A model generated the notes under the pieces. That model was not told where the DNA came from. It saw only the letters and a program-made list of their open reading frames with translations, and made no database searches. Positions 1-64,000 of a stretch of 64,000 bases of DNA are shown in pieces. The position numbers and the translations under genes are program-made. Origin of the DNA: Dechloromonas denitrificans (lineage in GTDB: Bacteria > Pseudomonadota > Gammaproteobacteria > Burkholderiales > Rhodocyclaceae); assembly GCF_020510665.1 (NCBI RefSeq), contig NZ_CP075187.1, positions 2,270,001 through 2,334,000 of the forward strand, given 5' to 3'. Position 1 is the first letter of the stretch; the number at the start of each line of letters is the position of its first letter.

Positions 1-394
1 TCACGTGCCCCGCCCTACTTTTCGCTAACTTAGTACCACGGATCTGTTTTCGAATACGGGGCTATCACCCACTACGGCCGGACTTTCCATTCCGTTCTTC
101 TAACAGTTCCGCTATCACTAGCAGGCTCTTCCCCGTTCGCTCGCCACTACTAGGGGAATCTCGGTTGATTTCTTTTCCTCCGGCTACTTAGATGTTTCAG
201 TTCACCGGGTTCGCTTCAATATCCTATGTATTCAGATAAAGATGACCATTGCTGGCCGGGTTTCCCCATTCGGATATCGGGGGATCAAAGCTTCATTGCC
301 AGCTCCCCCCCGCTTTTCGCAGGCTTGCACGTCCTTCATCGCCTGTGATCGCCAAGGCATCCACCACATGCACTTAGTCGCTTGATCCTATAAC
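1..394 (-). rRNA. 23S ribosomal RNA, 5' part only
   Basis: The reverse complement begins with GGTTATAGGATCAAGCGACT and continues with the conserved 5' domain I of bacterial 23S rRNA (AAGTGCATGTGGTGGATGCC). The gene runs off the left window edge, so only about the first 390 nt are present and the 5S gene is outside. It is the downstream member of the 16S-Ile-Ala-23S operon. The mature 5' end is placed by similarity and may be off by a few bases. Open reading frames across it are not genes. Confidence 0.95.
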
Positions 395-522
395 CTTGTC
401 CTCTCTCGCGAGAGCGGCTACAGGCAAATCTTTGTGCGACCGTTATCCCGACTAAGAAATAACGATCGATGCAATCACAACGTATTGCTAATGCCTCATC
501 AGCATCAGCAATACAACCTTCT

Positions 523-543
523 TCCAATTTGTTAAAGAGCGTG
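523..543 (-). promoter_or_regulatory. boxA antitermination element before 23S
   Basis: On the minus strand the ITS between tRNA-Ala and 23S contains GCTCTTTAACAAATTGG, the usual boxA form of beta/gammaproteobacterial rRNA spacers, bound by NusB/NusE. It lies about 130 nt before the 23S 5' end. The remaining 200-nt spacer (395-595) shows no gene. Confidence 0.7.
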
Positions 544-595
544 GCATTTCGTTTCCAAAAGCCAAAGATAAACAGCCATGCTTATCTTTAGGTTT

Positions 596-671
596 TGGTG
601 GAGGATAACGGGATCGAACCGTTGACCCCCTGCTTGCAAAGCAGGTGCTCTCCCAGCTGAGCTAATCCCCC
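596..671 (-). tRNA. tRNA-Ala (anticodon TGC)
   Basis: The minus strand reads GGGGGATTAGCTCAGCTGGG at the 5' end and closes with the matching acceptor strand and an encoded CCA. The anticodon loop is CTTTGCAAG, giving TGC. The T loop GTTCGATCC is intact. Length is 76 nt. It sits between tRNA-Ile and 23S, the standard order of this operon type. Confidence 0.97.
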
Positions 672-683
672 GTGTTTAGACGT

Positions 684-760
684 TGGTGGGTCTGGTTGGA
701 ATCGAACCAACGACCCCCGCCTTATCAAGACGGTGCTCTAACCGACTGAGCTACAGACCC
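684..760 (-). tRNA. tRNA-Ile (anticodon GAT)
   Basis: The minus strand reads GGGTCTGTAGCTCAGTCGGT, with anticodon loop CTTGATAAG (GAT), T loop GTTCGATTC and an encoded CCA end; 77 nt. It lies between 16S and tRNA-Ala in the rRNA spacer, separated from tRNA-Ala by 12 nt. Confidence 0.97.
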
Positions 761-817
761 TCGTCTGTTGCCACTACTGAACAACCGATAGGTTGTGGGT
801 GCCAGAGATGCTTTCTC

Positions 818-2361
<1,544 letters not shown>

Positions 2362-2492
2362 CCAAAACACTCGCAATTCACTGACGGTAGAATTTTTACT
2401 CCTACCTCGATGGATCTCTCCATCCGTGTGATTGCCTTAATACTTTTTGCGACTTGCGTCGCTTCGCATCAAGGCACCCACACCTATCGGTT

Positions 2493-2511
2493 GTTCAAAT
2501 TTTTAAAGATC
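2493..2511 (-). promoter_or_regulatory. boxA-like element in 16S leader
   Basis: The minus strand reads GATCTTTAAAAATTTGAAC, resembling the boxA antitermination signal of rRNA leaders. It lies about 130 nt upstream of the 16S 5' end and 150 nt downstream of the promoter, the normal position. The whole 2362-2735 gap is rRNA leader plus promoter and holds no gene. Confidence 0.55.
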
Positions 2512-2662
2512 GCTACCGCGCCGTTTCTTTCGATTCGTCTGCAGCAGAGAAGCGAGATTATGAAGCACTTCCTACATCTCGTCAAGCACTTTCTCACTTC
2601 TTTTTTCCTACCAACTTCTCCTTCCCTTCCGCCGGAAACCCCGGCAGCAGCGAAGAGGGCGA

Positions 2663-2690
2663 ATTATATACACACCAAAATCGCAGTCAA
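2663..2690 (-). promoter_or_regulatory. rRNA operon promoter (sigma70)
   Basis: On the minus strand TTGACT (complement 2685-2690) is followed after 16 bp by TATAAT (complement 2663-2668), then a GC-rich discriminator (TCGCCCTC), typical of stringently controlled rRNA promoters. It is about 300 bp upstream of 16S. greB (2736-3293), also leftward, ends just upstream of it. Confidence 0.85.
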
Positions 2691-2735
2691 CTACTTTGTG
2701 AAAAACCGGTCAAACAAATAAGAAAGCAGAGTCAA

Positions 2736-3293
2736 TTAGTCGATCTCAAGGTACAGCACCTCAACGATATCTATTTCACGAACCCCGTGAGGACTCTGAA
2801 ATCTTACCGAATCACCCTCCCTTGCCTTGAGCAAAGCACGCGCCAAAGGTGATATCCAACTAATACGCCCTCTGGCAACATCAACCTCATCAACCCCTAC
2901 GATGGTGTAGGTATTTTCATCACCGCGTTCACTTGCAACCGTAACCCTGGCACCAAAAAAAACCTGGTCATTGCTTCCCTGGCGGAGCGGATCAACAATT
3001 TCCGCAATTTCAAGGCGTTTCGTCAGGAAACGTATCCGCCGATCAATTTCGCGCAACCGTCGCTTGCCATATATATAGTCACCATTCTCAGAACGATCAC
3101 CATTTGAAGCAGCCCAAGCGACGATCTCGACCACATGTGGCCGCTCGCGCTTCACAAGACTTTCCAACTCAGCCTTTAGGCGCTCATGACCGGATGGCGT
3201 TATGTAGTTACGTGTCCCCGAGGGAAGAACCAGCGACTTCGGAAGTTCTTCATCCTCGTCGCTCTCCGTCTCTCTGACAAACGCCTTGTTCAT
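2736..3293 (-). CDS. greB: Transcript cleavage factor GreB
   Basis: 185 residues. GreB binds the secondary channel of backtracked RNA polymerase and stimulates cleavage of the nascent RNA. The N-terminal coiled coil (about residues 28-105) contains ITPSGHERLKAELESL and the acidic tip segment AASNGDRSENGDYIYGKRRL, with the D/E pair that coordinates the catalytic Mg2+. The C-terminal FKBP-like Gre domain (about 108-183) follows with VFFGARVTV and WISPLARALL. An acidic N-terminal extension of about 20 residues precedes the coiled coil. The start codon overlaps the stop of the upstream 102-residue gene, so they are probably co-transcribed toward the rRNA promoter. Confidence 0.95.
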   Translation of the reverse strand: MNKAFVRETESDEDEELPKSLVLPSGTRNYITPSGHERLKAELESLVKRERPHVVEIVAWAASNGDRSENGDYIYGKRRLREIDRRIRFLTKRLEIAEIVDPLRQGSNDQVFFGARVTVASERGDENTYTIVGVDEVDVARGRISWISPLARALLKAREGDSVRFQSPHGVREIDIVEVLYLEID

Positions 3294-3601
3294 CAGTACC
3301 CGATACTGTAGTGCTCGACATCAACACGAATCAATTCGCGCCCCAGTATTGACCCCGTGCACTTGGCAAATGATTCTGCCCATCCACCTCCCTCACGAAA
3401 CGCAGCCTCTCCTGCATACTTGGCAACGCTCAAAATACGATCAACTGCCAGGATTTTCCCGGTTGGCGTCGCCACGTCACACTCGAGAACCGTGAATTCA
3501 TGATCAAACCATTTGCGAGCCTCATCAGCCGGCATTCCGCCTGTCAGCTTGAAATCAAATTCCTTGTCTTTGCCAAAAGACACGATTACGTGGTGTTGCA
3601 T
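3293..3601 (-). CDS. Conserved hypothetical protein upstream of greB
   Basis: 102 residues, no signal peptide or membrane segment; mixed alpha/beta composition. I do not recognise the family. The sequence contains TGGMPADEARKWFDHEFTVL and a single Cys near residue 40 and another near 80. A good ribosome site (GAGGAG) lies just before the ATG, which supports real translation. It overlaps the greB start, suggesting a two-gene operon and translational coupling. A housekeeping role linked to transcription is only a guess from position. Confidence 0.75.
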   Translation of the reverse strand: MQHHVIVSFGKDKEFDFKLTGGMPADEARKWFDHEFTVLECDVATPTGKILAVDRILSVAKYAGEAAFREGGGWAESFAKCTGSILGRELIRVDVEHYSIGY

Positions 3602-3669
3602 TTTGCTCTCCTCCTTTGAATTGTTCGGGTTATTCTAACAAAACATCGTCAGTGCCTCAGGAGTTCGAG

Positions 3670-3891
3670 ATGTCACTTCAACCACCCAATGAAGAAGCCG
3701 CAAACTTGCTTCGAGTTCAACTAAGTCAACGGCAGATAGAACATCGCGACCTGGATCTTGCAATCACCCACCTTAGCGAAAACCCGCCTCCGGATGATTT
3801 ACTGATCAGGCGACTCAAAAAAAGAAAACTGGGATTGAAAGACAAGATCATGCAACTCGAGCAGTTGCTTACGCCGGACATTCCGGCTTAG
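3670..3891 (+). CDS. DUF465/YdcH-like small helical protein
   Basis: 73 residues starting at the ATG preceded by CAGGAG; a longer frame upstream has no ribosome site. The pattern (LRVQLSQRQIEHRDLDLAI, then IRRLKKRKLGLKDKIMQLEQ) matches the short two-helix YdcH/DUF465 family, which folds as a helical hairpin. The molecular role of the family is unknown. It is divergent from the greB pair, with about 70 bp between. Confidence 0.8.
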   Translation: MSLQPPNEEAANLLRVQLSQRQIEHRDLDLAITHLSENPPPDDLLIRRLKKRKLGLKDKIMQLEQLLTPDIPA

Positions 3892-3979
3892 ATCCTGTTT
3901 AAGCGCACTTAAAATCTTCAGTGCGCAGCGCCAAATCGGCAGTGGCAACCCTCGAGGAGAGGGAGAACTACAGAAACCA

Positions 3980-4004
3980 CTCCTGCCAAAAGAACCGGCA
4001 GGAG
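3980..4004. repeat. Hairpin downstream of pit
   Basis: A perfect 8-bp inverted repeat CTCCTGCC...GGCAGGAG with a 9-nt loop lies between the DUF465 gene and the end of pit. No proper U-run follows on the minus strand, so it is a weak candidate for termination between the convergent genes. The rest of 3892-4041 shows no gene. Confidence 0.4.
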
Positions 4005-4041
4005 CAAAAACAACAAAATGACAACGGTGACCGACTGAAGC

Positions 4042-5049
4042 CTAAAGGATCAGGCGACCCAAATACCAAGCCAACGCAGCCATACCGGCACTACATGGAA
4101 TGGTCAGAATCCAGGCCCAGACGATCCCACCGGCAACCCCCCAGCGGACACGCCGGGCACCCCGAGTAGACCCCACCCCGGCAATAGCACCGGTAATGGT
4201 ATGCGTCGTTGACACAGGAACTCCCAGGGCTGTTGCCATGAAAAGCGTAATAGCACCGCCACTATTGGCACAAAAGCCCCGGGCCTGATTCAATTTGGTA
4301 ATGCGGTTACCCATCGTCTTGACGATCCGCCAACCACCAAACATCGTTCCCAGCCCCATTGCCGTATAGCAGGCAAAAACAACCCAGCCCGGAATCGGCT
4401 CGTTGGACTGGGACATGCCAGCCGCAATCAAGAGCATCCAGATGATCCCCACAGTTTTCTGTGCGTCGTTACCGCCATGCCCCAAGCTGTAGGCTGCAGC
4501 AGACAAAAGCTGAAAACGGCGAAAATACTTGTCTACCTTGCGCGGCGCCATATTCCGGCAAATCCACGAAACGACGACCATCAACGCCCCGCCAATAAAG
4601 AAACCGAGCAGCGGAGCGACAAAGATAAAGGCGATGATCTTAAGGACACCTGCCGAAATCAAACCTGCAAATCCGGCTTTGGCCACTGCCGCCCCGACCA
4701 ACCCGCCCACCAACGCATGCGATGACGATGACGGTATTCCGTAGTACCAGGTGATGATGTTCCAGATGATGGCACCAATCAGGGCGCCGAAGATGACGTA
4801 GTGATCGACGATACTGGGATCAATGGTGCCCTTGCCGATAGTACTGGCAACCTTCAACTGGAACATGAAGTAGGCCAGAAAATTGAATGCTGCAGCCCAG
4901 ATAACGGCCTGATGGGGTTTCAGGACGCGGGTTGAAACAATGGTGGCAATTGAATTTGCTGCATCATGAAACCCATTCATGAAGTCAAACAGCAAAGCAA
5001 CAATCACCAGGGTAACAACGACCCCGAGGCTGATATGTATGGATTCCAT
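4042..5049 (-). CDS. pit: Low-affinity inorganic phosphate transporter, PiT family
   Basis: 335 residues with about ten hydrophobic helices. The two PiT signature repeats are visible: FDFMNGFHDAANSIATIVST near residue 25 and SLGHGGNDAQKTVGIIWMLL near 190, with the GxNDxx motifs that bind phosphate/metal. It moves neutral metal-phosphate complexes with protons across the inner membrane. Length is typical for the short bacterial form. It lies 14 bp downstream of the DUF47 gene in the same direction, the usual pairing. The alternative, a sulfate permease of the same superfamily, is less likely given that partner. Confidence 0.93.
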   Translation of the reverse strand: MESIHISLGVVVTLVIVALLFDFMNGFHDAANSIATIVSTRVLKPHQAVIWAAAFNFLAYFMFQLKVASTIGKGTIDPSIVDHYVIFGALIGAIIWNIITWYYGIPSSSSHALVGGLVGAAVAKAGFAGLISAGVLKIIAFIFVAPLLGFFIGGALMVVVSWICRNMAPRKVDKYFRRFQLLSAAAYSLGHGGNDAQKTVGIIWMLLIAAGMSQSNEPIPGWVVFACYTAMGLGTMFGGWRIVKTMGNRITKLNQARGFCANSGGAITLFMATALGVPVSTTHTITGAIAGVGSTRGARRVRWGVAGGIVWAWILTIPCSAGMAALAWYLGRLIL

Positions 5050-5063
5050 GCCGAGCTACCCGC

Positions 5064-5702
5064 TCAGGAATTTTCGAGAACGATGGCTTCGACAGTACCC
5101 GCCACGTCTTTGCACCGATCACTGACAGACTCGAGCAATTCGTAAATTTCCTTGAGCTTGACCACCTGGCGAACATCGGGCTCTTCACGGAAGAGCTTGG
5201 ACATGGCTTCACGCAAAATACGATCCGCATCGGACTCAAGGTCGGCAATTTCGTGGCAGAACTTGAGAATCTGAGGGGCGTTGTCCATGCTGTGCAGCAA
5301 CTTGACCAGGGACTGGACCCGTGCACAGCAGGCTTCGGTCACGTCAGCCAGCGCTTTGGCCTCTGGCGGAACGCGATGAATGTCGTACAGGGTCATTGAT
5401 TCGGCGACATCCTGAATGATGTCGAGAATGTCATCCATGCTGTTGATCAGCTGATGAATTTCATCACGGTCAAACGGCGTGATGAATGAAGTGTGCAATT
5501 GCGCCAGTGTGCTGTGCGTAATTTCGTCTGCCTTGCGTTCTAGCACATCGATCTCTTCGGCATGAACCGCCGCCTTCCCCGGTTCATCCACCAATGCGCC
5601 AATCAAACCTGAAAGCGCCTTGCCTCCCTCCACGATGAGATCTGCGTGGGAATTGAAAAGATCGAAATACTTGCCCTCTTTGGGCATCAGCCGTCCGAAC
5701 AT
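5064..5702 (-). CDS. DUF47 PhoU-like phosphate transport regulator
   Basis: 212 residues, almost wholly alpha-helical, cytoplasmic. It belongs to the DUF47/YkaA family related to PhoU, recognised from the N-terminus (FGRLMPKEGKYFDLFNSHAD), the E/D-rich helices EEIDVLERKADEITH and DEIHQLINSMDDILD and its position before pit. Members accompany PiT transporters and are thought to regulate them. PhoU-like metal-binding acidic clusters (E/DxxxD) are present. It is first in a two-gene operon. Confidence 0.9.
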   Translation of the reverse strand: MFGRLMPKEGKYFDLFNSHADLIVEGGKALSGLIGALVDEPGKAAVHAEEIDVLERKADEITHSTLAQLHTSFITPFDRDEIHQLINSMDDILDIIQDVAESMTLYDIHRVPPEAKALADVTEACCARVQSLVKLLHSMDNAPQILKFCHEIADLESDADRILREAMSKLFREEPDVRQVVKLKEIYELLESVSDRCKDVAGTVEAIVLENS

Positions 5703-5807
5703 GACAGTCCTGTTGAGTAATTATTACAGCGCAAAATTCTACCACGTCGGACCGAATCGCCTTAGCCTAACTCGGGTTTGCACGAGATCTTCCCGTTAAA
5801 ATACGTC

Positions 5808-6140
5808 ATGCCCAACACAATCATGCCTCCGGACGCATTTGGTGACAGTTTCGACCTGGCTGTACTCCCTCTGCCCCGCTCGGCTTCTGGCTACGCGGTT
5901 CAAAAGCTGGATACGGATACCTTGCTCGATCAAACCAGCGGCAATTTTTTATCCGTCCGCTCAACCAGCCTGCAAGGGCTGTACCCCAGCTTCGACCAGG
6001 CTCACAAGGCAGCCAGCGAATGGGTGCATAAGCACGGCATGATCAATCAAGAACACAACCTGGCCATCGTGCCAGCCAGTTTCGATCCTCTTTTAAAGCG
6101 CCACGTGCTTATTTATGGCGTTCTCTGCGGTCAACCCTGA
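5808..6140 (+). CDS. Hypothetical protein
   Basis: 110 residues from the internal ATG at 5808, which I prefer because the upstream stretch overlaps the likely promoter region; an ATG at 5778 is possible. Not recognised. The protein is soluble-looking, with two tryptophan-poor alpha/beta halves and the segment SLQGLYPSFDQAHKAASEWV. It precedes the aldo/keto reductase by 27 bp in the same direction, so the two may be co-transcribed. Confidence 0.65.
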   Translation: MPNTIMPPDAFGDSFDLAVLPLPRSASGYAVQKLDTDTLLDQTSGNFLSVRSTSLQGLYPSFDQAHKAASEWVHKHGMINQEHNLAIVPASFDPLLKRHVLIYGVLCGQP

Positions 6141-6167
6141 ATTTCTGGCATTTTTCGGAGACATGGA

Positions 6168-7214
6168 ATGAATTCAATCAAGCAACGCCTTCTGGGCAAA
6201 AATGGTTTCAGCGTGCCGAATATTTGCCTGGGAACCATGACTTTTGGTGAGCAAACATCCGAGTCCGACGCTCATGCGCAACTCGATTTTGCGCTGAACG
6301 CCGGCGTAAACTTCATCGACACGGCCGAAATGTATGCCGTCCCGCCGCGAGCCGAAACCTGTGGCGCATCGGAAAGCATCGTTGGCCGCTGGCTGAGCCG
6401 GCAATCACGCGACAAGGTGATCGTTGCAACCAAGGTGGCCGGCCCTGCCCGCAGCCTGCAGTGGATACGCAGCGGCCCACCGGCACTTGACCGGGCCAAT
6501 ATTCGTGCAGCCGTCGAAGGATCGTTGAGTCGTCTGCAGACAGACTATATCGACCTTTACCAACTGCACTGGCCGGAGCGCAACCAACCGATGTTCGGCC
6601 AATGGCAATTCAACCCGGACAGCGAACGCGAATGCACGCCGATCCGCACACAACTTGAAGCGCTGGCCGAACTGGTCCGGGAAGGCAAAGTCCGTCAGAT
6701 CGGACTCTCGAACGAACACCCCTGGGGCATCATGCAATTTACCCGGCTGGCCGATGAGCTGGGCCTGCCTCACGTCGTCTCAACCCAAAATGCCTACCAC
6801 TTGCTCAATCGCACCTTTGAAACAGGGTTGGCCGAAGTCTGCCATCGCGAACAAGTCGGCCTGCTCGCCTATTCAGCTCTCGCCTTCGGCCACCTGACCG
6901 GGAAATACCTGGACAATCCGGCGGCACCGGGGCGCCTGACCCAGTGGCCCAGTTTCGGCCAACGCTACACCAAACCGAATGTCGCGCCGGCAGTCAGCGC
7001 CTATGTCGCCCTCGCCCGTCGCCACAACATGACCCCGACCCAGCTGGCGCTGGGCTTTGTTCGCTCGCGCTGGTTTGTCAGCAGCACGATCATTGGTGCG
7101 TCATCGCTGTCGCAACTCCAGGAAACACTACCTGCCGCGCACACGATCATGTCGCCGGAAATCATTGCCGAAATCGACAACATTCACCTGCAACACACCA
7201 ATCCCGCCCCATGA
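6168..7214 (+). CDS. Aldo/keto reductase, Tas-like
   Basis: 348 residues, NADP(H)-dependent oxidoreductase of the AKR superfamily, TIM barrel. The catalytic tetrad is visible: D51 and Y56 (IDTAEMY), K89 (VIVATK) and H124 (LYQLHWPER). The C-terminal cofactor segment IIGASSLSQLQETL is present. Closest in style to E. coli Tas (similar length, insert after the catalytic His with QWQF), whose physiological substrate is not established. Its stop overlaps the next ATG (ATGA), so it is coupled with the DUF455 gene. Confidence 0.9.
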   Translation: MNSIKQRLLGKNGFSVPNICLGTMTFGEQTSESDAHAQLDFALNAGVNFIDTAEMYAVPPRAETCGASESIVGRWLSRQSRDKVIVATKVAGPARSLQWIRSGPPALDRANIRAAVEGSLSRLQTDYIDLYQLHWPERNQPMFGQWQFNPDSERECTPIRTQLEALAELVREGKVRQIGLSNEHPWGIMQFTRLADELGLPHVVSTQNAYHLLNRTFETGLAEVCHREQVGLLAYSALAFGHLTGKYLDNPAAPGRLTQWPSFGQRYTKPNVAPAVSAYVALARRHNMTPTQLALGFVRSRWFVSSTIIGASSLSQLQETLPAAHTIMSPEIIAEIDNIHLQHTNPAP

Positions 7215-8008
7215 AAAAATCGCTCTTTGCGGCACTGGCCGAAGCACTGGCCTGCACAGAAATCAGCTCAAAACTACGGTTGACCGCAGCACTTGCGGCA
7301 GATTGGCAGGCTGACAAGCTCGACTGGCAAAATCAGCCTGCCGTGGCACTTGCTTGCGGCATTCCCGCAAAACCTGAGCTGATCCCGCCCAAAGAAGTGC
7401 CAACACGCAATATCTCAACCCCGGAAGGGCGGGCCAGGCTGCTGCATGCAATTGTCCACATCGAATTTTCCGCCATCAACCTGGCCCTCGATCATGCAGC
7501 CCGCTTCCGTGACATGCCACGCCAGTACTACGCTGACTGGGTCGGTGTCGCAGCCGAGGAAGCCTATCATTTCACCATCCTGCGCGAGCGTCTGCTGACG
7601 CTGGGTTACGACTATGGTGATTTTCCAGCACATGCCGGTCTGTGGCAGATGGCTGAAAAAACCAACCATGACGCTCTGGCACGCATGGCGCTGGTTCCTC
7701 GCCTGCTCGAAGCTCGCGGCCTGGATGCCACGCCACCGATCCAGCGCAAACTGGAACAATGCGGCGACCACGAAAGTGCACGCCTGCTCGACATCATCCT
7801 GCACGATGAAATCGGCCATGTCGGCCTGGGTGACCGTTGGTTCCGGACGTTATGCACGGCGCGACAACTGGCGCCGGAAAGCACCTATCGCCAATTACTC
7901 AACGACTTCAAGGCGCCGCGTCCATCTGCCCCGCTGAATGAAAGCGCCAGACTGGCCGCCGGATTCTCGGCCAGCGAACTGGCTGAACTTCGCCCCGCAC
8001 GCCTTTAA
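7211..8008 (+). CDS. DUF455 ferritin-like protein
   Basis: 265 residues. The protein has the DUF455 pattern: a first helix [18 protein letters not shown], a second with [13 protein letters not shown] and a third with [14 protein letters not shown]. These E/H residues resemble the four-helix di-iron carboxylate site of ferritin-like and MiaE-like enzymes. The reaction is unknown. The ATG overlaps the stop of the aldo/keto reductase. The gene runs head-on into the histidine kinase, and the two 3' ends overlap by 4 bp. Confidence 0.85.
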
Positions 8009-10884
8009 CGCTCAGGCAACCAGGCCAGCAAGGCAGCAAAAAGCAGATCGGGATCCACCGGCTTGGCGACATGCGCGTCCATCCCGGCTGCCAGGCAAAC
8101 AGCGATATCTTCCTCGAAGGCATTCGCGGTCAACGCCAGAATCGGGACCGATTTGTAACCAGGTAAAAGGCGAATCTGGCGTGTTGCCTCCAAACCATCC
8201 ATGACTGGCATCTGGACGTCCATCAAAATCAGGTCGTAACGTCCGGAGGCGGCCTTGGCCAAAGCCTCGGCACCATCCTCGGCAACATCGAATTCGACTT
8301 CGACCGTGGAAAGCAGCTCCATGGCCACCTCCCGATTGATTTCGTTGTCTTCCGCCAGAAGAATGCGCTGCCCGGCATGCTGCTCAATCAACAAGCGCTC
8401 AACAGCCGCAGCTTCCAGCGGCACGGCAATCTGGCCGCGCCCGAGCAGACCGAGCAAGGTATCGTAAAGACTCGAGGAAGAAACCGGTTTGGCCAGCACG
8501 ACATGAAAACCGGCAGGTTCCCACAGGTCGCGCGTCAATTCATTATCGTAAGCCGTGACCAGCAGATGCATCGGGCGATGCCGCAACGGCATCCGTGCCA
8601 ACGCCTCAGCCGCCGCCAGGCCATCCATACCGGGCATACGCCAATCAAACAGTACCAATTCAAAAGGATCGCCATCCCGATCGGCCACGCTGATCAGACC
8701 CAAACCGGCCTCACCCCCTTCAGCCTGCTCGACACGCATTCCCTGAAGGCCCAACATATCGGCCAGCACCTGACGCGCGACCGGGTGATCGTCCACAACC
8801 AGCACCCGACGATTTGCCAGCATCGAAAGCGGCGGCGTAGCCCGTACGGTTGAACCATCCCGCCCAAGAAGCGCCGTAAACCAGAAGATGCTACCGCGCC
8901 CCGGTTCGCTTTCAACACCGATCTGCCCGCCCATCAACTCGGCCAGGCGACGACTGATCGCCAACCCCAGCCCCGTCCCGCCGTATTTGCGCGTCGTTGA
9001 ACTATCCGCCTGCTCAAAGGCCGAAAACAAGCGAGGCAAGGCATCATGGGGAATGCCAACGCCCGTATCGCTCATCTCGAAACGAACTAGCACCTGACCT
9101 CCGCGATCTTCAACAACCGACGAGCGGATGACGATTGCACCCTGCTCGGTGAATTTGAGGGCATTCGAAGCAAAATTGAGCAATATCTGCTTCAGTCGCA
9201 GGGCATCCCCCTGGAATGCTCCAACCATCTCGGGCGCTACATCGCGCACCAATTCAACGCCTTTTGCACAAGCGCGTTCGGCGGTCATGGCACAAACCGA
9301 ATCAAATACCTTGTCCATATCGAAGCTGCTGTGCTCGAGATGCAGTTTGCCGGCCTCGATTTTTGAAATATCGAGGATGTCGTTAATCACCGACAACAAG
9401 TGCTGTGCCGCAGCATTTATCTTCTTGAGCCGGTCCACCTGGCGCTCATCGTGAAGCTCTTTCTGCAGCAGATGAGTCAGGCCAACGATTGCATTCATCG
9501 GCGTACGTATTTCATGGCTCATATTGGCCAGAAAGGAGCTTTTTGCCCGATTGGCTCTCTCTGCCTCATCCCGTGCCAAAGCCAGCGCCTGATTCGCATC
9601 GGCCAGATCCTGGGTGCGTTGCACAACCTTGCTGTCCAGCGACTCGCCCCACTCCCGCAAATCCGCCGTCTGCTGGCCAATGGTGTCGAGCAAATGGTCG
9701 AATAGTTCGCCAAGGCGCGCCAGTTCATCGTCACCTGGCATTGCGCCGACGCGCACCTCCATCTGCCCCTGCCCTACTTGGCGCATGGTTGTTTCAAGGT
9801 GGGCAAGAGGGTGAACGATGCTGCGAACCAGGCGCCATGAAATCCAGGTAGCCAGACCGGAAGCAATCACCAAGGCCAGCAGGAAAATAGCCGTGGCTCG
9901 CCAGCGAAAGTCGGAGAAAGGGGCCTCGGGAATACCCACATACAGAATCCCGATCCGTTCACCGGCAAAATCATGAACCGGCTCATAAGCCGTCATGGCC
10001 CACTGATCGACGACGAAAGCTCGACGAACCCAAGTTTCACCCCGCCCGAAAACAGCCTCGCTGACAACCTGGGAAGCGCGCGTACCAATTGCCCGTGCCC
10101 CGCTATCAAGCCGGACACTGGTCGCGATGCGCGTATCACCAAGAAACAGGGTTACCGACCCATGGGCCCCCAGTTGCTTCAGCCAACCCGCCGAAACAAT
10201 GCCTGACAAATAATCGACAAAAGCATCATCCCGATTCAGCAACGTTCCGCCGACCACCAGACCGATCACTTGACCGGCTTCATCGTGCATTGGCGCCGTG
10301 GCCACAACAAGCAGGCCGCGGGTTTCGGCAGTGCGATCGGTCGGTGCAGCCATTGGCGTCGGGAGCAAATCGATTTTTGCCCGCTCCGGCAAGCTGGCCG
10401 ACAAGCGAGCCAGCCATTCTCTCGGCAATACTTCGAGGCCAACCGTCGCCTGCGCAGGATTGCTCAACGCCCGACGCACCACGCCAATGTCTGCGAATGG
10501 ATTGGTTTCACCATTTTTCTGGGCCGATGCAGCAATCCGTCCGTCACGATCAAGAATGGCCAGGAAATCGAACCCCACATTCTCCTGACGGGAGGCAAGA
10601 ACATCGCCCAATGGCGTATCTTTTGCCTCACCCCGCAAGAGACGGTTAATTCGTTTTGAATCAGCCAGGCTACGTGCCGACGCACTGGCTTCATTTTGAA
10701 TGTGCTCGAGATGCGAGCGAGCCATCGACAAATCGCCAATGACTTTCTGGGTCAGCATCCGCTCGAAGTATTCGTTGCCAATGATCAAAAAGATTCCGGC
10801 AACAACCGGCAAAACGAGTACCGGCAACAGCGCCAGCGCCCAAAGACGCAGCTTCAGCTGACTGAAGCCAAAGCGGGCAGCCAA
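8005..10884 (-). CDS. Hybrid sensor histidine kinase with two receiver domains
   Basis: About 959 residues from a TTG; no in-frame ATG lies between it and an upstream TAG. Order: membrane helix (about 12-36), large periplasmic Cache-like sensor (40-325), second helix (330-352), HAMP (355-405), coiled coil, HisKA with phospho-acceptor His near 456 ([12 protein letters not shown]), HATPase with DTGVGIP and [10 protein letters not shown], then two receivers with Asp near 746 (DWRMPGMDG) and 888 ([10 protein letters not shown]). No HPt domain, so phosphate must pass to a separate protein. The ligand is unknown. An SD-like GGGAGAG sits about 30 nt upstream of the TTG, so the exact start is uncertain. 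Confidence 0.9.
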
Positions 10885-10923
10885 TGATGATCCGACTTTT
10901 CCCAGAAAAATGATGCTCTCTCC

Positions 10924-11040
10924 CTATGGCCCGAAAAGCCGCCCCAGCAAGCGCTTGGCGTCGAGCTTCATGTATTCGCAATAATGCGCCAGCGCATCGT
11001 AGTTGGCAAATATCGACCTTAGCGGTTTCCGGCCAGGCAA
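10924..11040 (-). CDS. Possible 38-residue ORF in frame with the kinase
   Basis: A minus-strand frame opening with TTG and ending with TAG at 10924 encodes a protein-like sequence containing SIFANYDALAHYCEYMKLDA followed by KRLLGRLFGP. It is in the same reading frame as the histidine kinase, separated from it by that single TAG and 13 sense codons. No strong ribosome site precedes it. It could be a small leader protein or an extinct N-terminal extension. The rest of 11041-11255 is the helicase 5' region, where I see no gene. Confidence 0.3.
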   Translation of the reverse strand: MPGRKPLRSIFANYDALAHYCEYMKLDAKRLLGRLFGP

Positions 11041-11255
11041 AAATAGAGTAAACTAATAATATCAATGCGTTGATCCATTGCCCGCAGGGCCCCCGAGCAG
11101 CTACCGCTTCATCCCTCGTTTGCAGTTCACTTACAGGTCGCACCATTGAATCGCCCCCTCGGCATAGCTGCGTCAGGGGAACTCAGGCCGCCCGACCATC
11201 GGGCATACGCGTCGCAAGCCAATAAAAGCAAGCAGCGACGTCGAAAGGAAACAGC

Positions 11256-13070
11256 ATGACATCACCCGCTGACAGCTTTGCCGATCTCGGCTTAAGCTCC
11301 ACGCTACTTCAGACATTGACCGAAATCGGCTACGAAACACCGTCGCCCATTCAGGCTCAGTGCATTCCCATTCTGCTTGACGGCCATGACATCATCGGTA
11401 TGGCCCAGACCGGCACTGGCAAGACCGCCGCCTTTGCGCTGCCGCTGATGGAACAGATCGACGTCAAAGTCGCCAAGCCGCAGGCCCTGATCCTGACGCC
11501 GACCCGCGAACTCGCCATCCAGGTTGCCGAAGCGCTGCAAAGCTACGCCAAGAACCTGCCCGGTTTCCACGTCCTGCCGATCTACGGCGGTCAGAGCTAC
11601 ACCATCCAGCTCAAGCAACTGTCGCGCGGCGCCCACGTCATCGTTGGCACGCCGGGTCGCGTCATGGACCACCTCGAGCGCAAGACGCTCAACCTCGACA
11701 ACCTAAAAACCCTGGTTCTCGACGAAGCCGACGAAATGCTGCGCATGGGCTTCATCGACGACGTCGAGTGGATTCTCGAACGCACGCCGGAACAGCACCA
11801 GACCGCCCTCTTCTCGGCCACCATGCCTGAGCAGATTCGCCGCGTCGCCCAGAAATACCTGGTTGAACCGCGCGAAATCAAGATCAAGTCGGCCACCGCC
11901 ACCGTTGCCGCCATCCGTCAGGTGTACTGGCAGGTTTCCGGCATGCACAAGCTGGACGCCCTGACCCGCATCCTCGAAGTTGAAGAAAACTTCGACGCTG
12001 CCATCATCTTCGTCCGCACCAAGACCGCCACCGTCGAACTGGCCGACAAACTCAACGCCCGTGGCTATGCCGCTGCCGCACTGAACGGCGACCTCAACCA
12101 GCAAATGCGCGAACGCGTCATCGAGCAGTTGAAGTCCGGCGCCCTGGACATCGTCATCGCGACCGACGTCGCCGCCCGCGGCATCGACGTGCCGCGCGTC
12201 AGCCACGTCGTGAACTACGACATTCCGTACGACACCGAAGCCTATGTGCACCGCATCGGCCGTACCGGCCGCGCCGGCCGTACCGGCAACGCCATCCTCT
12301 TTGTTGCACCGCGTGAAATTCGCATGCTGCGCACCATCGAGCGCGCCACCCGCCAACCGATCGCCCCGCTGACCCTGCCAAGCCGTGCCGACGTGACCAA
12401 CAAGCGCGTCACCGACTTCAAGGCCAAGGTCGCCGAAGTGCTCAATGCTGAAGGCCTGGATTTCTTTGCCAACATCGTTTCGCAAGTTGCCGAAGAACAG
12501 AATGTCAGCGCCGAAGAAGTCGCCGCCGCACTGGCCATGATGGCCCAGGAAGGCAAGCCGCTGCAGATCGCCGGTGAAGACCCGCGTCCTGCCCCGGCTG
12601 CCGCCTACGACAACCGCGACAGCCGTGCCCGTCCGGGCAGCTTTGGCGAGCGTGATCGCAAGCCGCGCTTTGAGGGCAGCGATAAGCCGCGTTTCGAAGA
12701 TCGTGGTGAACGCCCCCGTTTCGAAGGTAGCGAGAAGCCGCGCCGCGCCGCGCCGGCTGGCGATGTCATTCGTTACCGGATCGATGTGGGTCGGGAGCAT
12801 GGCGTTCAGGTCAAGGATATCGTTGGCGCCATTGCCAATGAAGCCGGGATTGAAAGCCGCTTCATCGGTCGCATCGCGCTCTACGAAGAATCAAGCACGG
12901 TCGAACTGCCTGCCGGCATGCCGGGCGAAGCTGCCAACGCCCTGAAACGCACCCGTGTTCGTGGCGTCCCGATCAACCTGCGTCCGGACGAAGGACGCCA
13001 GGATGGCGGTGGCGAACGCAAGTTCGATGGCGACCGCAGCAAATTCAAGAAAAAGCCGGGCACCTACTAA
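11256..13070 (+). CDS. deaD: DEAD-box ATP-dependent RNA helicase, DeaD/CsdA type
   Basis: 604 residues. Motifs in order: Q motif with TPSPIQAQCIP, motif I AQTGTGKT, TPTREL, GTPGR, DEAD (VLDEADEML), SAT, and motif VI HRIGRTGRAGRTG. After the core (about 1-375) comes a CsdA-like dimerisation region, an Arg/Asp-rich repeat linker (FEGSDKPRFEDRGERPRFEG) and a C-terminal DbpA-type RNA-binding domain (about 500-580, VIRYRIDVGREHGVQVKDIV). It unwinds structured RNA, typically in ribosome assembly and cold adaptation. AAAGGAAA precedes the ATG. A 370-bp upstream region fits a long regulated leader. Confidence 0.93.
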   Translation: MTSPADSFADLGLSSTLLQTLTEIGYETPSPIQAQCIPILLDGHDIIGMAQTGTGKTAAFALPLMEQIDVKVAKPQALILTPTRELAIQVAEALQSYAKNLPGFHVLPIYGGQSYTIQLKQLSRGAHVIVGTPGRVMDHLERKTLNLDNLKTLVLDEADEMLRMGFIDDVEWILERTPEQHQTALFSATMPEQIRRVAQKYLVEPREIKIKSATATVAAIRQVYWQVSGMHKLDALTRILEVEENFDAAIIFVRTKTATVELADKLNARGYAAAALNGDLNQQMRERVIEQLKSGALDIVIATDVAARGIDVPRVSHVVNYDIPYDTEAYVHRIGRTGRAGRTGNAILFVAPREIRMLRTIERATRQPIAPLTLPSRADVTNKRVTDFKAKVAEVLNAEGLDFFANIVSQVAEEQNVSAEEVAAALAMMAQEGKPLQIAGEDPRPAPAAAYDNRDSRARPGSFGERDRKPRFEGSDKPRFEDRGERPRFEGSEKPRRAAPAGDVIRYRIDVGREHGVQVKDIVGAIANEAGIESRFIGRIALYEESSTVELPAGMPGEAANALKRTRVRGVPINLRPDEGRQDGGGERKFDGDRSKFKKKPGTY

Positions 13071-13088
13071 GCACGCCCCGCTTGAATC

Positions 13089-13110
13089 CAAAAGCCACGG
13101 ATCAAACCGT
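13089..13110 (+). terminator. 5' half of the helicase terminator, split by the IS
   Basis: The sequence AAAAGCCACGGATCAAACCGT here, joined to GGCTTTTTT at 14536-14544, would form a textbook intrinsic terminator: stem AAAGCCACGG/CCGTGGCTTT, loop ATCAAA, then a U-run. The IS has separated the arm end and U-run from the stem. The reconstruction is direct from sequence. Confidence 0.85.
13097..13110 (+). repeat. Target site duplication, left copy
   Basis: ACGGATCAAACCGT, 14 bp, is repeated exactly at 14522-14535 directly outside the IS ends. The duplicated sequence is itself the upper stem and loop of the terminator (ACGG...CCGT). Confidence 0.9.
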
Positions 13111-13141
13111 AATGCCGTTCACTTAGGTGAGCGGCATTTTT
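13111..13141 (+). terminator. Hairpin at the IS left end, terminator-like
   Basis: AATGCCG ... CGGCATT pairs across an inner stem TCAC/GTGA and is followed by TTTTT. It would stop transcription entering from the helicase gene. It spans the IS left terminal repeat, and the possible GTG start of the transposase at 13127 lies inside it. Confidence 0.7.
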
Positions 13142-13189
13142 CATTTTGGGGCTTGTGGACAGTTCGCCGAATGGTTAACGTGGCGAACG

Positions 13190-14509
13190 ATGTTGTCCAG
13201 CCAGCTCTCCATTACGACAGATGTCATGCCGACGATCGGATTCGATCGTCTGGCGGCTCATTTGCCGTATGAGTGGATTGAGCAGGCGCTCAGCGCGCAT
13301 GGGGTGGCGAGTGTTCGCCGCCGTCGTTTGCCGGCGGAGCAAGTGGTCTGGCTGGTGATCGCCCTGGCGTTGTTTCGTCGCCAGTCGATGGAAGAAGTAC
13401 TCAGCACCCTGGATCTGGCCTTGCCCGACACCCGAATCGAGGCGGTCTGCAAGAGTGCGATCACGCAGGCGCGGGCTCGCCTTGGCCAAGCCCCGCTGCA
13501 ATGGTTGTTCGAGCAAACGGCCCAAGCCTGGTGCGCACAGGAGAAGGTCGCGAATCAGTGGAAGGGACTTTCGCTATGGGCGGTCGATGGCACCACCTTT
13601 CGGGTGCCGGACAGCCCCGAGAACCGCGAATTCTTTGGTGCCCAACGCTACGCCAGCGGCAAAGTGGCCTCCTATCCTCAGGTGCGTGCCGTCAGCCTGA
13701 CGGCACTGCCCACCCATCTGGTCTCGGCCATCGAGTTTGGCCAATACGGCCAGAACGAAATGCTTTACGCCAAGGCGCTGATCGGTCGGATCGAGGACCA
13801 TTCCCTGACCGTCTTCGACAAGGGCTTTGTTTCTGCGGAAATATTGTTGGGCTTGAGTGCTGCGGGCACCGAGCGGCATTACCTGATCCCCGCCAAGTCC
13901 AACACGCAATACGAAGTCCTGTCGGGAACGCCCGAGGATTGTCGGGTTCGTTTGCGTATATCTCCTCAAGCGCGCGTCAAGGCCCCTGATCTGCCCGAGG
14001 CCTGGGAGGCCCGTGCCATTCGAGTCGAGTCGGCCAATGGTCAAAGCCGGGTACTGCTGACCTCATTGTTCGATCGCCGCCGCTTCAAAGCGCAGGATCT
14101 GGCGGACTGCTATCGCCGGCGCTGGGAAATTGAAACCAGCTACCGCGAGCTCAAGCAATCGATGCTGGGCGAAGCGCTGACCTTGCGCTCGCGTTTGCCC
14201 GAAGGGGTCAATCAGGAAATCTGGGGGGCCTTAATTGCCTACAACCTGATCAGACTTGAAATCGCCAAGGCGGCCACTGAAGCGCGCGTCGCTCCGACCG
14301 ATCTGAGCTTCCTGCGCGCACTGCACATCATCCAGCACGAACTGATCTGGGCGGCGGGAATGAGTCCGGGGAAACTGCCGTCCCATCTGGCGCGCCTGCG
14401 TTTGCAGTTGCAGATGGCTATCGTGGAAAAACGACGGGGGCGAAAATGCCCCCGTGTCGTCAAAGCCAGACCGGCTCGTTACGCCGTTCGTCACCTAAAA
14501 GAGCCTTAA
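13190..14509 (+). CDS. IS4-family DDE transposase
   Basis: About 439 residues from ATG 13190; a GTG at 13127 would add 21 residues but lies in the terminal hairpin, and ATG 13226 is another choice. DDE catalytic core: first Asp in WAVDGTTFRVPD, second Asp in VFDKGF, and the IS4 YREL signature ETSYRELKQSMLGEAL carrying the Glu. An N-terminal helical domain (residues 1-115) precedes it. No frameshift is visible, so it may be active. Confidence 0.93.
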   Translation: MLSSQLSITTDVMPTIGFDRLAAHLPYEWIEQALSAHGVASVRRRRLPAEQVVWLVIALALFRRQSMEEVLSTLDLALPDTRIEAVCKSAITQARARLGQAPLQWLFEQTAQAWCAQEKVANQWKGLSLWAVDGTTFRVPDSPENREFFGAQRYASGKVASYPQVRAVSLTALPTHLVSAIEFGQYGQNEMLYAKALIGRIEDHSLTVFDKGFVSAEILLGLSAAGTERHYLIPAKSNTQYEVLSGTPEDCRVRLRISPQARVKAPDLPEAWEARAIRVESANGQSRVLLTSLFDRRRFKAQDLADCYRRRWEIETSYRELKQSMLGEALTLRSRLPEGVNQEIWGALIAYNLIRLEIAKAATEARVAPTDLSFLRALHIIQHELIWAAGMSPGKLPSHLARLRLQLQMAIVEKRRGRKCPRVVKARPARYAVRHLKEP

Positions 14510-14521
14510 CTGAACTGCATT

Positions 14522-14535
14522 ACGGATCAAACCGT
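14522..14535 (+). repeat. Target site duplication, right copy
   Basis: Second copy of the 14-bp ACGGATCAAACCGT, immediately outside the IS right end. It is followed by GGCTTTTTT, the displaced 3' part of the helicase terminator. Confidence 0.9.
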
Positions 14536-14590
14536 GGCTTTTTTATTGCCTGTAAATCGCCCGCCACCCGCAGAGCGGCAAAATTGCGCT

Positions 14591-14619
14591 ATGCAATTGC
14601 AATCAGATCAGCCTATACT
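14591..14619 (+). promoter_or_regulatory. Candidate promoter of the cobalamin operon
   Basis: TATACT at 14614-14619 is a good -10 hexamer about 11 bp before the riboswitch start. The best -35 at 17-bp spacing is only ATGCAA. Position supports it, sequence only partly. Confidence 0.4.
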
Positions 14620-14629
14620 CGCGCCGTTT

Positions 14630-14825
14630 TAGGTGCCTTGCTCCACAGTCGTGGGGCGGGTGAAACGGGAAGCCGGTGACGTTCGAGCCAACAGCTCAAC
14701 CATTCCGGCGCAGCCCCCGCTGCTGTAAGCCTGACGAATTTGCCCTACGCCACTGTGTTCGCACGGGAAGGTTGGCAAACTAGATTGAAGGCGAGCCAGA
14801 AGACCGGCCTAAATCAACTGCTGTA
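14630..14825 (+). ncRNA. Cobalamin riboswitch (cbiM leader)
   Basis: The leader shows the adenosylcobalamin class features: GGTGCC near the start, GGGAAgCCGGTG, the GCAGCCCCCGCTGCTGTAAG core, CACTG and the B12 box GAGCCAGAAGACCGGCCT (14793-14810). It lies about 125 nt before cbiM, so B12 should repress cobalt uptake and the downstream biosynthetic genes. The region 14826-14950 holds the expression platform; I did not resolve a clear terminator and it may act on translation. Confidence 0.93.
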
Positions 14826-14950
14826 CCAATCCCCGGGGTGATGGGAAAGGTTCTGTTGATTTGCGCAGGCATTGGCCGGCGATATTTCTTCCGATCTGTA
14901 CTTCTCCCCGCATTGTTGCTGTTTGCCATTTCTCGCTGTGGGAGAGAAGA

Positions 14951-15628
14951 ATGCACATCATGGAGGGCTTTTTGCCTTTCGAGCACGCCATTGGCTGGAG
15001 CCTGGCGTCTGCACCGTTTATTGGCTGGGGCCTGCTGGCGCTTGGCAAGCGTATTCGCGACAAGCCGGAACAGCGCATGCTGATCGGGGTGGCCGCTGCC
15101 TTCGCCTTCGTGTTGTCGGCCCTGAAACTCCCCTCGCTTTCAGGCAGCAGCTCGCACCCGACAGGTACGGGACTGGGCGCGCTGCTTTTCGGCCCCGTCG
15201 CGATGGCCCCGATTGGTACGGTTGTCCTGCTGTTTCAGGCGTTGCTACTGGCCCATGGCGGTTTGACTACGCTTGGCGCCAATGTCTTTTCGATGGCAAT
15301 CGTTGGCCCCTTGGTGGCCAGCATGACCTTTCGCACGATGCGCGGGCTGCATTGCTCGTTCTCTATCAGCGTATTTTGTGCTGCGGCCCTGGCCGATTTA
15401 TTCACGTATCTGACCACTTCCGTCCAGCTGGCACTGGCATTCCCCGACTCAGTCAGCGGTTTTAGCGGCGCCCTGCTCAAATTTTCCAGCATCTTTGCCA
15501 TTACCCAGATACCGCTGGCGATCAGCGAAGGGCTGCTCAGCGTCGTGATTTTCAACGCCCTGGCACGCTTCAATCCGCAAGAGTTGCGCGACATGGCTGT
15601 TTTGCCCGCAAAGCGGAGCGGCGCATGA
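14951..15628 (+). CDS. cbiM: Cobalt ECF transporter S component CbiM
   Basis: 225 residues, six or seven hydrophobic helices. CbiM binds Co2+ through the extreme N-terminus; here MHIMEGFLP, with the conserved His2 that enters the metal site, which fixes the start at 14951. [17 protein letters not shown] is the second CbiM/NikM signature. GGAGAGAAG is the ribosome site. It partners CbiN, CbiQ and CbiO, which follow with overlaps. Confidence 0.95.
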
Positions 15629-15975
15629 AGCGACATCAGAATGCACTGCTTTTGCTGGTCGTTGTCTTGCTCGCAGCCTTGCCGCTCTGGCTGGTCAAAG
15701 CGCCGATACCGGCCGACGCAAGCCAGCCGTCAGGCATTTTCACGGGGACGGATGACAAGGCCAGAGTCTTGATCAGCCAGATATCGCCGGATTACAAGCC
15801 CTGGTTTACGCCGCTGCTGCAACCCGCCAGCAGCGAAATCGCGTCACTGCTGTTTGCTTTGCAGGCAGCACTGGGCGCCGGCTTCATCGGTTACTACCTG
15901 GGAGTCTCGCTCAGCCGCGAAAAGCAGCAGCGAATCGATCAGCAAAAATCCGTGGAGCAACCCGATGCTGATTGA
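15625..15975 (+). CDS. cbiN: Cobalt transport accessory protein CbiN
   Basis: 116 residues with a membrane helix at each end (about 8-26 and 72-92) and a periplasmic stretch containing [20 protein letters not shown], the CbiN pattern. CbiN assists metal loading of CbiM. The start overlaps the cbiM stop and the end overlaps cbiQ by 11 bp. The C-terminal tail (about 20 residues, charged) is a little longer than usual. Confidence 0.9.
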
Positions 15976-16708
15976 CCAAATGGCAGCGAACAATCGCTGG
16001 CGCCACGTCTCGCCGGCCGCAAAAAGCATTTTTTCGATTGGCGGCCTGATCGCGGTTTTTGCCGTTCGGCAGCCGTTGACCGCAGCAGGCATCACCCTGC
16101 TCCTGATCGCCACCAGCCTGCTCGGCCCCGGCGTTGGCTGGCGCTCGTATGTGCGTGTGGCCGTCCCAGCTGCGCTGTTCCTGATCCCTGGTTGCCTGTC
16201 GCTGGCGTTCTCGTTCGAAACGAACCCTGCCAGCAGCCTGCCGCATATCGTCCTGATACCTGAATCCAGCGGGCCAATCATCGCGCTCGGCAATCGTTCG
16301 CTGGGGGCATTGGCCGCACTGCTGTTCCTTGTTTCCAGCACGCCACTCAACGATTTGCTGGGTCTGCTGCAACGCCTCAAGGCTCCGCCCCTGCTGCTCG
16401 ACATCATGCTGCTCTGCCACCGCATGCTGTTCGTTTTTTCCGACGCATGCCAGAGCACGCACACAGCCCAGGCCGCGCGCCTCGGTTATGCCACCCCGGG
16501 AACCTCGCTGCGCTCGCTTGGCGAACTGGCTGCCAGCCTGAGCCTGCAAATCTGGCAACGCGCCCACGATCTTCACCTTGCCGCACAGGCACGCAACAAC
16601 GATGGGCCGCTGCGATTTATCGAGAAATCTTACGCCAACACCCGGCGCGACTGCCTGGTCGCCGTGCTGGCCAGCAGCCTGCTGATACTGATGGCGATCG
16701 CCTTGTGA
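15965..16708 (+). CDS. cbiQ: Cobalt ECF transporter T component CbiQ
   Basis: 247 residues, with several membrane helices and the cytoplasmic coupling segment AARLGYATPGTSLRSLGELA that contacts the ATPase. CbiQ joins CbiM to CbiO. ATG 15965 is chosen since a longer frame upstream merely shadows cbiN. Its last base is shared with the first base of cbiO (TGATG). Confidence 0.92.
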   Translation: MLIDQMAANNRWRHVSPAAKSIFSIGGLIAVFAVRQPLTAAGITLLLIATSLLGPGVGWRSYVRVAVPAALFLIPGCLSLAFSFETNPASSLPHIVLIPESSGPIIALGNRSLGALAALLFLVSSTPLNDLLGLLQRLKAPPLLLDIMLLCHRMLFVFSDACQSTHTAQAARLGYATPGTSLRSLGELAASLSLQIWQRAHDLHLAAQARNNDGPLRFIEKSYANTRRDCLVAVLASSLLILMAIAL

Positions 16709-17583
16709 TGCCCGAACAAAACGACATCCTGCTCGAACTAGCCCAGGTCACCTATCGCTACCCGGATGGCAGCCGCGGCCTGGCGCAGTGCTCGCTGCGT
16801 ATCCGGCGTGGCACACGCAACGTCCTGATCGGCGCCAATGGCGCCGGCAAGACGACCCTCTTCCAGCACGCCAACGGTTTGCTCAAACCGTCCTCCGGCG
16901 TCGTTCACTATGCCGGGAAGCCGGTCGAGTACAACCGCAGTGGCTTGCGCCACCTGCGCAGCCGGGTCGGGCTGGTATTCCAGGACCCGGACCGGCAACT
17001 ATTCTCGTCCAGCGTTGCAGACGATGTTTCATTCGGCCCGCTCAACCTCGGCCTCAAGCTTGATGTCGTCGAACGGCGAGTCGCCGCCGCACTGGCCTTG
17101 GTCGACCTGACCGAGCTGGCCGACAAAGCAGTACACAACCTCAGTTTCGGCCAGAAAAAGCGGGTCTGCATTGCCGGGGTTCTGGCCATGCAGCCCGAGT
17201 TGCTGATTCTCGACGAACCCATGGCCGGCCTCGATGCTGCCATGCAGAAAGAACTCGAAAAGACACTCGACAGCCTGCAGCAAAGCGGCATCACGCTGTT
17301 GCTGGCGACGCACGACATCGATTTCGCTTACCGCTGGGCCGAACACATCCATGTGATGGCCGACGGTCGCTGCATGGCATCGCTCGCCGCAAGCGAACTC
17401 GCCAGCCAGGCAGAGATGCTGGCGGCAGCCGGCCTGCCACTCCCTGAAACCATCGTGTTGCATCGAAGCCTGGTCGAACGCGGCATCCTGCCGAGCCAAC
17501 CGCGCCCCCGCTGCACCACCAGCCTGCTGGCCTTGCTGGCAGCCACTGACTCCACCAAGGAGAATTTATGCAAAACAAGCTGA
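16708..17583 (+). CDS. cbiO: Cobalt ECF transporter ATPase CbiO
   Basis: 291 residues. Walker A GANGAGKTT (about residue 44), Q-loop QDPDRQLF, signature LSFGQKKRV, Walker B LLILDEPMAGLD and the switch His in LLATHDID are all present. It energises Co2+ import with CbiM/N/Q. The C-terminal 60 residues form a less conserved extension. Transporter and corrin genes are continuous, so cobalt import and insertion are expressed together. Confidence 0.95.
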   Translation: MPEQNDILLELAQVTYRYPDGSRGLAQCSLRIRRGTRNVLIGANGAGKTTLFQHANGLLKPSSGVVHYAGKPVEYNRSGLRHLRSRVGLVFQDPDRQLFSSSVADDVSFGPLNLGLKLDVVERRVAAALALVDLTELADKAVHNLSFGQKKRVCIAGVLAMQPELLILDEPMAGLDAAMQKELEKTLDSLQQSGITLLLATHDIDFAYRWAEHIHVMADGRCMASLAASELASQAEMLAAAGLPLPETIVLHRSLVERGILPSQPRPRCTTSLLALLAATDSTKENLCKTS

Positions 17584-17615
17584 TTTTCGCGGTCGACCGC
17601 GCCGGGAGCCAATAA
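17568..17615 (+). other. 15-codon mini-ORF bridging cbiO and cbiF
   Basis: ATG at 17568 follows a strong ribosome site (AAGGAG) and opens MQNKLIFAVDRAGSQ, ending in TAA directly against the cbiF ATG (TAAATG). It overlaps the end of cbiO in another frame. It probably serves translational coupling or is a gene remnant; a functional peptide is unproven. Confidence 0.4.
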
Positions 17616-18407
17616 ATGCCCGGAAAAATCTGGTTCATCGGCGCCGGCCCCGGCGACCCCGACCTGATCACGGTCAAAGGCCGCAAGCTGCTCGAACAGT
17701 CAGGAGCCGTGCTCTTTGCCGGTTCACTGGTCGATCAGGCGGCAACCTTGTTTACCCCCGAAGGCTGCGACATCCGCGACTCCAAGGACATGACGCTGGA
17801 GGAAATGACCGACTGGCTGATCTGCGCTGCTGAAAAGCACCAGACGGTGATCCGCCTGCAGACCGGCGACCCCGGCCTGTACGGTGCATTGATCGAAATG
17901 ACCCGCCCACTGACCGCCGCCGGCATCGAGTGGGCCGTCGTTCCCGGCGTATCCTCGGCGATGGCTTCGATGGCTGCGGCCGGCGAAACACTGACCCTGC
18001 CCGAAGTGACGCAAACGGTGATCCTGACCCGCGTTGCCGGCCGCACGCCGATGCCGCCGGGCGAAGATCTCGAATCCCTCGCCGCACACAAATCGACTCT
18101 GTGCATCTACCTGTCGATCACGCTGCTGCACAAGGTTCAGGAAGCATTGCTCGCCGCCGGCTGGCCGGAAGATGCGCCGATTCTCGTCGTCCAGAAAGCC
18201 AGTTGGCCGGATGAGGAAAAGATCGTGCGCGGCACGATCAAGGACATCAAACGCAAGTGCCAGGACGAGAAGATCGCCAGCCAGGCAATGATCGTCGCCA
18301 GCCCGACCCTGGGCGCCGCCGACTGGCCCGACCTGATCCGCTCCAAGCTCTACGACCCGAGCTTCACCCACCGCTTCCGCAAGGCAACCGAGAAACCCAA
18401 TGATTAA
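17616..18407 (+). CDS. cbiF: Precorrin-4/cobalt-precorrin-4 C11-methyltransferase
   Basis: 263 residues, SAM-dependent tetrapyrrole methylase. The glycine-rich start IGAGPGDPDLITVKG, RLQTGDPGLYGAL and VPGVSSAMASMAAA are the family motifs, and the whole reads as CobM/CbiF. It methylates C-11 of the corrin ring. CbiF is preferred over CobM because the neighbouring cbiX, cbiD, cbiG and cobalt transporter define the cobalt-early route. It overlaps cbiX by 8 bp. Confidence 0.93.
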   Translation: MPGKIWFIGAGPGDPDLITVKGRKLLEQSGAVLFAGSLVDQAATLFTPEGCDIRDSKDMTLEEMTDWLICAAEKHQTVIRLQTGDPGLYGALIEMTRPLTAAGIEWAVVPGVSSAMASMAAAGETLTLPEVTQTVILTRVAGRTPMPPGEDLESLAAHKSTLCIYLSITLLHKVQEALLAAGWPEDAPILVVQKASWPDEEKIVRGTIKDIKRKCQDEKIASQAMIVASPTLGAADWPDLIRSKLYDPSFTHRFRKATEKPND

Positions 18408-19320
18408 CGACACCACCCTGCTTCTCGTCGGCCACGGCTCACGCGGCCGTGAGGGCAACAAGGAAACGATCAATTTCGCCGCGCAGTGGCGCGAACAGCA
18501 CCCGGACTGGCGCATCGAGGTGTGCTTCATCGAGCACGCCGAAGTGCTACTCGATGCCGGCCTCGACCGCGCGGCGCGTGAAGCAAAACGCGTCGTAGCC
18601 ATTCCCTTCATCCTCAACGCCGCCGGCCACGTCAAGATGGAACTGCCGCATGCGCTGGAAGAAGCCCGACTGCGCCACCCCGGCGTCGAGTTCGTGGTCA
18701 CTCGCCACCTCGGCATGGGGCGCGAGATTTTTGCTGTCCTGCAGGGACAGCTCGACCACCTGATGAAACAACTGGCCGTCCCCGACCCGATGACCACCGG
18801 CGTCATCCTGCTCGGTCGCGGCTCGTCGGACGCCGGCGCCAATGGCGAACTGGCCAAGATGGCGCGCTGGATTTTCGAGGACAACGATCATGAGCTGGTC
18901 GACCTGGCCTTTACCGGCGTGACCTGGCCGCGCCTGGAAACCGTCGTCCAGCGCCAGGTCAGGCTGGGCATGATGCAAATTGCCATTGTCCCGGTCTACC
19001 TGTTCACCGGCGTACTCATCGAGCGCATCAAGGAGCAAGTCGAGCGCCTGCAGCGCCAGTATCCGCAAATCAGCTTCGCGCTCGGCACCCATTTCGGCTT
19101 CGACAAAGGCATTTTCGAACTGCTCGACCGCAAGGCGGACGGCGATGCAGAAGCCGGCGGGATGCTCGAATGCGATGGCTGCAAGTACCGCGAAGCGGCC
19201 GAGGCAGAACATCTGCACGACCACAGCCACACGGCGGTACATGGCGAACACCATGGCTGCAGTCACGGCCATACCCATGACACCAGCCATGCCCACGGCT
19301 GCGCCCACAAACACGACTGA
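18400..19320 (+). CDS. cbiX: Sirohydrochlorin cobaltochelatase CbiX with His-rich tail
   Basis: 306 residues, two-domain long CbiX. It inserts Co2+ into sirohydrochlorin, the first committed step. N-terminal domain starts LLLVGHGSRGREGN with the catalytic His; the second domain has ILLGRGSSDAGANGEL and PVYLFTGVLIERI. After residue 250 comes LECDGCKYREAA, close to the MxCxxC Fe-S-type motif described for Bacillus megaterium CbiX, then a tail with about 14 His in 40 residues (HGEHHGCSHGHTHD). The tail likely buffers cobalt or related metals. It overlaps cbiF. Confidence 0.95.
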   Translation: MINDTTLLLVGHGSRGREGNKETINFAAQWREQHPDWRIEVCFIEHAEVLLDAGLDRAAREAKRVVAIPFILNAAGHVKMELPHALEEARLRHPGVEFVVTRHLGMGREIFAVLQGQLDHLMKQLAVPDPMTTGVILLGRGSSDAGANGELAKMARWIFEDNDHELVDLAFTGVTWPRLETVVQRQVRLGMMQIAIVPVYLFTGVLIERIKEQVERLQRQYPQISFALGTHFGFDKGIFELLDRKADGDAEAGGMLECDGCKYREAAEAEHLHDHSHTAVHGEHHGCSHGHTHDTSHAHGCAHKHD

Positions 19321-19336
19321 TCGCACGGAGACAAGC

Positions 19337-20014
19337 ATGAATCCCAATACCGCTACCGAACAACTGACCGCCGCCGGCCGCGCCATCGAACACGAATCGT
19401 TTGCCGTGATCGATGCCGAAGCCGGCCCGCACGACTACACCGATGAACAATGGCCGCTGGTTCGCCGGATGATCCACGCCAATGCCGATTTTGAATTCAA
19501 TGGCCTGACGGCCTTCCACCCGGAAGCCATGCGGGCCGGTTTTGAGGCCGTGCTCAAGGGCAATACGCCGATCGTCGCCGATGTCGAAATGATCTGCGTC
19601 GGCCTCTCCAAACCGCGCCTGGCCCACTTCGGCCTGAGCACGCACCACTACATTTCGGACGAAGACGTCATCGCGCAGGCCAAGGCAGAGAACAGCACCC
19701 GCGCCGTGCAGGCAATGCGCAAGGCGCACAAGCTGGGCAAGCTGGATGGCGCGATTGTCGGCATCGGCAATGCACCGACTGCACTGATCGAGCTGGTTCG
19801 CCTGATTCGTGAAGAAGGCGTACGTCCGGCACTGGTCGTTGCCATGCCGGTCGGTTTCGTCTCCGCCGCCGAATCGAAGGACCTGATGATGACGGTCAAC
19901 GACGTGCCATGGGTCGCCATCAAGGGGCGCAAAGGCGGTTCGACACTGGTCGTTGCCGCGATCCACGCCATGCTCTCGCTGGCTGAAGCCAAGCAAAACG
20001 AACTGGCCGCCTGA
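19337..20014 (+). CDS. cbiC: Cobalt-precorrin-8 methylmutase
   Basis: 225 residues from ATG 19337 with CGGAGA upstream. CbiC/CobH shifts a methyl group from C-11 to C-12 to form cobyrinate. Family stretches are visible: MIHANADFEFNGLTAFHP with the catalytic His, VADVEMICVGL, AIVGIGNAPTAL and MPVGFVSAAESKD. Length is typical. It follows cbiX by 16 bp. Confidence 0.95.
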   Translation: MNPNTATEQLTAAGRAIEHESFAVIDAEAGPHDYTDEQWPLVRRMIHANADFEFNGLTAFHPEAMRAGFEAVLKGNTPIVADVEMICVGLSKPRLAHFGLSTHHYISDEDVIAQAKAENSTRAVQAMRKAHKLGKLDGAIVGIGNAPTALIELVRLIREEGVRPALVVAMPVGFVSAAESKDLMMTVNDVPWVAIKGRKGGSTLVVAAIHAMLSLAEAKQNELAA

Positions 20015-20020
20015 TTCTCG

Positions 20021-21199
20021 ATGCCTCCGGAAATCATCCCCGTCGACAATCCCGCGCCGGCTGAAACCAAAGCCAAGGTCCGCAAGGGTGACGCCAAGCG
20101 CGAACGCGGCAACCGCACCGGTTTCACCACCGGCGCCTGCTCGGCCGCCGCGGCCCGTGCAGCAACACTCGGCCTGCTCAACAGCGAAGTCGCCGAGACA
20201 GTGGTCTGTCGCCTGCCGAACGGCAGCGAAGTGAGCTTCACCGTGATCGACGGTTATGTCGAAGAAGTGGCCGGACTGGCCCACGCCGTCATCGTCAAGG
20301 ATGCCGGCGACGACCCCGATGCAACGCATGGCGCCCACATGACGGCCGATGTCCGGCTGCTCAGGCATCGCGCCGGCGAAGTCATCCTCAAGGGCGGCTT
20401 CGGTGTCGGCGTGGTCACCAAGGACGGTCTCGGGCTGGAAGTCGGCGGCCCGGCGATCAACCCGGTGCCGCGCCGCAACATCGTCGACAACGTGCGGGCG
20501 GTGGCCGGCGAACTGCTCGATCACGATGGGCTGGAAATCACCATTTCGGTCCCCGGCGGCGACGAGATGGCGAAAAAGACACTCAACGCCCGGCTCGGCA
20601 TCCTCGGTGGCATCTCGATTCTCGGCACGACCGGCATCGTTCGCCCCTATTCGACCGCCGCCTTTCGGGCCAGCGTCGTGCAGGCGGTCGATGTGGCTGC
20701 CCGTCAGGGCCAGACCAGCGTGATCTTCACAACCGGCGGACGAACCGAAAAATTCGCCATGAAGCAGTTGCCGGAACTCGATGAATCCTGCTTCGTACAG
20801 ATGGGCGATTTCGTCAAAGCGGCATTCAGCAGCGCGGTGAAGCGCGAATTCCCCAAGGTGTACGTCGGGGCGATGGTCGGCAAGCTGACCAAAATGTGCC
20901 AGGGCCTTGCCGTCACCCATGCCTGGAAAGCCGAAGTCGACCGCGACATTCTTGCCGAATCGGCGCAGGAAGTCGGTGCACCGCCCGATCTGGTCGAAGA
21001 AATCCGCGCCGCCGAAACAGCCCGCTTTGCCGCCGAAAAGCTCGCCGGAATGGGGTTGACCGTGGCATTCCACCAACAACTGGCCAAAAAGGCCATCCGC
21101 AGCCTGAAAAAACACTACCCCGGCAATTACCACCTCGCCGTGCTGGTTTGCGATTTCGAAGGCCAGTTCATTTGTCGCGTCGATGAAGAGGAAGCATGA
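20021..21199 (+). CDS. cbiD: Cobalt-precorrin-5B C1-methyltransferase CbiD
   Basis: 392 residues. CbiD methylates C-1 in the anaerobic route and has no aerobic equivalent, so it is diagnostic for that route. Visible motifs: RTGFTTGACSAAAARAA, GGFGVGVVTKDGLGLEVGGP, LNARLGILGGISILGTTGIV and VYVGAMVGKLTKMCQG. A charged N-terminal extension (about 25 residues) precedes the domain. Its end overlaps the cbiET start (ATGA). Confidence 0.95.
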   Translation: MPPEIIPVDNPAPAETKAKVRKGDAKRERGNRTGFTTGACSAAAARAATLGLLNSEVAETVVCRLPNGSEVSFTVIDGYVEEVAGLAHAVIVKDAGDDPDATHGAHMTADVRLLRHRAGEVILKGGFGVGVVTKDGLGLEVGGPAINPVPRRNIVDNVRAVAGELLDHDGLEITISVPGGDEMAKKTLNARLGILGGISILGTTGIVRPYSTAAFRASVVQAVDVAARQGQTSVIFTTGGRTEKFAMKQLPELDESCFVQMGDFVKAAFSSAVKREFPKVYVGAMVGKLTKMCQGLAVTHAWKAEVDRDILAESAQEVGAPPDLVEEIRAAETARFAAEKLAGMGLTVAFHQQLAKKAIRSLKKHYPGNYHLAVLVCDFEGQFICRVDEEEA

Positions 21200-22488
21200 C
21201 CATCAAACCCGTTGAACAATGCACCCTGCTCGGCATGCTCGATGACGGCTGGGCCGGTCTTTCCGATACCGCCCGCCAGCGCCTGGCGACGGCCGATGTG
21301 GTGATCGGCGCCGGACGCACGCTTGAGCTGGTCCGCCCGCATTTGGCCGCCAGCGCCGAAATTTTCGATATGGGCGGCAAGCTCGGCCAGGTTGCCGGCT
21401 GGATTCTGGAAGCGCGCCAACAAGGCAAAAGTAGCGTCGCGCTGGCCACCGGCGATCCGCTCTGCCACGGCATCGCTTCGTGGCTGACCGGCAAGCTCGG
21501 CCGCGATGGCTTCGAGATCATGCCCGCCGTGTCCACCCTGCAACTGGCTTTCGCCCGCTTCAAGACAGCCTGGCAGGACATCCGGATTGCCACCTGCCAC
21601 AGTGCCGATGCCGGCGAGTGGTTCGTCGGCGCCACGCCGGAACACGGTCTTTACAAACTGATGCGGGCGATTGCGCAACATCCGCGCGTCGCCTTGTTCA
21701 CCGGCCCGGAAAACACGCCCGACCGGCTGGCCCGGGCGCTGATCACCGCGGGTTACGGCGACCAGGCGAGGCTTTCGGTCGCCTGTCGCCTGCTGCTCGA
21801 CGATGAAATCATCTTCACCGGACTTGCTGCGGTCGACGCCGCCCAAATGCAATTTCCGCAACCCAATGTCGTGCTCGTCGAACGCACACCGGACGCTAGT
21901 GCACCGAGCTTCGGGCTGGAAGACCTCGAATACATCCAGCGTTCGCCGGAAAAGGGCCTGATCACCAAGCAGGAAGCACGCGCCCTGTCGCTCGCCAAGC
22001 TGCGTCTCAAACCCGACGCCATCGTCTGGGACATCGGCGCCGGTTCCGGCTCGGTCGGCCTCGAATGTGCCCGACTGGCGCCGCACGGCCACGTCTGGGC
22101 GATTGAAAAAAACGAGGGCGATGCGGCCAACGCCCGCGCCAACGCCGCGCGTTTCCGGGTCGGCAACTACACGCTGAGCCAGGGCAAAGCCCCGGCTCTG
22201 CTCGACACCTGGCCTGACCCGGATGCGGTGTTCATCGGAGGCTCGGGCGGCGAACTCAGCGAGTTGATCAAGCTCATCCTCGCCCGCCTGAAACCCGGCG
22301 GCCGGCTGGTGATGAACTTCGTGACGCTGGAAAACCTCGCCACCGCCACCGCATCGCTCAAGGAAAACGGTGCAGCCTGGGATGTCGTCCAGCTCCAGGC
22401 CAGCCGCTCGCAACCAATTCTCGACATGCACCGGATGGCGGCCCAGAACCCCGTCTGGATCGTCACCGCAAGCAAGGAAAACACATGA
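21196..22488 (+). CDS. cbiET: Fused cobalt-precorrin-7 methyltransferase/decarboxylase CbiET
   Basis: 430 residues. N-terminal CbiE methylase (about 8-210) with GAGRTLELVRPHL and ALATGDPLCHGIAS; C-terminal CbiT Rossmann methyltransferase (about 245-425) with IVWDIGAGSGSVGLECARL and FIGGSGGELSELI. The fused form (as in CobL) methylates C-5 and C-15 and removes the C-12 acetate carboxyl. It overlaps both cbiD and cbiL by 4 bp. Confidence 0.95.
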   Translation: MTIKPVEQCTLLGMLDDGWAGLSDTARQRLATADVVIGAGRTLELVRPHLAASAEIFDMGGKLGQVAGWILEARQQGKSSVALATGDPLCHGIASWLTGKLGRDGFEIMPAVSTLQLAFARFKTAWQDIRIATCHSADAGEWFVGATPEHGLYKLMRAIAQHPRVALFTGPENTPDRLARALITAGYGDQARLSVACRLLLDDEIIFTGLAAVDAAQMQFPQPNVVLVERTPDASAPSFGLEDLEYIQRSPEKGLITKQEARALSLAKLRLKPDAIVWDIGAGSGSVGLECARLAPHGHVWAIEKNEGDAANARANAARFRVGNYTLSQGKAPALLDTWPDPDAVFIGGSGGELSELIKLILARLKPGGRLVMNFVTLENLATATASLKENGAAWDVVQLQASRSQPILDMHRMAAQNPVWIVTASKENT

Positions 22489-23273
22489 TTGAACCCAAAA
22501 CCTACGGCAAACTGATCGGCGCTTCGCTCGGCCCCGGAGATCCCGAACTGATCACCCGCCGCGCCTGGCGCGCACTGCAATCAGGCGCACGCTGGCTGTA
22601 TCCGGTCAAGAAAGCCGAGGAATCTTCCTACGCGCTGTCGATCGTTGAACGCGGCGGGATTGCCGTGCCGGGCGATGCCGTCGAACTGGTTTTCCCGATG
22701 ACGCGCGATGCCGAAATCCTCGCCAAGGCCTGGAGCCGCGCCGCCGTTCAGACGGTGGAACTGCTCGCCGAAGGGCGTGATCTGGTCTTCCTGGTCGAAG
22801 GCGATGCCTCGACTTTCGCCACCTTCGGCCACCTCGCCCGCGTCGTCCGCGAACTGGTGCCGGCCGTTGAAGTCGAGACGATCCCCGGCGTTTCCTCCTT
22901 CGCCGCCGCTGCCGCCAGCACTGGCACCGTACTCGCCGAGGAAGACGAAACCTTCGCCATCATCCCGGCGGCCTACGGTGTCGAGGTGATCGACCATCTG
23001 CTCGACGAGTTCGACACGCTGGCCCTGCTCAAGGTCAAGCCGCTGGTCGACGAGGTCATCGAGCTGCTCGAGCGCCGCGAACTGCTGGCCACCTCGGTCT
23101 TCATCGAAAAGGTCGGCTCGCCGGACGAGCGCGTGATCCGCGATATCACCAGCCTGAAGGGCGAAAAGGTCAATTACCTGTCGTTGATGCTGGTCCAGAA
23201 CCCGAAACGCGTGCGCGGCGAATTGCGCCGTGGCTGCCGAAAGCGCAAGGATGCTGCTGCGGTCGACGCCTGA
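22485..23273 (+). CDS. cbiL: Cobalt-factor II/precorrin-2 C20-methyltransferase CbiL
   Basis: 262 residues, tetrapyrrole methylase. GASLGPGDPELITRRAWRAL is the SAM loop; FLVEGDASTFATFGHL and IPGVSSFAAAAA are further CbiL/CobI motifs. It acts before CbiH. A basic C-terminal tail (GCRKRKDAAA) is present. It overlaps cbiET, while a 37-bp gap separates it from cbiG. Confidence 0.93.
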   Translation: MIEPKTYGKLIGASLGPGDPELITRRAWRALQSGARWLYPVKKAEESSYALSIVERGGIAVPGDAVELVFPMTRDAEILAKAWSRAAVQTVELLAEGRDLVFLVEGDASTFATFGHLARVVRELVPAVEVETIPGVSSFAAAAASTGTVLAEEDETFAIIPAAYGVEVIDHLLDEFDTLALLKVKPLVDEVIELLERRELLATSVFIEKVGSPDERVIRDITSLKGEKVNYLSLMLVQNPKRVRGELRRGCRKRKDAAAVDA

Positions 23274-23310
23274 AAAAGACAAAAAACCAAGCCCCACAGA
23301 GAACCCCAAT

Positions 23311-24054
23311 ATGAAAATCGCCGTCGTCTCCATCACCAAACATGGCATCGCGCTGGCCGGCAAAGTCGTCGCCGCCCTGCCCGGCGCTCAACTTTTCTGC
23401 CCCGAAAAATTCCGGGCCGATGCAGAAACCGCAGCGCCCGGCACTTTCCATTGCTATACCGGCAAGGTCGGCGATCAAGTGCCGGCCCTATTCGCCGCTT
23501 TCGACGGGATTGTCTGCATCGTCTCGCTCGGAGCGGTTGTCCGGCTGATTGCTCCGCACCTGAAAAACAAGGAAACCGATCCGGCGGTCGTCGTTATCGA
23601 CGAAGCTGGCAAATTCGTCATTCCGATGCTTTCCGGCCATCTCGGCGGCGCCAATTCGCTGGCCGGCCATCTCGCCACCGCCCTCGGCGCGACACCGGTC
23701 TTGACCACGGCATCCGATGCACGCCAGACGCTGGCCGTCGACCTGCTCGGCCGCGAACTGGGCTGGACTTTTGAAGCGACACACGACGAAATCGTCCGTT
23801 GCAGCGCCGCCGTGGTCAATGACGAGGCCGTCGCGCTGGTTCAGGAAAGCGGCAGCGAGGACTGGTGGACGAATCACGCCAATGGCCGAAGTGGACCTCT
23901 GGCCGCCAATATCCAACGGTTCAGCCGGATCGAGGAAATTGACCCCGAGCATTTTGCCGCCGTCCTGTGGATCAGCCAGCGTGCCCTGCCTGCCGGGCTG
24001 GCCGCCCGCCTGGCCGGTAAACGGGTGATTTACCGGCCGGCCGACCAGGCATGA
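23311..24054 (+). CDS. cbiG: Cobalt-precorrin-5A hydrolase CbiG, N-terminal and middle domains
   Basis: 247 residues from ATG 23311. CbiG opens the delta-lactone of cobalt-precorrin-5A and releases acetaldehyde. Seen: IAVVSITKHGIALAGKVVAAL, IVCIVSLGAVVRLIAPHLKN, FVIPMLSGHLGGANSLAGHL and VLTTASDARQTLAVDLLGRE. The usual C-terminal domain is absent and encoded by the next gene, whose ATG overlaps this stop. The split keeps translation coupled. Confidence 0.92.
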   Translation: MKIAVVSITKHGIALAGKVVAALPGAQLFCPEKFRADAETAAPGTFHCYTGKVGDQVPALFAAFDGIVCIVSLGAVVRLIAPHLKNKETDPAVVVIDEAGKFVIPMLSGHLGGANSLAGHLATALGATPVLTTASDARQTLAVDLLGRELGWTFEATHDEIVRCSAAVVNDEAVALVQESGSEDWWTNHANGRSGPLAANIQRFSRIEEIDPEHFAAVLWISQRALPAGLAARLAGKRVIYRPADQA

Positions 24055-24446
24055 AAATCACCCTCGGCCTCGGCTGCGACCGGAACACCCCGGCCACGAC
24101 CATCGAGCAATGCATCGCCGAGGCACTGGCACTGTGCGGCGGCCGCTTCAGCGACGTCTGGGCGGCCGCCAGCATCGACCTGAAAGCCAATGAAACCGGC
24201 TTGCTTCACGTCATCGAGGCACACCGCTGGCCCTGCCTGTTTTACCCGGCCGTGGCCCTTGCTGCGGTCGACGTGCCGAATCCGTCGGAAACCGTGCGCC
24301 AGTACACCGGCACACCATCGGTCTCGGAAGCCGCAGCGCTGCTCGCCGCCAATGCCGACGCCACTCATTTGATCATCGAAAAACACAAGTTGCGCGGCCC
24401 GGACGGGCGCAACGCCACTGTCTCCATTGCAAGGATTCCCGAATGA
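24051..24446 (+). CDS. CbiG C-terminal domain as a separate gene (CobE-like)
   Basis: 131 residues matching the CbiG_C/CobE domain: LGLGCDRNTPATTIEQCIAE, LKANETGLLHVI, VPNPSETVRQYTGTPSVSEA AALLAAN and a closing VSIARI. In many bacteria it is fused to CbiG; here it is separate and overlaps both neighbours by 4 bp. It presumably associates with the preceding protein. Confidence 0.88.
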   Translation: MKITLGLGCDRNTPATTIEQCIAEALALCGGRFSDVWAAASIDLKANETGLLHVIEAHRWPCLFYPAVALAAVDVPNPSETVRQYTGTPSVSEAAALLAANADATHLIIEKHKLRGPDGRNATVSIARIPE

Positions 24447-25453
24447 ACACCTCACTCAACACACCACTCAGCGCCCCTGAACCCCAGAAAAAAACCGGAA
24501 AAATCATGCTCGTCGGCCTCGGCCCGGGCAGCAACGACCACCTCACCGCCCGAGCCCGGGCCGCCATTGCCGAAGCCGACACGATCATCGGCTACGTTAC
24601 CTATATCCGCCTGGTGGCCGATCTGGTCGTTGGCAAGGAAGTGATCAAGAAGTCGATGACCGAGGAGCTGGATCGCGCCATCGAGTCGCTCGACCGCGCC
24701 CGCCAGGGCAAGAAGGTGGCGCTGATTTCCTCTGGCGACGCCGGTGTGTACGGCATGGCCGGACCGACTTTCGAGGTGCTGTTCCAGGCTGGCTGGACGC
24801 CGGATTCGGACATCGAGGTCGAGATCGTACCGGGTGCTTCGGCGCTCAACACCTGCGCCGCGCTGGTCGGTGCGCCGCTGACCCACGATTTCTGCGCTAT
24901 TTCGCTATCCGACCTGCTGACCCCGTGGCCGACCATCGCCCGCCGGCTCGATGCCGTGGCCTACGCCGATTTCGTCGTCGCCCTCTACAACCCGAAGAGC
25001 GGCCGCCGCACCCAGCAGATCGTCGAAGCACAACGCCTTTTCCTGCGCCACCGCGATCCGCAAACGCCGGTCGCCATCGTCAAATCCGGCTACCGCCCGA
25101 AGCAGCGCATCGAATTCACCACGCTGGAGAAGATGAACGAATGCGACATCGGCATGCTGTCGACCGTGCTGATCGGCAACTCCAACACCTTCGTCAAGCA
25201 CGGCCTGATGGTCACCCCGCGCGGTTACGCCAACAAGTACGCCGTTGAAGACGGCGAGCGCAACACGCACGACGGCGAACAGGCCGGTCGCTCGCTGTCC
25301 ACTGGCCTGAACGGCTGGATGGCAGCGATTCAGGCTAGCGGCAAAAGTGCCGCCGAACTGGCCGTCGAGTACCGCCTGCCGGAGGATTACATCGCTGCCG
25401 TATTGATCAGCGACGTGCCGGAAGAAGGCGAGGCCAACGAGATCGAAGCATGA
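24443..25453 (+). CDS. cbiH: Cobalt-precorrin-3 C17-methyltransferase CbiH with C-terminal extension
   Basis: 336 residues, longer than the usual 240-250. The methylase core (about 25-265) has MLVGLGPGSNDHLTARARAA, ISSGDAGVYGMAGP, IVPGASALNTCAALVG and FCAISLSDLLTPW. It contracts the ring and methylates C-17. Roughly 22 N-terminal and 65 C-terminal extra residues flank it; the tail contains GLNGWMAAIQASGKSAAELA, of unknown role. It overlaps the ferredoxin gene by 4 bp. Confidence 0.93.
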   Translation: MNTSLNTPLSAPEPQKKTGKIMLVGLGPGSNDHLTARARAAIAEADTIIGYVTYIRLVADLVVGKEVIKKSMTEELDRAIESLDRARQGKKVALISSGDAGVYGMAGPTFEVLFQAGWTPDSDIEVEIVPGASALNTCAALVGAPLTHDFCAISLSDLLTPWPTIARRLDAVAYADFVVALYNPKSGRRTQQIVEAQRLFLRHRDPQTPVAIVKSGYRPKQRIEFTTLEKMNECDIGMLSTVLIGNSNTFVKHGLMVTPRGYANKYAVEDGERNTHDGEQAGRSLSTGLNGWMAAIQASGKSAAELAVEYRLPEDYIAAVLISDVPEEGEANEIEA

Positions 25454-25815
25454 GCGACGTCGCCAAGCCAAAATTCCGCGAATATAGCCGCCATCTGCTG
25501 GTGTGCACCGGCGACCGGTGCACGCTGAACGGCGAAGGTCAGGCTTTGTTCGACAGCCTGCAACACAAACTACGCGTAGCCGGGCTCGGCGTCGATGCCG
25601 GGCCGCTGCGCGTCAAGCGGACGCGGACCGGCTGCGTCGCAGCCTGCAAAGGCGGCCCGATTCTCGGCGTCCAGCCGGATGGAACGTGGTATTACAACGT
25701 AACCGACGACAATATGGACCGGATCATCGAGTCGCATCTGAAGAACGGCAAAGTCGTCGATGAACTGGTTTTCCATCAAGGAAAACCGAGCTGCACGGAA
25801 GAAGCTTCCGGCTAA
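25450..25815 (+). CDS. Thioredoxin-like 2Fe-2S ferredoxin
   Basis: 121 residues. The Cys pattern CTGDRC ... TGCVAACKGGP and length match the thioredoxin-fold [2Fe-2S] ferredoxin family seen at the end of cobalamin operons. It likely passes electrons, for instance for cobalt or ring reduction, but the partner is unknown. It overlaps cbiH and closes the operon. A CCGGCC...GGCCGG hairpin (25817-25834) follows immediately without a U-run. Confidence 0.88.
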   Translation: MSDVAKPKFREYSRHLLVCTGDRCTLNGEGQALFDSLQHKLRVAGLGVDAGPLRVKRTRTGCVAACKGGPILGVQPDGTWYYNVTDDNMDRIIESHLKNGKVVDELVFHQGKPSCTEEASG

Positions 25816-25876
25816 CCGGCCATACCCGGCCGGCGCCCCGATCGTCGGCCGAACACCGCAAGAGGAATTGATATGG

Positions 25877-25896
25877 CCGGAACGTGTCCGTTCCGG
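25877..25896. repeat. Perfect 8-bp hairpin between cobalamin and arsenic genes
   Basis: CCGGAACG, loop TGTC, CGTTCCGG. It lies between the converging ferredoxin and thioredoxin-like genes and could stop either transcript, although no U-run follows. A 12-codon ATG frame runs through it after AAGAGGAA; I treat it as noncoding. The rest of 25897-26004 shows nothing. Confidence 0.45.
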
Positions 25897-26004
25897 ACAT
25901 CTGGACAGTAAGACCTGATTGAGAACAAACGACCCAATGCAGCCCTTCATTTATCCAGAGTTTCCTCGCCGCTTATCCATTGGAAGCGGACACACCCACC
26001 TATC

Positions 26005-26235
26005 TCAGAACCAACCTTCAACCTTTTCGCGGTTCGGCACGCCGCCAGCATGGACGACTTTTCCATCGACCACGACGCCAGGCGTGGACATCACGCCATA
26101 GCCAATGATGGCAGCCATGTCCTCGACCTTTTCTAAGGCAATCTCAGTGCCCCGTTCCTTGGCTACCGCTTCAATCAATGCGACGGTATTGCGGCAATTT
26201 ACACATCCCGTACCCAATACTTTGATGTTTTTCAT
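26005..26235 (-). CDS. Small thioredoxin-like redox protein of the ars operon
   Basis: 76 residues from ATG 26235 with AAGGGAG upstream. Redox-active redoxin/glutaredoxin type: VLGTGCVNCRNTVALIEAVA has the CxxC active site, and MSTPGVVVDGKVVHAGGVPN gives the cis-Pro and C-terminal strand. This TM0996/MTH895-like family often follows a permease in metalloid operons, perhaps reducing the pump or arsenate reductase. It is last in the operon. Confidence 0.88.
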   Translation of the reverse strand: MKNIKVLGTGCVNCRNTVALIEAVAKERGTEIALEKVEDMAAIIGYGVMSTPGVVVDGKVVHAGGVPNREKVEGWF

Positions 26236-26251
26236 TTGATGCTCCCTTTTG

Positions 26252-27295
26252 TTACAAGACCAGATTGAACACGTAGCCCACCAGCAGAATTCCGGTCGCA
26301 ACAACGCCCGCGAAGGTGGCAATCAACCGGGGTTTGAGAGCCTTACGCAGGATAATCATCTCCGGCGCCGACAAGGCGATAACACTCATCATGAAAGCCA
26401 GCACGGTGCCTAGTGCGGCCCCCTTGCCAATCAGCGCCTCAACAATTGGGATGATGCCGGCCGCGTTGGTGTACATCGGCACGCCAAGCAGCACGGCAGC
26501 CGGGACGGCCCACCAGACATCCTTACCCATGAACGAGGCCATGAAATCTTCAGGCACATAGCCATGAATGCCTGCACCGACACAGATACCGGCCAGGATG
26601 TACGGCCAGACCTTGCCGACGATGTTCCTGATGTGGTCTCGTCCGGCCTCGAAGCGGGCGACCCAATCCAGTTCGTCACCCTCGTAGCTGGCGGCTTGTC
26701 CGTTCTGAATTTGCTGCACCCAGTCCTCAAGGTGTTTTTCCATCTTCAACTGGCCGATGACTAGCCCAGAGACGATGGCTACTGCCAGCCCAAGCCCCAG
26801 ATAGAGGGCTGCGACCTTCCAGCCAAACATGCCGAACAGCAGTGCCAGTGCGACCTCATTGACCATCGGCGCCGAGATGAGGAACGAGAAGGTGACACCC
26901 AAGGGCACGCCAGCGGACAGAAAGCCGATGAATAGCGGTACGGCGGAACAGGAGCAGAACGGCGTCACGATACCCAGTGATGCAGCCAGAACATTGCCCA
27001 CGCCGACACGCTTACCAGCCAAAAGCGCACGAGTGCGCTCCGGTGCAAAGAACGTCTGGATGATACCCATGACGAAGACGATACCGGTCAGGAGCAACAA
27101 CACCTTGGGCGTGTCGTAAAGGAAGAAGTGAATGGCCTCGCCCAATCGGGTATCACGCGTCAGTCCGAGCAGCGCGAGCAGGGCATTGGCAAAATCAGTG
27201 AGGTGGCTGTAAGCGGCCACCCAGAGACCGCTGGCCAATACAACAACGACCCACCACTGAGCTAAACGCCCTTGCGCTTGCGTATGGGTTGTCAT
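26252..27295 (-). CDS. Permease of the ArsP/DUF318 family
   Basis: 347 residues, about eight or nine membrane helices. The central motif TPFCSCSAVPLFIGFLSAGV is the CSC signature of the DUF318 permeases, some of which (ArsP) export trivalent organoarsenicals. A cytoplasmic loop of about 60 residues divides the halves. A strong GGAGGAA site precedes the ATG. It sits between the ACR3 pump and the thioredoxin-like protein in one operon. Substrate is inferred from context. Confidence 0.87.
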   Translation of the reverse strand: MTTHTQAQGRLAQWWVVVVLASGLWVAAYSHLTDFANALLALLGLTRDTRLGEAIHFFLYDTPKVLLLLTGIVFVMGIIQTFFAPERTRALLAGKRVGVGNVLAASLGIVTPFCSCSAVPLFIGFLSAGVPLGVTFSFLISAPMVNEVALALLFGMFGWKVAALYLGLGLAVAIVSGLVIGQLKMEKHLEDWVQQIQNGQAASYEGDELDWVARFEAGRDHIRNIVGKVWPYILAGICVGAGIHGYVPEDFMASFMGKDVWWAVPAAVLLGVPMYTNAAGIIPIVEALIGKGAALGTVLAFMMSVIALSAPEMIILRKALKPRLIATFAGVVATGILLVGYVFNLVL

Positions 27296-27314
27296 GACTC
27301 TTCCTCCTTATGTT

Positions 27315-28382
27315 TTATCGGGCTTCGTACCAGCCCTTCGAAGCATTCACGACCTTCACCACCAGCAGCATCACCGGCACTTCAATGAGGACGCCGACCA
27401 CGGTAGCCAACGCAGCCCCCGACTCGAACCCGAACAGGCTGATGGCGGCGGCCACGGCCAACTCGAAGAAATTGGATGCACCTATCAGTGCGGAGGGGCA
27501 GGCGACGTTGTGCTTCTCACCGACCGCCTTGTTCAACCAATAGGCCAGTGCAGAGTTGAAGAACACCTGAATCAGAATTGGCACCGCCAGCAGAGCAATG
27601 ACCAGCGGCTGTCTGAGGATGGCTTCTCCCTGGAAGGCAAACAACAGCACCAGCGTCGCCAGTAATGCAGAGATGGACCACGGGCCAATCTTGGTCATGG
27701 CAACATCGAAAGCTTCTTGTCCCTTGGATAGCAGCGACTTCCGCCAGAGTTGGGCGAGCGCGACCGGAATCACGATGTAAAGCAAAACGGAGGTCAGCAA
27801 CGTGTTCCACGGCACGGTAATCGACGAAATGCCGAGCAGAAAGGCGACCAACGGCGCAAAAGCGAAGAGCATGATGGTGTCGTTGATGGCGACCTGCGAC
27901 AGCGTGAATAGTGGATTCCCGTTGGTCAGACGGCTCCAGACGAAGACCATGGCCGTACAGGGAGCAGCCGCAAGCAGGATGAGGCCAGCGATGTAACTGT
28001 CGAGTTGCTCGGCCGGCAACATCGGCGCAAACAGGTTGCGGATGAACAGCCAGCCGAGAAAAGCCATCGAGAACGGCTTGACCAGCCAATTGACGAACAG
28101 CGTCACACCAATGCCGCGCACATGCTGTTTCATCTCGGCTAGGGCGCCGAAATCGACCTTGACCAGCATCGGGATAATCATCACCCAGATGAGCAAGCCG
28201 ACCGGCAGATTGACCTGCGCCACTTCAAGTCGGCCGATAGCCTGGAATACGCTTGGAGCCATCTGGCCAAAAGCGATGCCGGTGACGATGCAGAGGAAGA
28301 CCCAGACAGTCAGGAAGCGTTCGAATACGCTCATCGGAGCGCCGGCGGCGATTTTGGCGGTCATTTCACATTGGGCGGACAT
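27315..28382 (-). CDS. acr3: Arsenite efflux transporter, ACR3 family
   Basis: 355 residues, ten helices. ACR3 signatures are visible: FFMAFLGWLFIRNLF-like region, AGLILLAAAPCTAMVFVWSR with the essential Cys, and ALIGASNFFELAVAAAISLF. It extrudes As(III) using proton motive force. The name arsB is often used for it, though the ACR3 fold is distinct. It follows arsC by 9 bp. Confidence 0.95.
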   Translation of the reverse strand: MSAQCEMTAKIAAGAPMSVFERFLTVWVFLCIVTGIAFGQMAPSVFQAIGRLEVAQVNLPVGLLIWVMIIPMLVKVDFGALAEMKQHVRGIGVTLFVNWLVKPFSMAFLGWLFIRNLFAPMLPAEQLDSYIAGLILLAAAPCTAMVFVWSRLTNGNPLFTLSQVAINDTIMLFAFAPLVAFLLGISSITVPWNTLLTSVLLYIVIPVALAQLWRKSLLSKGQEAFDVAMTKIGPWSISALLATLVLLFAFQGEAILRQPLVIALLAVPILIQVFFNSALAYWLNKAVGEKHNVACPSALIGASNFFELAVAAAISLFGFESGAALATVVGVLIEVPVMLLVVKVVNASKGWYEAR

Positions 28383-28391
28383 CTTATTTCC

Positions 28392-28805
28392 TCACAGCCC
28401 CAAGGCGTCACGAACAGCCGGCACCAAGCGAGTGCGGATGTCGTCACGAACGGCAATGAAGCTGTCCAGTGGCTCGCCATGCGGGTCATGGAAACCAACG
28501 TGGATGCGCTTCACTGGGCGAGGAAAGACCGGGCAGGTTTCCCTGGCGTTGTCGCAGACACTAACCACGAGGTCGATGTCTTCATGCATGACGGCTTCGA
28601 AGGTCTTGGGTGTCAGGCCATCGGTCGGCAGGCCAGCCAGCTTCAGTGCCTCGATGGCGCCGTCAGCCACTTTGGGTTGGGGACTAGTTCCAGCAGAGAT
28701 ACCACGCACTAGACCTGCGAGGTCATGATTCAGGATGGCCTCACCCATCTGGGAGCGACAGGAGTTACCGGTGCACAGCACCAGCACGGTTTTGAGGTTC
28801 GACAT
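28392..28805 (-). CDS. arsC: Arsenate reductase, thioredoxin-coupled type
   Basis: 137 residues, low-molecular-weight phosphatase fold. The P-loop CTGNSCRSQMGEA (CX5R) binds arsenate; the shuttle cysteines are in SVCDNARETCPVFP. It converts arsenate to arsenite, with electrons from thioredoxin rather than glutaredoxin. Its ATG overlaps the arsR stop by one base. Confidence 0.95.
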   Translation of the reverse strand: MSNLKTVLVLCTGNSCRSQMGEAILNHDLAGLVRGISAGTSPQPKVADGAIEALKLAGLPTDGLTPKTFEAVMHEDIDLVVSVCDNARETCPVFPRPVKRIHVGFHDPHGEPLDSFIAVRDDIRTRLVPAVRDALGL

Positions 28806-29161
28806 CAGGCTTTCTTTCCAGCTTTGGTGCGGCGCTTCTCGGTGGTGTCACAGCAAGCAGTCTTGGGAAGGCAGGCATTGCCCTGGCAACAGTTGCTGGT
28901 CAGGAAGGCAATGAGGTCATCCATCGTGCTGTAGTTGGCGGAGTAGTGAATGAAGCGGCTTTCGCGTTCGCCCGTAATCAAGCCCACCCGGCTGAGGTGT
29001 GCCAAGTGAAACGACAGCGTGGCGGGCGCCATCCCCAGTTGCTCGCCAATTGCACTGGCGTTAATGCCATCCGGCCCGGCTTCAACCAGCAATCGGAAGA
29101 TAGCCAGACGGGATTCATGACCCAGAGCGGCGAGAAGTTCAGCGGCGTTTAAGGTTTCCAT
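28805..29161 (-). CDS. arsR: ArsR-family repressor
   Basis: 118 residues, winged helix. The recognition part is IGEQLGMAPATLSFHLAHL, then the wing GLITGERESRFIHYSAN. The C-terminus holds a Cys cluster (SNCCQGNACLPKTACCDT), where As(III) probably binds, unlike the helix-alpha3 CxC of the classical ArsR. It represses its own operon. No ribosome site is visible ahead of the ATG, so the transcript could be nearly leaderless. Confidence 0.92.
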   Translation of the reverse strand: METLNAAELLAALGHESRLAIFRLLVEAGPDGINASAIGEQLGMAPATLSFHLAHLSRVGLITGERESRFIHYSANYSTMDDLIAFLTSNCCQGNACLPKTACCDTTEKRRTKAGKKA

Positions 29162-29163
29162 GA

Positions 29164-29179
29164 TTCGAGTATTGTCGAA
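29164..29179. promoter_or_regulatory. Candidate ArsR operator
   Basis: TTCGA GTATTG TCGAA is a perfect 5-bp dyad two bases upstream of the arsR ATG, in an AT-rich setting, a sensible place for autorepression. No better dyad is seen in the gap. Confidence 0.45.
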
Positions 29180-29388
29180 ATGTTGATGAAAGTCCAGTGA
29201 CTCTTTTGTTATGGATTGCGGACCTTGGTCTGCTGGGCAGGCAATTACCGCTTCTGGCCGAGAACACCCGTTCAGCCAACTGTCCGATGTGCGGCTATTG
29301 AAATCAAGCTGTCTGCCGTAAGTCAGCTACGAGCAAGCATCCCCAAAGACAGGCTCAGAAGCCTAGCTGATCTTGAGATAACTGCTTC

Positions 29389-29541
29389 ATGGAGTCAGTC
29401 ATCGGCTATGTAGCCGATAACCCACTCACAAAACAACTCTGGGATGCGGCTGACGCTAAATTGCTGTTCAATCATGCAGGTATGAAGCTGACTATCTTGA
29501 ATTTGATTAAGTCACGCGGCCTGATGAGACGCCCCTCCTGA
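29389..29541 (+). CDS. Orphan 50-residue ORF, possibly a gene fragment
   Basis: An open frame encodes VIGYVADNPLTKQLWDAADA and LNLIKSRGLMRRPS. I recognise no family. It has no good ribosome site and stands alone in the 29180-29653 gap, which is lower in GC than its surroundings. It may be the tail of a lost gene. Nothing else in that gap is supported. Confidence 0.25.
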   Translation: MESVIGYVADNPLTKQLWDAADAKLLFNHAGMKLTILNLIKSRGLMRRPS

Positions 29542-29653
29542 CTCGCTGCATCAGGAACTCACCCCTCTAGCCGTCGAGAAAGAGGAATACTCCAGCCTGG
29601 AAATACGCTTCTCGCTGCTATTCCCTGCCCCATCTCTGTGCGCAGTAATTTCA

Positions 29654-29848
29654 CTACCGCCTGTGTGAAGGTGCTTTTTCTTTCACGCTCCACGCATACA
29701 TCAGGGAAGCCTCGTTGAATTCCTGCTTGGTTTCCACATCCATCCACCAGACCAATCCCCGGCTGTCTTGACCAAGGTATTTCCACTGCTGGGCAGCTCC
29801 GCTGCACAGTTCAATGGTGTAAATCGCATTAGTCTCGAGAGCAATCAT
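29654..29848 (-). CDS. Small hypothetical protein downstream of the Dnr-like regulator
   Basis: 64 residues from ATG 29848; an upstream start at 29902 would give 82. Contains TIELCSGAAQQWKYLGQDSR and WWMDVETKQEFNEASLMYAW, tryptophan-rich and beta-prone, possibly a small nucleic-acid or ligand-binding barrel. It follows the regulator by at most 60 bp on the same strand. Function unknown. Confidence 0.55.
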   Translation of the reverse strand: MIALETNAIYTIELCSGAAQQWKYLGQDSRGLVWWMDVETKQEFNEASLMYAWSVKEKAPSHRR

Positions 29849-29908
29849 TGATCGAGCCAGGGTAGTGGGAGGAAGGGGGGATTGGGTACAAGCGCTCGCC
29901 AATCCTGA

Positions 29909-30604
29909 TTAGGCCAAATCCAGTTGTAATCGGGAGATGCTGTTGATGTGAATGTCGCGGCCCTGAATGGTAAAGAGACCTTGGGCGCTCAACTCGTGGA
30001 GAGTCCGGGAGAAATGTTCGGGGCTCAGACTTAGCTGAGAGGCAATGACGCTTTTAGGCGCAGACAGCCTGATGACAGTGGTTTCCTGACATGATTCCTG
30101 ATTGGTTGCTTCACGCAGCAGGAAGGTTAGTACGCGCTTGGCGCCGGAGCACAGCGTATACCCTTCCAAATCGACCATCAGGTCATGCGTTTGCTGCGAC
30201 AGAGAACTTAGCAAATTATGGGTGAAGCCCGGATTACGGGTGACCAGGTCGAGAATTGTCGTCTTCGCGATTTGTAGCACCAGCGTGTCATCCAGCGCTT
30301 GCGCATGAGCACGGTAGGGCTGATCCAAAATAAGCTCGGTCTGTCCAAAGCTCTGCCCTGCGCCCAGTATGGTGACGACCTTCTCGGTGCCCTGGGGTGA
30401 TGAGAATGCCACTTTCACCTGGCCGTACATCACGATCATCAGACCAGAACAGCCATCCCCTGATCGAAACAGCATGTCGTTTTTTTGGAGATTCAGCGTC
30501 TGGCAGGCCTTGCCAACTTCGAAGGTCTCGTCGCAGGAAAGTCCTCCAAACAAAGGGATTCGACCCAACAGGGTATCAATCTGGACAGACTTTACATCGC
30601 GCAT
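29909..30604 (-). CDS. Crp/Fnr-family regulator, Dnr-like
   Basis: 231 residues from ATG 30604 (AGGAGA upstream). N-terminal cyclic-nucleotide-type sensor barrel (about 10-125), dimerisation helix, then a helix-turn-helix SVIASQLSLSPEHFSRTLHE whose E..SR triplet predicts recognition of TTGAT half-sites like FNR. It lacks the N-terminal Cys cluster of FNR, so it senses no oxygen by Fe-S; Dnr-type proteins sense NO through heme. The FNR box at 30672 fits control by the fnr gene at 62841 or autoregulation. Confidence 0.88.
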   Translation of the reverse strand: MRDVKSVQIDTLLGRIPLFGGLSCDETFEVGKACQTLNLQKNDMLFRSGDGCSGLMIVMYGQVKVAFSSPQGTEKVVTILGAGQSFGQTELILDQPYRAHAQALDDTLVLQIAKTTILDLVTRNPGFTHNLLSSLSQQTHDLMVDLEGYTLCSGAKRVLTFLLREATNQESCQETTVIRLSAPKSVIASQLSLSPEHFSRTLHELSAQGLFTIQGRDIHINSISRLQLDLA

Positions 30605-30671
30605 TGCTTCTCCTGGCTCAGGCTGTGGGAACAGTTGAGCGTGCAATGTGCCTCTGATGTTTTGGCGCAGC

Positions 30672-30685
30672 TTGATTTGGATCAA
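30672..30685 (-). promoter_or_regulatory. FNR/Dnr box upstream of the Dnr-like gene
   Basis: TTGATTTGGATCAA is a perfect TTGAT-N4-ATCAA site, 68 bp before the regulator ATG, at a distance suited to activation near -41. Confidence 0.85.
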
Positions 30686-30930
30686 AACAATCCGAAGGCC
30701 CTAGGTGTGTCCCATACCAAATAACTACCTTTCATTCGGGATTTCGGAGGCTCTCGCAACATTTTGCTATCCTGCCGCTTCTCCATTGGCCCGCGCTTCA
30801 ATCCAAACCAGCCAACGATGGTGGCTTTGCAAGGTCAATTTTGAAAGCCAGGCCGGACGATTTGATACGACAGTTCGGATAGCGTATGGATCGTCCCGAA
30901 TGTCGAAATTTTTACTTTTTCAGGAATGTC

Positions 30931-31308
30931 ATGATCAACAAACTTAGCAGGATACTTTTTACCGTTTCGTCGGCACTTTGGCTCACAACCGCATTGGCCG
31001 AAAATCCGGGGCACAAGCACCATCACGAATTTCCCCAAGACGTTGATGCGTTTCATGCAGTGCTGGCGCCGATTTGGCATGCACGTCCCGGCAAGGAACG
31101 TTCGCGCAACGCTTGCAACAAGGCTGCCGAGATGGAGAAACTGGCCAAGGGCATCCAGTCTTCGGACGCGACACCGCTAGTCGCCACGATCAACGCTTTG
31201 CAAGGCAAATGCAAAGGCAAACTGATCGATGTGGATGCGGCGTTTTTTGATGTCCATGAGGCGTTTCATCAGTTGATTGACGCACCGGCGCCTACGGCAA
31301 AGCGCTGA
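30931..31308 (+). CDS. Secreted His-rich protein of unknown function
   Basis: 125 residues from ATG 30931 (AGGA upstream). Signal peptide about residues 1-23 (LFTVSSALWLTTALAENPG), then HKHHHEF, a helical body with WHARPGKERSRNACNKAAEM and ALQGKCKGKLIDVDAAFFDV, and a final HEAFHQL. The His clusters and two Cys suggest a periplasmic metal- or heme-binding helical bundle. It lies 195 bp before the second cobalamin riboswitch and is transcribed separately. Family not recognised. Confidence 0.7.
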   Translation: MINKLSRILFTVSSALWLTTALAENPGHKHHHEFPQDVDAFHAVLAPIWHARPGKERSRNACNKAAEMEKLAKGIQSSDATPLVATINALQGKCKGKLIDVDAAFFDVHEAFHQLIDAPAPTAKR

Positions 31309-31468
31309 GCCGTTTCCCCCCACGGCTGCCAAAGCCTGGGGGCGGCCAATATTGCCCACCGACGATCCCGGCACATCGACCGGCTCAGGGATAGGGAATC
31401 TGCATTCAAAAAACACCATATACAGTAGAAAACAACAAGCATAACCACTACCCATAGTAGAAACATCA

Positions 31469-31498
31469 TTGACGCCCCAGCGACCATGCCGTTAGAAT
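31469..31498 (+). promoter_or_regulatory. Promoter of the riboswitch-controlled receptor
   Basis: TTGACG (31469-31474), 18-bp spacer and TAGAAT (31493-31498) place the transcript start at about 31505, the first bases of the riboswitch. The 31309-31468 stretch before it shows no gene. Confidence 0.7.
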
Positions 31499-31503
31499 CC
31501 AGA

Positions 31504-31684
31504 CTGTTGAAGGTTCCCCACGCTGGGGATTAAAAGGGAATCCGGTGCCGAGTCTGACTCGAAATCCGGGGCTGCCCCCGCAACTGTTATCGGCGAGCGC
31601 TTCGCCACTCTTGCCACTGGTTCACCCCGGGAAGGCTGCGAAGCGCGATGAACCGAGAGCCAGGAGACCTGCCGCAACAACTTT
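31504..31684 (+). ncRNA. Cobalamin riboswitch (TonB receptor leader)
   Basis: GAAGGTTCCCCACGCTGGGG, GGGAATCCGGTG, GGGGCTGCCCCCGCAACTGT, and the B12 box GAGCCAGGAGACCTGCC (31657-31673) are all present. About 160 nt lie between it and the receptor ATG, room for an expression platform. B12 should repress the receptor. Confidence 0.94.
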
Positions 31685-31841
31685 CCAACCAATGATGGGG
31701 CGGGGTGTCCCTGATGAAAGGTTTGTGCGTGCTGCCATTTTTCGTTCGTCCGGCTTGTCTGCTCACGGGAAATCCCCGTTGTGGCGATTGCGCTGCGTCA
31801 AGTGCGCCCCTTCGAGTCTACCCCGCCTGCGGAGACTCGCC

Positions 31842-33941
31842 ATGCCAGTGAAATTGTTTAGAACATCGCCCCTGACAGCTGCCCTGCTGTTTGCGTTTTC
31901 GGGTGGCGCCCAGGCTGCCGGTGTGCCGACACTGCAAGAAGTGACCGTCAGCAGTGGCCAGCAAAATCTGATCGGCGTTGCCGATTCGGCCACCGAAGGT
32001 ACGGTCACCGCCAAACAACTGGCCAATCGCCCCTTGCTGCGACCCGCCGAAGTGCTCGAAGTGGTGCCGGGGATGATCGTCACACAACACTCGGGTGACG
32101 GCAAAGCCAACCAGTATTTCCTGCGCGGGTTCAATCTTGATCACGGCAGCGACTTTTCAACCCACGTCATGGGCATGCCGGCCAACATGGTCAGCCATGG
32201 CCATGGTCAGGGTTATATGGATCTGAATTTCCTGATCCCGGAACTGATCTCCAGCGTCAAATACCGCAAGGGCGTCTATGCGGCGGATGATGGCGATTTC
32301 GCGACGGCCGGCTCGGCCCGGATCGACTATCAGCGCAGCCTGGCCAGCCCGTTTGTCGACATGAGTATCGGCCGCAACGGTTCTCGCCGCCTGGTGACGG
32401 CCGGCAGTAGTGAACTAGCCGGTCACCAGTTGCTCGGCGCACTAGAGCTCGCCGGCAACGACGGCCCCTGGGATCAGCCGGAAAACCTGAAAAAGACAAA
32501 TATCGTGCTGCGTCTCTCGAACGGTACGACGAACAATGGCTACGCCATCACAGCAATGGCTTACAAGGCGGATTGGACGGCGACCGAACATGTTCCCGAA
32601 CGTGCCATCCAGAACGGCGAGATCGGTCGCTACGGTGCACTGTCGGCCAACGATGGCGGCAAAACGCACCGCTACAGCCTATCCGGCGAATGGGCCAGAA
32701 CCGGTGAAGAGGGTGCGACGCGAGCCAATGTTTATCTCATCGACTACGGGCTCAATCTTTTCTCTGCCCCGTCCGGTTACATCAACGGCCTGAACGGCGA
32801 CCAGCACGAGCAGGCTGACGAGCGACGCATCTGGGGCGGCCAGGCCAGCCGCAGCTGGTTTCTCGGTCCACAGTTCAAGGACAGCGAAATCACCGCCGGC
32901 ATCTCGCTGCGTCAGGATCGGATCAGCCATGTCGGCCTGTACAGCACGGAAAATCGCCAGCGCACCAACACCGTTCGCGAAGACCGCATCAACGAGACGG
33001 CACTCGGTTTCTATCTCGAAGCGCGTAGCCAGTGGACCCCGTGGCTGCGCAGCAACATCGGCCTGCGCCGCGACGAAATCCGGGCCCAGGCCAGCGCCCT
33101 GGGTGGCGCCAACAACATGAGCAATGGCGGCGATATCAGTGCCGGCCAGACCAGTCCCAAACTCGGCGTCACCATCGGCCCCTTCAACCTGCTCGGCGCC
33201 ACCGAGTTTTACGCCAACTGGGGTAATGGCTTCCACAGCAACGATGTGCGTGGTGCAACAGCAAGAACCAACCCGCAGGACGGTTCAGCGACGATGGCCG
33301 TCCCGCTGCTGGTCAAGGCCCGCGGCTCGGAAATCGGCCTGCGTGCCGCACCGCTGCGTGGCTGGAACACCAGCCTGTCACTGTGGCAAATGGATCTGGC
33401 CTCCGAGCTGGTATTCATCGGCGATGAAGGCATTACCGAACCCAAAGGCGCCTCACAGCGGCACGGCATCGAATGGTCCAACTACATCGTGCCGACCGAT
33501 GGCCTGATCATCGATGCCGATCTGGCCATGTCCGAAGCCCGCTTCAAGACAGCCAACGCCGACAACGGCGGACGCCATGTGCCGAACGCCATCCCGCTGA
33601 CCGCCTCGCTCGGGCTGACCGCCGACCAGGGCGGCCGCTATTTTGGCGGCCTGCGTCTGCGTTATATCGGGGCCTATGCCCTTGAAGAAACGGCGCATGA
33701 AAAATCGACGGCCTTCTGGATGACCAACCTGAAAGCCGGCTATCGCTACGATCGCCAGCTTCAATTCACGCTCGATGTACTCAATCTGTTCGACAAAAAA
33801 GCCAACGATATCGAATACTGGGGCGGTGCCTGCACACGTAGCGAAGCCGCCAATGGGAGTTGCGGCGGCGGCATCGATGGCCGCCTGGTGCATCCGATCG
33901 AACCGCGCACCCTGCGCTTGGGCATGCGCTTCACGTTCTAA
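31842..33941 (+). CDS. TonB-dependent receptor under cobalamin riboswitch
   Basis: 699 residues from ATG 31842 with GGAGA upstream; the longer frame runs through the riboswitch. Signal peptide to about residue 26 (AFSGGAQAAG), TonB box LQEVTVSS, plug with LLRPAEVLEVVPGMIVTQHS and QYFLRGFNLDHGSDFSTHVM, then a 22-strand type barrel ending LRLGMRFTF (terminal Phe). The plug region MVSHGHGQGYMDLNFLIPEL is His-rich and unlike classical BtuB. Riboswitch control argues for uptake of a corrinoid, or of cobalt. Energised by the TonB/ExbBD set downstream. Confidence 0.88.
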   Translation: MPVKLFRTSPLTAALLFAFSGGAQAAGVPTLQEVTVSSGQQNLIGVADSATEGTVTAKQLANRPLLRPAEVLEVVPGMIVTQHSGDGKANQYFLRGFNLDHGSDFSTHVMGMPANMVSHGHGQGYMDLNFLIPELISSVKYRKGVYAADDGDFATAGSARIDYQRSLASPFVDMSIGRNGSRRLVTAGSSELAGHQLLGALELAGNDGPWDQPENLKKTNIVLRLSNGTTNNGYAITAMAYKADWTATEHVPERAIQNGEIGRYGALSANDGGKTHRYSLSGEWARTGEEGATRANVYLIDYGLNLFSAPSGYINGLNGDQHEQADERRIWGGQASRSWFLGPQFKDSEITAGISLRQDRISHVGLYSTENRQRTNTVREDRINETALGFYLEARSQWTPWLRSNIGLRRDEIRAQASALGGANNMSNGGDISAGQTSPKLGVTIGPFNLLGATEFYANWGNGFHSNDVRGATARTNPQDGSATMAVPLLVKARGSEIGLRAAPLRGWNTSLSLWQMDLASELVFIGDEGITEPKGASQRHGIEWSNYIVPTDGLIIDADLAMSEARFKTANADNGGRHVPNAIPLTASLGLTADQGGRYFGGLRLRYIGAYALEETAHEKSTAFWMTNLKAGYRYDRQLQFTLDVLNLFDKKANDIEYWGGACTRSEAANGSCGGGIDGRLVHPIEPRTLRLGMRFTF

Positions 33942-34018
33942 GGCACCACGGAGCGCTTTGACGGGGAATGGCAGGCGACTGATATAGCAATTAATCGACA
34001 AATTGCAAACAAATGTAA

Positions 34019-34066
34019 TTGACAACGATTCGCGTTTACGTAAAATTGCGACAAGTTCTCATTTGC
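34019..34066 (+). promoter_or_regulatory. hemP promoter with candidate Fur site
   Basis: TTGACA (34019-34024), 16 bp and TAAAAT (34041-34046) form a strong promoter. GCGACAAGTTCTCATTTGC (34048-34066), overlapping the start of transcription, matches one half of the Fur consensus well and the other weakly. Iron repression is inferred. Confidence 0.55.
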
Positions 34067-34075
34067 AGGAATATC

Positions 34076-34249
34076 ATGAACCCGCCCTACCAGCCGTCAC
34101 CATCGACGCCACCGCTTTCCAGCACCAGCTTGCCCCGGATAGATACCAGCGAATTACTGCGTGGAGCTGCGACGCTCGAAATCATGCACGCCGGGCAACG
34201 CTATCTGTTGCGCGTGACGCGTGAAAACAAGCTGATCCTGACCAAATAG
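34076..34249 (+). CDS. hemP: Hemin uptake protein HemP
   Basis: 57 residues; the conserved core RIDTSELLRGAATLEIMHAG followed by YLLRVTRENKLILTK is the HemP family pattern. HemP is small and cytoplasmic; in some proteobacteria it acts as an activator of heme receptor genes. GCAGGA precedes the ATG. It heads the tonB-exbB-exbD group, though a 107-bp gap follows. No classical heme receptor is adjacent. Confidence 0.9.
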   Translation: MNPPYQPSPSTPPLSSTSLPRIDTSELLRGAATLEIMHAGQRYLLRVTRENKLILTK

Positions 34250-34356
34250 GCCAGCCACCAACGATCTCCGTTGTACCTCTCGTTCCCGTAGCCAGCATGT
34301 ACAGCCAGCCAAGGGTTTTTTCCGGCCGGCTCGGGACAATCCGGAAAACGATATTC

Positions 34357-34989
34357 ATGAGTTACACCCTTTCCCAGGCTTCAACCAGCCGACGCAGCAG
34401 CCTGCTGACCATTGTCATCGGCTTGCACGTCGGCATCTTCCTGCTGATTTTTGCAGCCAAGACAGTCGTCCCCCAGATCATGGAAATGCCGCTGGTCGTC
34501 GACCTGCTGCAACCGGCCGAACCCAAGCCGGAACCCAAGCCGCTGCCAGTCGTCAAGCCGCAACCGGTCAGGCAGCCCAGCCCGGCCCCCAAAGCCCCAG
34601 CGCCCCAGATTGAAGCCACACAAAGTACCGCTCCGGCGCCCAGCGCTCCGGTCGCCGCCCCGCCCGAAGTCAAACCGGCCCCGCCGGCACCGGCCGCACT
34701 CGCGGTGACGCAAGCCCGTTTCGATGCCGATTACCTGCGCAACCCGGCCCCGCCCTACCCGCCGCTGTCACGCCGCATGGGTGAAGAAGGCAAGGTTGTA
34801 CTGCGCGTTCTGGTCAGCCTACAGGGAACAGCCGAGCAGGTCGAAGTAAAGACCTCCTCCGGCAGTGAGCGCCTCGACAATGCTGCGGTCAACACCGTCA
34901 AAAACTGGAAATTCATCGCCGCCCGCCGTGGCGACACCCCGACTCAAAGCTGGGTTTTGGTACCCATCATTTTCAAATTGGAGCAATAA
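34357..34989 (+). CDS. tonB: Energy transducer TonB
   Basis: 210 residues from ATG 34357. One N-terminal membrane anchor (about 18-38, containing TIVIGLHVGIFLLIFAAK with the conserved His), a Pro/Lys/Glu-rich periplasmic spacer (PEPKPLPVVKPQPVRQ), and the C-terminal TonB domain (about 130-210) with NPAPPYPPLSRRMGEEGKV. It delivers proton-motive energy to outer-membrane receptors. exbB starts two bases after its stop. Confidence 0.95.
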   Translation: MSYTLSQASTSRRSSLLTIVIGLHVGIFLLIFAAKTVVPQIMEMPLVVDLLQPAEPKPEPKPLPVVKPQPVRQPSPAPKAPAPQIEATQSTAPAPSAPVAAPPEVKPAPPAPAALAVTQARFDADYLRNPAPPYPPLSRRMGEEGKVVLRVLVSLQGTAEQVEVKTSSGSERLDNAAVNTVKNWKFIAARRGDTPTQSWVLVPIIFKLEQ

Positions 34990-34990
34990 C

Positions 34991-35734
34991 ATGCAGGAAA
35001 CCACGCAAAACGCTTTCGGCTTCGCCCACCTCTGGGCGGCAGGCGACGCCATCTCACATAGCGTCGCGATCATTCTGGCGATCATGTCGATTGCCAGCTG
35101 GTACCTGATCCTGGCCAAAGCCTGGGATTGGTGGACCGTCCGTCGTTCGGCCCGCGCCGTCGGCCAGTTCTGGGCGGCCAGCAGCGTCGCCGAAGGCATC
35201 GAACGCCTGCGCGATGCCGGCAGCGACAGTCCTTATGCGCAACTGGCCGAGCAGGCCAACTGCTGCAACCACGATTGCGAAACCGTGACTGGCCGTCTGG
35301 CCTCCCGCTTTGACCCGGCCGAGCAAATGGAACGCGCCCTGCGCCAGCAACTGTCGAGCACCCAGGCCGGCATGGAAAACGGCCTGACGCTGCTTGCCAC
35401 GACCGGCGCCACGGCCCCGTTCGTCGGTCTGTTCGGTACCGTCTGGGGGATTTACCACGCGCTGGTGGCAATCGGCATCTCCGGCCAGGCTGCACTGGAA
35501 AAGGTTGCCGGCCCGGTCGGTGAAGCACTGATCATGACCGCCGCCGGCCTGGCCGTCGCACTGCCCGCCGTCTTCGCCTACAACGCCTTCACCCGTGCCA
35601 ACCGCGTCATCCTGGCCGATCTCGACGCCTTTGCCCACGACCTGCACGCCTTCTTCACAGTCGGCAAGCCGTTTGTCGCCAACAGCGCCCAGATCCACCC
35701 GATGCGCGCCCGCGCTGCTGTCGAGGTCGCGTAA
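34991..35734 (+). CDS. exbB: Biopolymer transport protein ExbB
   Basis: 247 residues, three membrane helices (about 20-42, 135-160, 180-200). The MotA/TolQ/ExbB signature TTGATAPFVGLFGTVWGIYH and the following GEALIMTAAGLAVALPAVFA are visible. It forms the proton-conducting pentamer with ExbD. ATG 34991 is preferred to upstream starts that shadow tonB. Confidence 0.95.
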   Translation: MQETTQNAFGFAHLWAAGDAISHSVAIILAIMSIASWYLILAKAWDWWTVRRSARAVGQFWAASSVAEGIERLRDAGSDSPYAQLAEQANCCNHDCETVTGRLASRFDPAEQMERALRQQLSSTQAGMENGLTLLATTGATAPFVGLFGTVWGIYHALVAIGISGQAALEKVAGPVGEALIMTAAGLAVALPAVFAYNAFTRANRVILADLDAFAHDLHAFFTVGKPFVANSAQIHPMRARAAVEVA

Positions 35735-35736
35735 TC

Positions 35737-36159
35737 ATGGCGATGGGCAGTTTCAATTCGCAACAGAACCAGATGCCGACGGCGGAAATCAACATGACGC
35801 CGCTGGTCGACGTGATGCTGGTGCTGCTGATCATCTTCATCATCACCGCACCACTGATGACGCATTCGGTACCGGTCGACCTGCCGCGCGCCGCCAGCAC
35901 GCCGACACCGGAAAAGCCGATGACGCTGCAAGTAGCAATCAATGCTGAAAACCGCATTTTCATCGGTTCCGAAGGGGTCGACCGCAGCACGCTGGAAGAA
36001 CGCTTCAAGGCCGCCGTCGCTCAGGATGCTCATGTCGAGATGCATCTCAAGGCCGACCGCGCCACACGCTACGAAACCGTCGCCGAAACCATGAGCGCCG
36101 CCCGCCGGGCCGGACTGACCAAGATTGGTTTCGTCACGCAACCCGGAGAAGGTTCGTAA
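35737..36159 (+). CDS. exbD: Biopolymer transport protein ExbD
   Basis: 140 residues, one membrane helix (about 20-43) with the essential Asp in NMTPLVDVMLVLLIIFIITA, and a periplasmic domain ending GLTKIGFVTQPG. It works with ExbB and TonB. It starts two bases after exbB and is followed by an intrinsic terminator, which closes the tonB operon. Confidence 0.95.
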   Translation: MAMGSFNSQQNQMPTAEINMTPLVDVMLVLLIIFIITAPLMTHSVPVDLPRAASTPTPEKPMTLQVAINAENRIFIGSEGVDRSTLEERFKAAVAQDAHVEMHLKADRATRYETVAETMSAARRAGLTKIGFVTQPGEGS

Positions 36160-36162
36160 CTG

Positions 36163-36190
36163 AAAAAAGCCGCCAGCAGGCGGCTTTTTT
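36163..36190 (+). terminator. Intrinsic terminator after exbD
   Basis: AAAAAAGCCGCC, loop AGCA, GGCGGCTTTTTT: a 12-bp stem including the A/U tracts. It separates tonB-exbB-exbD from the receptor that starts 36 bp later, which therefore needs its own promoter or read-through. Confidence 0.92.
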
Positions 36191-36225
36191 CATCGTAATA
36201 ACAAAAATATTCAGGGAAGCAGCAG

Positions 36226-38358
36226 ATGTCAAAAATTCAGATCAAGCCGTTCACTGCGGCCTTGCTACTCGCATTTTCCGGCCACGCCCTGGCCGACAAG
36301 ACTCTCGGCGAAATCACCGTTTCCGGTGGCAAATCATTCGGTTCCAAACCCGTCCTGCGCGACGAAATCATCGCGACCGAATCCATTGGTGCACGCGAAT
36401 TGGAAAAGACCGGTGCAACGACGTTGACCGAAGCACTCGACAAGCGCCCGGGCATCGCGATGCAGGTTGAATGCTCGATCTGCAATGTGCGCAATGTGGT
36501 CCTCAACAACCTGCCGGGCCGCTACACCACCCTGCTGATCGACGGCATTCCGATTTTTTCGTCAGTCTCCTCAGCCTACGGACTGGATAGCGTGAGCCTT
36601 GGTGGCTTGGAGCGCATTGATATTTCGCGCGGTGCGGGCACCAGCCTGATCGCCCCCGAAGCGCTGGCCGGCTCGGTCAACATCGTCACACGCCGCCCGA
36701 TCAAGGACGAGTTTCTCGCCAATCATCAATTCGGCCAGTACGGCCAGACAAACACCGACCTCTTTGGTGCCAAGGCTTTTGAAGGCGGTGCATTGACCGC
36801 CAATTTCAGCCACAACCAGCATGACACGGTCGACGGCGACGACAACAGGATTTCGGAATACACCGGCTACAAGCGCAACCTCGGCGGCATCGGCTTCTTT
36901 GCCGACGACCTCGGCGGATTCAAGCTCCGTGGACGCTTCGACATCGTCGATGAAAAGCGCATGGGCGGCGCCATGGGTAGCAATTACAACGGCACGAAGG
37001 CAAGCACCAGTGGCAATCCGTTTGACTGGAGCAAGGGCCAAGGCGGATCGCCCGACGCTCGGGGCTGGGTCACACCGGATGGTTCCGGCGGCGACACGCT
37101 GGCCAATGGCCAGGCCGGCAAGTTCTACAACGACGGGCTGGCCGGCATGTCGGAAATCATTTACACCGACCGCAAGCAGTGGATCAGCAGCGCAACGCGC
37201 AAGCTGGGCGACGGCAGCCTTCGATTCGCCGCCGGCTATGCCAGCCACAAGCAGGATTCGTTCTACGAAAAAGCAGTCTACAAGGCCGACCAGACGCAGT
37301 ACTACCTCGAAGCAAGCACCCAGCAGCCGATCGGCTCATCGCTCGTCACGGCCGGCGTCACCTATCGCTATGAAGACCTCAACAGCCAGGGCACCGACGC
37401 CAGCGGACGCAGCAACAACGGTATCGACAATTACAAATACCGTACCCCGGGCGGCTTCCTGCAAGCTTATCAAGCCTTCTTCGACGGCCTGTTCGAAGTC
37501 AATGGCTCGTGGCGCTACGACCAGCACAATGTCTTCGGCGGCATCAACACGCCGCGCCTCAACGTGCTCTGGAATCACAGCCATGAGCTGAGCAGCCGCT
37601 TCGCGGTCGGTCGCGGTTTCCGTGCGCCGACTTCGTTCTTCGAGCAAGACCACGGCATCCTCGATACAACCCGGATCGTTCGCCGGATCGACAAGGCGGA
37701 AATTTCCGACAATGCGTCCTACGCCCTGTCCTACGCGGGCGATCGTCTGGCCATGGTCAGCTCGCTCAACTACAACCGCATCAAGAACATGGCGCTGCTC
37801 GACTCGGGCGCCACCGATGCGGCCACCGGCGACGCGATCACCTTGTTCACCTCGGCCCAGAAACCGGTCACCGTCAAAGGCGCCGACATCACGATCACCT
37901 ACAAGCTGACGCCTCAGCTGGAAACGACGGTCGCTGCCGAACGCTTCCACTACAACTTCTCGGAAGCTGGAACGCTCGCTTTTGCCCGTCCGGAAACACG
38001 AGCCTACCTGCGCCTGGACTACGAAAGCGGCCCATGGAGCGGCATGTTGCGTGGCACCTGGACCGGCCCGATGGACCTGGCCCGCTTCTACGACTACGCC
38101 AACAACCAGCGCTACAACTTTGACGGCTCGCGCAAGATGGACAAGAGCCCGTCCTACTGGATTGCCGACATGCGCGGCGAGTATCGCGTCAACAAGCAAT
38201 GGAGCACCTTCCTCGGCGTCGACAATGTCTTTGACTTCAAGCAGTCGGACAAGGAAAGCATGCTGTGGGTCGACGCTGCCGGCTCGATCGATGTCACACA
38301 AATCTGGGGGCCGAATCGTGGCCGCTTCATTTATGGCGGCGTAAAATTCGCACTGTGA
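36226..38358 (+). CDS. TonB-dependent receptor with CxxC motif in the plug
   Basis: 710 residues. Signal peptide to about 23 (LLAFSGHALAD), TonB box LGEITVSGG, plug with TTLTEALDKRPGIAMQVECS then ICNVRNVVLNNLPGRYTTLL and DGIPIFSSVSSAYG, and a barrel ending FIYGGVKFAL. Plug cysteines form CSIC at about residues 84-87, unusual for a plug. No typical siderophore-receptor loop motif is recognised, so the substrate is open (iron chelate, heme or another metal). Its stop overlaps the GTG of a thioredoxin-like gene, and feoBA follows. Confidence 0.88.
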   Translation: MSKIQIKPFTAALLLAFSGHALADKTLGEITVSGGKSFGSKPVLRDEIIATESIGARELEKTGATTLTEALDKRPGIAMQVECSICNVRNVVLNNLPGRYTTLLIDGIPIFSSVSSAYGLDSVSLGGLERIDISRGAGTSLIAPEALAGSVNIVTRRPIKDEFLANHQFGQYGQTNTDLFGAKAFEGGALTANFSHNQHDTVDGDDNRISEYTGYKRNLGGIGFFADDLGGFKLRGRFDIVDEKRMGGAMGSNYNGTKASTSGNPFDWSKGQGGSPDARGWVTPDGSGGDTLANGQAGKFYNDGLAGMSEIIYTDRKQWISSATRKLGDGSLRFAAGYASHKQDSFYEKAVYKADQTQYYLEASTQQPIGSSLVTAGVTYRYEDLNSQGTDASGRSNNGIDNYKYRTPGGFLQAYQAFFDGLFEVNGSWRYDQHNVFGGINTPRLNVLWNHSHELSSRFAVGRGFRAPTSFFEQDHGILDTTRIVRRIDKAEISDNASYALSYAGDRLAMVSSLNYNRIKNMALLDSGATDAATGDAITLFTSAQKPVTVKGADITITYKLTPQLETTVAAERFHYNFSEAGTLAFARPETRAYLRLDYESGPWSGMLRGTWTGPMDLARFYDYANNQRYNFDGSRKMDKSPSYWIADMRGEYRVNKQWSTFLGVDNVFDFKQSDKESMLWVDAAGSIDVTQIWGPNRGRFIYGGVKFAL

Positions 38359-38867
38359 CATCCCGTCTCCGCAACTCACTGGCGCTAGGCATTGCCCTGA
38401 TAACAGGGCCGCTGGCCATGGCTGCGGTCGACCACCAGGAAAGCACGAAAACCGCACTCGACTTCGAGCTTGCGGATAATCGGCAATTCATTCAGCTCTC
38501 GACCCTGACAGCCCAAACCACTGTCATCAATTTCTGGCGAGCCGACTGCCCACCCTGCCTGCGTGAAATGCCGCTGCTCGCTCAGCTTGCGCGTAGCGGC
38601 AAAGCCCGGGTCATTACCATCGCATTGCAGCGTCCAGCAGAAACAGCTGCCGCCCCCGCGACCATCCTTGATGCACTGACCCCCCCCGTTCTTGCGCTAC
38701 ACGGCCCTCAAAACCCGCGCGGCCTGCTTGCCCGCTTCGGCAACCCGCGCGGTGCAATACCGCATACCGTCGTACTCAATGCTGAACGTCGCACCTGCGG
38801 CCAGTTCACTGGCGAGATAACGCCCTACTGGCTGAACACGATGCTTGCTCGTTGCTCATCCTCATAA
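38355..38867 (+). CDS. TlpA-like periplasmic thiol-disulfide protein
   Basis: 170 residues from GTG 38355, overlapping the receptor stop by 4 bp. Signal peptide about 1-22. Thioredoxin fold with active site FWRADCPPCLREMPLLAQLA (CPPC) and the cis-Pro region AIPHTVVLNAERR. Extra cysteines lie near the C-terminus (RRTCGQF, ARCSS). It should act in the periplasm as a reductant or oxidant. The tight coupling to the CxxC-plug receptor suggests that receptor as its client, an inference. Confidence 0.85.
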   Translation: MTSRLRNSLALGIALITGPLAMAAVDHQESTKTALDFELADNRQFIQLSTLTAQTTVINFWRADCPPCLREMPLLAQLARSGKARVITIALQRPAETAAAPATILDALTPPVLALHGPQNPRGLLARFGNPRGAIPHTVVLNAERRTCGQFTGEITPYWLNTMLARCSSS

Positions 38868-38882
38868 AATCTTCAAAATCAC

Positions 38883-40832
38883 GTGCCTTCAATCAAAAAC
38901 GCAAATACTGCCATCCTCCTCGTCGGTCATCCCAATGTCGGCAAATCAGTTCTTTTTCACCGCTTGACCGGTGCCTACGTCAATGTATCCAACTATCCCG
39001 GTACGACTGTTGAAGTCACCCGGGCCAGTGCCCGCTTCAATACAGAAATCAGCTTGCTCGATACGCCGGGTGTATTGGCACTGCCATCACGCAGTGACGA
39101 TGAGCGAGCAACCATGCGCGCCCTGCTCAATGAAGATGCACGCAGTCTGGTCCAGGTCGGCGATGCCAAGAACCTGCGCCGGACACTGACCCTGACCGCC
39201 CTGCTCGCCGAACTCGGCGTGCCGATGGTGCTCGCCCTGAACATGCACGACGAGGCGGCGGCGCGCGGCGTCACCGTCGACATCCCCGCCCTCGCCGAGG
39301 AACTCGGCACGCCGGTCCTGGCCACCGTCGCCACCGGCGGCGAAGGCATCGGCGAACTGACGGCCAGCCTGGGCCAAGCCCGGGTGCCGCAAGCCCTGCT
39401 CCGCTACGACGCGGCAATCGAGGACGACATCGGCCGGGTCAGCGCCTGGATCAGCCGCCATGCCGCCCACCCGCACCTGGCAGCGCGCGGCCTGGCCATC
39501 CTTTATCTCGGCGGCGATTCGGAAGTCGCCGACTGGTTGCGCGAAACGGCCGGCGACCAATTCGCCGAACTGGCAGCACTCCGTCAGGCGGCGACCAGCC
39601 GGGCGGAAGGCGACCTGCCGACCCTGCTCGCCCGCGAACGCACCGAGGCGGCCGATGCGCTGGCCGCCAGCGTCATCCAGCGCGCCGTCAAGAGCAGCCC
39701 GCTGCTCTCGCAACGCATCGGTCAGTATGTCGTGCATCCGCTGTGGGGCATTCCCATCCTGCTCGGCGTCCTGTTCGCCGTTTACGAATTCGTCGGCGTC
39801 TTCGGCGCGACGACGCTAGTCGGCCTGATGGAAGAGGATCTCTTCGAAGGCATCCTGAACCCGGCCTTCACGCATTTCGTCACCGCTGCGGTCGACCTCC
39901 CCTGGTTGCAGGAATTGCTGGTCGGCCAGTACGGCCTGTGGACGATGGGCATGACCTACGCGCTGGCGCTGATCCTGCCCATCGTCACCACCTTCTTCTT
40001 CGCCTTCGGCGTACTCGAAGACTCCGGCTACCTGCCACGCCTGACGGTGATCGCCAACCGCCTGTTCGCGCTGATCGGCCTCAACGGCCGCGCCGTGCTG
40101 CCGATGGTGCTCGGCCTCGGCTGCGTAACGATGGCGACACTGACGACACGCATCCTGCATTCGCCGCGCGAACGGCTGATCACCATCTTCCTGCTCGCCC
40201 TCGCCATCCCGTGCTCGGCCCAGTTGGGCGTCGTCCTCGGCATGTTGGGCGGCGTCTCCTTCACGGCCGTGCTGATCTGGGCCCTGGCCATGGTCGGCGT
40301 CCTGCTGCTGGCCGGCTTCCTCGCCGCCCGGCTGATCCCCGGCCGGCGCATTCCGCTGGTCACCGAATTGCCGCCAATGCGCCTGCCGATCCTTGGCAAT
40401 GTGCTGAAAAAAACCGGCGGCCGGCTCAAGTGGTACCTGATCGAAGTCATCCCGCTCTTCCTGCTCGGCACCTTCATCATGTACGGGCTCGACAAGACCG
40501 GCGCCCTGCCCGCCATCATCGAAGCCGGCGAACCGCTCGTCACCGGCTGGCTCGGCTTGCCCAAGGAAGCCTCGGCCGCCTTCGTCATGGGTTTCCTGCG
40601 CCGCGACTTCGGCGCTACCGGCCTGTTCGCGATGGCCCACAGCCTGTCGCCGATCCAGGCCGTGGTCGGCATGATCACCATCACGCTGTTCATCCCATGC
40701 TTTGCCAGCCTGATGATGATGGTCAAGGAGCAAGGTACCAAGACGGCGCTGCTCATGGTCGGCCTGATCGTGCCCTTCGCCTTCTTCATCGGCGGCCTGT
40801 TCAACATCGCGCTGCGCGCCCTCTGGAGCTGA
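38883..40832 (+). CDS. feoB: Ferrous iron transporter FeoB
   Basis: 649 residues from GTG 38883. N-terminal G domain: G1 GHPNVGKS, G2 region NYPGTTVEV, G3 DTPG, G4 NMHD. Helical spacer, then about eight to ten membrane helices with the two gate repeats (LPRLTVIANRLFALIGLNGR and the FeoB C-terminal GFLRRDFGATGLFAM). It imports Fe2+ through the inner membrane. Length is shorter than E. coli FeoB (773). feoA follows rather than precedes, an inverted order. Confidence 0.93.
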   Translation: MPSIKNANTAILLVGHPNVGKSVLFHRLTGAYVNVSNYPGTTVEVTRASARFNTEISLLDTPGVLALPSRSDDERATMRALLNEDARSLVQVGDAKNLRRTLTLTALLAELGVPMVLALNMHDEAAARGVTVDIPALAEELGTPVLATVATGGEGIGELTASLGQARVPQALLRYDAAIEDDIGRVSAWISRHAAHPHLAARGLAILYLGGDSEVADWLRETAGDQFAELAALRQAATSRAEGDLPTLLARERTEAADALAASVIQRAVKSSPLLSQRIGQYVVHPLWGIPILLGVLFAVYEFVGVFGATTLVGLMEEDLFEGILNPAFTHFVTAAVDLPWLQELLVGQYGLWTMGMTYALALILPIVTTFFFAFGVLEDSGYLPRLTVIANRLFALIGLNGRAVLPMVLGLGCVTMATLTTRILHSPRERLITIFLLALAIPCSAQLGVVLGMLGGVSFTAVLIWALAMVGVLLLAGFLAARLIPGRRIPLVTELPPMRLPILGNVLKKTGGRLKWYLIEVIPLFLLGTFIMYGLDKTGALPAIIEAGEPLVTGWLGLPKEASAAFVMGFLRRDFGATGLFAMAHSLSPIQAVVGMITITLFIPCFASLMMMVKEQGTKTALLMVGLIVPFAFFIGGLFNIALRALWS

Positions 40833-40834
40833 GC

Positions 40835-41092
40835 ATGTCACCCAAACACGAAGCCCGCCTGCCGCTCGCTTTCATTCCCGCCGGCAGCGAAGTCCGCCTG
40901 GCCGCGCTCGGCGACGAAATCGACCCGCTCCAGCGCGAACAACTGACCGCCTACGGCCTGGCCGAAAACCGCCCGCTGCGGGTTTTGCAACAGCGGCCGA
41001 TGACGGTTATTTTGGCGGATGAAGTGGAACTAGCACTGGAACACGCTGTCGCAAGACACATCTGGGTGGAAAAGGTTCTCCCCACCACCTAG
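40835..41092 (+). CDS. feoA: FeoA-domain protein
   Basis: 85 residues, SH3-like FeoA fold: AFIPAGSEVRLAAL, QREQLTAYGLAENRPLRVLQ, MTVILADEVELALEHAVARH. FeoA binds FeoB and supports Fe2+ uptake. It begins two bases after the feoB stop. The first ten residues are extra compared with typical FeoA. Confidence 0.88.
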   Translation: MSPKHEARLPLAFIPAGSEVRLAALGDEIDPLQREQLTAYGLAENRPLRVLQQRPMTVILADEVELALEHAVARHIWVEKVLPTT

Positions 41093-41162
41093 AATAGCCC
41101 TCCGGGCAAGCCAGTTGAATTTACCAGCCAGCCATAAGTTCCACCCATTTACGGAGAATGCC

Positions 41163-41648
41163 ATGAAGGGCGACAAAAAAATCATCGACATCCTGAACAA
41201 CCTGCTGGCCGGAGAGCTGACCGCAGTTGATCAATATTTGATTCACGGCGAAATGTATGCCGACTTCGGTCTGGCCCACCTGGCCGAAAAATCACTCCAT
41301 GAGTCGGACCATGAACGCCAGCACGCCCGGGCGCTGATCCAGCGCATCCTGTTCCTCGAAGGCACGCCCAACCTGGCCAAGCGCGACGCGCTGAAGGTCG
41401 GCAAGACGGTGCCGGACATGCTGAAGTCCGACCTTGCCGTCGAATACAAGGTGGTTGGCGAACTGAAAAAAGCCATGGCGGCCTGTGAAAAGGCCCAGGA
41501 TTACGTGACCCGCGACATGCTTGCCATCCAGCTCGAAGATACCGAGATGGATCACGCCTATTACCTTGAAAAACAGATTCGACTGATCGAACTGGTGGGT
41601 CTGCAGAATTACCAGCAGAGCCAGATGAATTCCGGCACCCCGGCTTAA
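41163..41648 (+). CDS. bfr: Bacterioferritin subunit with ferroxidase centre, lacking heme Met
   Basis: 161 residues. Four-helix ferritin. The di-iron ligands are kept: E18 ([10 protein letters not shown]), E and H in SDHERQHA (E51/H54 equivalents), E94 (LAVEYK) and ExxH in [11 protein letters not shown]. The heme-ligand Met52 equivalent is Arg (HERQH). It should oxidise Fe2+ but not bind heme by itself, like the alpha-type subunit of heteromeric bacterioferritins. GGAGAATGCC contains the ribosome site. The partner subunit follows 11 bp later. Confidence 0.93.
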
Positions 41649-41659
41649 GGAGCAACACG

Positions 41660-42142
41660 ATGAAAGGCGACAAGAAAGTCATCGAGATCCTGAATAAGGT
41701 GCTGAAAAACGAGTTGACCGCGATCAACCAATATTTTCTGCACGCTCGCATGTTCCGCAACTGGGGGCTGGAAAAGCTCAATGATTACCAGTACAAACAG
41801 TCGATTCGCGTCATGAAGGAAGCCGACGAAGTCATCGAACGCATTCTTTTCCTCGAAGGCCTGCCCAATCTGCAAAACCTCGGCAAGCTGATGATTGGAG
41901 AACATGTCGTCGAATGCTTGCAAGGCGATCTGAATTACGAACGCGATATCCAGCGTCCGCTGCTGATCGATGCCATTGCTCTCTGCGAAAGCCTGCAGGA
42001 CTATGTCAGCCGGGACTTGCTGGAAGAATTGCTTGAGCACAGCGAAGAAGCAATCGACTGGCTGGAAACGCAACACAGCCTGATCGCCAACGTGACGCTG
42101 CCCAATTATCTTCAAGCCCACATGGAAGCCGGCGGCGACTGA
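41660..42142 (+). CDS. bfr: Bacterioferritin subunit with heme Met, degenerate ferroxidase site
   Basis: 160 residues, very close to E. coli Bfr in the N-terminus ([20 protein letters not shown]). Met52 is present (IRVMKEAD), so heme can be bound between two subunits. The ferroxidase residues are broken: E51 is Val, H54 is Glu and H130 is Ala (SEEAIDWLE). It therefore complements the preceding gene, and the two should co-assemble into a 24-mer. Confidence 0.93.
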
Positions 42143-42166
42143 TTCGCCGTCTGCAGTGAAACAAGC

Positions 42167-42185
42167 TGTGGTCTCCACATTTTTC
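42167..42185 (+). terminator. Short hairpin after the bacterioferritin pair
   Basis: TGTGG TCT CCACA followed by TTTTT, 25 bp after the second bfr stop; a short but plausible terminator. Part of it, GGTCTCCACATT (42170-42181), is also inversely repeated at 42230-42241, over the next gene's ribosome site. Confidence 0.55.
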
Positions 42186-42199
42186 GACTAACATGACAT

Positions 42200-42241
42200 A
42201 ACGATTATTCAAATCGTTACGCAATCGATAATGTGGAGACC
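42200..42241 (+). promoter_or_regulatory. Dyad and SD-masking repeat before the solute-binding protein
   Basis: AACGAT-N7-ATCGTT (42200-42218) is a perfect 6-bp dyad, a possible operator. AATGTGGAGACC (42230-42241) holds the ribosome site and pairs perfectly with GGTCTCCACATT 48 nt upstream. If both are on one transcript, the SD would be hidden. Confidence 0.45.
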
Positions 42242-42246
42242 GCTTG

Positions 42247-43338
42247 ATGAAGGCTGATTTTCGCTGGCGATTTTTCAGTACAGGTGCGCTGTTGACCGCA
42301 GCACTGCTCCTGCCGGCCGGACAAGTGCTGGCCGAAGCCTATTTCGATCGCTACGGGCTAAGCCCCACTTCGCCCCCTCTGGATCTGGGAATTCAGCCGC
42401 TCGGCTACCCTTCCGGCCTGATCAGTGCCGTCATGAGCCGAGACCGGCTGATGACCGAGCAACTCGCCAAACTGGGGCACCCGCTCAAGGCTCACCCCTT
42501 TCAACGCGGCGCGGACATGCTTTCACTGCTCGCCGACCAACGCCTTGAAGCCGGCTTGCTCGGCGATGTCCCGACCATTCTGAGTGCAGCAACCGGTGAC
42601 GTGCTGATTGTCGGCCTGGTCAAGCAAACATCCACCTCGATTGTTGCCAAAGGTGAAATCCAGGTGCGCAATCTGGCCGGCAAACGCATTGGCTATGTCG
42701 AGAATTCCAGCGCCCATCACACCTTGCTGCAGGGGCTGGCGTCGACCAAATTGACGGAAAACGATGTCACGCTCGTCCCGATGCGGGTCGATGACATGCC
42801 GAATGCGCTAGCGCGCGGCGAAATCGACGCATTTGCTGCCTGGGAGCCGGCACCGTCAATTGCACTCAGCCAGAATGACAAGCACCGGATCGTGTTTCGT
42901 GGTCTGAGTTCGGACTACTTCGTGATCAGTCGCAGTTTCGAAAAACATGACCCTGAGGCCGCCCGTGTTCTGGTAGCCGGCTTTGTCCGATCCATCGAGT
43001 GGATGCGACGCAGCCAGAAAAATACCGAACTGGCCGCCCGGTGGGCCATCGCCGATGTCGAGAAATTCTCGGGCAAACCGGCCACGCTGCCGATCAGCCA
43101 GATCGTGGCCATCACCCGCCGCGAAATACTGAACGTTCCCTCGGCACCGACCATTATTTCATCGCCCGGCTCACCACCTGTCCTGCGTAGTGAATTCACT
43201 TTCCTCCAAGGCAAAAACAAGATTCCCAAACACGGAGATTGGGAAAAGGTGGTTACGGCACTGAACTACGATGGCCTTGAACGTGTCATGTCCGATCAGC
43301 GCAAGTACCAGACCAAACAATTCGACTATGCCGAGTAA
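42247..43338 (+). CDS. Periplasmic solute-binding protein, NMT1/SsuA-like
   Basis: 363 residues, signal peptide 1-29 (LLLPAGQVLAEA). Type II periplasmic-binding fold as in SsuA/TauA/ThiY: DLGIQPLGYPSGLISAVM, GLLGDVPTILSAATGDVLIV, IGYVENSSAHHTLLQGL, AFAAWEPAPSIAL. No ABC permease or ATPase is nearby; instead the next gene is a hybrid sensor kinase 4 bp on. It therefore may present a ligand to the kinase's periplasmic domain. Ligand unknown. Confidence 0.85.
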   Translation: MKADFRWRFFSTGALLTAALLLPAGQVLAEAYFDRYGLSPTSPPLDLGIQPLGYPSGLISAVMSRDRLMTEQLAKLGHPLKAHPFQRGADMLSLLADQRLEAGLLGDVPTILSAATGDVLIVGLVKQTSTSIVAKGEIQVRNLAGKRIGYVENSSAHHTLLQGLASTKLTENDVTLVPMRVDDMPNALARGEIDAFAAWEPAPSIALSQNDKHRIVFRGLSSDYFVISRSFEKHDPEAARVLVAGFVRSIEWMRRSQKNTELAARWAIADVEKFSGKPATLPISQIVAITRREILNVPSAPTIISSPGSPPVLRSEFTFLQGKNKIPKHGDWEKVVTALNYDGLERVMSDQRKYQTKQFDYAE

Positions 43339-43342
43339 GCCC

Positions 43343-46126
43343 ATGCAATCGGTACCCTTCCGATTCTCGACACGAATTTCGATCTACTTTTGCGGACTTT
43401 TTCTGCTCGTCCTCGGCATTCTGTTTGCGCTGTGGTTCAACGGTCTGCCACTGATCAGCCTGCAAGGGGCGAGCGAACAAAAACTGGCTGAATCATCGCG
43501 ACTGCTCGAAGCCTCGGCCGATCAACAACGCGAATATTTTTCGCAATCGATCAACGAGCGCCGGGGCGACATTCTTGTGCTGGCCGAAAGCCGGACACTG
43601 GAAACCCAGCTCGCCACGACTTCAGGCAAGGTCGAAAGTGAGTTGCAACAGAATCTGGAACGGGTTTTTGAACGTCTTCAGCGTGCCTATCCAGATCGTT
43701 ACCTGCAAATCTCCCTGGTCGACCCGAGCTCCATGAGAATTCGTGCCTCGTCAAAAACCAACGAGGTCGGCCAGCGCTTTGCGCGCGAAGCATTGATCGA
43801 GCGCGCCTCACGGCCTGGCGTGACGGAGTTGATCGAGCAAGTCAATTATTCCGACCGGCCCAGCCTGGCCATTCTCCGCCAGGTCCACAACTCTGATGAG
43901 CATGACCGCCTGGTCGGCATTGTCATTGCCATACTCGATACCCCTTATCTTCTCATTCAGGGCGTACACGCCAGCCATCCCGGCACGACCCTGCTGTTCG
44001 ACAACACCGGCCGTCAGCTGGCACGCCACCCGTCGAACAATCCGGCCTACGACAACTACCGGCCGGGCACCATGATTGCCAGCGGTTTTGAAGGCTCGCT
44101 GATTGAACAGGATCCCTTTGGCCAATCATTCATCACGGTCTACCGCCACATCCCGCTGAGCGGGGCTCAAAGCTGGAGTCTGGTGCATTTGCAAACGGTC
44201 GACTCCGCCCTGACCTCGCTGAATATCCAGGCACACCACCTGCTCACGCTCGGAACACTGCTTGCCGTACTGGCCCTGGTGCTTGTCGTGCTGGCCGCCC
44301 GCCGGCTGACCTTGCCGCTGGAAACGCTGGCCGCCAACGCCGAGCAGCTGGGCCAGGGACAACTGGATGTCCGTATGGAATCGGGCAAGAGTGCGGAAAC
44401 GGTACAACTGGCCGACACCTTCAACAGCATGGCCGACCGCATCCAGCAATCGCACATGCTGCTCGAAGCGGACGTCGCGGCCAGAACCGCCGCACTGGCT
44501 CAGGAGCGTGATCTGGCCCAGCATTATCTGGACATTGCCATGGTCATGCTGCTTGCACTCGATACGCAGGGCAGGATTGCCATGATCAATCGAAAAGGGG
44601 CGGAAATCATCGGCCGCCCCAGTGCAGAGTTGCTCGGCATGAACTGGTTCGAGAATTTCCTGCCTCCCGAGAGAGTGCAGGAGGTGTGCTGCCTGTTTGC
44701 CGGGATGATTGCCGGTGACACCGACATTCCTGAAAACCATGAGAACCAGATCATCAACAGCCGGGGCGAACTGCGCCTGATCCACTGGAGCAATACGCTG
44801 CTCAGGGATGCTTCCGGCCAGATCGTCGGCACGCTGTCGTCCGGTGAAGACATCACCCTTCGCCGGCAGGCTGAGCTTGAACTAATCAGTCATCGAAACC
44901 ACCTTGAAGAACTGGTCGAACAACGGACCACCGACCTGTCGAAAGCCAAGGAAAGCGCAGAAATGGCCAACCGCGCCAAGAGCACCTTCCTGGCCAACAT
45001 GAGCCACGAATTGCGCACGCCGATGAATGCGATCATCGGCCTGACCCACATCGTCAGTCGCAACAATCACGACCAGGCGCAGGGCGAACGACTCGGCAAG
45101 ATCGGCATGTCGGCCAATCATCTGCTGCATTTGCTCAACGACATTCTTGACTTGTCCAAGATCGAGGCCGATCACCTGGTTCTGGAAAAAACAGAATTCC
45201 GCCTGGGTACCATCCTGAGCAACATCGACAGTCTTTCGATAGACCGGATCGGGGCCAAGGGCTTGGTTCTGAACAAACAGATCGAGCCCGATCTGGCCAA
45301 TCGCGTACTCCGGGGCGACTCGCTTCGCATCCAGCAAGTACTGCTCAACCTGGTCGGGAATGCGATCAAGTTCACCGAACGCGGCAGTATTTCGATCATC
45401 GTTACCGTGCAGGAAGAAATCGACGACCAGCTTCTTGTCAGCTTTGAAATCAGGGATACCGGGATTGGCATTTCGAAGGAAGCGATTGCCCGGCTATTCA
45501 ATCCCTTCGAGCAGGCCGATGATTCAACCACCCGCAAATACGGCGGCACCGGACTCGGTCTGGCAATCAGCAAACGGGTTGTGCAACTGATGGGCGGTGA
45601 AATCAACGTTACAAGCACCCCGGATTGCGGCAGTTCGTTCCGTTTTTCTGTTCCGCTGGGCAAACTGGAGGCCAGTGCGCAGCCTACGGCAGGGAGTCCA
45701 CATCCCTTGATCGATGCGGAAGGCATTCTGAAATCCCGTTTCCCCGGCACGCACATCCTGCTGGCCGAGGACGACCTGATCAATCAGGAAGTCGCCAAAG
45801 AACTGTTGCAGGACGTGCTTGGCTTCTCGGTCAACATCGCCAATAACGGACGTGAAGCCGTCGCCCAGGCCGAAAATGGCCGTTTCGAGATCATCCTGAT
45901 GGACATGCAAATGCCGGAAATGGATGGTCTGGAGGCCACCCGGTTGATTCGGACGCAGCCACGCAACAGCAAAACACCGATTCTGGCGATGACCGCCAAT
46001 GCCTTCGAAGATCACCGCCAAGCCTGTCTGTCAGCCGGGATGGATGACTTCATTGCCAAGCCGGTTGATCCCGACATCCTTTTTGCCACGCTGCTGCGCT
46101 GGCTTGAAACTGCCGCCCGACAATAA
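43343..46126 (+). CDS. Hybrid sensor histidine kinase (Cache-HAMP-PAS-HK-REC)
   Basis: 927 residues from ATG 43343; ATG 43328, overlapping the previous gene, is possible. Membrane helix about 12-35, periplasmic dCache-like sensor (40-295), second helix (about 298-320), HAMP (322-375), PAS (about 405-515), HisKA with His near 553 (MSHELRTPMNAI), HATPase ([17 protein letters not shown]) and one receiver with Asp near 853 (MDMQMPEMDG). It lacks an HPt domain. It resembles the kinase at 8005 in its C-terminal half. Signal presumably comes through the adjacent binding protein. Confidence 0.9.
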   Translation: MQSVPFRFSTRISIYFCGLFLLVLGILFALWFNGLPLISLQGASEQKLAESSRLLEASADQQREYFSQSINERRGDILVLAESRTLETQLATTSGKVESELQQNLERVFERLQRAYPDRYLQISLVDPSSMRIRASSKTNEVGQRFAREALIERASRPGVTELIEQVNYSDRPSLAILRQVHNSDEHDRLVGIVIAILDTPYLLIQGVHASHPGTTLLFDNTGRQLARHPSNNPAYDNYRPGTMIASGFEGSLIEQDPFGQSFITVYRHIPLSGAQSWSLVHLQTVDSALTSLNIQAHHLLTLGTLLAVLALVLVVLAARRLTLPLETLAANAEQLGQGQLDVRMESGKSAETVQLADTFNSMADRIQQSHMLLEADVAARTAALAQERDLAQHYLDIAMVMLLALDTQGRIAMINRKGAEIIGRPSAELLGMNWFENFLPPERVQEVCCLFAGMIAGDTDIPENHENQIINSRGELRLIHWSNTLLRDASGQIVGTLSSGEDITLRRQAELELISHRNHLEELVEQRTTDLSKAKESAEMANRAKSTFLANMSHELRTPMNAIIGLTHIVSRNNHDQAQGERLGKIGMSANHLLHLLNDILDLSKIEADHLVLEKTEFRLGTILSNIDSLSIDRIGAKGLVLNKQIEPDLANRVLRGDSLRIQQVLLNLVGNAIKFTERGSISIIVTVQEEIDDQLLVSFEIRDTGIGISKEAIARLFNPFEQADDSTTRKYGGTGLGLAISKRVVQLMGGEINVTSTPDCGSSFRFSVPLGKLEASAQPTAGSPHPLIDAEGILKSRFPGTHILLAEDDLINQEVAKELLQDVLGFSVNIANNGREAVAQAENGRFEIILMDMQMPEMDGLEATRLIRTQPRNSKTPILAMTANAFEDHRQACLSAGMDDFIAKPVDPDILFATLLRWLETAARQ

Positions 46127-46178
46127 ACGGCGGTACCTCTTTCGTGCAGCACAGGCACCAAGCTCGAAAACCGAGCCA

Positions 46179-46201
46179 TAAATAGGAATAATTCCTATTT
46201 A
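46179..46201. repeat. Perfect 23-bp palindrome
   Basis: An 11-bp arm, TAAATAGGAAT, repeats inversely around a single central A. It lies 19 bp before a Fur-like dyad. With a 9-1-9 core it has Fur-box geometry but a different sequence, so it may be the operator of another regulator, or a second Fur site. Confidence 0.6.
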
Positions 46202-46219
46202 CAACGACTGCATCCCACC

Positions 46220-46245
46220 TATACAATGAGAACAATTCTTGTATA
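46220..46245 (+). promoter_or_regulatory. Candidate Fur box before the micropeptide gene
   Basis: CAATGAGAACAATTCTTG flanked by TATA...TATA makes an interrupted 26-bp dyad, with a good match to the Fur consensus left arm (AATGAGAA). It lies 10 bp before the 24-codon ORF. TATACAAT may double as the -10 element. Confidence 0.65.
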
Positions 46246-46255
46246 GGAAAATGTC

Positions 46256-46330
46256 ATGAGCAGCATCCTGAACTTGTCGTTTGCCGGATTTGTCCTGTGG
46301 GTCTTGATGTCTGCGCATAACTGGCTTTAA
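46256..46330 (+). CDS. 24-residue single-helix membrane peptide
   Basis: ATG at 46256 follows a TAGGAAA ribosome site and reads MSSILNLSFAGFVLWVLMSA then HNWL, ending in TAA at 46330. Residues 5-20 form one hydrophobic helix. It is too short for usual gene calling. Position behind a Fur-like box and 14 bp before the next gene supports it as a real small protein of the iron regulon. Function unknown; perhaps it binds a transporter or kinase in the inner membrane. Confidence 0.6.
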   Translation: MSSILNLSFAGFVLWVLMSAHNWL

Positions 46331-46344
46331 GCAAGGAGTCGAGC

Positions 46345-46551
46345 ATGCCAAAAACAGAACTGTGGGCCGGCGCATTAAGCCTCCTGCTCCATCATTCGGA
46401 AACCGCCTGCCCCCATGCCGCCAGTCAGGCCGCCCGTTTGCTCGAATGCATTTCGGATGCCAGCGACCTGGACGAAGCAACCCGGGCCTTGTGTGACCGG
46501 GCCAGCATCCGCTTGAGTCAGAGCAGCAAAAATCCCGGATTTTTCAAGTAG
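46345..46551 (+). CDS. 68-residue hypothetical protein of the Fur-led group
   Basis: ATG preceded by CAAGGAG. Alpha-helical, three Cys (ETACPH, LLECISD, RALCDRA) and an N-terminal amphipathic/hydrophobic helix (LWAGALSLLLHHSE). Not recognised. It sits between the micropeptide and the DUF2325 gene, all rightward, so it is probably in the same iron-controlled transcript. Confidence 0.65.
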   Translation: MPKTELWAGALSLLLHHSETACPHAASQAARLLECISDASDLDEATRALCDRASIRLSQSSKNPGFFK

Positions 46552-46626
46552 ACCGCAACACGCTTCATTTGCCCATCAGCCAGCCACGCCCGAACGGGTT
46601 AGCCAGCCAGCCAACCGGATCAGGCC

Positions 46627-47928
46627 ATGCCCAAACAATTCCCTTTCCACGTCGCTGGCGGCAGCCTTCCCGCCGCCCCGGCATTTCCCGGCTTGCCCAA
46701 GCCATTTGACTTCAGTTTGCCCGAAGCCAGCGAACAGCTCGCAAGAGGTTCGCGACGCCGACGCCTGTGGGAAATTTCGCACAAATTCCACTGCCCGATC
46801 ATTGGTGTCTGCTTTGCCGTTGATGAACTGCGCAGCCTGATGAAAAAAGTGATGCACTTTCCGGGTGACACCAGCGATTTCGTTTTGCACACAAGTGCCG
46901 TCGGTGCCTGCGAGCATCGGACTCCGCTCGCTGAACTGCTCTACAAAACACTGGAACGCCGCTATCAGACGGACATCCGTCGCTTTGCCGCCGCCAGGGA
47001 TACGCCGAGCCTTCGACAACTCTGGCAGGAAAGTCGGCGGATCGGAACGGCCATTCCTGCCGCTCTCTGGGCGACATGGTCGCATCCGTCCTGTGACAAA
47101 GCACTTGAGCAGGAAATTTATGGCGACATCCACATGCTTCAGCACCAGATCGGGACCGGCACCAGGACCGACTTGAAAGCGTTCGCCAAACTGCAGCAAG
47201 AAAATCTGGAGCTCGAACGCCAGGTCATGCTCGCCCGTCAGGAAATTGCCCAGATCCGCGAAGAACGCTTGCGCGAAGCACAACGCCAGGAACAGTGCAT
47301 CAGCGAATTACGCATCGAACTTGCCGGCAAGGACGCCTGCCTGGCGCGTCAGGCAGGCGAGCTGGACACCCTGCGCAGCAGCATTCCCGAACTCAAGAAC
47401 AGGCAGGCGCTGGCCCGTCGAGCCAGTGATGCAGAAGCGCGCGCACTGGCCATTTCCGCCCATGCCGCCCGGCTCGAAATGGAAAACAACGCACTGCGCC
47501 GAAATGGCCAGAATGGGTTGCCCGACATCGAGATGGATGAAAAACCCGCCGTACCGGCCTGCGATCTCACCCAACTGGCCAGCCACGAACGGCTGGATGG
47601 CAAAAATGTGCTGTGCGTCGGCGGGCGGGCAGGATCGATCGAGGCCTACCGCGGCATCATTGAGCAGCATGGTGGACGCTTTCTGCACCACGATGGCGGC
47701 CTTGAAGAAAGCCTGCACCGGATCGATGGCGCACTGGCCGCGGCCGATCTGGTCATCTGCCAAGCCGGCTGCATCAGCCACAACGCTTACTGGCGGGTCA
47801 AGGAACAGTGCAAGCGGACTGGCAAGCCATGCATCTTCATGAAAAATACTGGAGCATCAAGCCTGGCCAGATCGCTTGCTGAAAACATCAATCGACTGAG
47901 CACACCCGATACGGCCGAGCTCGAATAA
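46627..47928 (+). CDS. DUF2325 protein with coiled coil
   Basis: 433 residues, cytoplasmic. N-terminal helical domain (about 45-180, with KFHCPIIGVCFAVDELRSLM), long coiled coil (about 185-300, rich in E/Q/R/L), and C-terminal DUF2325 (about 328-425: VLCVGGRAGSIEAYRGIIEQ, ADLVICQAGCISHNAYWRVK). The DUF2325 domain is Rossmann-like and of unknown function. A cytoplasmic role in iron handling is suggested only by its place between bacterioferritin genes and bfd. The ribosome site is weak. Confidence 0.85.
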   Translation: MPKQFPFHVAGGSLPAAPAFPGLPKPFDFSLPEASEQLARGSRRRRLWEISHKFHCPIIGVCFAVDELRSLMKKVMHFPGDTSDFVLHTSAVGACEHRTPLAELLYKTLERRYQTDIRRFAAARDTPSLRQLWQESRRIGTAIPAALWATWSHPSCDKALEQEIYGDIHMLQHQIGTGTRTDLKAFAKLQQENLELERQVMLARQEIAQIREERLREAQRQEQCISELRIELAGKDACLARQAGELDTLRSSIPELKNRQALARRASDAEARALAISAHAARLEMENNALRRNGQNGLPDIEMDEKPAVPACDLTQLASHERLDGKNVLCVGGRAGSIEAYRGIIEQHGGRFLHHDGGLEESLHRIDGALAAADLVICQAGCISHNAYWRVKEQCKRTGKPCIFMKNTGASSLARSLAENINRLSTPDTAELE

Positions 47929-47960
47929 CTCCAAAACAACTTAAAGCCAACGAAACACAA

Positions 47961-48005
47961 TTGACATTCATTCGCATTTATATACAATGCGAATGGTTCT
48001 CATTG
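47961..48005 (+). promoter_or_regulatory. bfd promoter with overlapping Fur half-sites
   Basis: TTGACA (47961-47966), 16 bp, TACAAT (47983-47988). CAATGCGAATGGTTCTCATTG (47985-48005) is a 21-bp Fur-type dyad over the -10. Its left arm also pairs with ATTCGCATT at 47970-47978, giving three half-sites in a row, as expected for two Fur dimers side by side. Confidence 0.8.
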
Positions 48006-48031
48006 TTTAATCTTTCTTCGGAATTGATGCC

Positions 48032-48235
48032 ATGTACGTCTGTGTTTGCCACGCAGTGACCGATCGCCAGATTCGTGAAGCCGCGCAAGGCGGGGCCAGA
48101 ACCCTGAAAGACCTGCGGCGCGACCTTGGTGTGACCCGCGACTGCGGTCGCTGCGCCTCATGCGCCCACGACTGCCTGCAGGAAGCAAACGGCAACCAGA
48201 AAAAACCCGGCAAGGCGATGCGCAAAACAGCCTGA
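48032..48235 (+). CDS. bfd: Bacterioferritin-associated ferredoxin
   Basis: 67 residues. Cys pattern CVCHAVTDRQIREAA ... CGRCASC matches Bfd/BFD-like [2Fe-2S] domains. Bfd docks on bacterioferritin at heme and sends in electrons so that stored iron is released as Fe2+. Its C-terminal tail is basic (NGNQKKPGKAMRKTA). Strong Fur site upstream implies induction in iron shortage. Converges with the DUF1513 gene; the 127-bp gap shows no clear terminator. Confidence 0.95.
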   Translation: MYVCVCHAVTDRQIREAAQGGARTLKDLRRDLGVTRDCGRCASCAHDCLQEANGNQKKPGKAMRKTA

Positions 48236-48362
48236 GTTGACGTCTTTCCCGGCAAATACACCGCCCGGCGACCCATTCAGCCAATCTGAAACAAAACGTC
48301 TTGGCGTTACCGCCAATTTGGCCCACGGGCACCTTGCTGGCAAGGCACCCATCGCACGCCGA

Positions 48363-49493
48363 TCATGCTTCGTTGAGCAAGACCCAGTGATTATCCAGCG
48401 CCATTGGCTTCGGCCATGGCAACAGCGCTGCCTTGGCAGTCGGATGCCAGCGAACCAGACCCAGCCCCGTCGCAACCAGCACGCCCCCACCCTTGCCCGG
48501 ACCATTCCAGCCGGCCAGGGCATAGGCCTCTTCAAGCTCGACGATGTGCGTCAGCTTGTCGGGCGTCGCCGGATGCCACAACTGAGCCAACCCTGCCTGA
48601 TTGCTCGACAAGGCAAAGCCGCCGTTATAGGCCGCCGTTATATCGCCCGCATAGCCAAAACCATCATTGGCACGCGTCGGCACGCTCAGTTCATCACCCT
48701 CAAGAACGGCCAGAATCGGGGCAGAAGAACGTTTGCCGGCATCGTCGTGCTCAGCCTGGATGGCAATCCCGAGATAGGCGTCGGCATCAAGCGGCGCATG
48801 GCTCCAGGCCAGGTGACGCAAACTGAGCCTCGGATCATCAAGACGCCACTGGCGCAACAACTGGCCGTTGCGCTGATCGATGCGGACCAATGACGGGTCC
48901 ATCCGGTGCAGGTCGTATTTTTTATCTGCCGAGGTCCGCGGCACACCGCCGTTGGCAACGATCAGATTGCCTTGATGATCGAGCAGCAGTTGATGTGGAT
49001 CGATACCACGGGTTTCCCACTCGGCGACTTTCTTCAGCGTCTTGAGCTCACGAACGCCAATTTTCCCTTGCCCGGTCGTCAGATTTGTTTCCGTCGTGTA
49101 GAGCAAGTTGCCGTTGGCCGAGACAACGGCGTGGCCGTTCAGACGAACGGAGGCGCTTTCTTCAGCCATGTCGATTTGCTGGACAATCTTGCCATCTGCG
49201 TCGCAGCGCAATATCCAGCCACCCGGCCGAGCGCCGACCACGAGCAGGCCGCCGTCAGGTTCGGGCAGCAAGCCATGCGGACGGGTTGGCAAAGGCACGG
49301 CGTAGGCGATATCAATTTTCTTGCGATCCCAGTCAGCCCGCAGCGCACCGGCAAAATACGGGTCGTTCTTGTTCGGCCCGCGCCAGGCTGCACCTAGCGT
49401 TGCTTGCTGGATGGCCGACGCAGCCAGCGACAATTTAGGCAAAGCAGCCATGCCCAGCAGGGCCAGCAGCATGTGACGACGATTCATTTTCAT
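48363..49493 (-). CDS. DUF1513 periplasmic beta-propeller-like protein
   Basis: About 376 residues from ATG 49493 (a second ATG at 49487). Signal sequence starts NRRHMLLALLGMAALPKLSL with twin Arg (RR), so Tat export is possible. Repeated blades such as PHGLLPEPDGGLLVVGAR, NGHAVVSANGNLLYTTE and IDPHQLLLDHQGNLIVANGG suggest a seven-bladed propeller; this matches DUF1513. The family is found with iron-uptake lipoproteins in pseudomonads but has no assigned activity. It is the last gene of the minus-strand iron operon. Confidence 0.85.
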   Translation of the reverse strand: MKMNRRHMLLALLGMAALPKLSLAASAIQQATLGAAWRGPNKNDPYFAGALRADWDRKKIDIAYAVPLPTRPHGLLPEPDGGLLVVGARPGGWILRCDADGKIVQQIDMAEESASVRLNGHAVVSANGNLLYTTETNLTTGQGKIGVRELKTLKKVAEWETRGIDPHQLLLDHQGNLIVANGGVPRTSADKKYDLHRMDPSLVRIDQRNGQLLRQWRLDDPRLSLRHLAWSHAPLDADAYLGIAIQAEHDDAGKRSSAPILAVLEGDELSVPTRANDGFGYAGDITAAYNGGFALSSNQAGLAQLWHPATPDKLTHIVELEEAYALAGWNGPGKGGGVLVATGLGLVRWHPTAKAALLPWPKPMALDNHWVLLNEA

Positions 49494-49520
49494 TCCACGA
49501 TAAACAGGTTCAACAGCAAC

Positions 49521-49538
49521 AGCCGGCACTTGCCGGCT
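49521..49538. repeat. Hairpin between the iron-binding protein and DUF1513 genes
   Basis: AGCCGGCA CT TGCCGGCT, an 8-bp stem with 2-nt loop, no U-run. It may protect the upstream mRNA or lower expression of the DUF1513 gene. Confidence 0.45.
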
Positions 49539-49549
49539 GCTCCTTGTAA

Positions 49550-50566
49550 TTAACGGTAGGCGGCTCGGTCAAGCAGCTTTTGCGCCGTTGCAACATGCTT
49601 TGCAAGGGCACTGATCGGCAGGGTGTCGGCCTTGAACTTGCCCATCGCATCAAGCGCCGGATTATTGGTCTGGACGCTGGCCACGACCGGCCACTCATTG
49701 TTGCCATCGGCGAAATAACGCTGGGCATCGTCGCTGGCCAGGTACTCCAGGAACTTGACGGCGGCTTCCTGATTCTTCGCCGTCTTGACCATGCCGCCAC
49801 CGGAAATATTGATGTGCGCGCCATGCCCGGCCTGATTCGGCCAGACGATGCCGACCCGTTCCATCATCCGGCGCTCGTCCACCTTGTCGGAACGAATCAG
49901 ACGGGCCAGGTAATAGGTATTGGAAACGGCCACGCCGCACTCACCGGCCGCCACCGACTTGATCTGATCAGTATCGCCACCCTTCGGCGCACGGGCAAAG
50001 TTAGCGACAACGCCCTTGGCCCACTCCTCGGTCTTGGCTTCGCCATCGTGGGCGATCAAGGAAGAAACCAGGGACAGGTTATAGGGGTGCGAACCGGAGC
50101 GGCTGCACAGTTTGCCCTTCAGTTTCGGATCGGCCAGCGACTCGTACGTGGCGACATCCTCTGCCTTGAGTACATTGCGGTTATAGATGATGACGCGCGC
50201 CCGGGTCGAAAAGGCAAACCAGGTATCGCTGCGCAAATGGGCTGGAATCCGCGATTCGAGCAGCTTCGACTTGACTGGTGCGAACAGCCCCAACTCATCG
50301 CTTTTGGCCAATCTGGCGGCGTCGACCGTGATAAACACATCCGCCGGGCTGTTGGCACCTTCGTTGCGGATACGCTCCATCAATTCCTCTTCCTTGCCTT
50401 CGATCCGGTTGATCTTGATGCCGGTCTGCTTGGTGAAGTTGTCGTAGAGCTTTTCGTCGGTCTGATAGTGGCGGGCTGAATAGAGGTTCAAAACCTTTTC
50501 CTGAGCCTGGGCGGCAAAGCCGGTCGTTGCCAGCAACAGGGCAATCAAGGTCATTTTCTTGTTCAT
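49550..50566 (-). CDS. Periplasmic Fe(III)-binding protein, FbpA/FutA family
   Basis: 338 residues, ATG 50566 with AGGAGA. Signal peptide 1-21 (LLLATTGFAAQAQ). EKVLNLYSARHYQTDEKLYD starts the fold; the Tyr/His in it and SNTYYLARL contain the pairs of Tyr that bind iron in FutA/FbpA. It captures Fe3+ in the periplasm. No FbpB/FbpC permease or ATPase lies in the window, so it is an orphan or uses a remote transporter. Its ATG overlaps the stop of the upstream flavoenzyme gene. Confidence 0.9.
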   Translation of the reverse strand: MNKKMTLIALLLATTGFAAQAQEKVLNLYSARHYQTDEKLYDNFTKQTGIKINRIEGKEEELMERIRNEGANSPADVFITVDAARLAKSDELGLFAPVKSKLLESRIPAHLRSDTWFAFSTRARVIIYNRNVLKAEDVATYESLADPKLKGKLCSRSGSHPYNLSLVSSLIAHDGEAKTEEWAKGVVANFARAPKGGDTDQIKSVAAGECGVAVSNTYYLARLIRSDKVDERRMMERVGIVWPNQAGHGAHINISGGGMVKTAKNQEAAVKFLEYLASDDAQRYFADGNNEWPVVASVQTNNPALDAMGKFKADTLPISALAKHVATAQKLLDRAAYR

Positions 50567-51738
50567 GGGTCGGTTCTCCTGAAAGAAGGTGCTTTTAAAT
50601 AATCGGTAGAAATCTGGCTGAGGCTGGCCACGCCGCACAAGGCCATGCAGGCTTCGAGCTCATCCTGCAACAGGCGCAGGACGTGGGCGACACCCAGCGG
50701 GCCGGCAGCCGCCAGCGCGTGGATATAGGGACGGCCAATCATGACGGCCGATGCCCCGAGGGCAATGGCCTTGAAAATATCGGTACCGCGCCGGATGCCG
50801 CCATCGAGCAGGATGGGGACGCGACCGAGCAGACGCTCGGCAATGGCCGGCAAGGCATCGAGGCTGGCCGGCAAGGTATCGAGCGTGCGGCCGCCATGGT
50901 TCGAGACAACGATGCCGGCAGCCCCGAGATCGACCGCGCGGACGGCATCGTCCGGATGCAGGATGCCCTTGACGATGACCGGCAAGCGGGTCGTCGCCAG
51001 CAGCCATTCAAGATCACGCCAGGTCGGCGCATGCGGCATCAAGTCATCGAACACAGTACTGGGGCCGCGCTGCGCCCGCTTTTCAGCATCTGAACGCCGA
51101 CGCCGGGCCATGCCTTCAACATCGTCGGCCTGCTGCGGTCGACGCAGGTTTACGGCCTCAATGCCAGGCGGCAGTTGGAAACCAACACGCTGTTCGCGAT
51201 TGCGTATGCCGTGCAAGGGCGCATCGACCGTAAAAACAATGGCTTCGTAGCCGGCGGCTTCGGCCCGCTGCACCAACTCGGCATTCAGGCTGCGTTCTGG
51301 TTGCAGGTAAAGCTGGAACCAGCGCGGCCCATCGCCGCCCCGCCGGGCTGCGGCAGCCACATCCTCGATCTGGCAGCTGGCCAGCGTGCTGAGCACCATG
51401 CCGGCACCCAGCGCCGAGGCGGCATAGGCGGTTGCCAACTCGCCATCCGGATGAAACAGTTTTTGCCAGGCAACCGGCGCCAGCAGCACCGGACTCGGCA
51501 GTTCGCGGCCAAGCAGCGTCGTCCGGCAATGCCCGCCAGCGACATCGGCCATCACCCGCGGCAGCAAGGCACGGCGATCGAAGGCGGCGCGGTTCCAGGC
51601 CTGCGTCAGCTCATCGGCTGCCGCACCATCGAGGTAAGCCCAGGCATTATCGTCAAGCCGGCGACGGGCGTAGGCTTCATAGTCGGCCAGCGCAACGATG
51701 TCGCGCGGAATGCCGTCGAGCAACGGCGCCTGGAACAT
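50563..51738 (-). CDS. FMN-dependent alpha-hydroxy acid dehydrogenase
   Basis: 391 residues, lactate dehydrogenase/glycolate oxidase family, TIM barrel. Seen: AWAYLDGAAADELT, PVLLAPVAWQKLFHPDGELA, WFQLYLQPERSL, FTVDAPLHGIRNREQRVGF, the catalytic His in IVVSNHGGRTLDTLPASLDA and the FMN-phosphate part DGGIRRGTDIFKAIALGA. It oxidises a 2-hydroxy acid. It is locked between piuC and the iron-binding protein by 4-bp overlaps, so its substrate may be a hydroxycarboxylate iron ligand. Confidence 0.9.
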   Translation of the reverse strand: MFQAPLLDGIPRDIVALADYEAYARRRLDDNAWAYLDGAAADELTQAWNRAAFDRRALLPRVMADVAGGHCRTTLLGRELPSPVLLAPVAWQKLFHPDGELATAYAASALGAGMVLSTLASCQIEDVAAAARRGGDGPRWFQLYLQPERSLNAELVQRAEAAGYEAIVFTVDAPLHGIRNREQRVGFQLPPGIEAVNLRRPQQADDVEGMARRRRSDAEKRAQRGPSTVFDDLMPHAPTWRDLEWLLATTRLPVIVKGILHPDDAVRAVDLGAAGIVVSNHGGRTLDTLPASLDALPAIAERLLGRVPILLDGGIRRGTDIFKAIALGASAVMIGRPYIHALAAAGPLGVAHVLRLLQDELEACMALCGVASLSQISTDYLKAPSFRRTDP

Positions 51739-52421
51739 CAGCTGTCAGCCCAGCGACGCAGCAGATTGTGGTAGCAGCCGGTCAGACGGACGACGGGCTC
51801 GCTGTCGCCTTGCGTCTCGCGCAGGCTGAGCAGCGCCATGTCCATATCGAACAGCATGCGGCGCTGACCGGGGTCGCGCACCATGCTCTGCATGAACATG
51901 AAGCAGGCGACGCGCTCGCCCGCGGTAACGGGTGCCACTTCGTGGATCGAGGTCGAGGGATAGACGACCATGCTGCCCGCCTTGAGCTTCAGGCCGTGCT
52001 TGCCGAAGGTGTCTTCAATGGTCAGCAGGCCGCCTTCGTATTCGTCGGGTTCGGAAAGAAACAGTGTGGCCGAAACATCGGCCCGGACATAGCCGCTGCC
52101 GTCCGGCATCTGGCGCATGGCGTTGTCGGTATGGAAGCCGTAGTAGTTGCTGTCACCGCTGTAGCGATTGAAGAATGGCGGCAGTATTTTCAGCGGCAGC
52201 GCCGCCGTGAAAAAAGTCGCATTGCGGTTCAGTGCGCCCAGCACCAGACGGCGCAAGGCCGGCAGATGCGTTGCGTTTTCGGCCAGTTGCTCATTGTTCT
52301 TGGCTTTGGCCGCCTGCAAGCCAGCGGTTATTTGCCCATCCGCCCAAGTCGATTGTGCCAGCAGCGATTTCGCGGTCGACAGCTCTTCCGGGGTCAAAAC
52401 GTCATCGATAGTGATCAGCAT
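51738..52421 (-). CDS. piuC: PKHD-type Fe(II)/2-oxoglutarate hydroxylase PiuC
   Basis: 227 residues from ATG 52421 (GAGGAAG upstream). Double-stranded beta helix with the iron triad H and D in YYGFHTDNAMRQ and the distal H in STSIHEVAPVTAGERV, where Arg binds 2-oxoglutarate. PiuC/YbiX genes neighbour catecholate receptors and are iron-regulated, but the substrate is unproven. Overlaps the flavoenzyme start by one base. Confidence 0.93.
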   Translation of the reverse strand: MLITIDDVLTPEELSTAKSLLAQSTWADGQITAGLQAAKAKNNEQLAENATHLPALRRLVLGALNRNATFFTAALPLKILPPFFNRYSGDSNYYGFHTDNAMRQMPDGSGYVRADVSATLFLSEPDEYEGGLLTIEDTFGKHGLKLKAGSMVVYPSTSIHEVAPVTAGERVACFMFMQSMVRDPGQRRMLFDMDMALLSLRETQGDSEPVVRLTGCYHNLLRRWADS

Positions 52422-52438
52422 CGCTTCCTCAAGCAAAG

Positions 52439-52466
52439 ACGCCTCCGACTTTACGGTCGGAGGCGT
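52439..52466 (-). terminator. Strong hairpin between receptor and piuC, possible partial terminator
   Basis: ACGCCTCCGAC, 6-nt loop, GTCGGAGGCGT, then CTTTGCTTG on the minus strand. An 11-bp stem with weak U-run, 16 bp after the receptor stop. It may reduce read-through to the enzyme genes. Confidence 0.6.
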
Positions 52467-52481
52467 TGGGTCAGACGAGTC

Positions 52482-54665
52482 TTAGAACTTGTATTCCGTG
52501 CTCAGGATGAAGCGGCGCGGCTGGCCAACATAAGTGAAGCCACCGTTGTCGTAGATCGCGTCGTAATACAGCGTGTCGAAGACATTCTGGATGTTGAGCT
52601 TGATCGTGTACTTCGGCTGTTCATAAGCCACCATGGCATCCCAGCGCGTATAGGACGGCACGAAGTTCGGGTTGAACGGCGTCGTTGCGCTGTTGCCGGT
52701 CGGGGCACCGCCGTAGCGTTTGCTCTTGTACTCCATGCCGCCACCCACCTTGAAGCCCATCGGCAACTGATAGGTGGACCACAAATTGAACGTTTGCTTC
52801 GGCGTATTACGGGCATTGTGGCCGATGAAGTTCGCATTGCCAGTCGTCGGTGCAACCTCAAGAATTTCAGCATCGATCAACGACAAACCGCTGAAAACCT
52901 CCCACTTATCGGTAATCCGGCCAGCCAGTTCCAGCTCCAGACCATCCGACTGACGTTTCTTGGTCAGGATCGAAGAAGTGGATTCCAGATCGGTGTTGCG
53001 CTCCCAGTTTTTGGTCGCCGTGTAGAGAGCCGTGCGGAAAGCCAGGTTGCCGTCAAGCAACAACCACTTGGCGCCAATTTCCGTCACCTTGGAACGTTCG
53101 GCTGGATACTGGTTACCCGACAGTTGGTAGAGATCGGCCGTCGGGCTGAACGAATCGCTCCAGCCGAGGTAGTAGTGCTGCGCCGCCGAAGGCTGCCACG
53201 AGAGGCCGGTACGGTAGCTGTTTTCGCCGAAATCACCGCTGAAGTTGCTGACCACGCCGGTATTGCTGACCGATTGATAACCGGAACGCATTTCATCGCG
53301 GCGGATACCTGCGGTCAACTTCCAGTCACGGACAAATTCGAGCGTATCCTGGACATAAGCACTGTAGGTATCGCCGTTATAGGTATTCGGCGAGGCAGAG
53401 GTGTAATGACCGGACTTGTACACCGGATTGGCTGCCGTCCCGAGATTACGCAAAGCCCAGCGCTTTGAATCTTCCTTCAGATACTCCACGCCGGTAACGA
53501 GTTCGTTACGCATGCCGAAGATATTGAATGCAGTATTGAAATCGCTCTGGATGACAAAGTTGTCGGTATCGAATTCACGCGTTTTTGCACTGCCGCCGTT
53601 AACCGATGGAGCACCATTCTGCGGCGCGCCAGCCCAGTAGGAGCGCTTGTAATTTGCGGCACGCATGACGGTGCGCCATTGCGTATCGGGCGAAATCTTG
53701 AACAGGTAGTTCAGGGTCGTGACATTGGTCTGGCTTTCATCGAACTGACCGCTGACACCCCAGTAAGCCCCCGACTTGCCGTAGTTGGATTCGGGCTTCT
53801 TGGCCTGACCGTTGAAGGGCACGCCATAATCCGGACGATCATTGGTCTGCAACCAGAAATGGCTCAAGGTCAGTTCATGCTGCGTACCCAGGCCAAAGGC
53901 GATGCTCGGGGCAATGCCCTGCCGATGGATTTCCGGCGTCGTCCCGGTCACCGGGTTGGAGCGCGAACTACCTTCGTCACGATTCATCAGATTGAGGCGC
54001 AACGCGGTTGTTTCGCCGATCCGCTGATTCAGGTCGGCCTTGGTTTCGAAGAAACCATCGGTACCGAAACCGGCGCTGACCTTGTTAATACCGTAAAGCA
54101 TCGGGGTCTTGCTGACCTGGTTGATCACACCGCCGGCCTGACCGCGGCCAAACAGCATGGCGGCCGCACCGCGCAGCACATCGACCTGCTCCAGGTTGAA
54201 TACCTCACGGTCGTACTGCGCCGTGTCGCGAATACCGTCGAGGTGCATGTCGCCGAAGGTATAAAAACCGCGCAACATCATGTTGTCGCCCGAACGACCG
54301 CCTTCCGCAGCATTGAACGAAAGACCGGAGACATTACGCAACGCTTCGCGCAACGAATTGGCTTCCTGCTCCTCCATCAGCGAACGGGTAATCGTCGTGA
54401 TTGCTTGCGGCACATCGTGCGGGTCCTGAACCACCTTGCCGACACGGGTCTTGCTGGCCCGATAGCCATCCTGCTGCTCGGCATTGGCTTTGACGGTCAC
54501 CGGGGCAAGTGTCGCTTCCTGGGCGACAGCCACCCCTGTGACCCCCATCAGACCGACGAACATGGCGGCCCCCAGCGGCAAAACCGGGCTGGAGCGATCA
54601 GTCGAACAGGGAGTTGAAGACAAAGGCCCGGCTTTTTCCCGGGCGAGCAACTTGGTTTTTTTCAC
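52482..54665 (-). CDS. TonB-dependent catecholate siderophore receptor (Fiu/PiuA type)
   Basis: 727 residues from GTG 54665 with AAAGGA upstream. Long N-region and signal ending GVTGVAVAQ, TonB box APVTVKA, plug with VPQAITTITRSLMEEQEANS, LREALRNVSGLSF, MMLRGFYTFGDMHLDGIRD and LRGAAAMLFGRGQAGGVINQ, and a barrel ending ILSTEYKF. It imports ferric catechol or similar siderophores with TonB. A Fur dyad lies 197 bp upstream. First gene of the iron operon. Confidence 0.93.
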   Translation of the reverse strand: MKKTKLLAREKAGPLSSTPCSTDRSSPVLPLGAAMFVGLMGVTGVAVAQEATLAPVTVKANAEQQDGYRASKTRVGKVVQDPHDVPQAITTITRSLMEEQEANSLREALRNVSGLSFNAAEGGRSGDNMMLRGFYTFGDMHLDGIRDTAQYDREVFNLEQVDVLRGAAAMLFGRGQAGGVINQVSKTPMLYGINKVSAGFGTDGFFETKADLNQRIGETTALRLNLMNRDEGSSRSNPVTGTTPEIHRQGIAPSIAFGLGTQHELTLSHFWLQTNDRPDYGVPFNGQAKKPESNYGKSGAYWGVSGQFDESQTNVTTLNYLFKISPDTQWRTVMRAANYKRSYWAGAPQNGAPSVNGGSAKTREFDTDNFVIQSDFNTAFNIFGMRNELVTGVEYLKEDSKRWALRNLGTAANPVYKSGHYTSASPNTYNGDTYSAYVQDTLEFVRDWKLTAGIRRDEMRSGYQSVSNTGVVSNFSGDFGENSYRTGLSWQPSAAQHYYLGWSDSFSPTADLYQLSGNQYPAERSKVTEIGAKWLLLDGNLAFRTALYTATKNWERNTDLESTSSILTKKRQSDGLELELAGRITDKWEVFSGLSLIDAEILEVAPTTGNANFIGHNARNTPKQTFNLWSTYQLPMGFKVGGGMEYKSKRYGGAPTGNSATTPFNPNFVPSYTRWDAMVAYEQPKYTIKLNIQNVFDTLYYDAIYDNGGFTYVGQPRRFILSTEYKF

Positions 54666-54861
54666 GGACAGTCCTTTAGCGAGTCATTGAGGCGGCTGGC
54701 TGGCGAAAGGCTGGCTTGCCGAATTCTGCGTTTGAGAATCGGTCGACCGCAGCAGGGCAGTCAGTGGACTACCCTGCTGGAAAAATACCGGACAGGCTCA
54801 AACAGTTTCTTTGAGAACCTGGCTGGCTGTGCAGAATTGGCTGGCTAGTTCATAAATAGAA

Positions 54862-54882
54862 ACGAGAATGTATCTCATTTGT
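54862..54882 (-). promoter_or_regulatory. Fur box of the siderophore receptor operon
   Basis: GAGA-ATGTA-TCTC within a 21-bp dyad (minus strand AAATGAGATACATTCTCGTTT matches the Fur consensus arms). The leader to the receptor GTG is about 200 nt and contains no gene. Confidence 0.8.
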
Positions 54883-54926
54883 AAAAAAAGCTCAAGACCG
54901 ACCCGCAGGAACAGCGTGGAAGACGC

Positions 54927-56000
54927 TCAATACACCTCGATACCCGGTTGCCCCTCCTGCACTTCGCCGATCACCGAAACATGGCTGAAGCCTTGCTGCA
55001 GGAAGATCGACAACACTTCCGTGACGGTATCGGGAGCGCAGGCAACGAGCAGCCCACCGGAGGTTTGTGGATCGGTCAGCAGGTGGCGGGCAGTGTCACC
55101 CAAGGCCTGATCGAAGACGATATCCTGTCCGTAACTCGCCCAGTTGCGCCCGGAAGCACCGGTAATCACACCGGCCTCGGCGAACTCCTGCGCCCTGGGC
55201 AAGAGCGGAATATCGGTAAATTTGACTTTGCCGCGCAACTTGCTGCCTTTGCAGACTTCGAGCAAATGCCCCAGCAAGCCGAATCCGGTGACATCGGTCA
55301 CGGCATGCACGCCGTCCAGACAGGCGAGGACCGGCCCCGGCGTATTGAGTTGCGTGGTACTGGCCACCATGGCGGCGTAATCGCCCGGATGAAGCTTGTC
55401 CTTCTTGAGCGCGGCGCTGTAGGTACCGACACCGATCGGCTTGCCGAGAATCAGCTTGTCCCCGGCCTTGGCTCCGGAATTGCGCTTGAGATGATCCGGA
55501 TTGACCAGACCGATGGCAACCAGACCGTAAATCGGCTCAACCGAATCGATGGTGTGGCCACCGGCGATCGGGATCCCTGCCGCACGACACACCGCATCGC
55601 CCCCGGCAAGAATCTGGCCGATGGTTTCGAGCGGCAGGACATTGACCGGCATGCCGACCAGCGCCAGTGCGAAAAGCGGCGTGCCTCCCATCGCGTAGAC
55701 ATCCGAAATGGCGTTGGTCGCAGCGATGCGGCCAAAATCGAAGGGATCGTCGACGATAGGCATGAAGAAATCCGTCGTTGCGACAATCGCTTGTTGTGCA
55801 TTGATCTGGTAGACCGCAGCATCGTCGCTGGTTTCGGTACCGACCAGCAACTGGGGCGGGACGATGCCTGGCGGCATGCCGGCCAGGATTTTCTGGAGCA
55901 CGGCCGGTGCAATCTTGCAGCCACAGCCGCCGCCGTGGGAAAGTTGGGTAAGTCTGGGTTTTTCGTCTGACACGGCTGGTTTCTCGTTACGAATGTTCAA
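54927..56000 (-). CDS. selD: Selenide, water dikinase (Cys form)
   Basis: About 357 residues from TTG 56000; a GTG at 55973 is an alternative. It makes selenophosphate from selenide and ATP. LSHGGGCGCKIAPAVLQKIL carries the catalytic Cys where some species have Sec, then VATTDFFMPIVDDPFDFGRI, ATNAISDVYAMGGTPLFALA and HTIDSVEPIYGL. Six bp after copZ on the same strand. No selA/selB or selenoprotein is in the window. Confidence 0.94.
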   Translation of the reverse strand: MNIRNEKPAVSDEKPRLTQLSHGGGCGCKIAPAVLQKILAGMPPGIVPPQLLVGTETSDDAAVYQINAQQAIVATTDFFMPIVDDPFDFGRIAATNAISDVYAMGGTPLFALALVGMPVNVLPLETIGQILAGGDAVCRAAGIPIAGGHTIDSVEPIYGLVAIGLVNPDHLKRNSGAKAGDKLILGKPIGVGTYSAALKKDKLHPGDYAAMVASTTQLNTPGPVLACLDGVHAVTDVTGFGLLGHLLEVCKGSKLRGKVKFTDIPLLPRAQEFAEAGVITGASGRNWASYGQDIVFDQALGDTARHLLTDPQTSGGLLVACAPDTVTEVLSIFLQQGFSHVSVIGEVQEGQPGIEVY

Positions 56001-56006
56001 AATGGA

Positions 56007-56213
56007 TTATTCGGCATCGAAGCCGGCGTCCTCGATGGCTTCAAGCAAGGCAAGGCGCTGGATTTTTGCCGGGTCGAAAACAACTTTCGCCTCCCCTGCC
56101 TCAAGCGACACATCGGCTGAATTCACCCCTGGCATGGCCAGCAACAGCTGATTGATATTTTTGACGCAACCCTGGCAACTCATGCCGCCGACCTTGATCA
56201 ACGTTTCTTCCAT
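56007..56213 (-). CDS. copZ: Heavy-metal-binding chaperone, CopZ-like
   Basis: 68 residues, ferredoxin-like HMA fold with GGMSCQGCVKNINQLL (MxCxxC). It carries Cu(I), likely to or from the CopA ATPase nearby (57998). GGAGTAAAGC precedes the ATG. It sits 3 bp after the PAS-GGDEF-EAL gene and before selD. Confidence 0.9.
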   Translation of the reverse strand: MEETLIKVGGMSCQGCVKNINQLLLAMPGVNSADVSLEAGEAKVVFDPAKIQRLALLEAIEDAGFDAE

Positions 56214-56216
56214 GCT

Positions 56217-57944
56217 TTACTCCTTGTTCAAAAACGGTTGCTGACGCAGCAACGCAGTCATCTCACCGGCAGGCAGCGGCCGGCTGAAATAATAGCCCTG
56301 GACCATATCGCAGCCCATATCGCGCAACAGGGCAAGTTGTTGTGCATTCTCCACCCCTTCGGCCAACACAGTCAGACGCAGATTACGCCCCATGCTGATG
56401 ATGGTCGAGGCAATGGCCCGGTCATCCGGATCGCTTTCCAGATCGCGGATGAAGGAACGGTCAATCTTCAATTTACCGACCGGGAAACGTTTCAGGTAAG
56501 CCAGCGATGAATAGCCGGTGCCGAAATCGTCGAGCGAAAGCTCCACCCCCATCCGGTTGAGCGACGACAAGGTACCGAGATGGATTTCGGCATCATGCAT
56601 CACCGTCCGCTCAGTCACCTCCAGTTCAAGCAAGCCGGCCTCCAGCCCGCTGGCAGCCAGCGCACCGGCCACCGCCTCGACAAAACCGGCTTGGCGAAAC
56701 TGCACCGGCGCAACGTTGACCGCGACAATCATCTGCGGCAAACCGGCATCGCACCAAGCCTGCGCCTGGCGGCAAGCTTCACCGAGCACCCAATCCCCCA
56801 GCCGGTTGATCATCCCGGTTTCTTCGGCCACCTGAATGAAGCTGTCCGGCATGATGATGCCGAGTTCCGGATGCCGCCAACGAACCAGCGCTTCAACACC
56901 GACGATCAATCCGCTCTGCAGGCTGACCAGCGGCTGGTAATCCAGCGTGAATTCATTCAGGCGAAGCGCCCGCCGCAGATCGCTCTCGATCAGCAAACGC
57001 TCCAGCATCGCCGTGTTCATTGCGCTGGCGTAGAACTGAAAGGCGTTACGCCCTTGCTCCTTGGCCTTGTACATCGCTGTATCGGCGTTCTTGAGCAGGG
57101 TTTCGGCATCTTTTCCATCTTGCGGATAAAGGCTGATGCCCAGCGAGGCTGTCACGGTCAACTCGTGCCCACCGACAAAAAAGGGCTCATTGCAGACTTC
57201 GACCAGACGCCGGGCAATTTCGGCCGCAGCCCCGGAATGGGTCGATGGCAACGCAAAGACGAACTCATCGCCGCCCAGGCGGGCCAGCGTATCGACCCGC
57301 CGGACGACAGTCGACAAACGCTGGGCAACCGCGCAAAGCAGCTCATCGCCCAGGCTGTGCCCCAGGGAATCATTGATCCGCTTGAAATGGTCGAGATCGA
57401 GAAAAATCAGCGCCGCAGCCCCTTGCTCGCGCTCGGCGACAGCAAGCAACTGAACCATCCGGTCGGCCAGCAGACGACGGTTCGGCAAGCCGGTCAGCGC
57501 ATCGAAATCAGCCAGCTCCCGCGCCTGCCTTTCAGCCGCGCGCTGGGCTGAAATATTGAGGACACTGGCGACCGATGCCGTCCGGCCATTGAACCGGGTG
57601 GATCGCCCCAGCAGGCTGACAGGAATCGATTCGCCATCCTTGTGACGAAGCGAAAGTTCGTATTGATGGCTGGAGATGCCCGCAGTCTCCTCAGCAAGGT
57701 GCTGCAGGAAAAGCGCCTGCTCACCCGGCACCAGCAGATCAAGCGGCCCCATCCGGTCAATCAGTTCATCGGCCGAATAGCCGATCAACTGGAGCAAATG
57801 AGCGTTGGCATATTTGAAACGGCCATCCTGATGGATGAAAATCCCGACCTGCGCTGCCGCCATCGCGGCATCAAACAGGGCGTCGTACTCCGCCTCGCCA
57901 CCTTGATGCCCGGCGAGCACATTGGCAGCATCACCGAAAATCAT
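56217..57944 (-). CDS. PAS-GGDEF-EAL cyclic-di-GMP protein
   Basis: 575 residues, no membrane segment. PAS (about 18-135) with QVGIFIHQDGRFKYANAHLL, GGDEF (about 165-310; intact GGDEF at 226), EAL (about 320-565; EALVRW at 351, DDFGTGYSSL). Both catalytic motifs look complete, so it could synthesise and/or degrade c-di-GMP. It lies between copA and copZ in the same direction. Confidence 0.92.
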   Translation of the reverse strand: MIFGDAANVLAGHQGGEAEYDALFDAAMAAAQVGIFIHQDGRFKYANAHLLQLIGYSADELIDRMGPLDLLVPGEQALFLQHLAEETAGISSHQYELSLRHKDGESIPVSLLGRSTRFNGRTASVASVLNISAQRAAERQARELADFDALTGLPNRRLLADRMVQLLAVAEREQGAAALIFLDLDHFKRINDSLGHSLGDELLCAVAQRLSTVVRRVDTLARLGGDEFVFALPSTHSGAAAEIARRLVEVCNEPFFVGGHELTVTASLGISLYPQDGKDAETLLKNADTAMYKAKEQGRNAFQFYASAMNTAMLERLLIESDLRRALRLNEFTLDYQPLVSLQSGLIVGVEALVRWRHPELGIIMPDSFIQVAEETGMINRLGDWVLGEACRQAQAWCDAGLPQMIVAVNVAPVQFRQAGFVEAVAGALAASGLEAGLLELEVTERTVMHDAEIHLGTLSSLNRMGVELSLDDFGTGYSSLAYLKRFPVGKLKIDRSFIRDLESDPDDRAIASTIISMGRNLRLTVLAEGVENAQQLALLRDMGCDMVQGYYFSRPLPAGEMTALLRQQPFLNKE

Positions 57945-57997
57945 TTTCCGGCCCTTTCTGCCTGTGCTTAACGGTCATCAAAACTCCTCTCAAAGCC

Positions 57998-60178
57998 CTA
58001 TTTTTTCTCCTGCCGCAGCGCATTCGGCTGCCAACGTTTCAGAAGAAGCGAATTCGACACCACCGAAACCGAACTCATGGCCATTGCAGCCCCGGCAAAA
58101 ACGGGGTTGAGCAAACCGAGTGCAGCCAGCGGAATACCTGCCACATTGTAGATGAATGCGAAGAAAAGATTCTGCCGTATCTTCCCCAAGGTGGCCGTGG
58201 ATAGGTCGATTGCGTCGACTACACCGAGCAGGTCGTTACGAATCAGGGTCAGGTCGGCCGCCTCGATTGCCGCATCCGAACCAGCCCCGATCGCGAAGCT
58301 GACATCGGCAGCCGCCAGCGCCGGCGCATCGTTGATACCATCGCCGACCATCGCCACCAGCAAGCCATCCGCTTTCAGGCTGGTCACCGCGCTGGCCTTA
58401 TCACCCGGCAGGATACCGGCACGAAACTCGACGATACCGGCCTGCGCAGCAATGGCGGCGGCCGTTGCCTCATTGTCTCCGGTCAGCATGACGACCCGAA
58501 TACCGCGAGCCAGCAGGATTTCCACCGCCTGGCGGGAGGTTGGGCGCAACGCATCGGCAATCGCCAGCAAAGCCAGCACTTGCCGCTCATCGGCCAGCAC
58601 GATCACCGTCTTGCCCGCTTGCTGCAAAGCCAGCACCTCGGGATCGGCTGAACAATCGAGCCAGTCGGGCGAGCCGAGGCGAAGCGCCCGGCCAGCCAGG
58701 ATGCCACTCACCCCATGACCGGGATATGCCTTGAAATCCTGCGCTTTTTCGAGGTCGACCGTACCCAGGGCTGCCAGCACGGCTCGCGCCAGCGGATGCT
58801 CGGAATGCTGTTCAAGGGCGGCGGCAAGACGCAATGCCTCATCACTCGCCATGCGACGCGGGACGATATCGGTCAGTTGCGGCTGGCCGCAGGTCAGCGT
58901 TCCAGTTTTATCGAGCGCCAGAACCCTGATTTTTTTAGCCCGCTCCAGCGCTTCAACATTCTTGACCAGAATTCCGGCCCGAGCCCCCTGCCCCGTCCCG
59001 ACCATGATTGCCGTCGGCGTTGCGAGACCAAGGGCACACGGACAGGCGATCACCAGCACAGCCACGGCATTGATCAAGGCGGCAGAAAAATCGCCGCTCT
59101 GCAACCACCAGCCAAGCAAGGTCAGGGCCGCAATTGCGCAGACAACCGGAACAAAAATGGCAGAAATCTGATCGGCCAGGCGCTGTACCGGAGCCTTGGA
59201 GCCCTGAGCCTCGCCCACCATCCGGATGATGCCGGCAAGCAAAGTGTGCTCACCGACGCCGGTTGCCCGACAATGCAGCGCACCATGCCCGTTCGCTGTC
59301 GCGGCAAAAACCTTGTCGCCCGCCTTTTTACCGACCGGCATGCTTTCCCCAGTCAGCATCGACTCATTCAGGCTGGATTCGCCGTCAATCACCTCGCCAT
59401 CGACCGGGACGCTCTCGCCCGGACGAACCATGAAAATATCGCCCGGCATCAATGCTTCAACCGGCATTTCAACCCACTGCCCATCACGCTCGACCCGCGC
59501 CATGCGCGGTTGCAGGCGAACCAGCGCCTCGATCGCCTCCGATGTTCGCGACTTGGCCCGTGCCTCCAGTAATTTACCGAGCAGGACCAGCGTAATGACT
59601 GCCGCACCGCCTTCGAAATAAACGTGCTGCGCCAACCCGAGCAGGGTCACGACACTGGACAGCAACCAGGCCATGGTCGTCCCCAGGGCAACCAGCACAT
59701 CCATATTGGCACCGCCGCCACGCAACGCTTTCCAGGCGCCATCATAAAAACGCCAGCCGATCCAGAACTGAACCGGTGTCGCCAGCGCAAACTGCAGCCA
59801 GCGAGGGAGTTCATTCTGGTGACCATGCTCGCCAAACATGAACAACATCTGGCCAAGCAAGGGCAAGGTCAACGCAACCGAAATCCAGAAACGACGAAGA
59901 TCGCTGCGGTAAACACGGTTTTTCTCGGCTTTTTCGCGCTCGCGCGTCTGACTATCAACCCGAGTGGCGGAAAAGCCCGCCTTGGCCACCGCGGCGATGA
60001 CCTGCGCCTCGTCTGCCGCCCCGGAAAAACGCACGCGGGCACGTTCGGCCGCCAGATTGACGTTGGCCTGCAAGCCCGGCTGGCGATTCAGCACTTTCTC
60101 AAGGCGCGCAGAACAAGCGGCACAAGTCATGCCTGCAATGGCAAATTCGACAACCTTGCCTGCGTTATCGTCGCTCAT
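57998..60178 (-). CDS. copA: Copper-exporting or cbb3-supply P1B ATPase
   Basis: 726 residues from ATG 60178, overlapping the uspA stop. HMA domain with [14 protein letters not shown], eight membrane helices, actuator with TGES, CPC in [11 protein letters not shown], phosphorylation motif [16 protein letters not shown] and [17 protein letters not shown] and the HMA indicate Cu(I). With SafE-like, HemN and FNR upstream it could be the FixI/CcoI type that feeds cytochrome cbb3 oxidase rather than a detoxifying CopA; no cco genes are here to decide. Confidence 0.93.
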
Positions 60179-60600
60179 TTGACCAAGAGCACAGGACAAT
60201 GCGCCAGGTGCAACACACGGCTGGCGACCGAGCCGGCGATCAAGCCGGCAATGCCACTGCGGCCATGCGACCCCATGACAATCAGGTCACAGCCAAGCTC
60301 GGCGGCAACCTTGGCAATCACCTCGGCCGGCTGTCCGACATGAATGTGGCTGGTGTGATAACGCCCCGCCTGATTGAGTGCCTCTTGTGCCGACAGCAAA
60401 TCTCGCTGCCCTTCTTCAAGGTAATAGTCATGCAAAGTCTCTTTCCCGATATGCGCCTGCACACGGCCCATCGGAATCGGCGGATGCACGTTGAGCAGGT
60501 GGATTTCCGGCATCTCCCGGTACCACGAGGAATGAGCGATCAATTGATCAACGGCACGCAAGGCGCAATCGGAGCCATCAACGGGCAATAAAATTTTCAT
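60175..60600 (-). CDS. Universal stress protein, UspA family
   Basis: 141 residues from ATG 60600. [20 protein letters not shown] and the ATP-binding [20 protein letters not shown] show an ATP-binding Usp. Such genes are often under FNR-type control near copper ATPase and fnr genes. Its stop overlaps the copA start. Confidence 0.9.
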
Positions 60601-60622
60601 CAGTGGCATTCCCAAACAAAAT

Positions 60623-61288
60623 TCAGCGAAGCAAGCGGATCAAACCCAGCATGCCATAAACCCCGAATCCCAGGACCAGCAATCCGGACACCAGACGCAC
60701 GACGGAACGGCGAACAAACTCATTCAGCCGGGCCAGCACAATGCCAGCCAGCAAAAGGTTGGGCAAAGTACCCAAACCGAAAGCCAGCATGGTTAATGCC
60801 CCCCGACCGGCAGAACCAGCCGCCAATGAGGTGGCCAATGCACTATAGACAAGCCCGCAGGGCAACCAGCCCCAGAGCAAGCCCAGGGGAAAGGCCTGCA
60901 GCACATTGCCGGCCGGTAAAAAACGTCGGGTCAGAGGCTGGATCAAGCGCCACAAGGATTGCCCGGCTCGCTCCGTAAAGGCCAGGGCACGTGTAATACC
61001 GAGCAGGTAAAGACCGAGCGCGATCAGCATCAGATTGGCCAGCAAATAAAGTCCCAGCCGAACCGGAACCTGGCCTTCCAGCCCCAGGCTGGCAGCCCCC
61101 AGCGCACCGGCTATTGCCCCTGCTGCGGAATAAGACAGAATACGCCCGGCATTGTAGGCAAGCAGCAAGGACCAACGACCGGGAGCCCCCATCGAAAGAG
61201 CGCCGACAATTCCACCGCACATGCCGACACAATGCGTACCGCCAAGCAGTCCGACAAGGAAAAGGGCAAGGTAGCCGGAATCAGGCAT
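60623..61288 (-). CDS. SafE/TauE-like membrane protein
   Basis: 221 residues, six membrane helices. GLLGGTHCVGMCGGIVGALS and FPLGLLWGWLPCGLVYSAL are its Cys/His and Pro-Cys motifs, characteristic of the DsbD-related SafE-type proteins found next to cbb3 oxidase assembly genes. It may handle copper or thiols. 22 bp upstream of uspA. Confidence 0.85.
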   Translation of the reverse strand: MPDSGYLALFLVGLLGGTHCVGMCGGIVGALSMGAPGRWSLLLAYNAGRILSYSAAGAIAGALGAASLGLEGQVPVRLGLYLLANLMLIALGLYLLGITRALAFTERAGQSLWRLIQPLTRRFLPAGNVLQAFPLGLLWGWLPCGLVYSALATSLAAGSAGRGALTMLAFGLGTLPNLLLAGIVLARLNEFVRRSVVRLVSGLLVLGFGVYGMLGLIRLLR

Positions 61289-61302
61289 GGCTGCGCAACA
61301 TC

Positions 61303-61338
61303 CAAAAAAACAAGGCGGACAGTTTAACCTGTCCGCCT
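61303..61338 (-). terminator. Intrinsic terminator of hemN
   Basis: On the minus strand AGGCGGACAG, loop GTTAAA, CTGTCCGCCT, then TTGTTTTTTT. Perfect 10-bp stem 16 bp past the hemN stop; it separates hemN from the SafE-like gene. Confidence 0.93.
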
Positions 61339-61354
61339 CTGCTGAACGCAGTGC

Positions 61355-62758
61355 TCAGATGACTTTCGAGTAGCGCGTCCGCTGGCGATCGGCGCGCAGA
61401 TAACGGTCGAAGACCATTGAGATGGCACGAACCAGCATGCGTCCTGGCGGCAGGACGGTAATCCAGTCGCGCTCGATCTTGAGCAGACCGCCACGCTCCA
61501 TTTCGCGCATATCTTCCAGCTCGGCTGCGAAATATTTGTGGAAATCAATCAGGTGAGCGCTTTGGATACTCTCGATGGACAACTCGAAGTGACACATCAG
61601 CGCCTGAATGATCGAACGACGCAGAATATCGTCTGCATTCAGTTCAATACCGCGGAACACCGGCAGCATCTGCTCGTCGAGCCGATCGTAGTACTCATCG
61701 AGCGTCTTGACGTTCTGGCTGTAGGTTGGTCCGACCTTGCTGATCGACGAAATACCGAAGGACAGCATGTCGCAGTCAGCGTAGGTTGAATACCCCTGGA
61801 AATTGCGATGCAAGCGCCCCTGCCGCTGAGCAATGGCCAATTCATCATCCGGCTTGGCAAAATGATCCATGCCGATAAAGACATAACCGGCTTCAGTCAG
61901 CTTCTTGATCGCCAGGGCCAGAATTTGCAGCTTGGTATCGGCCGAGGGCAAATCCGGTTCGGCAATCCGCCGCTGCGGCTTGAACAGGCTGGGCATGTGC
62001 GCATAGTTGTAGATCGACAGGCGGTCCGGATCCATCGCCAGAACACGTTCCAGTGTCCGGTTGAAACCCATGACCGACTGGTGCGGCAAACCGTAGATCA
62101 AATCGACCGAAACCGATTTGAAACCGTTGGCCCGCGCAGCATTGATCACATTCGCCGTTTCTTCTTCGGTCTGGACGCGATTAACGGCAATCTGAACACG
62201 TTCGTCGAAGTCCTGGACACCGACACTCATCCGGTTGAAACCCAGCTCGCCAAGCAAAGCCACGGTTGCCGTGTCGACCTTGCGCGGATCAACTTCGATC
62301 GAGTACTCACCGCCATCGAGCAACTTGAAATGCTTGCGGGTCTCGCTCATCAACTGCCGCATTTCGTCATGCGACAGGAAAGTCGGCGTACCGCCACCCC
62401 AATGCAGCTGGATCACTTCATGCTCACCGTCCTGACCGTCCAGGCTGGCGCTCTGCAGGGCAAGCTCCTTGGCAAGGTATTTCAGGTATTTGGCGCTGCG
62501 CCCGTGATCCTTGGTAATGATCTTGTTGCAGGCACAGTAATAGCAGATAGTGTTACAGAACGGTATGTGGAAGTATAATGACAGCGGACGGCTGATACCG
62601 CCGATGTTGCGCTTGCCGAGCCACAGTTTGGCAGCGTCAGAATCGAAAGCTTCGACGAAACGATCGGCCGTCGGATACGAAGTGTAGCGGGGGCCGTTGA
62701 CGTCGAAGCGGCGAATGATCTGAGGATCGAATACGAGGTTTTCAGTTGCGAAATTCAT
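61355..62758 (-). CDS. hemN: Oxygen-independent coproporphyrinogen III oxidase
   Basis: 467 residues from ATG 62758. Radical-SAM: YFHIPFCNTICYYCACNK gives CX3CX2C, followed by HWGGGTPTFLSHDEMRQLM. It makes protoporphyrinogen IX without oxygen. Full HemN length with C-terminal HemN domain. Divergent from fnr; an FNR box 55 bp upstream of the ATG suggests anaerobic activation. Confidence 0.95.
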   Translation of the reverse strand: MNFATENLVFDPQIIRRFDVNGPRYTSYPTADRFVEAFDSDAAKLWLGKRNIGGISRPLSLYFHIPFCNTICYYCACNKIITKDHGRSAKYLKYLAKELALQSASLDGQDGEHEVIQLHWGGGTPTFLSHDEMRQLMSETRKHFKLLDGGEYSIEVDPRKVDTATVALLGELGFNRMSVGVQDFDERVQIAVNRVQTEEETANVINAARANGFKSVSVDLIYGLPHQSVMGFNRTLERVLAMDPDRLSIYNYAHMPSLFKPQRRIAEPDLPSADTKLQILALAIKKLTEAGYVFIGMDHFAKPDDELAIAQRQGRLHRNFQGYSTYADCDMLSFGISSISKVGPTYSQNVKTLDEYYDRLDEQMLPVFRGIELNADDILRRSIIQALMCHFELSIESIQSAHLIDFHKYFAAELEDMREMERGGLLKIERDWITVLPPGRMLVRAISMVFDRYLRADRQRTRYSKVI

Positions 62759-62812
62759 TAAACATACCACCAAGAGTTGCACGGATTATGTTCGGATGGT
62801 GCCAAATCATGG

Positions 62813-62826
62813 TTGACATGGATCAA
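62813..62826. promoter_or_regulatory. FNR box between hemN and fnr
   Basis: TTGACATGGATCAA matches TTGAT-N4-ATCAA with one mismatch. It is 55 bp from the hemN start and about 14 bp from the fnr start, a layout fitting hemN activation and fnr autorepression. Confidence 0.82.
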
Positions 62827-62840
62827 GCGAACGCAGGTTG

Positions 62841-63587
62841 ATGATGCCCCAACAAACAGCTTCACAGGAAATTTCTCTTTCGGTCATCAAGACAGCGTGT
62901 TCGAACTGCAATCTGCGCGAACTCTGCCTGCCCTTCGGACTCAACATTAACGAGCTCGAACGCCTGGATGACCTGGTTTCGACCCGTCGTCGCATCAAGC
63001 GTGGCGACCACCTCTACCGGGCCGGTGAAACATTCGATGCAATTTACGCCATCCGTAGCGGCTTCTTCAAAACCGATGTGCTGCTTGAAGATGGCCGGGA
63101 CCAGGTGACCGGGTTCCAGATGGCTGGCGAGTTGCTCGGACTTGACGGCATCAGCACCGAACACCACACCTGCAACGCGATCGCCCTCGAAGACAGCGAA
63201 ATCTGCGCCATTCCGTTCTCGCAACTGGAAAGCCTGTCGCGTGAAATCCATACCTTGCAGCACCATTTTCACAAGGTGATGAGCCGCGAAATCGTCCGCG
63301 ACCACGGCGTCATGATGCTGCTCGGCACCATGCGCGCCGAGGAGCGACTGGCCGCCTTCCTGCTCAATCTCTCGCAGCGCTTCACGGCACGCGGTTTTTC
63401 TCACGCCGAGTTTTATCTGCGCATGACGCGCGAAGAAATCGGCAGCTACCTCGGCCTCAAGCTCGAAACGGTTTCGCGGGCCTTCTCCCGGTTCCAGGAA
63501 GAAGGCCATATCGCCGTCCAGCAAAAACATATCCGGATATTGAATGTTAACGGGCTGAAAGCCCTGATGAATCATCATCCCAACTGA
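62841..63587 (+). CDS. fnr: FNR-type oxygen-responsive regulator
   Basis: About 248 residues (ATG 62841 or 62844; a TTG lies just before). Fe-S ligands: CSNCNLRELC near the N-terminus plus HHTCNAIAL in the barrel. DNA-binding helix TREEIGSYLGLKLETVSRAF has E..SR for TTGAT sites. It controls anaerobic genes, likely hemN, itself, and the Dnr-like gene at 29909. Confidence 0.95.
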   Translation: MMPQQTASQEISLSVIKTACSNCNLRELCLPFGLNINELERLDDLVSTRRRIKRGDHLYRAGETFDAIYAIRSGFFKTDVLLEDGRDQVTGFQMAGELLGLDGISTEHHTCNAIALEDSEICAIPFSQLESLSREIHTLQHHFHKVMSREIVRDHGVMMLLGTMRAEERLAAFLLNLSQRFTARGFSHAEFYLRMTREEIGSYLGLKLETVSRAFSRFQEEGHIAVQQKHIRILNVNGLKALMNHHPN

Positions 63588-63968
63588 CTACAAGCCAGGC
63601 AGTGGATTACGCGTCAGCGCAACACTGATGATGTAGGCGTAGGCGAGCAGCGCAAAAACCAGAAATACGGCGCGAATCGCCTTTGTCCTGCCCCGCTTGA
63701 GGGCAAACGTTCCAAAGACGATATAAGCCAGCAGCCCGAGAAGTTTCGCGGTCAACCAGTTGTTGGCCAATGGATATTGCCCACTCAATATCGCCAGCAG
63801 CACGGCACTCCCGAGCAAGGTCGTGTCGACAAAATGGGGAAGCAGCCTGACCAGGCGATGCTTCAGTAACGGCGAATCGGCAAGCATCCAGATTGCCCGC
63901 AGACAAAAGCCAAGACCGCTGAGCAGCACGCACGTAACGTGTAGGTGCTTGAGTGCCAGATAACTCAT
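63588..63968 (-). CDS. SirB-family membrane protein
   Basis: 126 residues, four membrane helices (MSYLALKHLHVTCVLLSGLG at the start, LGLLAYIVFGTFALKRG later). Reads as the SirB/SirB2 family, whose role is not known. ATG 63968 is chosen, with a GTG one codon earlier. Converges with fnr with no gap. The last 32 bases of the window show no gene. Confidence 0.85.
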   Translation of the reverse strand: MSYLALKHLHVTCVLLSGLGFCLRAIWMLADSPLLKHRLVRLLPHFVDTTLLGSAVLLAILSGQYPLANNWLTAKLLGLLAYIVFGTFALKRGRTKAIRAVFLVFALLAYAYIISVALTRNPLPGL

Positions 63969-64000
63969 CACCGAGCCGCCAGCTTGAGCGCTATTTCAGC

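Follow-up and report, generated by a model that had tools for sequence, protein, structure and literature searches.

A predicted FMN-dependent hydroxyacid oxidoreductase recurs beside the receptor-PiuC iron-uptake pair in Dechloromonas denitrificans and many other bacteria

The present study reveals that an FMN-dependent enzyme, predicted to oxidize alpha-hydroxy acids, is, judging by gene neighborhoods, a recurrent third component of the receptor-PiuC iron system (Fiu-YbiX, PiuA-PiuC, CciT-CciO). Its gene lies in an operon within a 64,000-nucleotide stretch of the Dechloromonas denitrificans genome (the window). What can be read directly from the sequences is the layout of the operon, its Fur box, an intact set of catalytic residues, and the repeated FMN-PiuC-receptor linkage. 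Our preferred explanation, to which we give a probability of roughly 45%, is a Fur-controlled receptor-PiuC uptake operon with a dedicated flavoenzyme that would oxidize the imported ligand or its breakdown product. The available parts of two 2025 papers (PMC12004947, PMC12004943) leave the PiuC/YbiX/CciO substrate open; those of the former link mutations in receptor homologues to cefiderocol resistance, and another paper (PMC11878004) has PiuC mutations in its title. The features concerned are as follows.

52482..54665, minus strand: TonB-dependent receptor, Fiu/PiuA type (Pfam Plug and barrel; TIGR01783; structure matches)
51738..52421, minus strand: piuC/ybiX/cciO-type 2OG/Fe(II) oxygenase (ATG start; the open reading frame extends to 52436)
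50563..51738, minus strand: FMN-dependent alpha-hydroxyacid oxidoreductase, PiuC-linked subfamily (FMN_dh, 437.7 bits)
49550..50566, minus strand: FutA/FbpA-type periplasmic ferric-binding protein (ATG start; SBP_bac_6/8; PDB matches)
48363..49493, minus strand: DUF1513 protein, Tat-like start (by reading), predicted beta-propeller (ATG start; PF07433, 194 bits)
48032..48235, plus strand: bfd, bacterioferritin-associated [2Fe-2S] ferredoxin, convergent neighbor (PF04324 above cut-off)
54861..54879, minus strand: Fur-type box 5′ of the receptor gene (3 mismatches to the 19-mer)
47986..48004, plus strand: Fur-type box 5′ of bfd (2 mismatches to the 19-mer)
52439..52466, minus strand: attenuator-like or mRNA-end hairpin between receptor and PiuC (stem of 11 bp, weak T tail)

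The gene coordinates bear out the preliminary description, which listed five genes on one strand with a hairpin in a 60-nt gap between receptor and PiuC. The 4-bp and 1-bp overlaps that it placed between the middle three genes are one base shared by the PiuC and FMN genes and four bases (ATGA) shared by the FMN and iron-binding protein genes; 56 nt separate the latter from DUF1513. The gap hairpin folds with a z-score of −2.3, and 6 of 200 shuffles folded equally well. For the Fur-type box we searched with the 19-mer AATGAGAATNATTCTCATT. Allowing up to 3 mismatches, it matched twice in the 64-kb window against 0.01 matches expected, and one of these matches is the Fur dyad already described upstream of the receptor. 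A box with up to 4 mismatches precedes the receptor gene in 56 of 83 loci tested, as compared with 0.12% of mononucleotide shuffles. Going by this candidate box, the operon would be under Fur control; from the Fur boxes and operon structure only, we infer that the flavoenzyme would respond to iron.

The first two genes have the makings of a known receptor-PiuC system. By sequence and structure matches the receptor is of the Fiu/PiuA type: it exceeds the TIGR01783 cut-off in a profile search, and its closest solved structures are 5fok, 5nec, 5fp1, and Fiu itself (6bpm). Its best-scoring model is Fiu, yet the score of 305.7 is well short of the equivalog cut-off of 686. The PiuC protein (2OG-FeII_Oxy_3 and PKHD_C domains) adjoins the receptor, exceeds the NF003975 cut-off for a PKHD-type oxygenase, and has the fold of PiuC structure 9ghl. 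Its H97, D99, H160, and R170, presumably the HxD...H motif and the 2OG-binding arginine, are invariant in 41 sequences.

The third protein is, by its FMN_dh domain and catalytic residues, an alpha-hydroxyacid oxidoreductase in a subfamily of its own. Y35, Y144, R179, K257, H281, and R284 are those of glycolate oxidase. In 99 aligned sequences (the window, 80 fetched loci, and 18 further loci, including L096 and L097 with the genes of genomes G128 and G172), Y144, K257, H281, and R284 are present in all 99, Y35 in 96, and R179 in 89 (5 gaps, 5 other residues). The mean identity to Escherichia coli LldD is 37%, and the protein falls below the NCBIfam cut-offs for LldD (280.1 vs 376 for NF008398 and 256.9 vs 550 for NF033901), lactate oxidase, and MftD. 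Furthermore, a glycine of E. coli LldD is replaced by alanine in 97 of the 99, as in glycolate oxidase, and the pocket contains Ala90 and an aromatic residue at 91. Alanine at this site is more usual in oxidases than in quinone-linked dehydrogenases. The plain name "LldD lactate dehydrogenase" was dropped on account of the scores and the pocket. Lactate itself stays among the conceivable substrates, and the A90/L119 pocket of the window's enzyme presumably also resembles that of lactate-specific flavocytochrome b2, a likeness that fits plain lactate oxidation and speaks against ligand processing.

The FMN protein, used alone as bait, recovered the receptor-PiuC pair. In 73 of the 80 fetched loci PiuC lies within 5 kb of the FMN gene, and in 61 it is the adjacent gene on the same strand within 300 bp; contig ends cut 4 of the 7 loci without it. 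The receptor is nearby in 70 or 71 of the 80, depending on the score threshold. A 200-genome order sample separated the subfamily from its distant relatives: PiuC was found within 1 kb for 15 of 19 matches with at least 47% identity and within 10 kb for none of 65 matches with at most 42% identity (E ≤ 1e-60). The 47% border is valid for the order sample alone: of two class-sample genes that are both 44% identical, that of G172 adjoins PiuC and that of G112 does not (by eye).

The larger order sample of 399 genomes, which apparently contains the 200 (shared handles suggest this), gave a similar picture. PiuC occurs in 39 of 40 subfamily genomes, compared with 139 of 399 overall, and all 24 genera with the subfamily include a PiuC genome, compared with 83 of 164 genera overall. 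Our Fisher and hypergeometric values take no account of genome kinship; counting by genus is fairer. The two genes lie within 5 kb of each other in 31 of the 40; 7 of the remaining 9 belong to one family (f175), and one of these 7 is G557, the subfamily genome without PiuC at cut-off. Read from the other side, 31 of 139 PiuC genomes in the order sample and 4 of 64 in the class-wide sample carry a linked FMN gene. With no linked FMN gene in most PiuC genomes, the enzyme is dispensable for the general system. This low share and the 9 unlinked subfamily genomes weigh against our preferred explanation. Among 29 pairs within 1 kb, PiuC comes first in 22 and FMN in 7; thus, the partners are kept while their arrangement changes. 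Distances among FMN, PiuC, and receptor proteins are also correlated (Mantel r of 0.72, 0.82, and 0.89; 0 of 999 permutations; uncorrected for species kinship) over 74 of 94 loci, the rest being without a neighbor or of odd length.

It is this linkage that makes the FMN subfamily a recurrent third component of a known system. The preliminary description was therefore right to place the flavoenzyme with the receptor and PiuC, and its proposed neighborhood search upheld the trio. The objection that the order might be unique to this genome falls away for the trio, because the trio recurs widely. The complete five-gene order did not hold up in the same way, as it was found in 2 of 80 fetched loci, both from Dechloromonas (L001, L002).

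How might the three proteins work together? In the available text on Caulobacter, receptor function strictly requires the PiuC homologue CciO, and substrate oxidation is one of three models proposed for it (PMC12004947). Iron-loaded plant catechols are imported by PiuA/PirA, according to parts of another report (PMC9426570). In the D. denitrificans operon, the receptor would import iron(III) bound to a small ligand, either a catechol or a hydroxycarboxylate. Ferric iron set free in the periplasm would be captured there by the FutA-type protein and passed to an FbpBC-like importer encoded elsewhere. The ligand would enter the cytoplasm, where PiuC and then the FMN enzyme could oxidize it or its breakdown product, the latter by converting an alpha-hydroxy acid to an alpha-keto acid. 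Such oxidation would weaken the chelator so that iron is released, and would maintain the gradient into the cell. Within the operon no inner-membrane importer of the ligand was found, which counts against this explanation. Our best guess is that the FMN enzyme acts in the cytoplasm, oxidizing an alpha-hydroxycarboxylate that belongs either to the imported chelator or to the PiuC product. Its presence beside the oxygenase in many bacteria suggests a missing third step in the handling of captured chelators. The broader proposal, that in many Proteobacteria PiuC hydroxylates an imported ferric ligand and a dedicated FMN oxidase then destroys its iron-binding alpha-hydroxycarboxylate, we consider unlikely.

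The linkage matters for the search for the PiuC substrate. A second enzyme that tracks PiuC across many genera, and that comes from a family of well-understood chemistry, narrows this search to ligands that should bear an alpha-hydroxycarboxylate from the outset or gain one. If the two-enzyme release step is true, the flavoenzyme substrate would reveal the action of PiuC. The linkage also allows ligand processing to be told apart cleanly from iron-sparing metabolism.

The latter is the main rival, having a published precedent, and we regard it as rather unlikely. Under low iron, the Fe-S enzymes LutABC/GlcDEF would be turned off and the iron-free FMN enzyme made, its gene sitting in a Fur operon for regulation and not for a pathway shared with PiuC. 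In iron-starved Actinobacillus pleuropneumoniae, the available part of one study gives a log2 change of +3.38 for LldD protein (transcript +0.76, not significant) and of −4.78 to −6.55 for the LldEFG proteins (PMC12507848). An earlier array, as far as its accessible text goes, had lldD up five-fold, a response common to Pasteurella multocida (PMC1832192). D. denitrificans could use such an iron-sparing lactate dehydrogenase, an option absent from the preliminary description: its genome carries LutABC-like and GlcDEF-like genes (Fe-S lactate/glycolate; named from reading plus CCG matches), and the FMN enzyme is its sole full-length LldD-type match. However, iron sparing does not predict PiuC in 39 of 40 subfamily genomes, nor its lying within 5 kb in 31. 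In the 200-genome order sample, 8 of the 19 genomes with the subfamily have other LldD-family copies as well (E ≤ 1e-60). Furthermore, homologues of LldP, LutA, LutB, LutC, GlcD, and GlcF were absent near the FMN gene in 98 loci of other genomes (six query proteins, E ≤ 1e-10, flanks of at most ~8 kb), and the subthreshold LldD scores and the Gly-to-Ala exchange likewise weigh against this explanation.

It is improbable that the FMN enzyme instead serves as an electron donor, oxidizing an abundant hydroxy acid and passing electrons through a carrier (Bfd-type, or cytochrome b561/PepSY) to reduce ferric complexes. Of the 80 loci, 19 have a Bfd-like gene directly 3′ of the FMN gene and 29 have one within 5 kb, and the window's bfd is a convergent neighbor with its own Fur box. 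A cytochrome b561 homologue (Pfam on one representative) occurs within 5 kb in 6 loci; in L025 its neighbor is a PepSY_2 protein, and L022 has a similar open reading frame. Yet 51 of the 80 loci have no Bfd-like gene within 5 kb and 74 no b561, and the alanine in place of the LldD glycine is of the glycolate oxidase type. Finally, biosynthesis, in which PiuC and the FMN enzyme would make or tailor the cell's own, perhaps cell-bound, ligand for the receptor to import, is among the models offered for CciO in the accessible text (PMC12004947) and is very improbable here, as no chelator-building gene was recognized among recurrent neighbors (Pfam on 10 representatives, 4 of them without a match).

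The two remaining genes stand apart from the trio. The iron-binding protein lies within 5 kb of the FMN gene in 12 of 80 loci and DUF1513 in 3; on these counts we gave up the idea that all five genes form a single system. The former belongs by sequence to the ferric-binding SBP family, and the solved structures that it matches best are of proteins that bind or transport iron (2pt1, E = 1.2e-106; 6g7n; 2voz). The DUF1513 model (pLDDT 90) matches beta-propellers by structure comparison, and the protein would be an accessory periplasmic propeller outside the core. It is over the cut-off in 7 of 114 genomes traced, one of them D. denitrificans, and no paper on DUF1513 was found in the open-licence full-text literature.

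Compared with CciT-CciO, Fiu-YbiX, and PiuA-PiuC, the window has the same succession of a Fiu-like receptor and a PKHD-type 2OG/Fe(II) oxygenase, here behind a candidate Fur box, but differs in that PiuC shares its last base with a flavoenzyme gene. In E. coli, fiu-ybiX has the same receptor-oxygenase order without a flavoenzyme neighbor. FMN is not mentioned in the available main text, as distinct from the neighborhood figures, of the Caulobacter papers (PMC12004947, PMC12004943). Two mentions of "flavin" there concern another operon and a reference. In the open-licence full-text literature, as far as its accessible parts go, no description of a PiuC-linked flavoenzyme was found.

The FutA/FbpA-type protein, unlike its known counterparts, has no permease or ATPase in its operon. 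A permease resembling FbpB and an ATPase resembling FbpC (the ATPase named from reading) lie beside a second FutA, 70% identical and ~85 kb away, so that the iron-binding protein earlier called "lone" is alone in the operon but not in the genome. DUF1513 is shared with the imelysin-di-haem oxidoreductase-imelysin-DUF1513 module. Among the neighbors scanned (L123 to L126), imelysin-di-haem oxidoreductase-imelysin precedes DUF1513 in L124 and L125, with the oxidoreductase 5′ of it in L123 and imelysin in L126; in G064, FbpA (Pfam) and FbpB- and FbpC-like open reading frames (by reading) directly follow the module. In contrast, DUF1513 of the window stands only behind FutA; imelysin and the di-haem oxidoreductase, and hence the module, are absent from its operon, and imelysin from the whole genome at threshold.

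With glycolate oxidase, lactate oxidase, LldD, and hydroxymandelate oxidase, the flavoenzyme shares the FMN_dh domain and all catalytic residues. Unlike these, its subfamily is linked to PiuC, was not found beside lactate genes in the 98 loci scanned, and has Ala90 with an aromatic residue at 91. The nearest analogy to the enzyme pair is that of hydroxymandelate synthase (HmaS) and the FMN hydroxymandelate oxidase (Hmo), natural-product enzymes that would also lend support to biosynthesis. HmaS is not known as a PiuC-family 2OG enzyme, and its role is in antibiotic synthesis rather than iron uptake. In that pair the Fe(II) oxygenase yields an alpha-hydroxy acid, which the FMN partner then oxidizes.

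The present analysis reveals that the core of this operon is a Fiu/PiuA-type TonB-dependent receptor, a PiuC/YbiX/CciO-type 2OG/Fe(II) oxygenase (PiuC) and an FMN-dependent alpha-hydroxyacid oxidoreductase (FMN enzyme). The preliminary description had rightly observed a five-gene operon, and its gene names agree with the Pfam and NCBIfam families. In the window, the features are as follows:

48363-54665, minus strand: receptor, PiuC, FMN enzyme, ferric-binding protein and DUF1513 protein, in order of transcription
50563-51738, minus strand: FMN gene
46627-47928, plus strand: DUF2325 protein, upstream of bfd

PiuC and FMN genes overlap by 1 base, and FMN and ferric-binding protein genes by 4; the 60-nt receptor-PiuC spacing includes a hairpin with an 11-bp stem and a weak T tail. 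Two Fur-type boxes (at most 3 mismatches to the 19-mer consensus; 0.01 expected in 64 kb) lie 5′ of the receptor and 5′ of the convergent bfd. The closest named relatives of the FMN gene among the loci matched come from Dechloromonas denitrificans (94%) and D. hortensis (93%).

With the FMN protein as sole bait, loci were fetched from a collection with one genome per species. Among the best 80 of 385 confirmed stretches, PiuC lay within 5 kb of the FMN gene in 73, adjoining it on the same strand (within 300 bp) in 61, and a receptor lay within 5 kb in 71. Contig ends cut four of the seven loci without PiuC (L016, L018, L026 and L031); L014, L038 and L057 are true exceptions. Within 5 kb in these 80 loci, we also found TonB, ExbB and ExbD together (45), a Bfd-like ferredoxin (29, in 19 of them immediately 3′ of the FMN gene), an HbpS-like gene (28), a ferric-binding protein (12), a cytochrome b561 homologue (6) and DUF1513 (3). 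Comparative genomics thus largely supports the earlier hunch that the two enzymes are paired, but the five-gene unit is confined to Dechloromonas among the fetched loci. Of 83 loci tested, 56 had a Fur-type box with up to 4 mismatches 5′ of the receptor, versus 0.12% of shuffles, and pairwise protein distances over 74 loci were correlated (Mantel r 0.72 for FMN-PiuC, 0.82 for FMN-receptor and 0.89 for PiuC-receptor). The hosts are mainly beta-proteobacteria, with Thiothrix, one Bosea isolate, and possibly contaminated metagenome bins labelled Thalassolituus, Hyphomicrobium, Aliarcobacter and Verrucomicrobiaceae.

The b561 homologue lies between PiuC and the FMN gene in L022 and L025, and also in L026 (whose contig stops short of PiuC), L043 and L060; a small PepSY_2 protein precedes it in L025 and a similar ORF in L022. 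These genes could encode a ferric reductase inside the same operon. The HbpS-like gene (haem-degrading protein family; e.g., L035:11453-11998) is on the opposite strand and, in the majority of the 28 loci, 3′ of the TonB-ExbB-ExbD genes.

In a class-wide sample of 184 genomes, 64 carried PiuC and 31 carried FMN_dh relatives (E <= 1e-40); by eye, the two stood side by side in G000 (the window's genome), G091, G128 and G172, with reversed order in the last two. FMN matches in 200 genomes of the order (E <= 1e-60) split cleanly into 19 at 47-100% identity, 15 of them on PiuC's strand and no more than 1 kb from it, and 65 at 42% or less, none of which lay within 10 kb of PiuC. All 19 genomes with the closer matches carried PiuC, versus 65 of 200 overall. 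Likewise, among 399 genomes of the order, the subfamily (E <= 1e-80) was present in 40, of which 39 had PiuC (139/399 overall); by genus, a PiuC genome was found in 24/24 with the subfamily versus 83/164. Of the pairs, 29 were at most 1 kb apart (PiuC first in 22, FMN in 7) and 31 at most 5 kb apart. The nine unlinked subfamily genomes include seven from one family, f175, among them G557, where PiuC was not found at the cut-off; G384 and G488, of the window's own genus, had neither gene at these cut-offs. Searches of open-licence full-text literature found no description of this PiuC-linked subfamily.

The operon's ferric-binding protein is a FutA/FbpA relative, and G000, a single 3.46-Mb contig, carries a 70% identical copy at about 2.234-2.238 Mb:

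G000:C1:2233537-2238163 (L094:5538-10164): second FutA, two-domain FbpB-like permease (opposite strand) and FbpC-like ATPase

Since the second FutA adjoins this permease and ATPase, an importer common to both binding proteins is plausible. An insertion element is also present at two places in G000, its 490-aa ORFs (L094:3870-5342 and L137:9320-10792) being almost the same and, by reading, transposase-like. The DUF1513 protein has, by reading, a Tat-like start; its fold is predicted to be a beta-propeller. Four of six DUF1513 genomes outside G000 were looked at: in two, DUF1513 closes an imelysin - di-haem oxidoreductase - imelysin - DUF1513 block, and in the other two it follows a di-haem oxidoreductase or imelysin. 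In G064 (L125:2647-11312), the same block continues without interruption into FbpA, FbpB-like and FbpC-like ORFs; such a compact iron module of the periplasm could account for DUF1513. No imelysin was found in G000. Considering this genomic company, we treat DUF1513 as an accessory travelling with periplasmic iron handling.

Catalytic residues, like the gene order, Fur boxes and co-occurrence, are observed directly. The receptor would import the ferric complex of a small ligand, and the FMN enzyme would contribute to the same ligand chemistry as PiuC, most simply by converting an alpha-hydroxycarboxylate to a keto acid. We give ligand oxidation by the FMN enzyme a probability of roughly 45%. 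The serious rival, though less likely, is iron sparing, with the iron-free FMN enzyme replacing Fe-S lactate/glycolate oxidation. Excerpts of two reports describe such a shift in iron-starved A. pleuropneumoniae, where LldD protein rises and Fe-S LldEFG falls (PMC12507848; PMC1832192), and the genes of G000 include LutABC- and GlcDEF-like ones but no other full-length LldD match. However, iron sparing leaves unexplained the tie of the FMN gene to PiuC, the further LldD-family copies that 8 of 19 subfamily genomes carry, and the absence of lactate genes near the FMN gene in the 98 loci scanned. Electron supply by the FMN enzyme is improbable, and a role in biosynthesis even more so. By reading, an unusual lactate cluster (L136:6003-10495) has LutA- and LutB-like ORFs apart from a LutC-like ORF, with aldehyde-dehydrogenase-like and D-2-hydroxyacid-dehydrogenase-like ORFs between.

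A candidate link between PiuC and the FMN enzyme is the malate, an alpha-hydroxy acid, with which Pseudomonas PiuC was solved (PDB 9ghl); there it is probably a 2OG mimic. According to excerpts of published work, Pseudomonas PiuA and PirA import iron-loaded plant catechols (PMC9426570), and in Caulobacter a receptor needs its PiuC homologue to feed iron, with ligand oxidation among three models for that homologue (PMC12004947).
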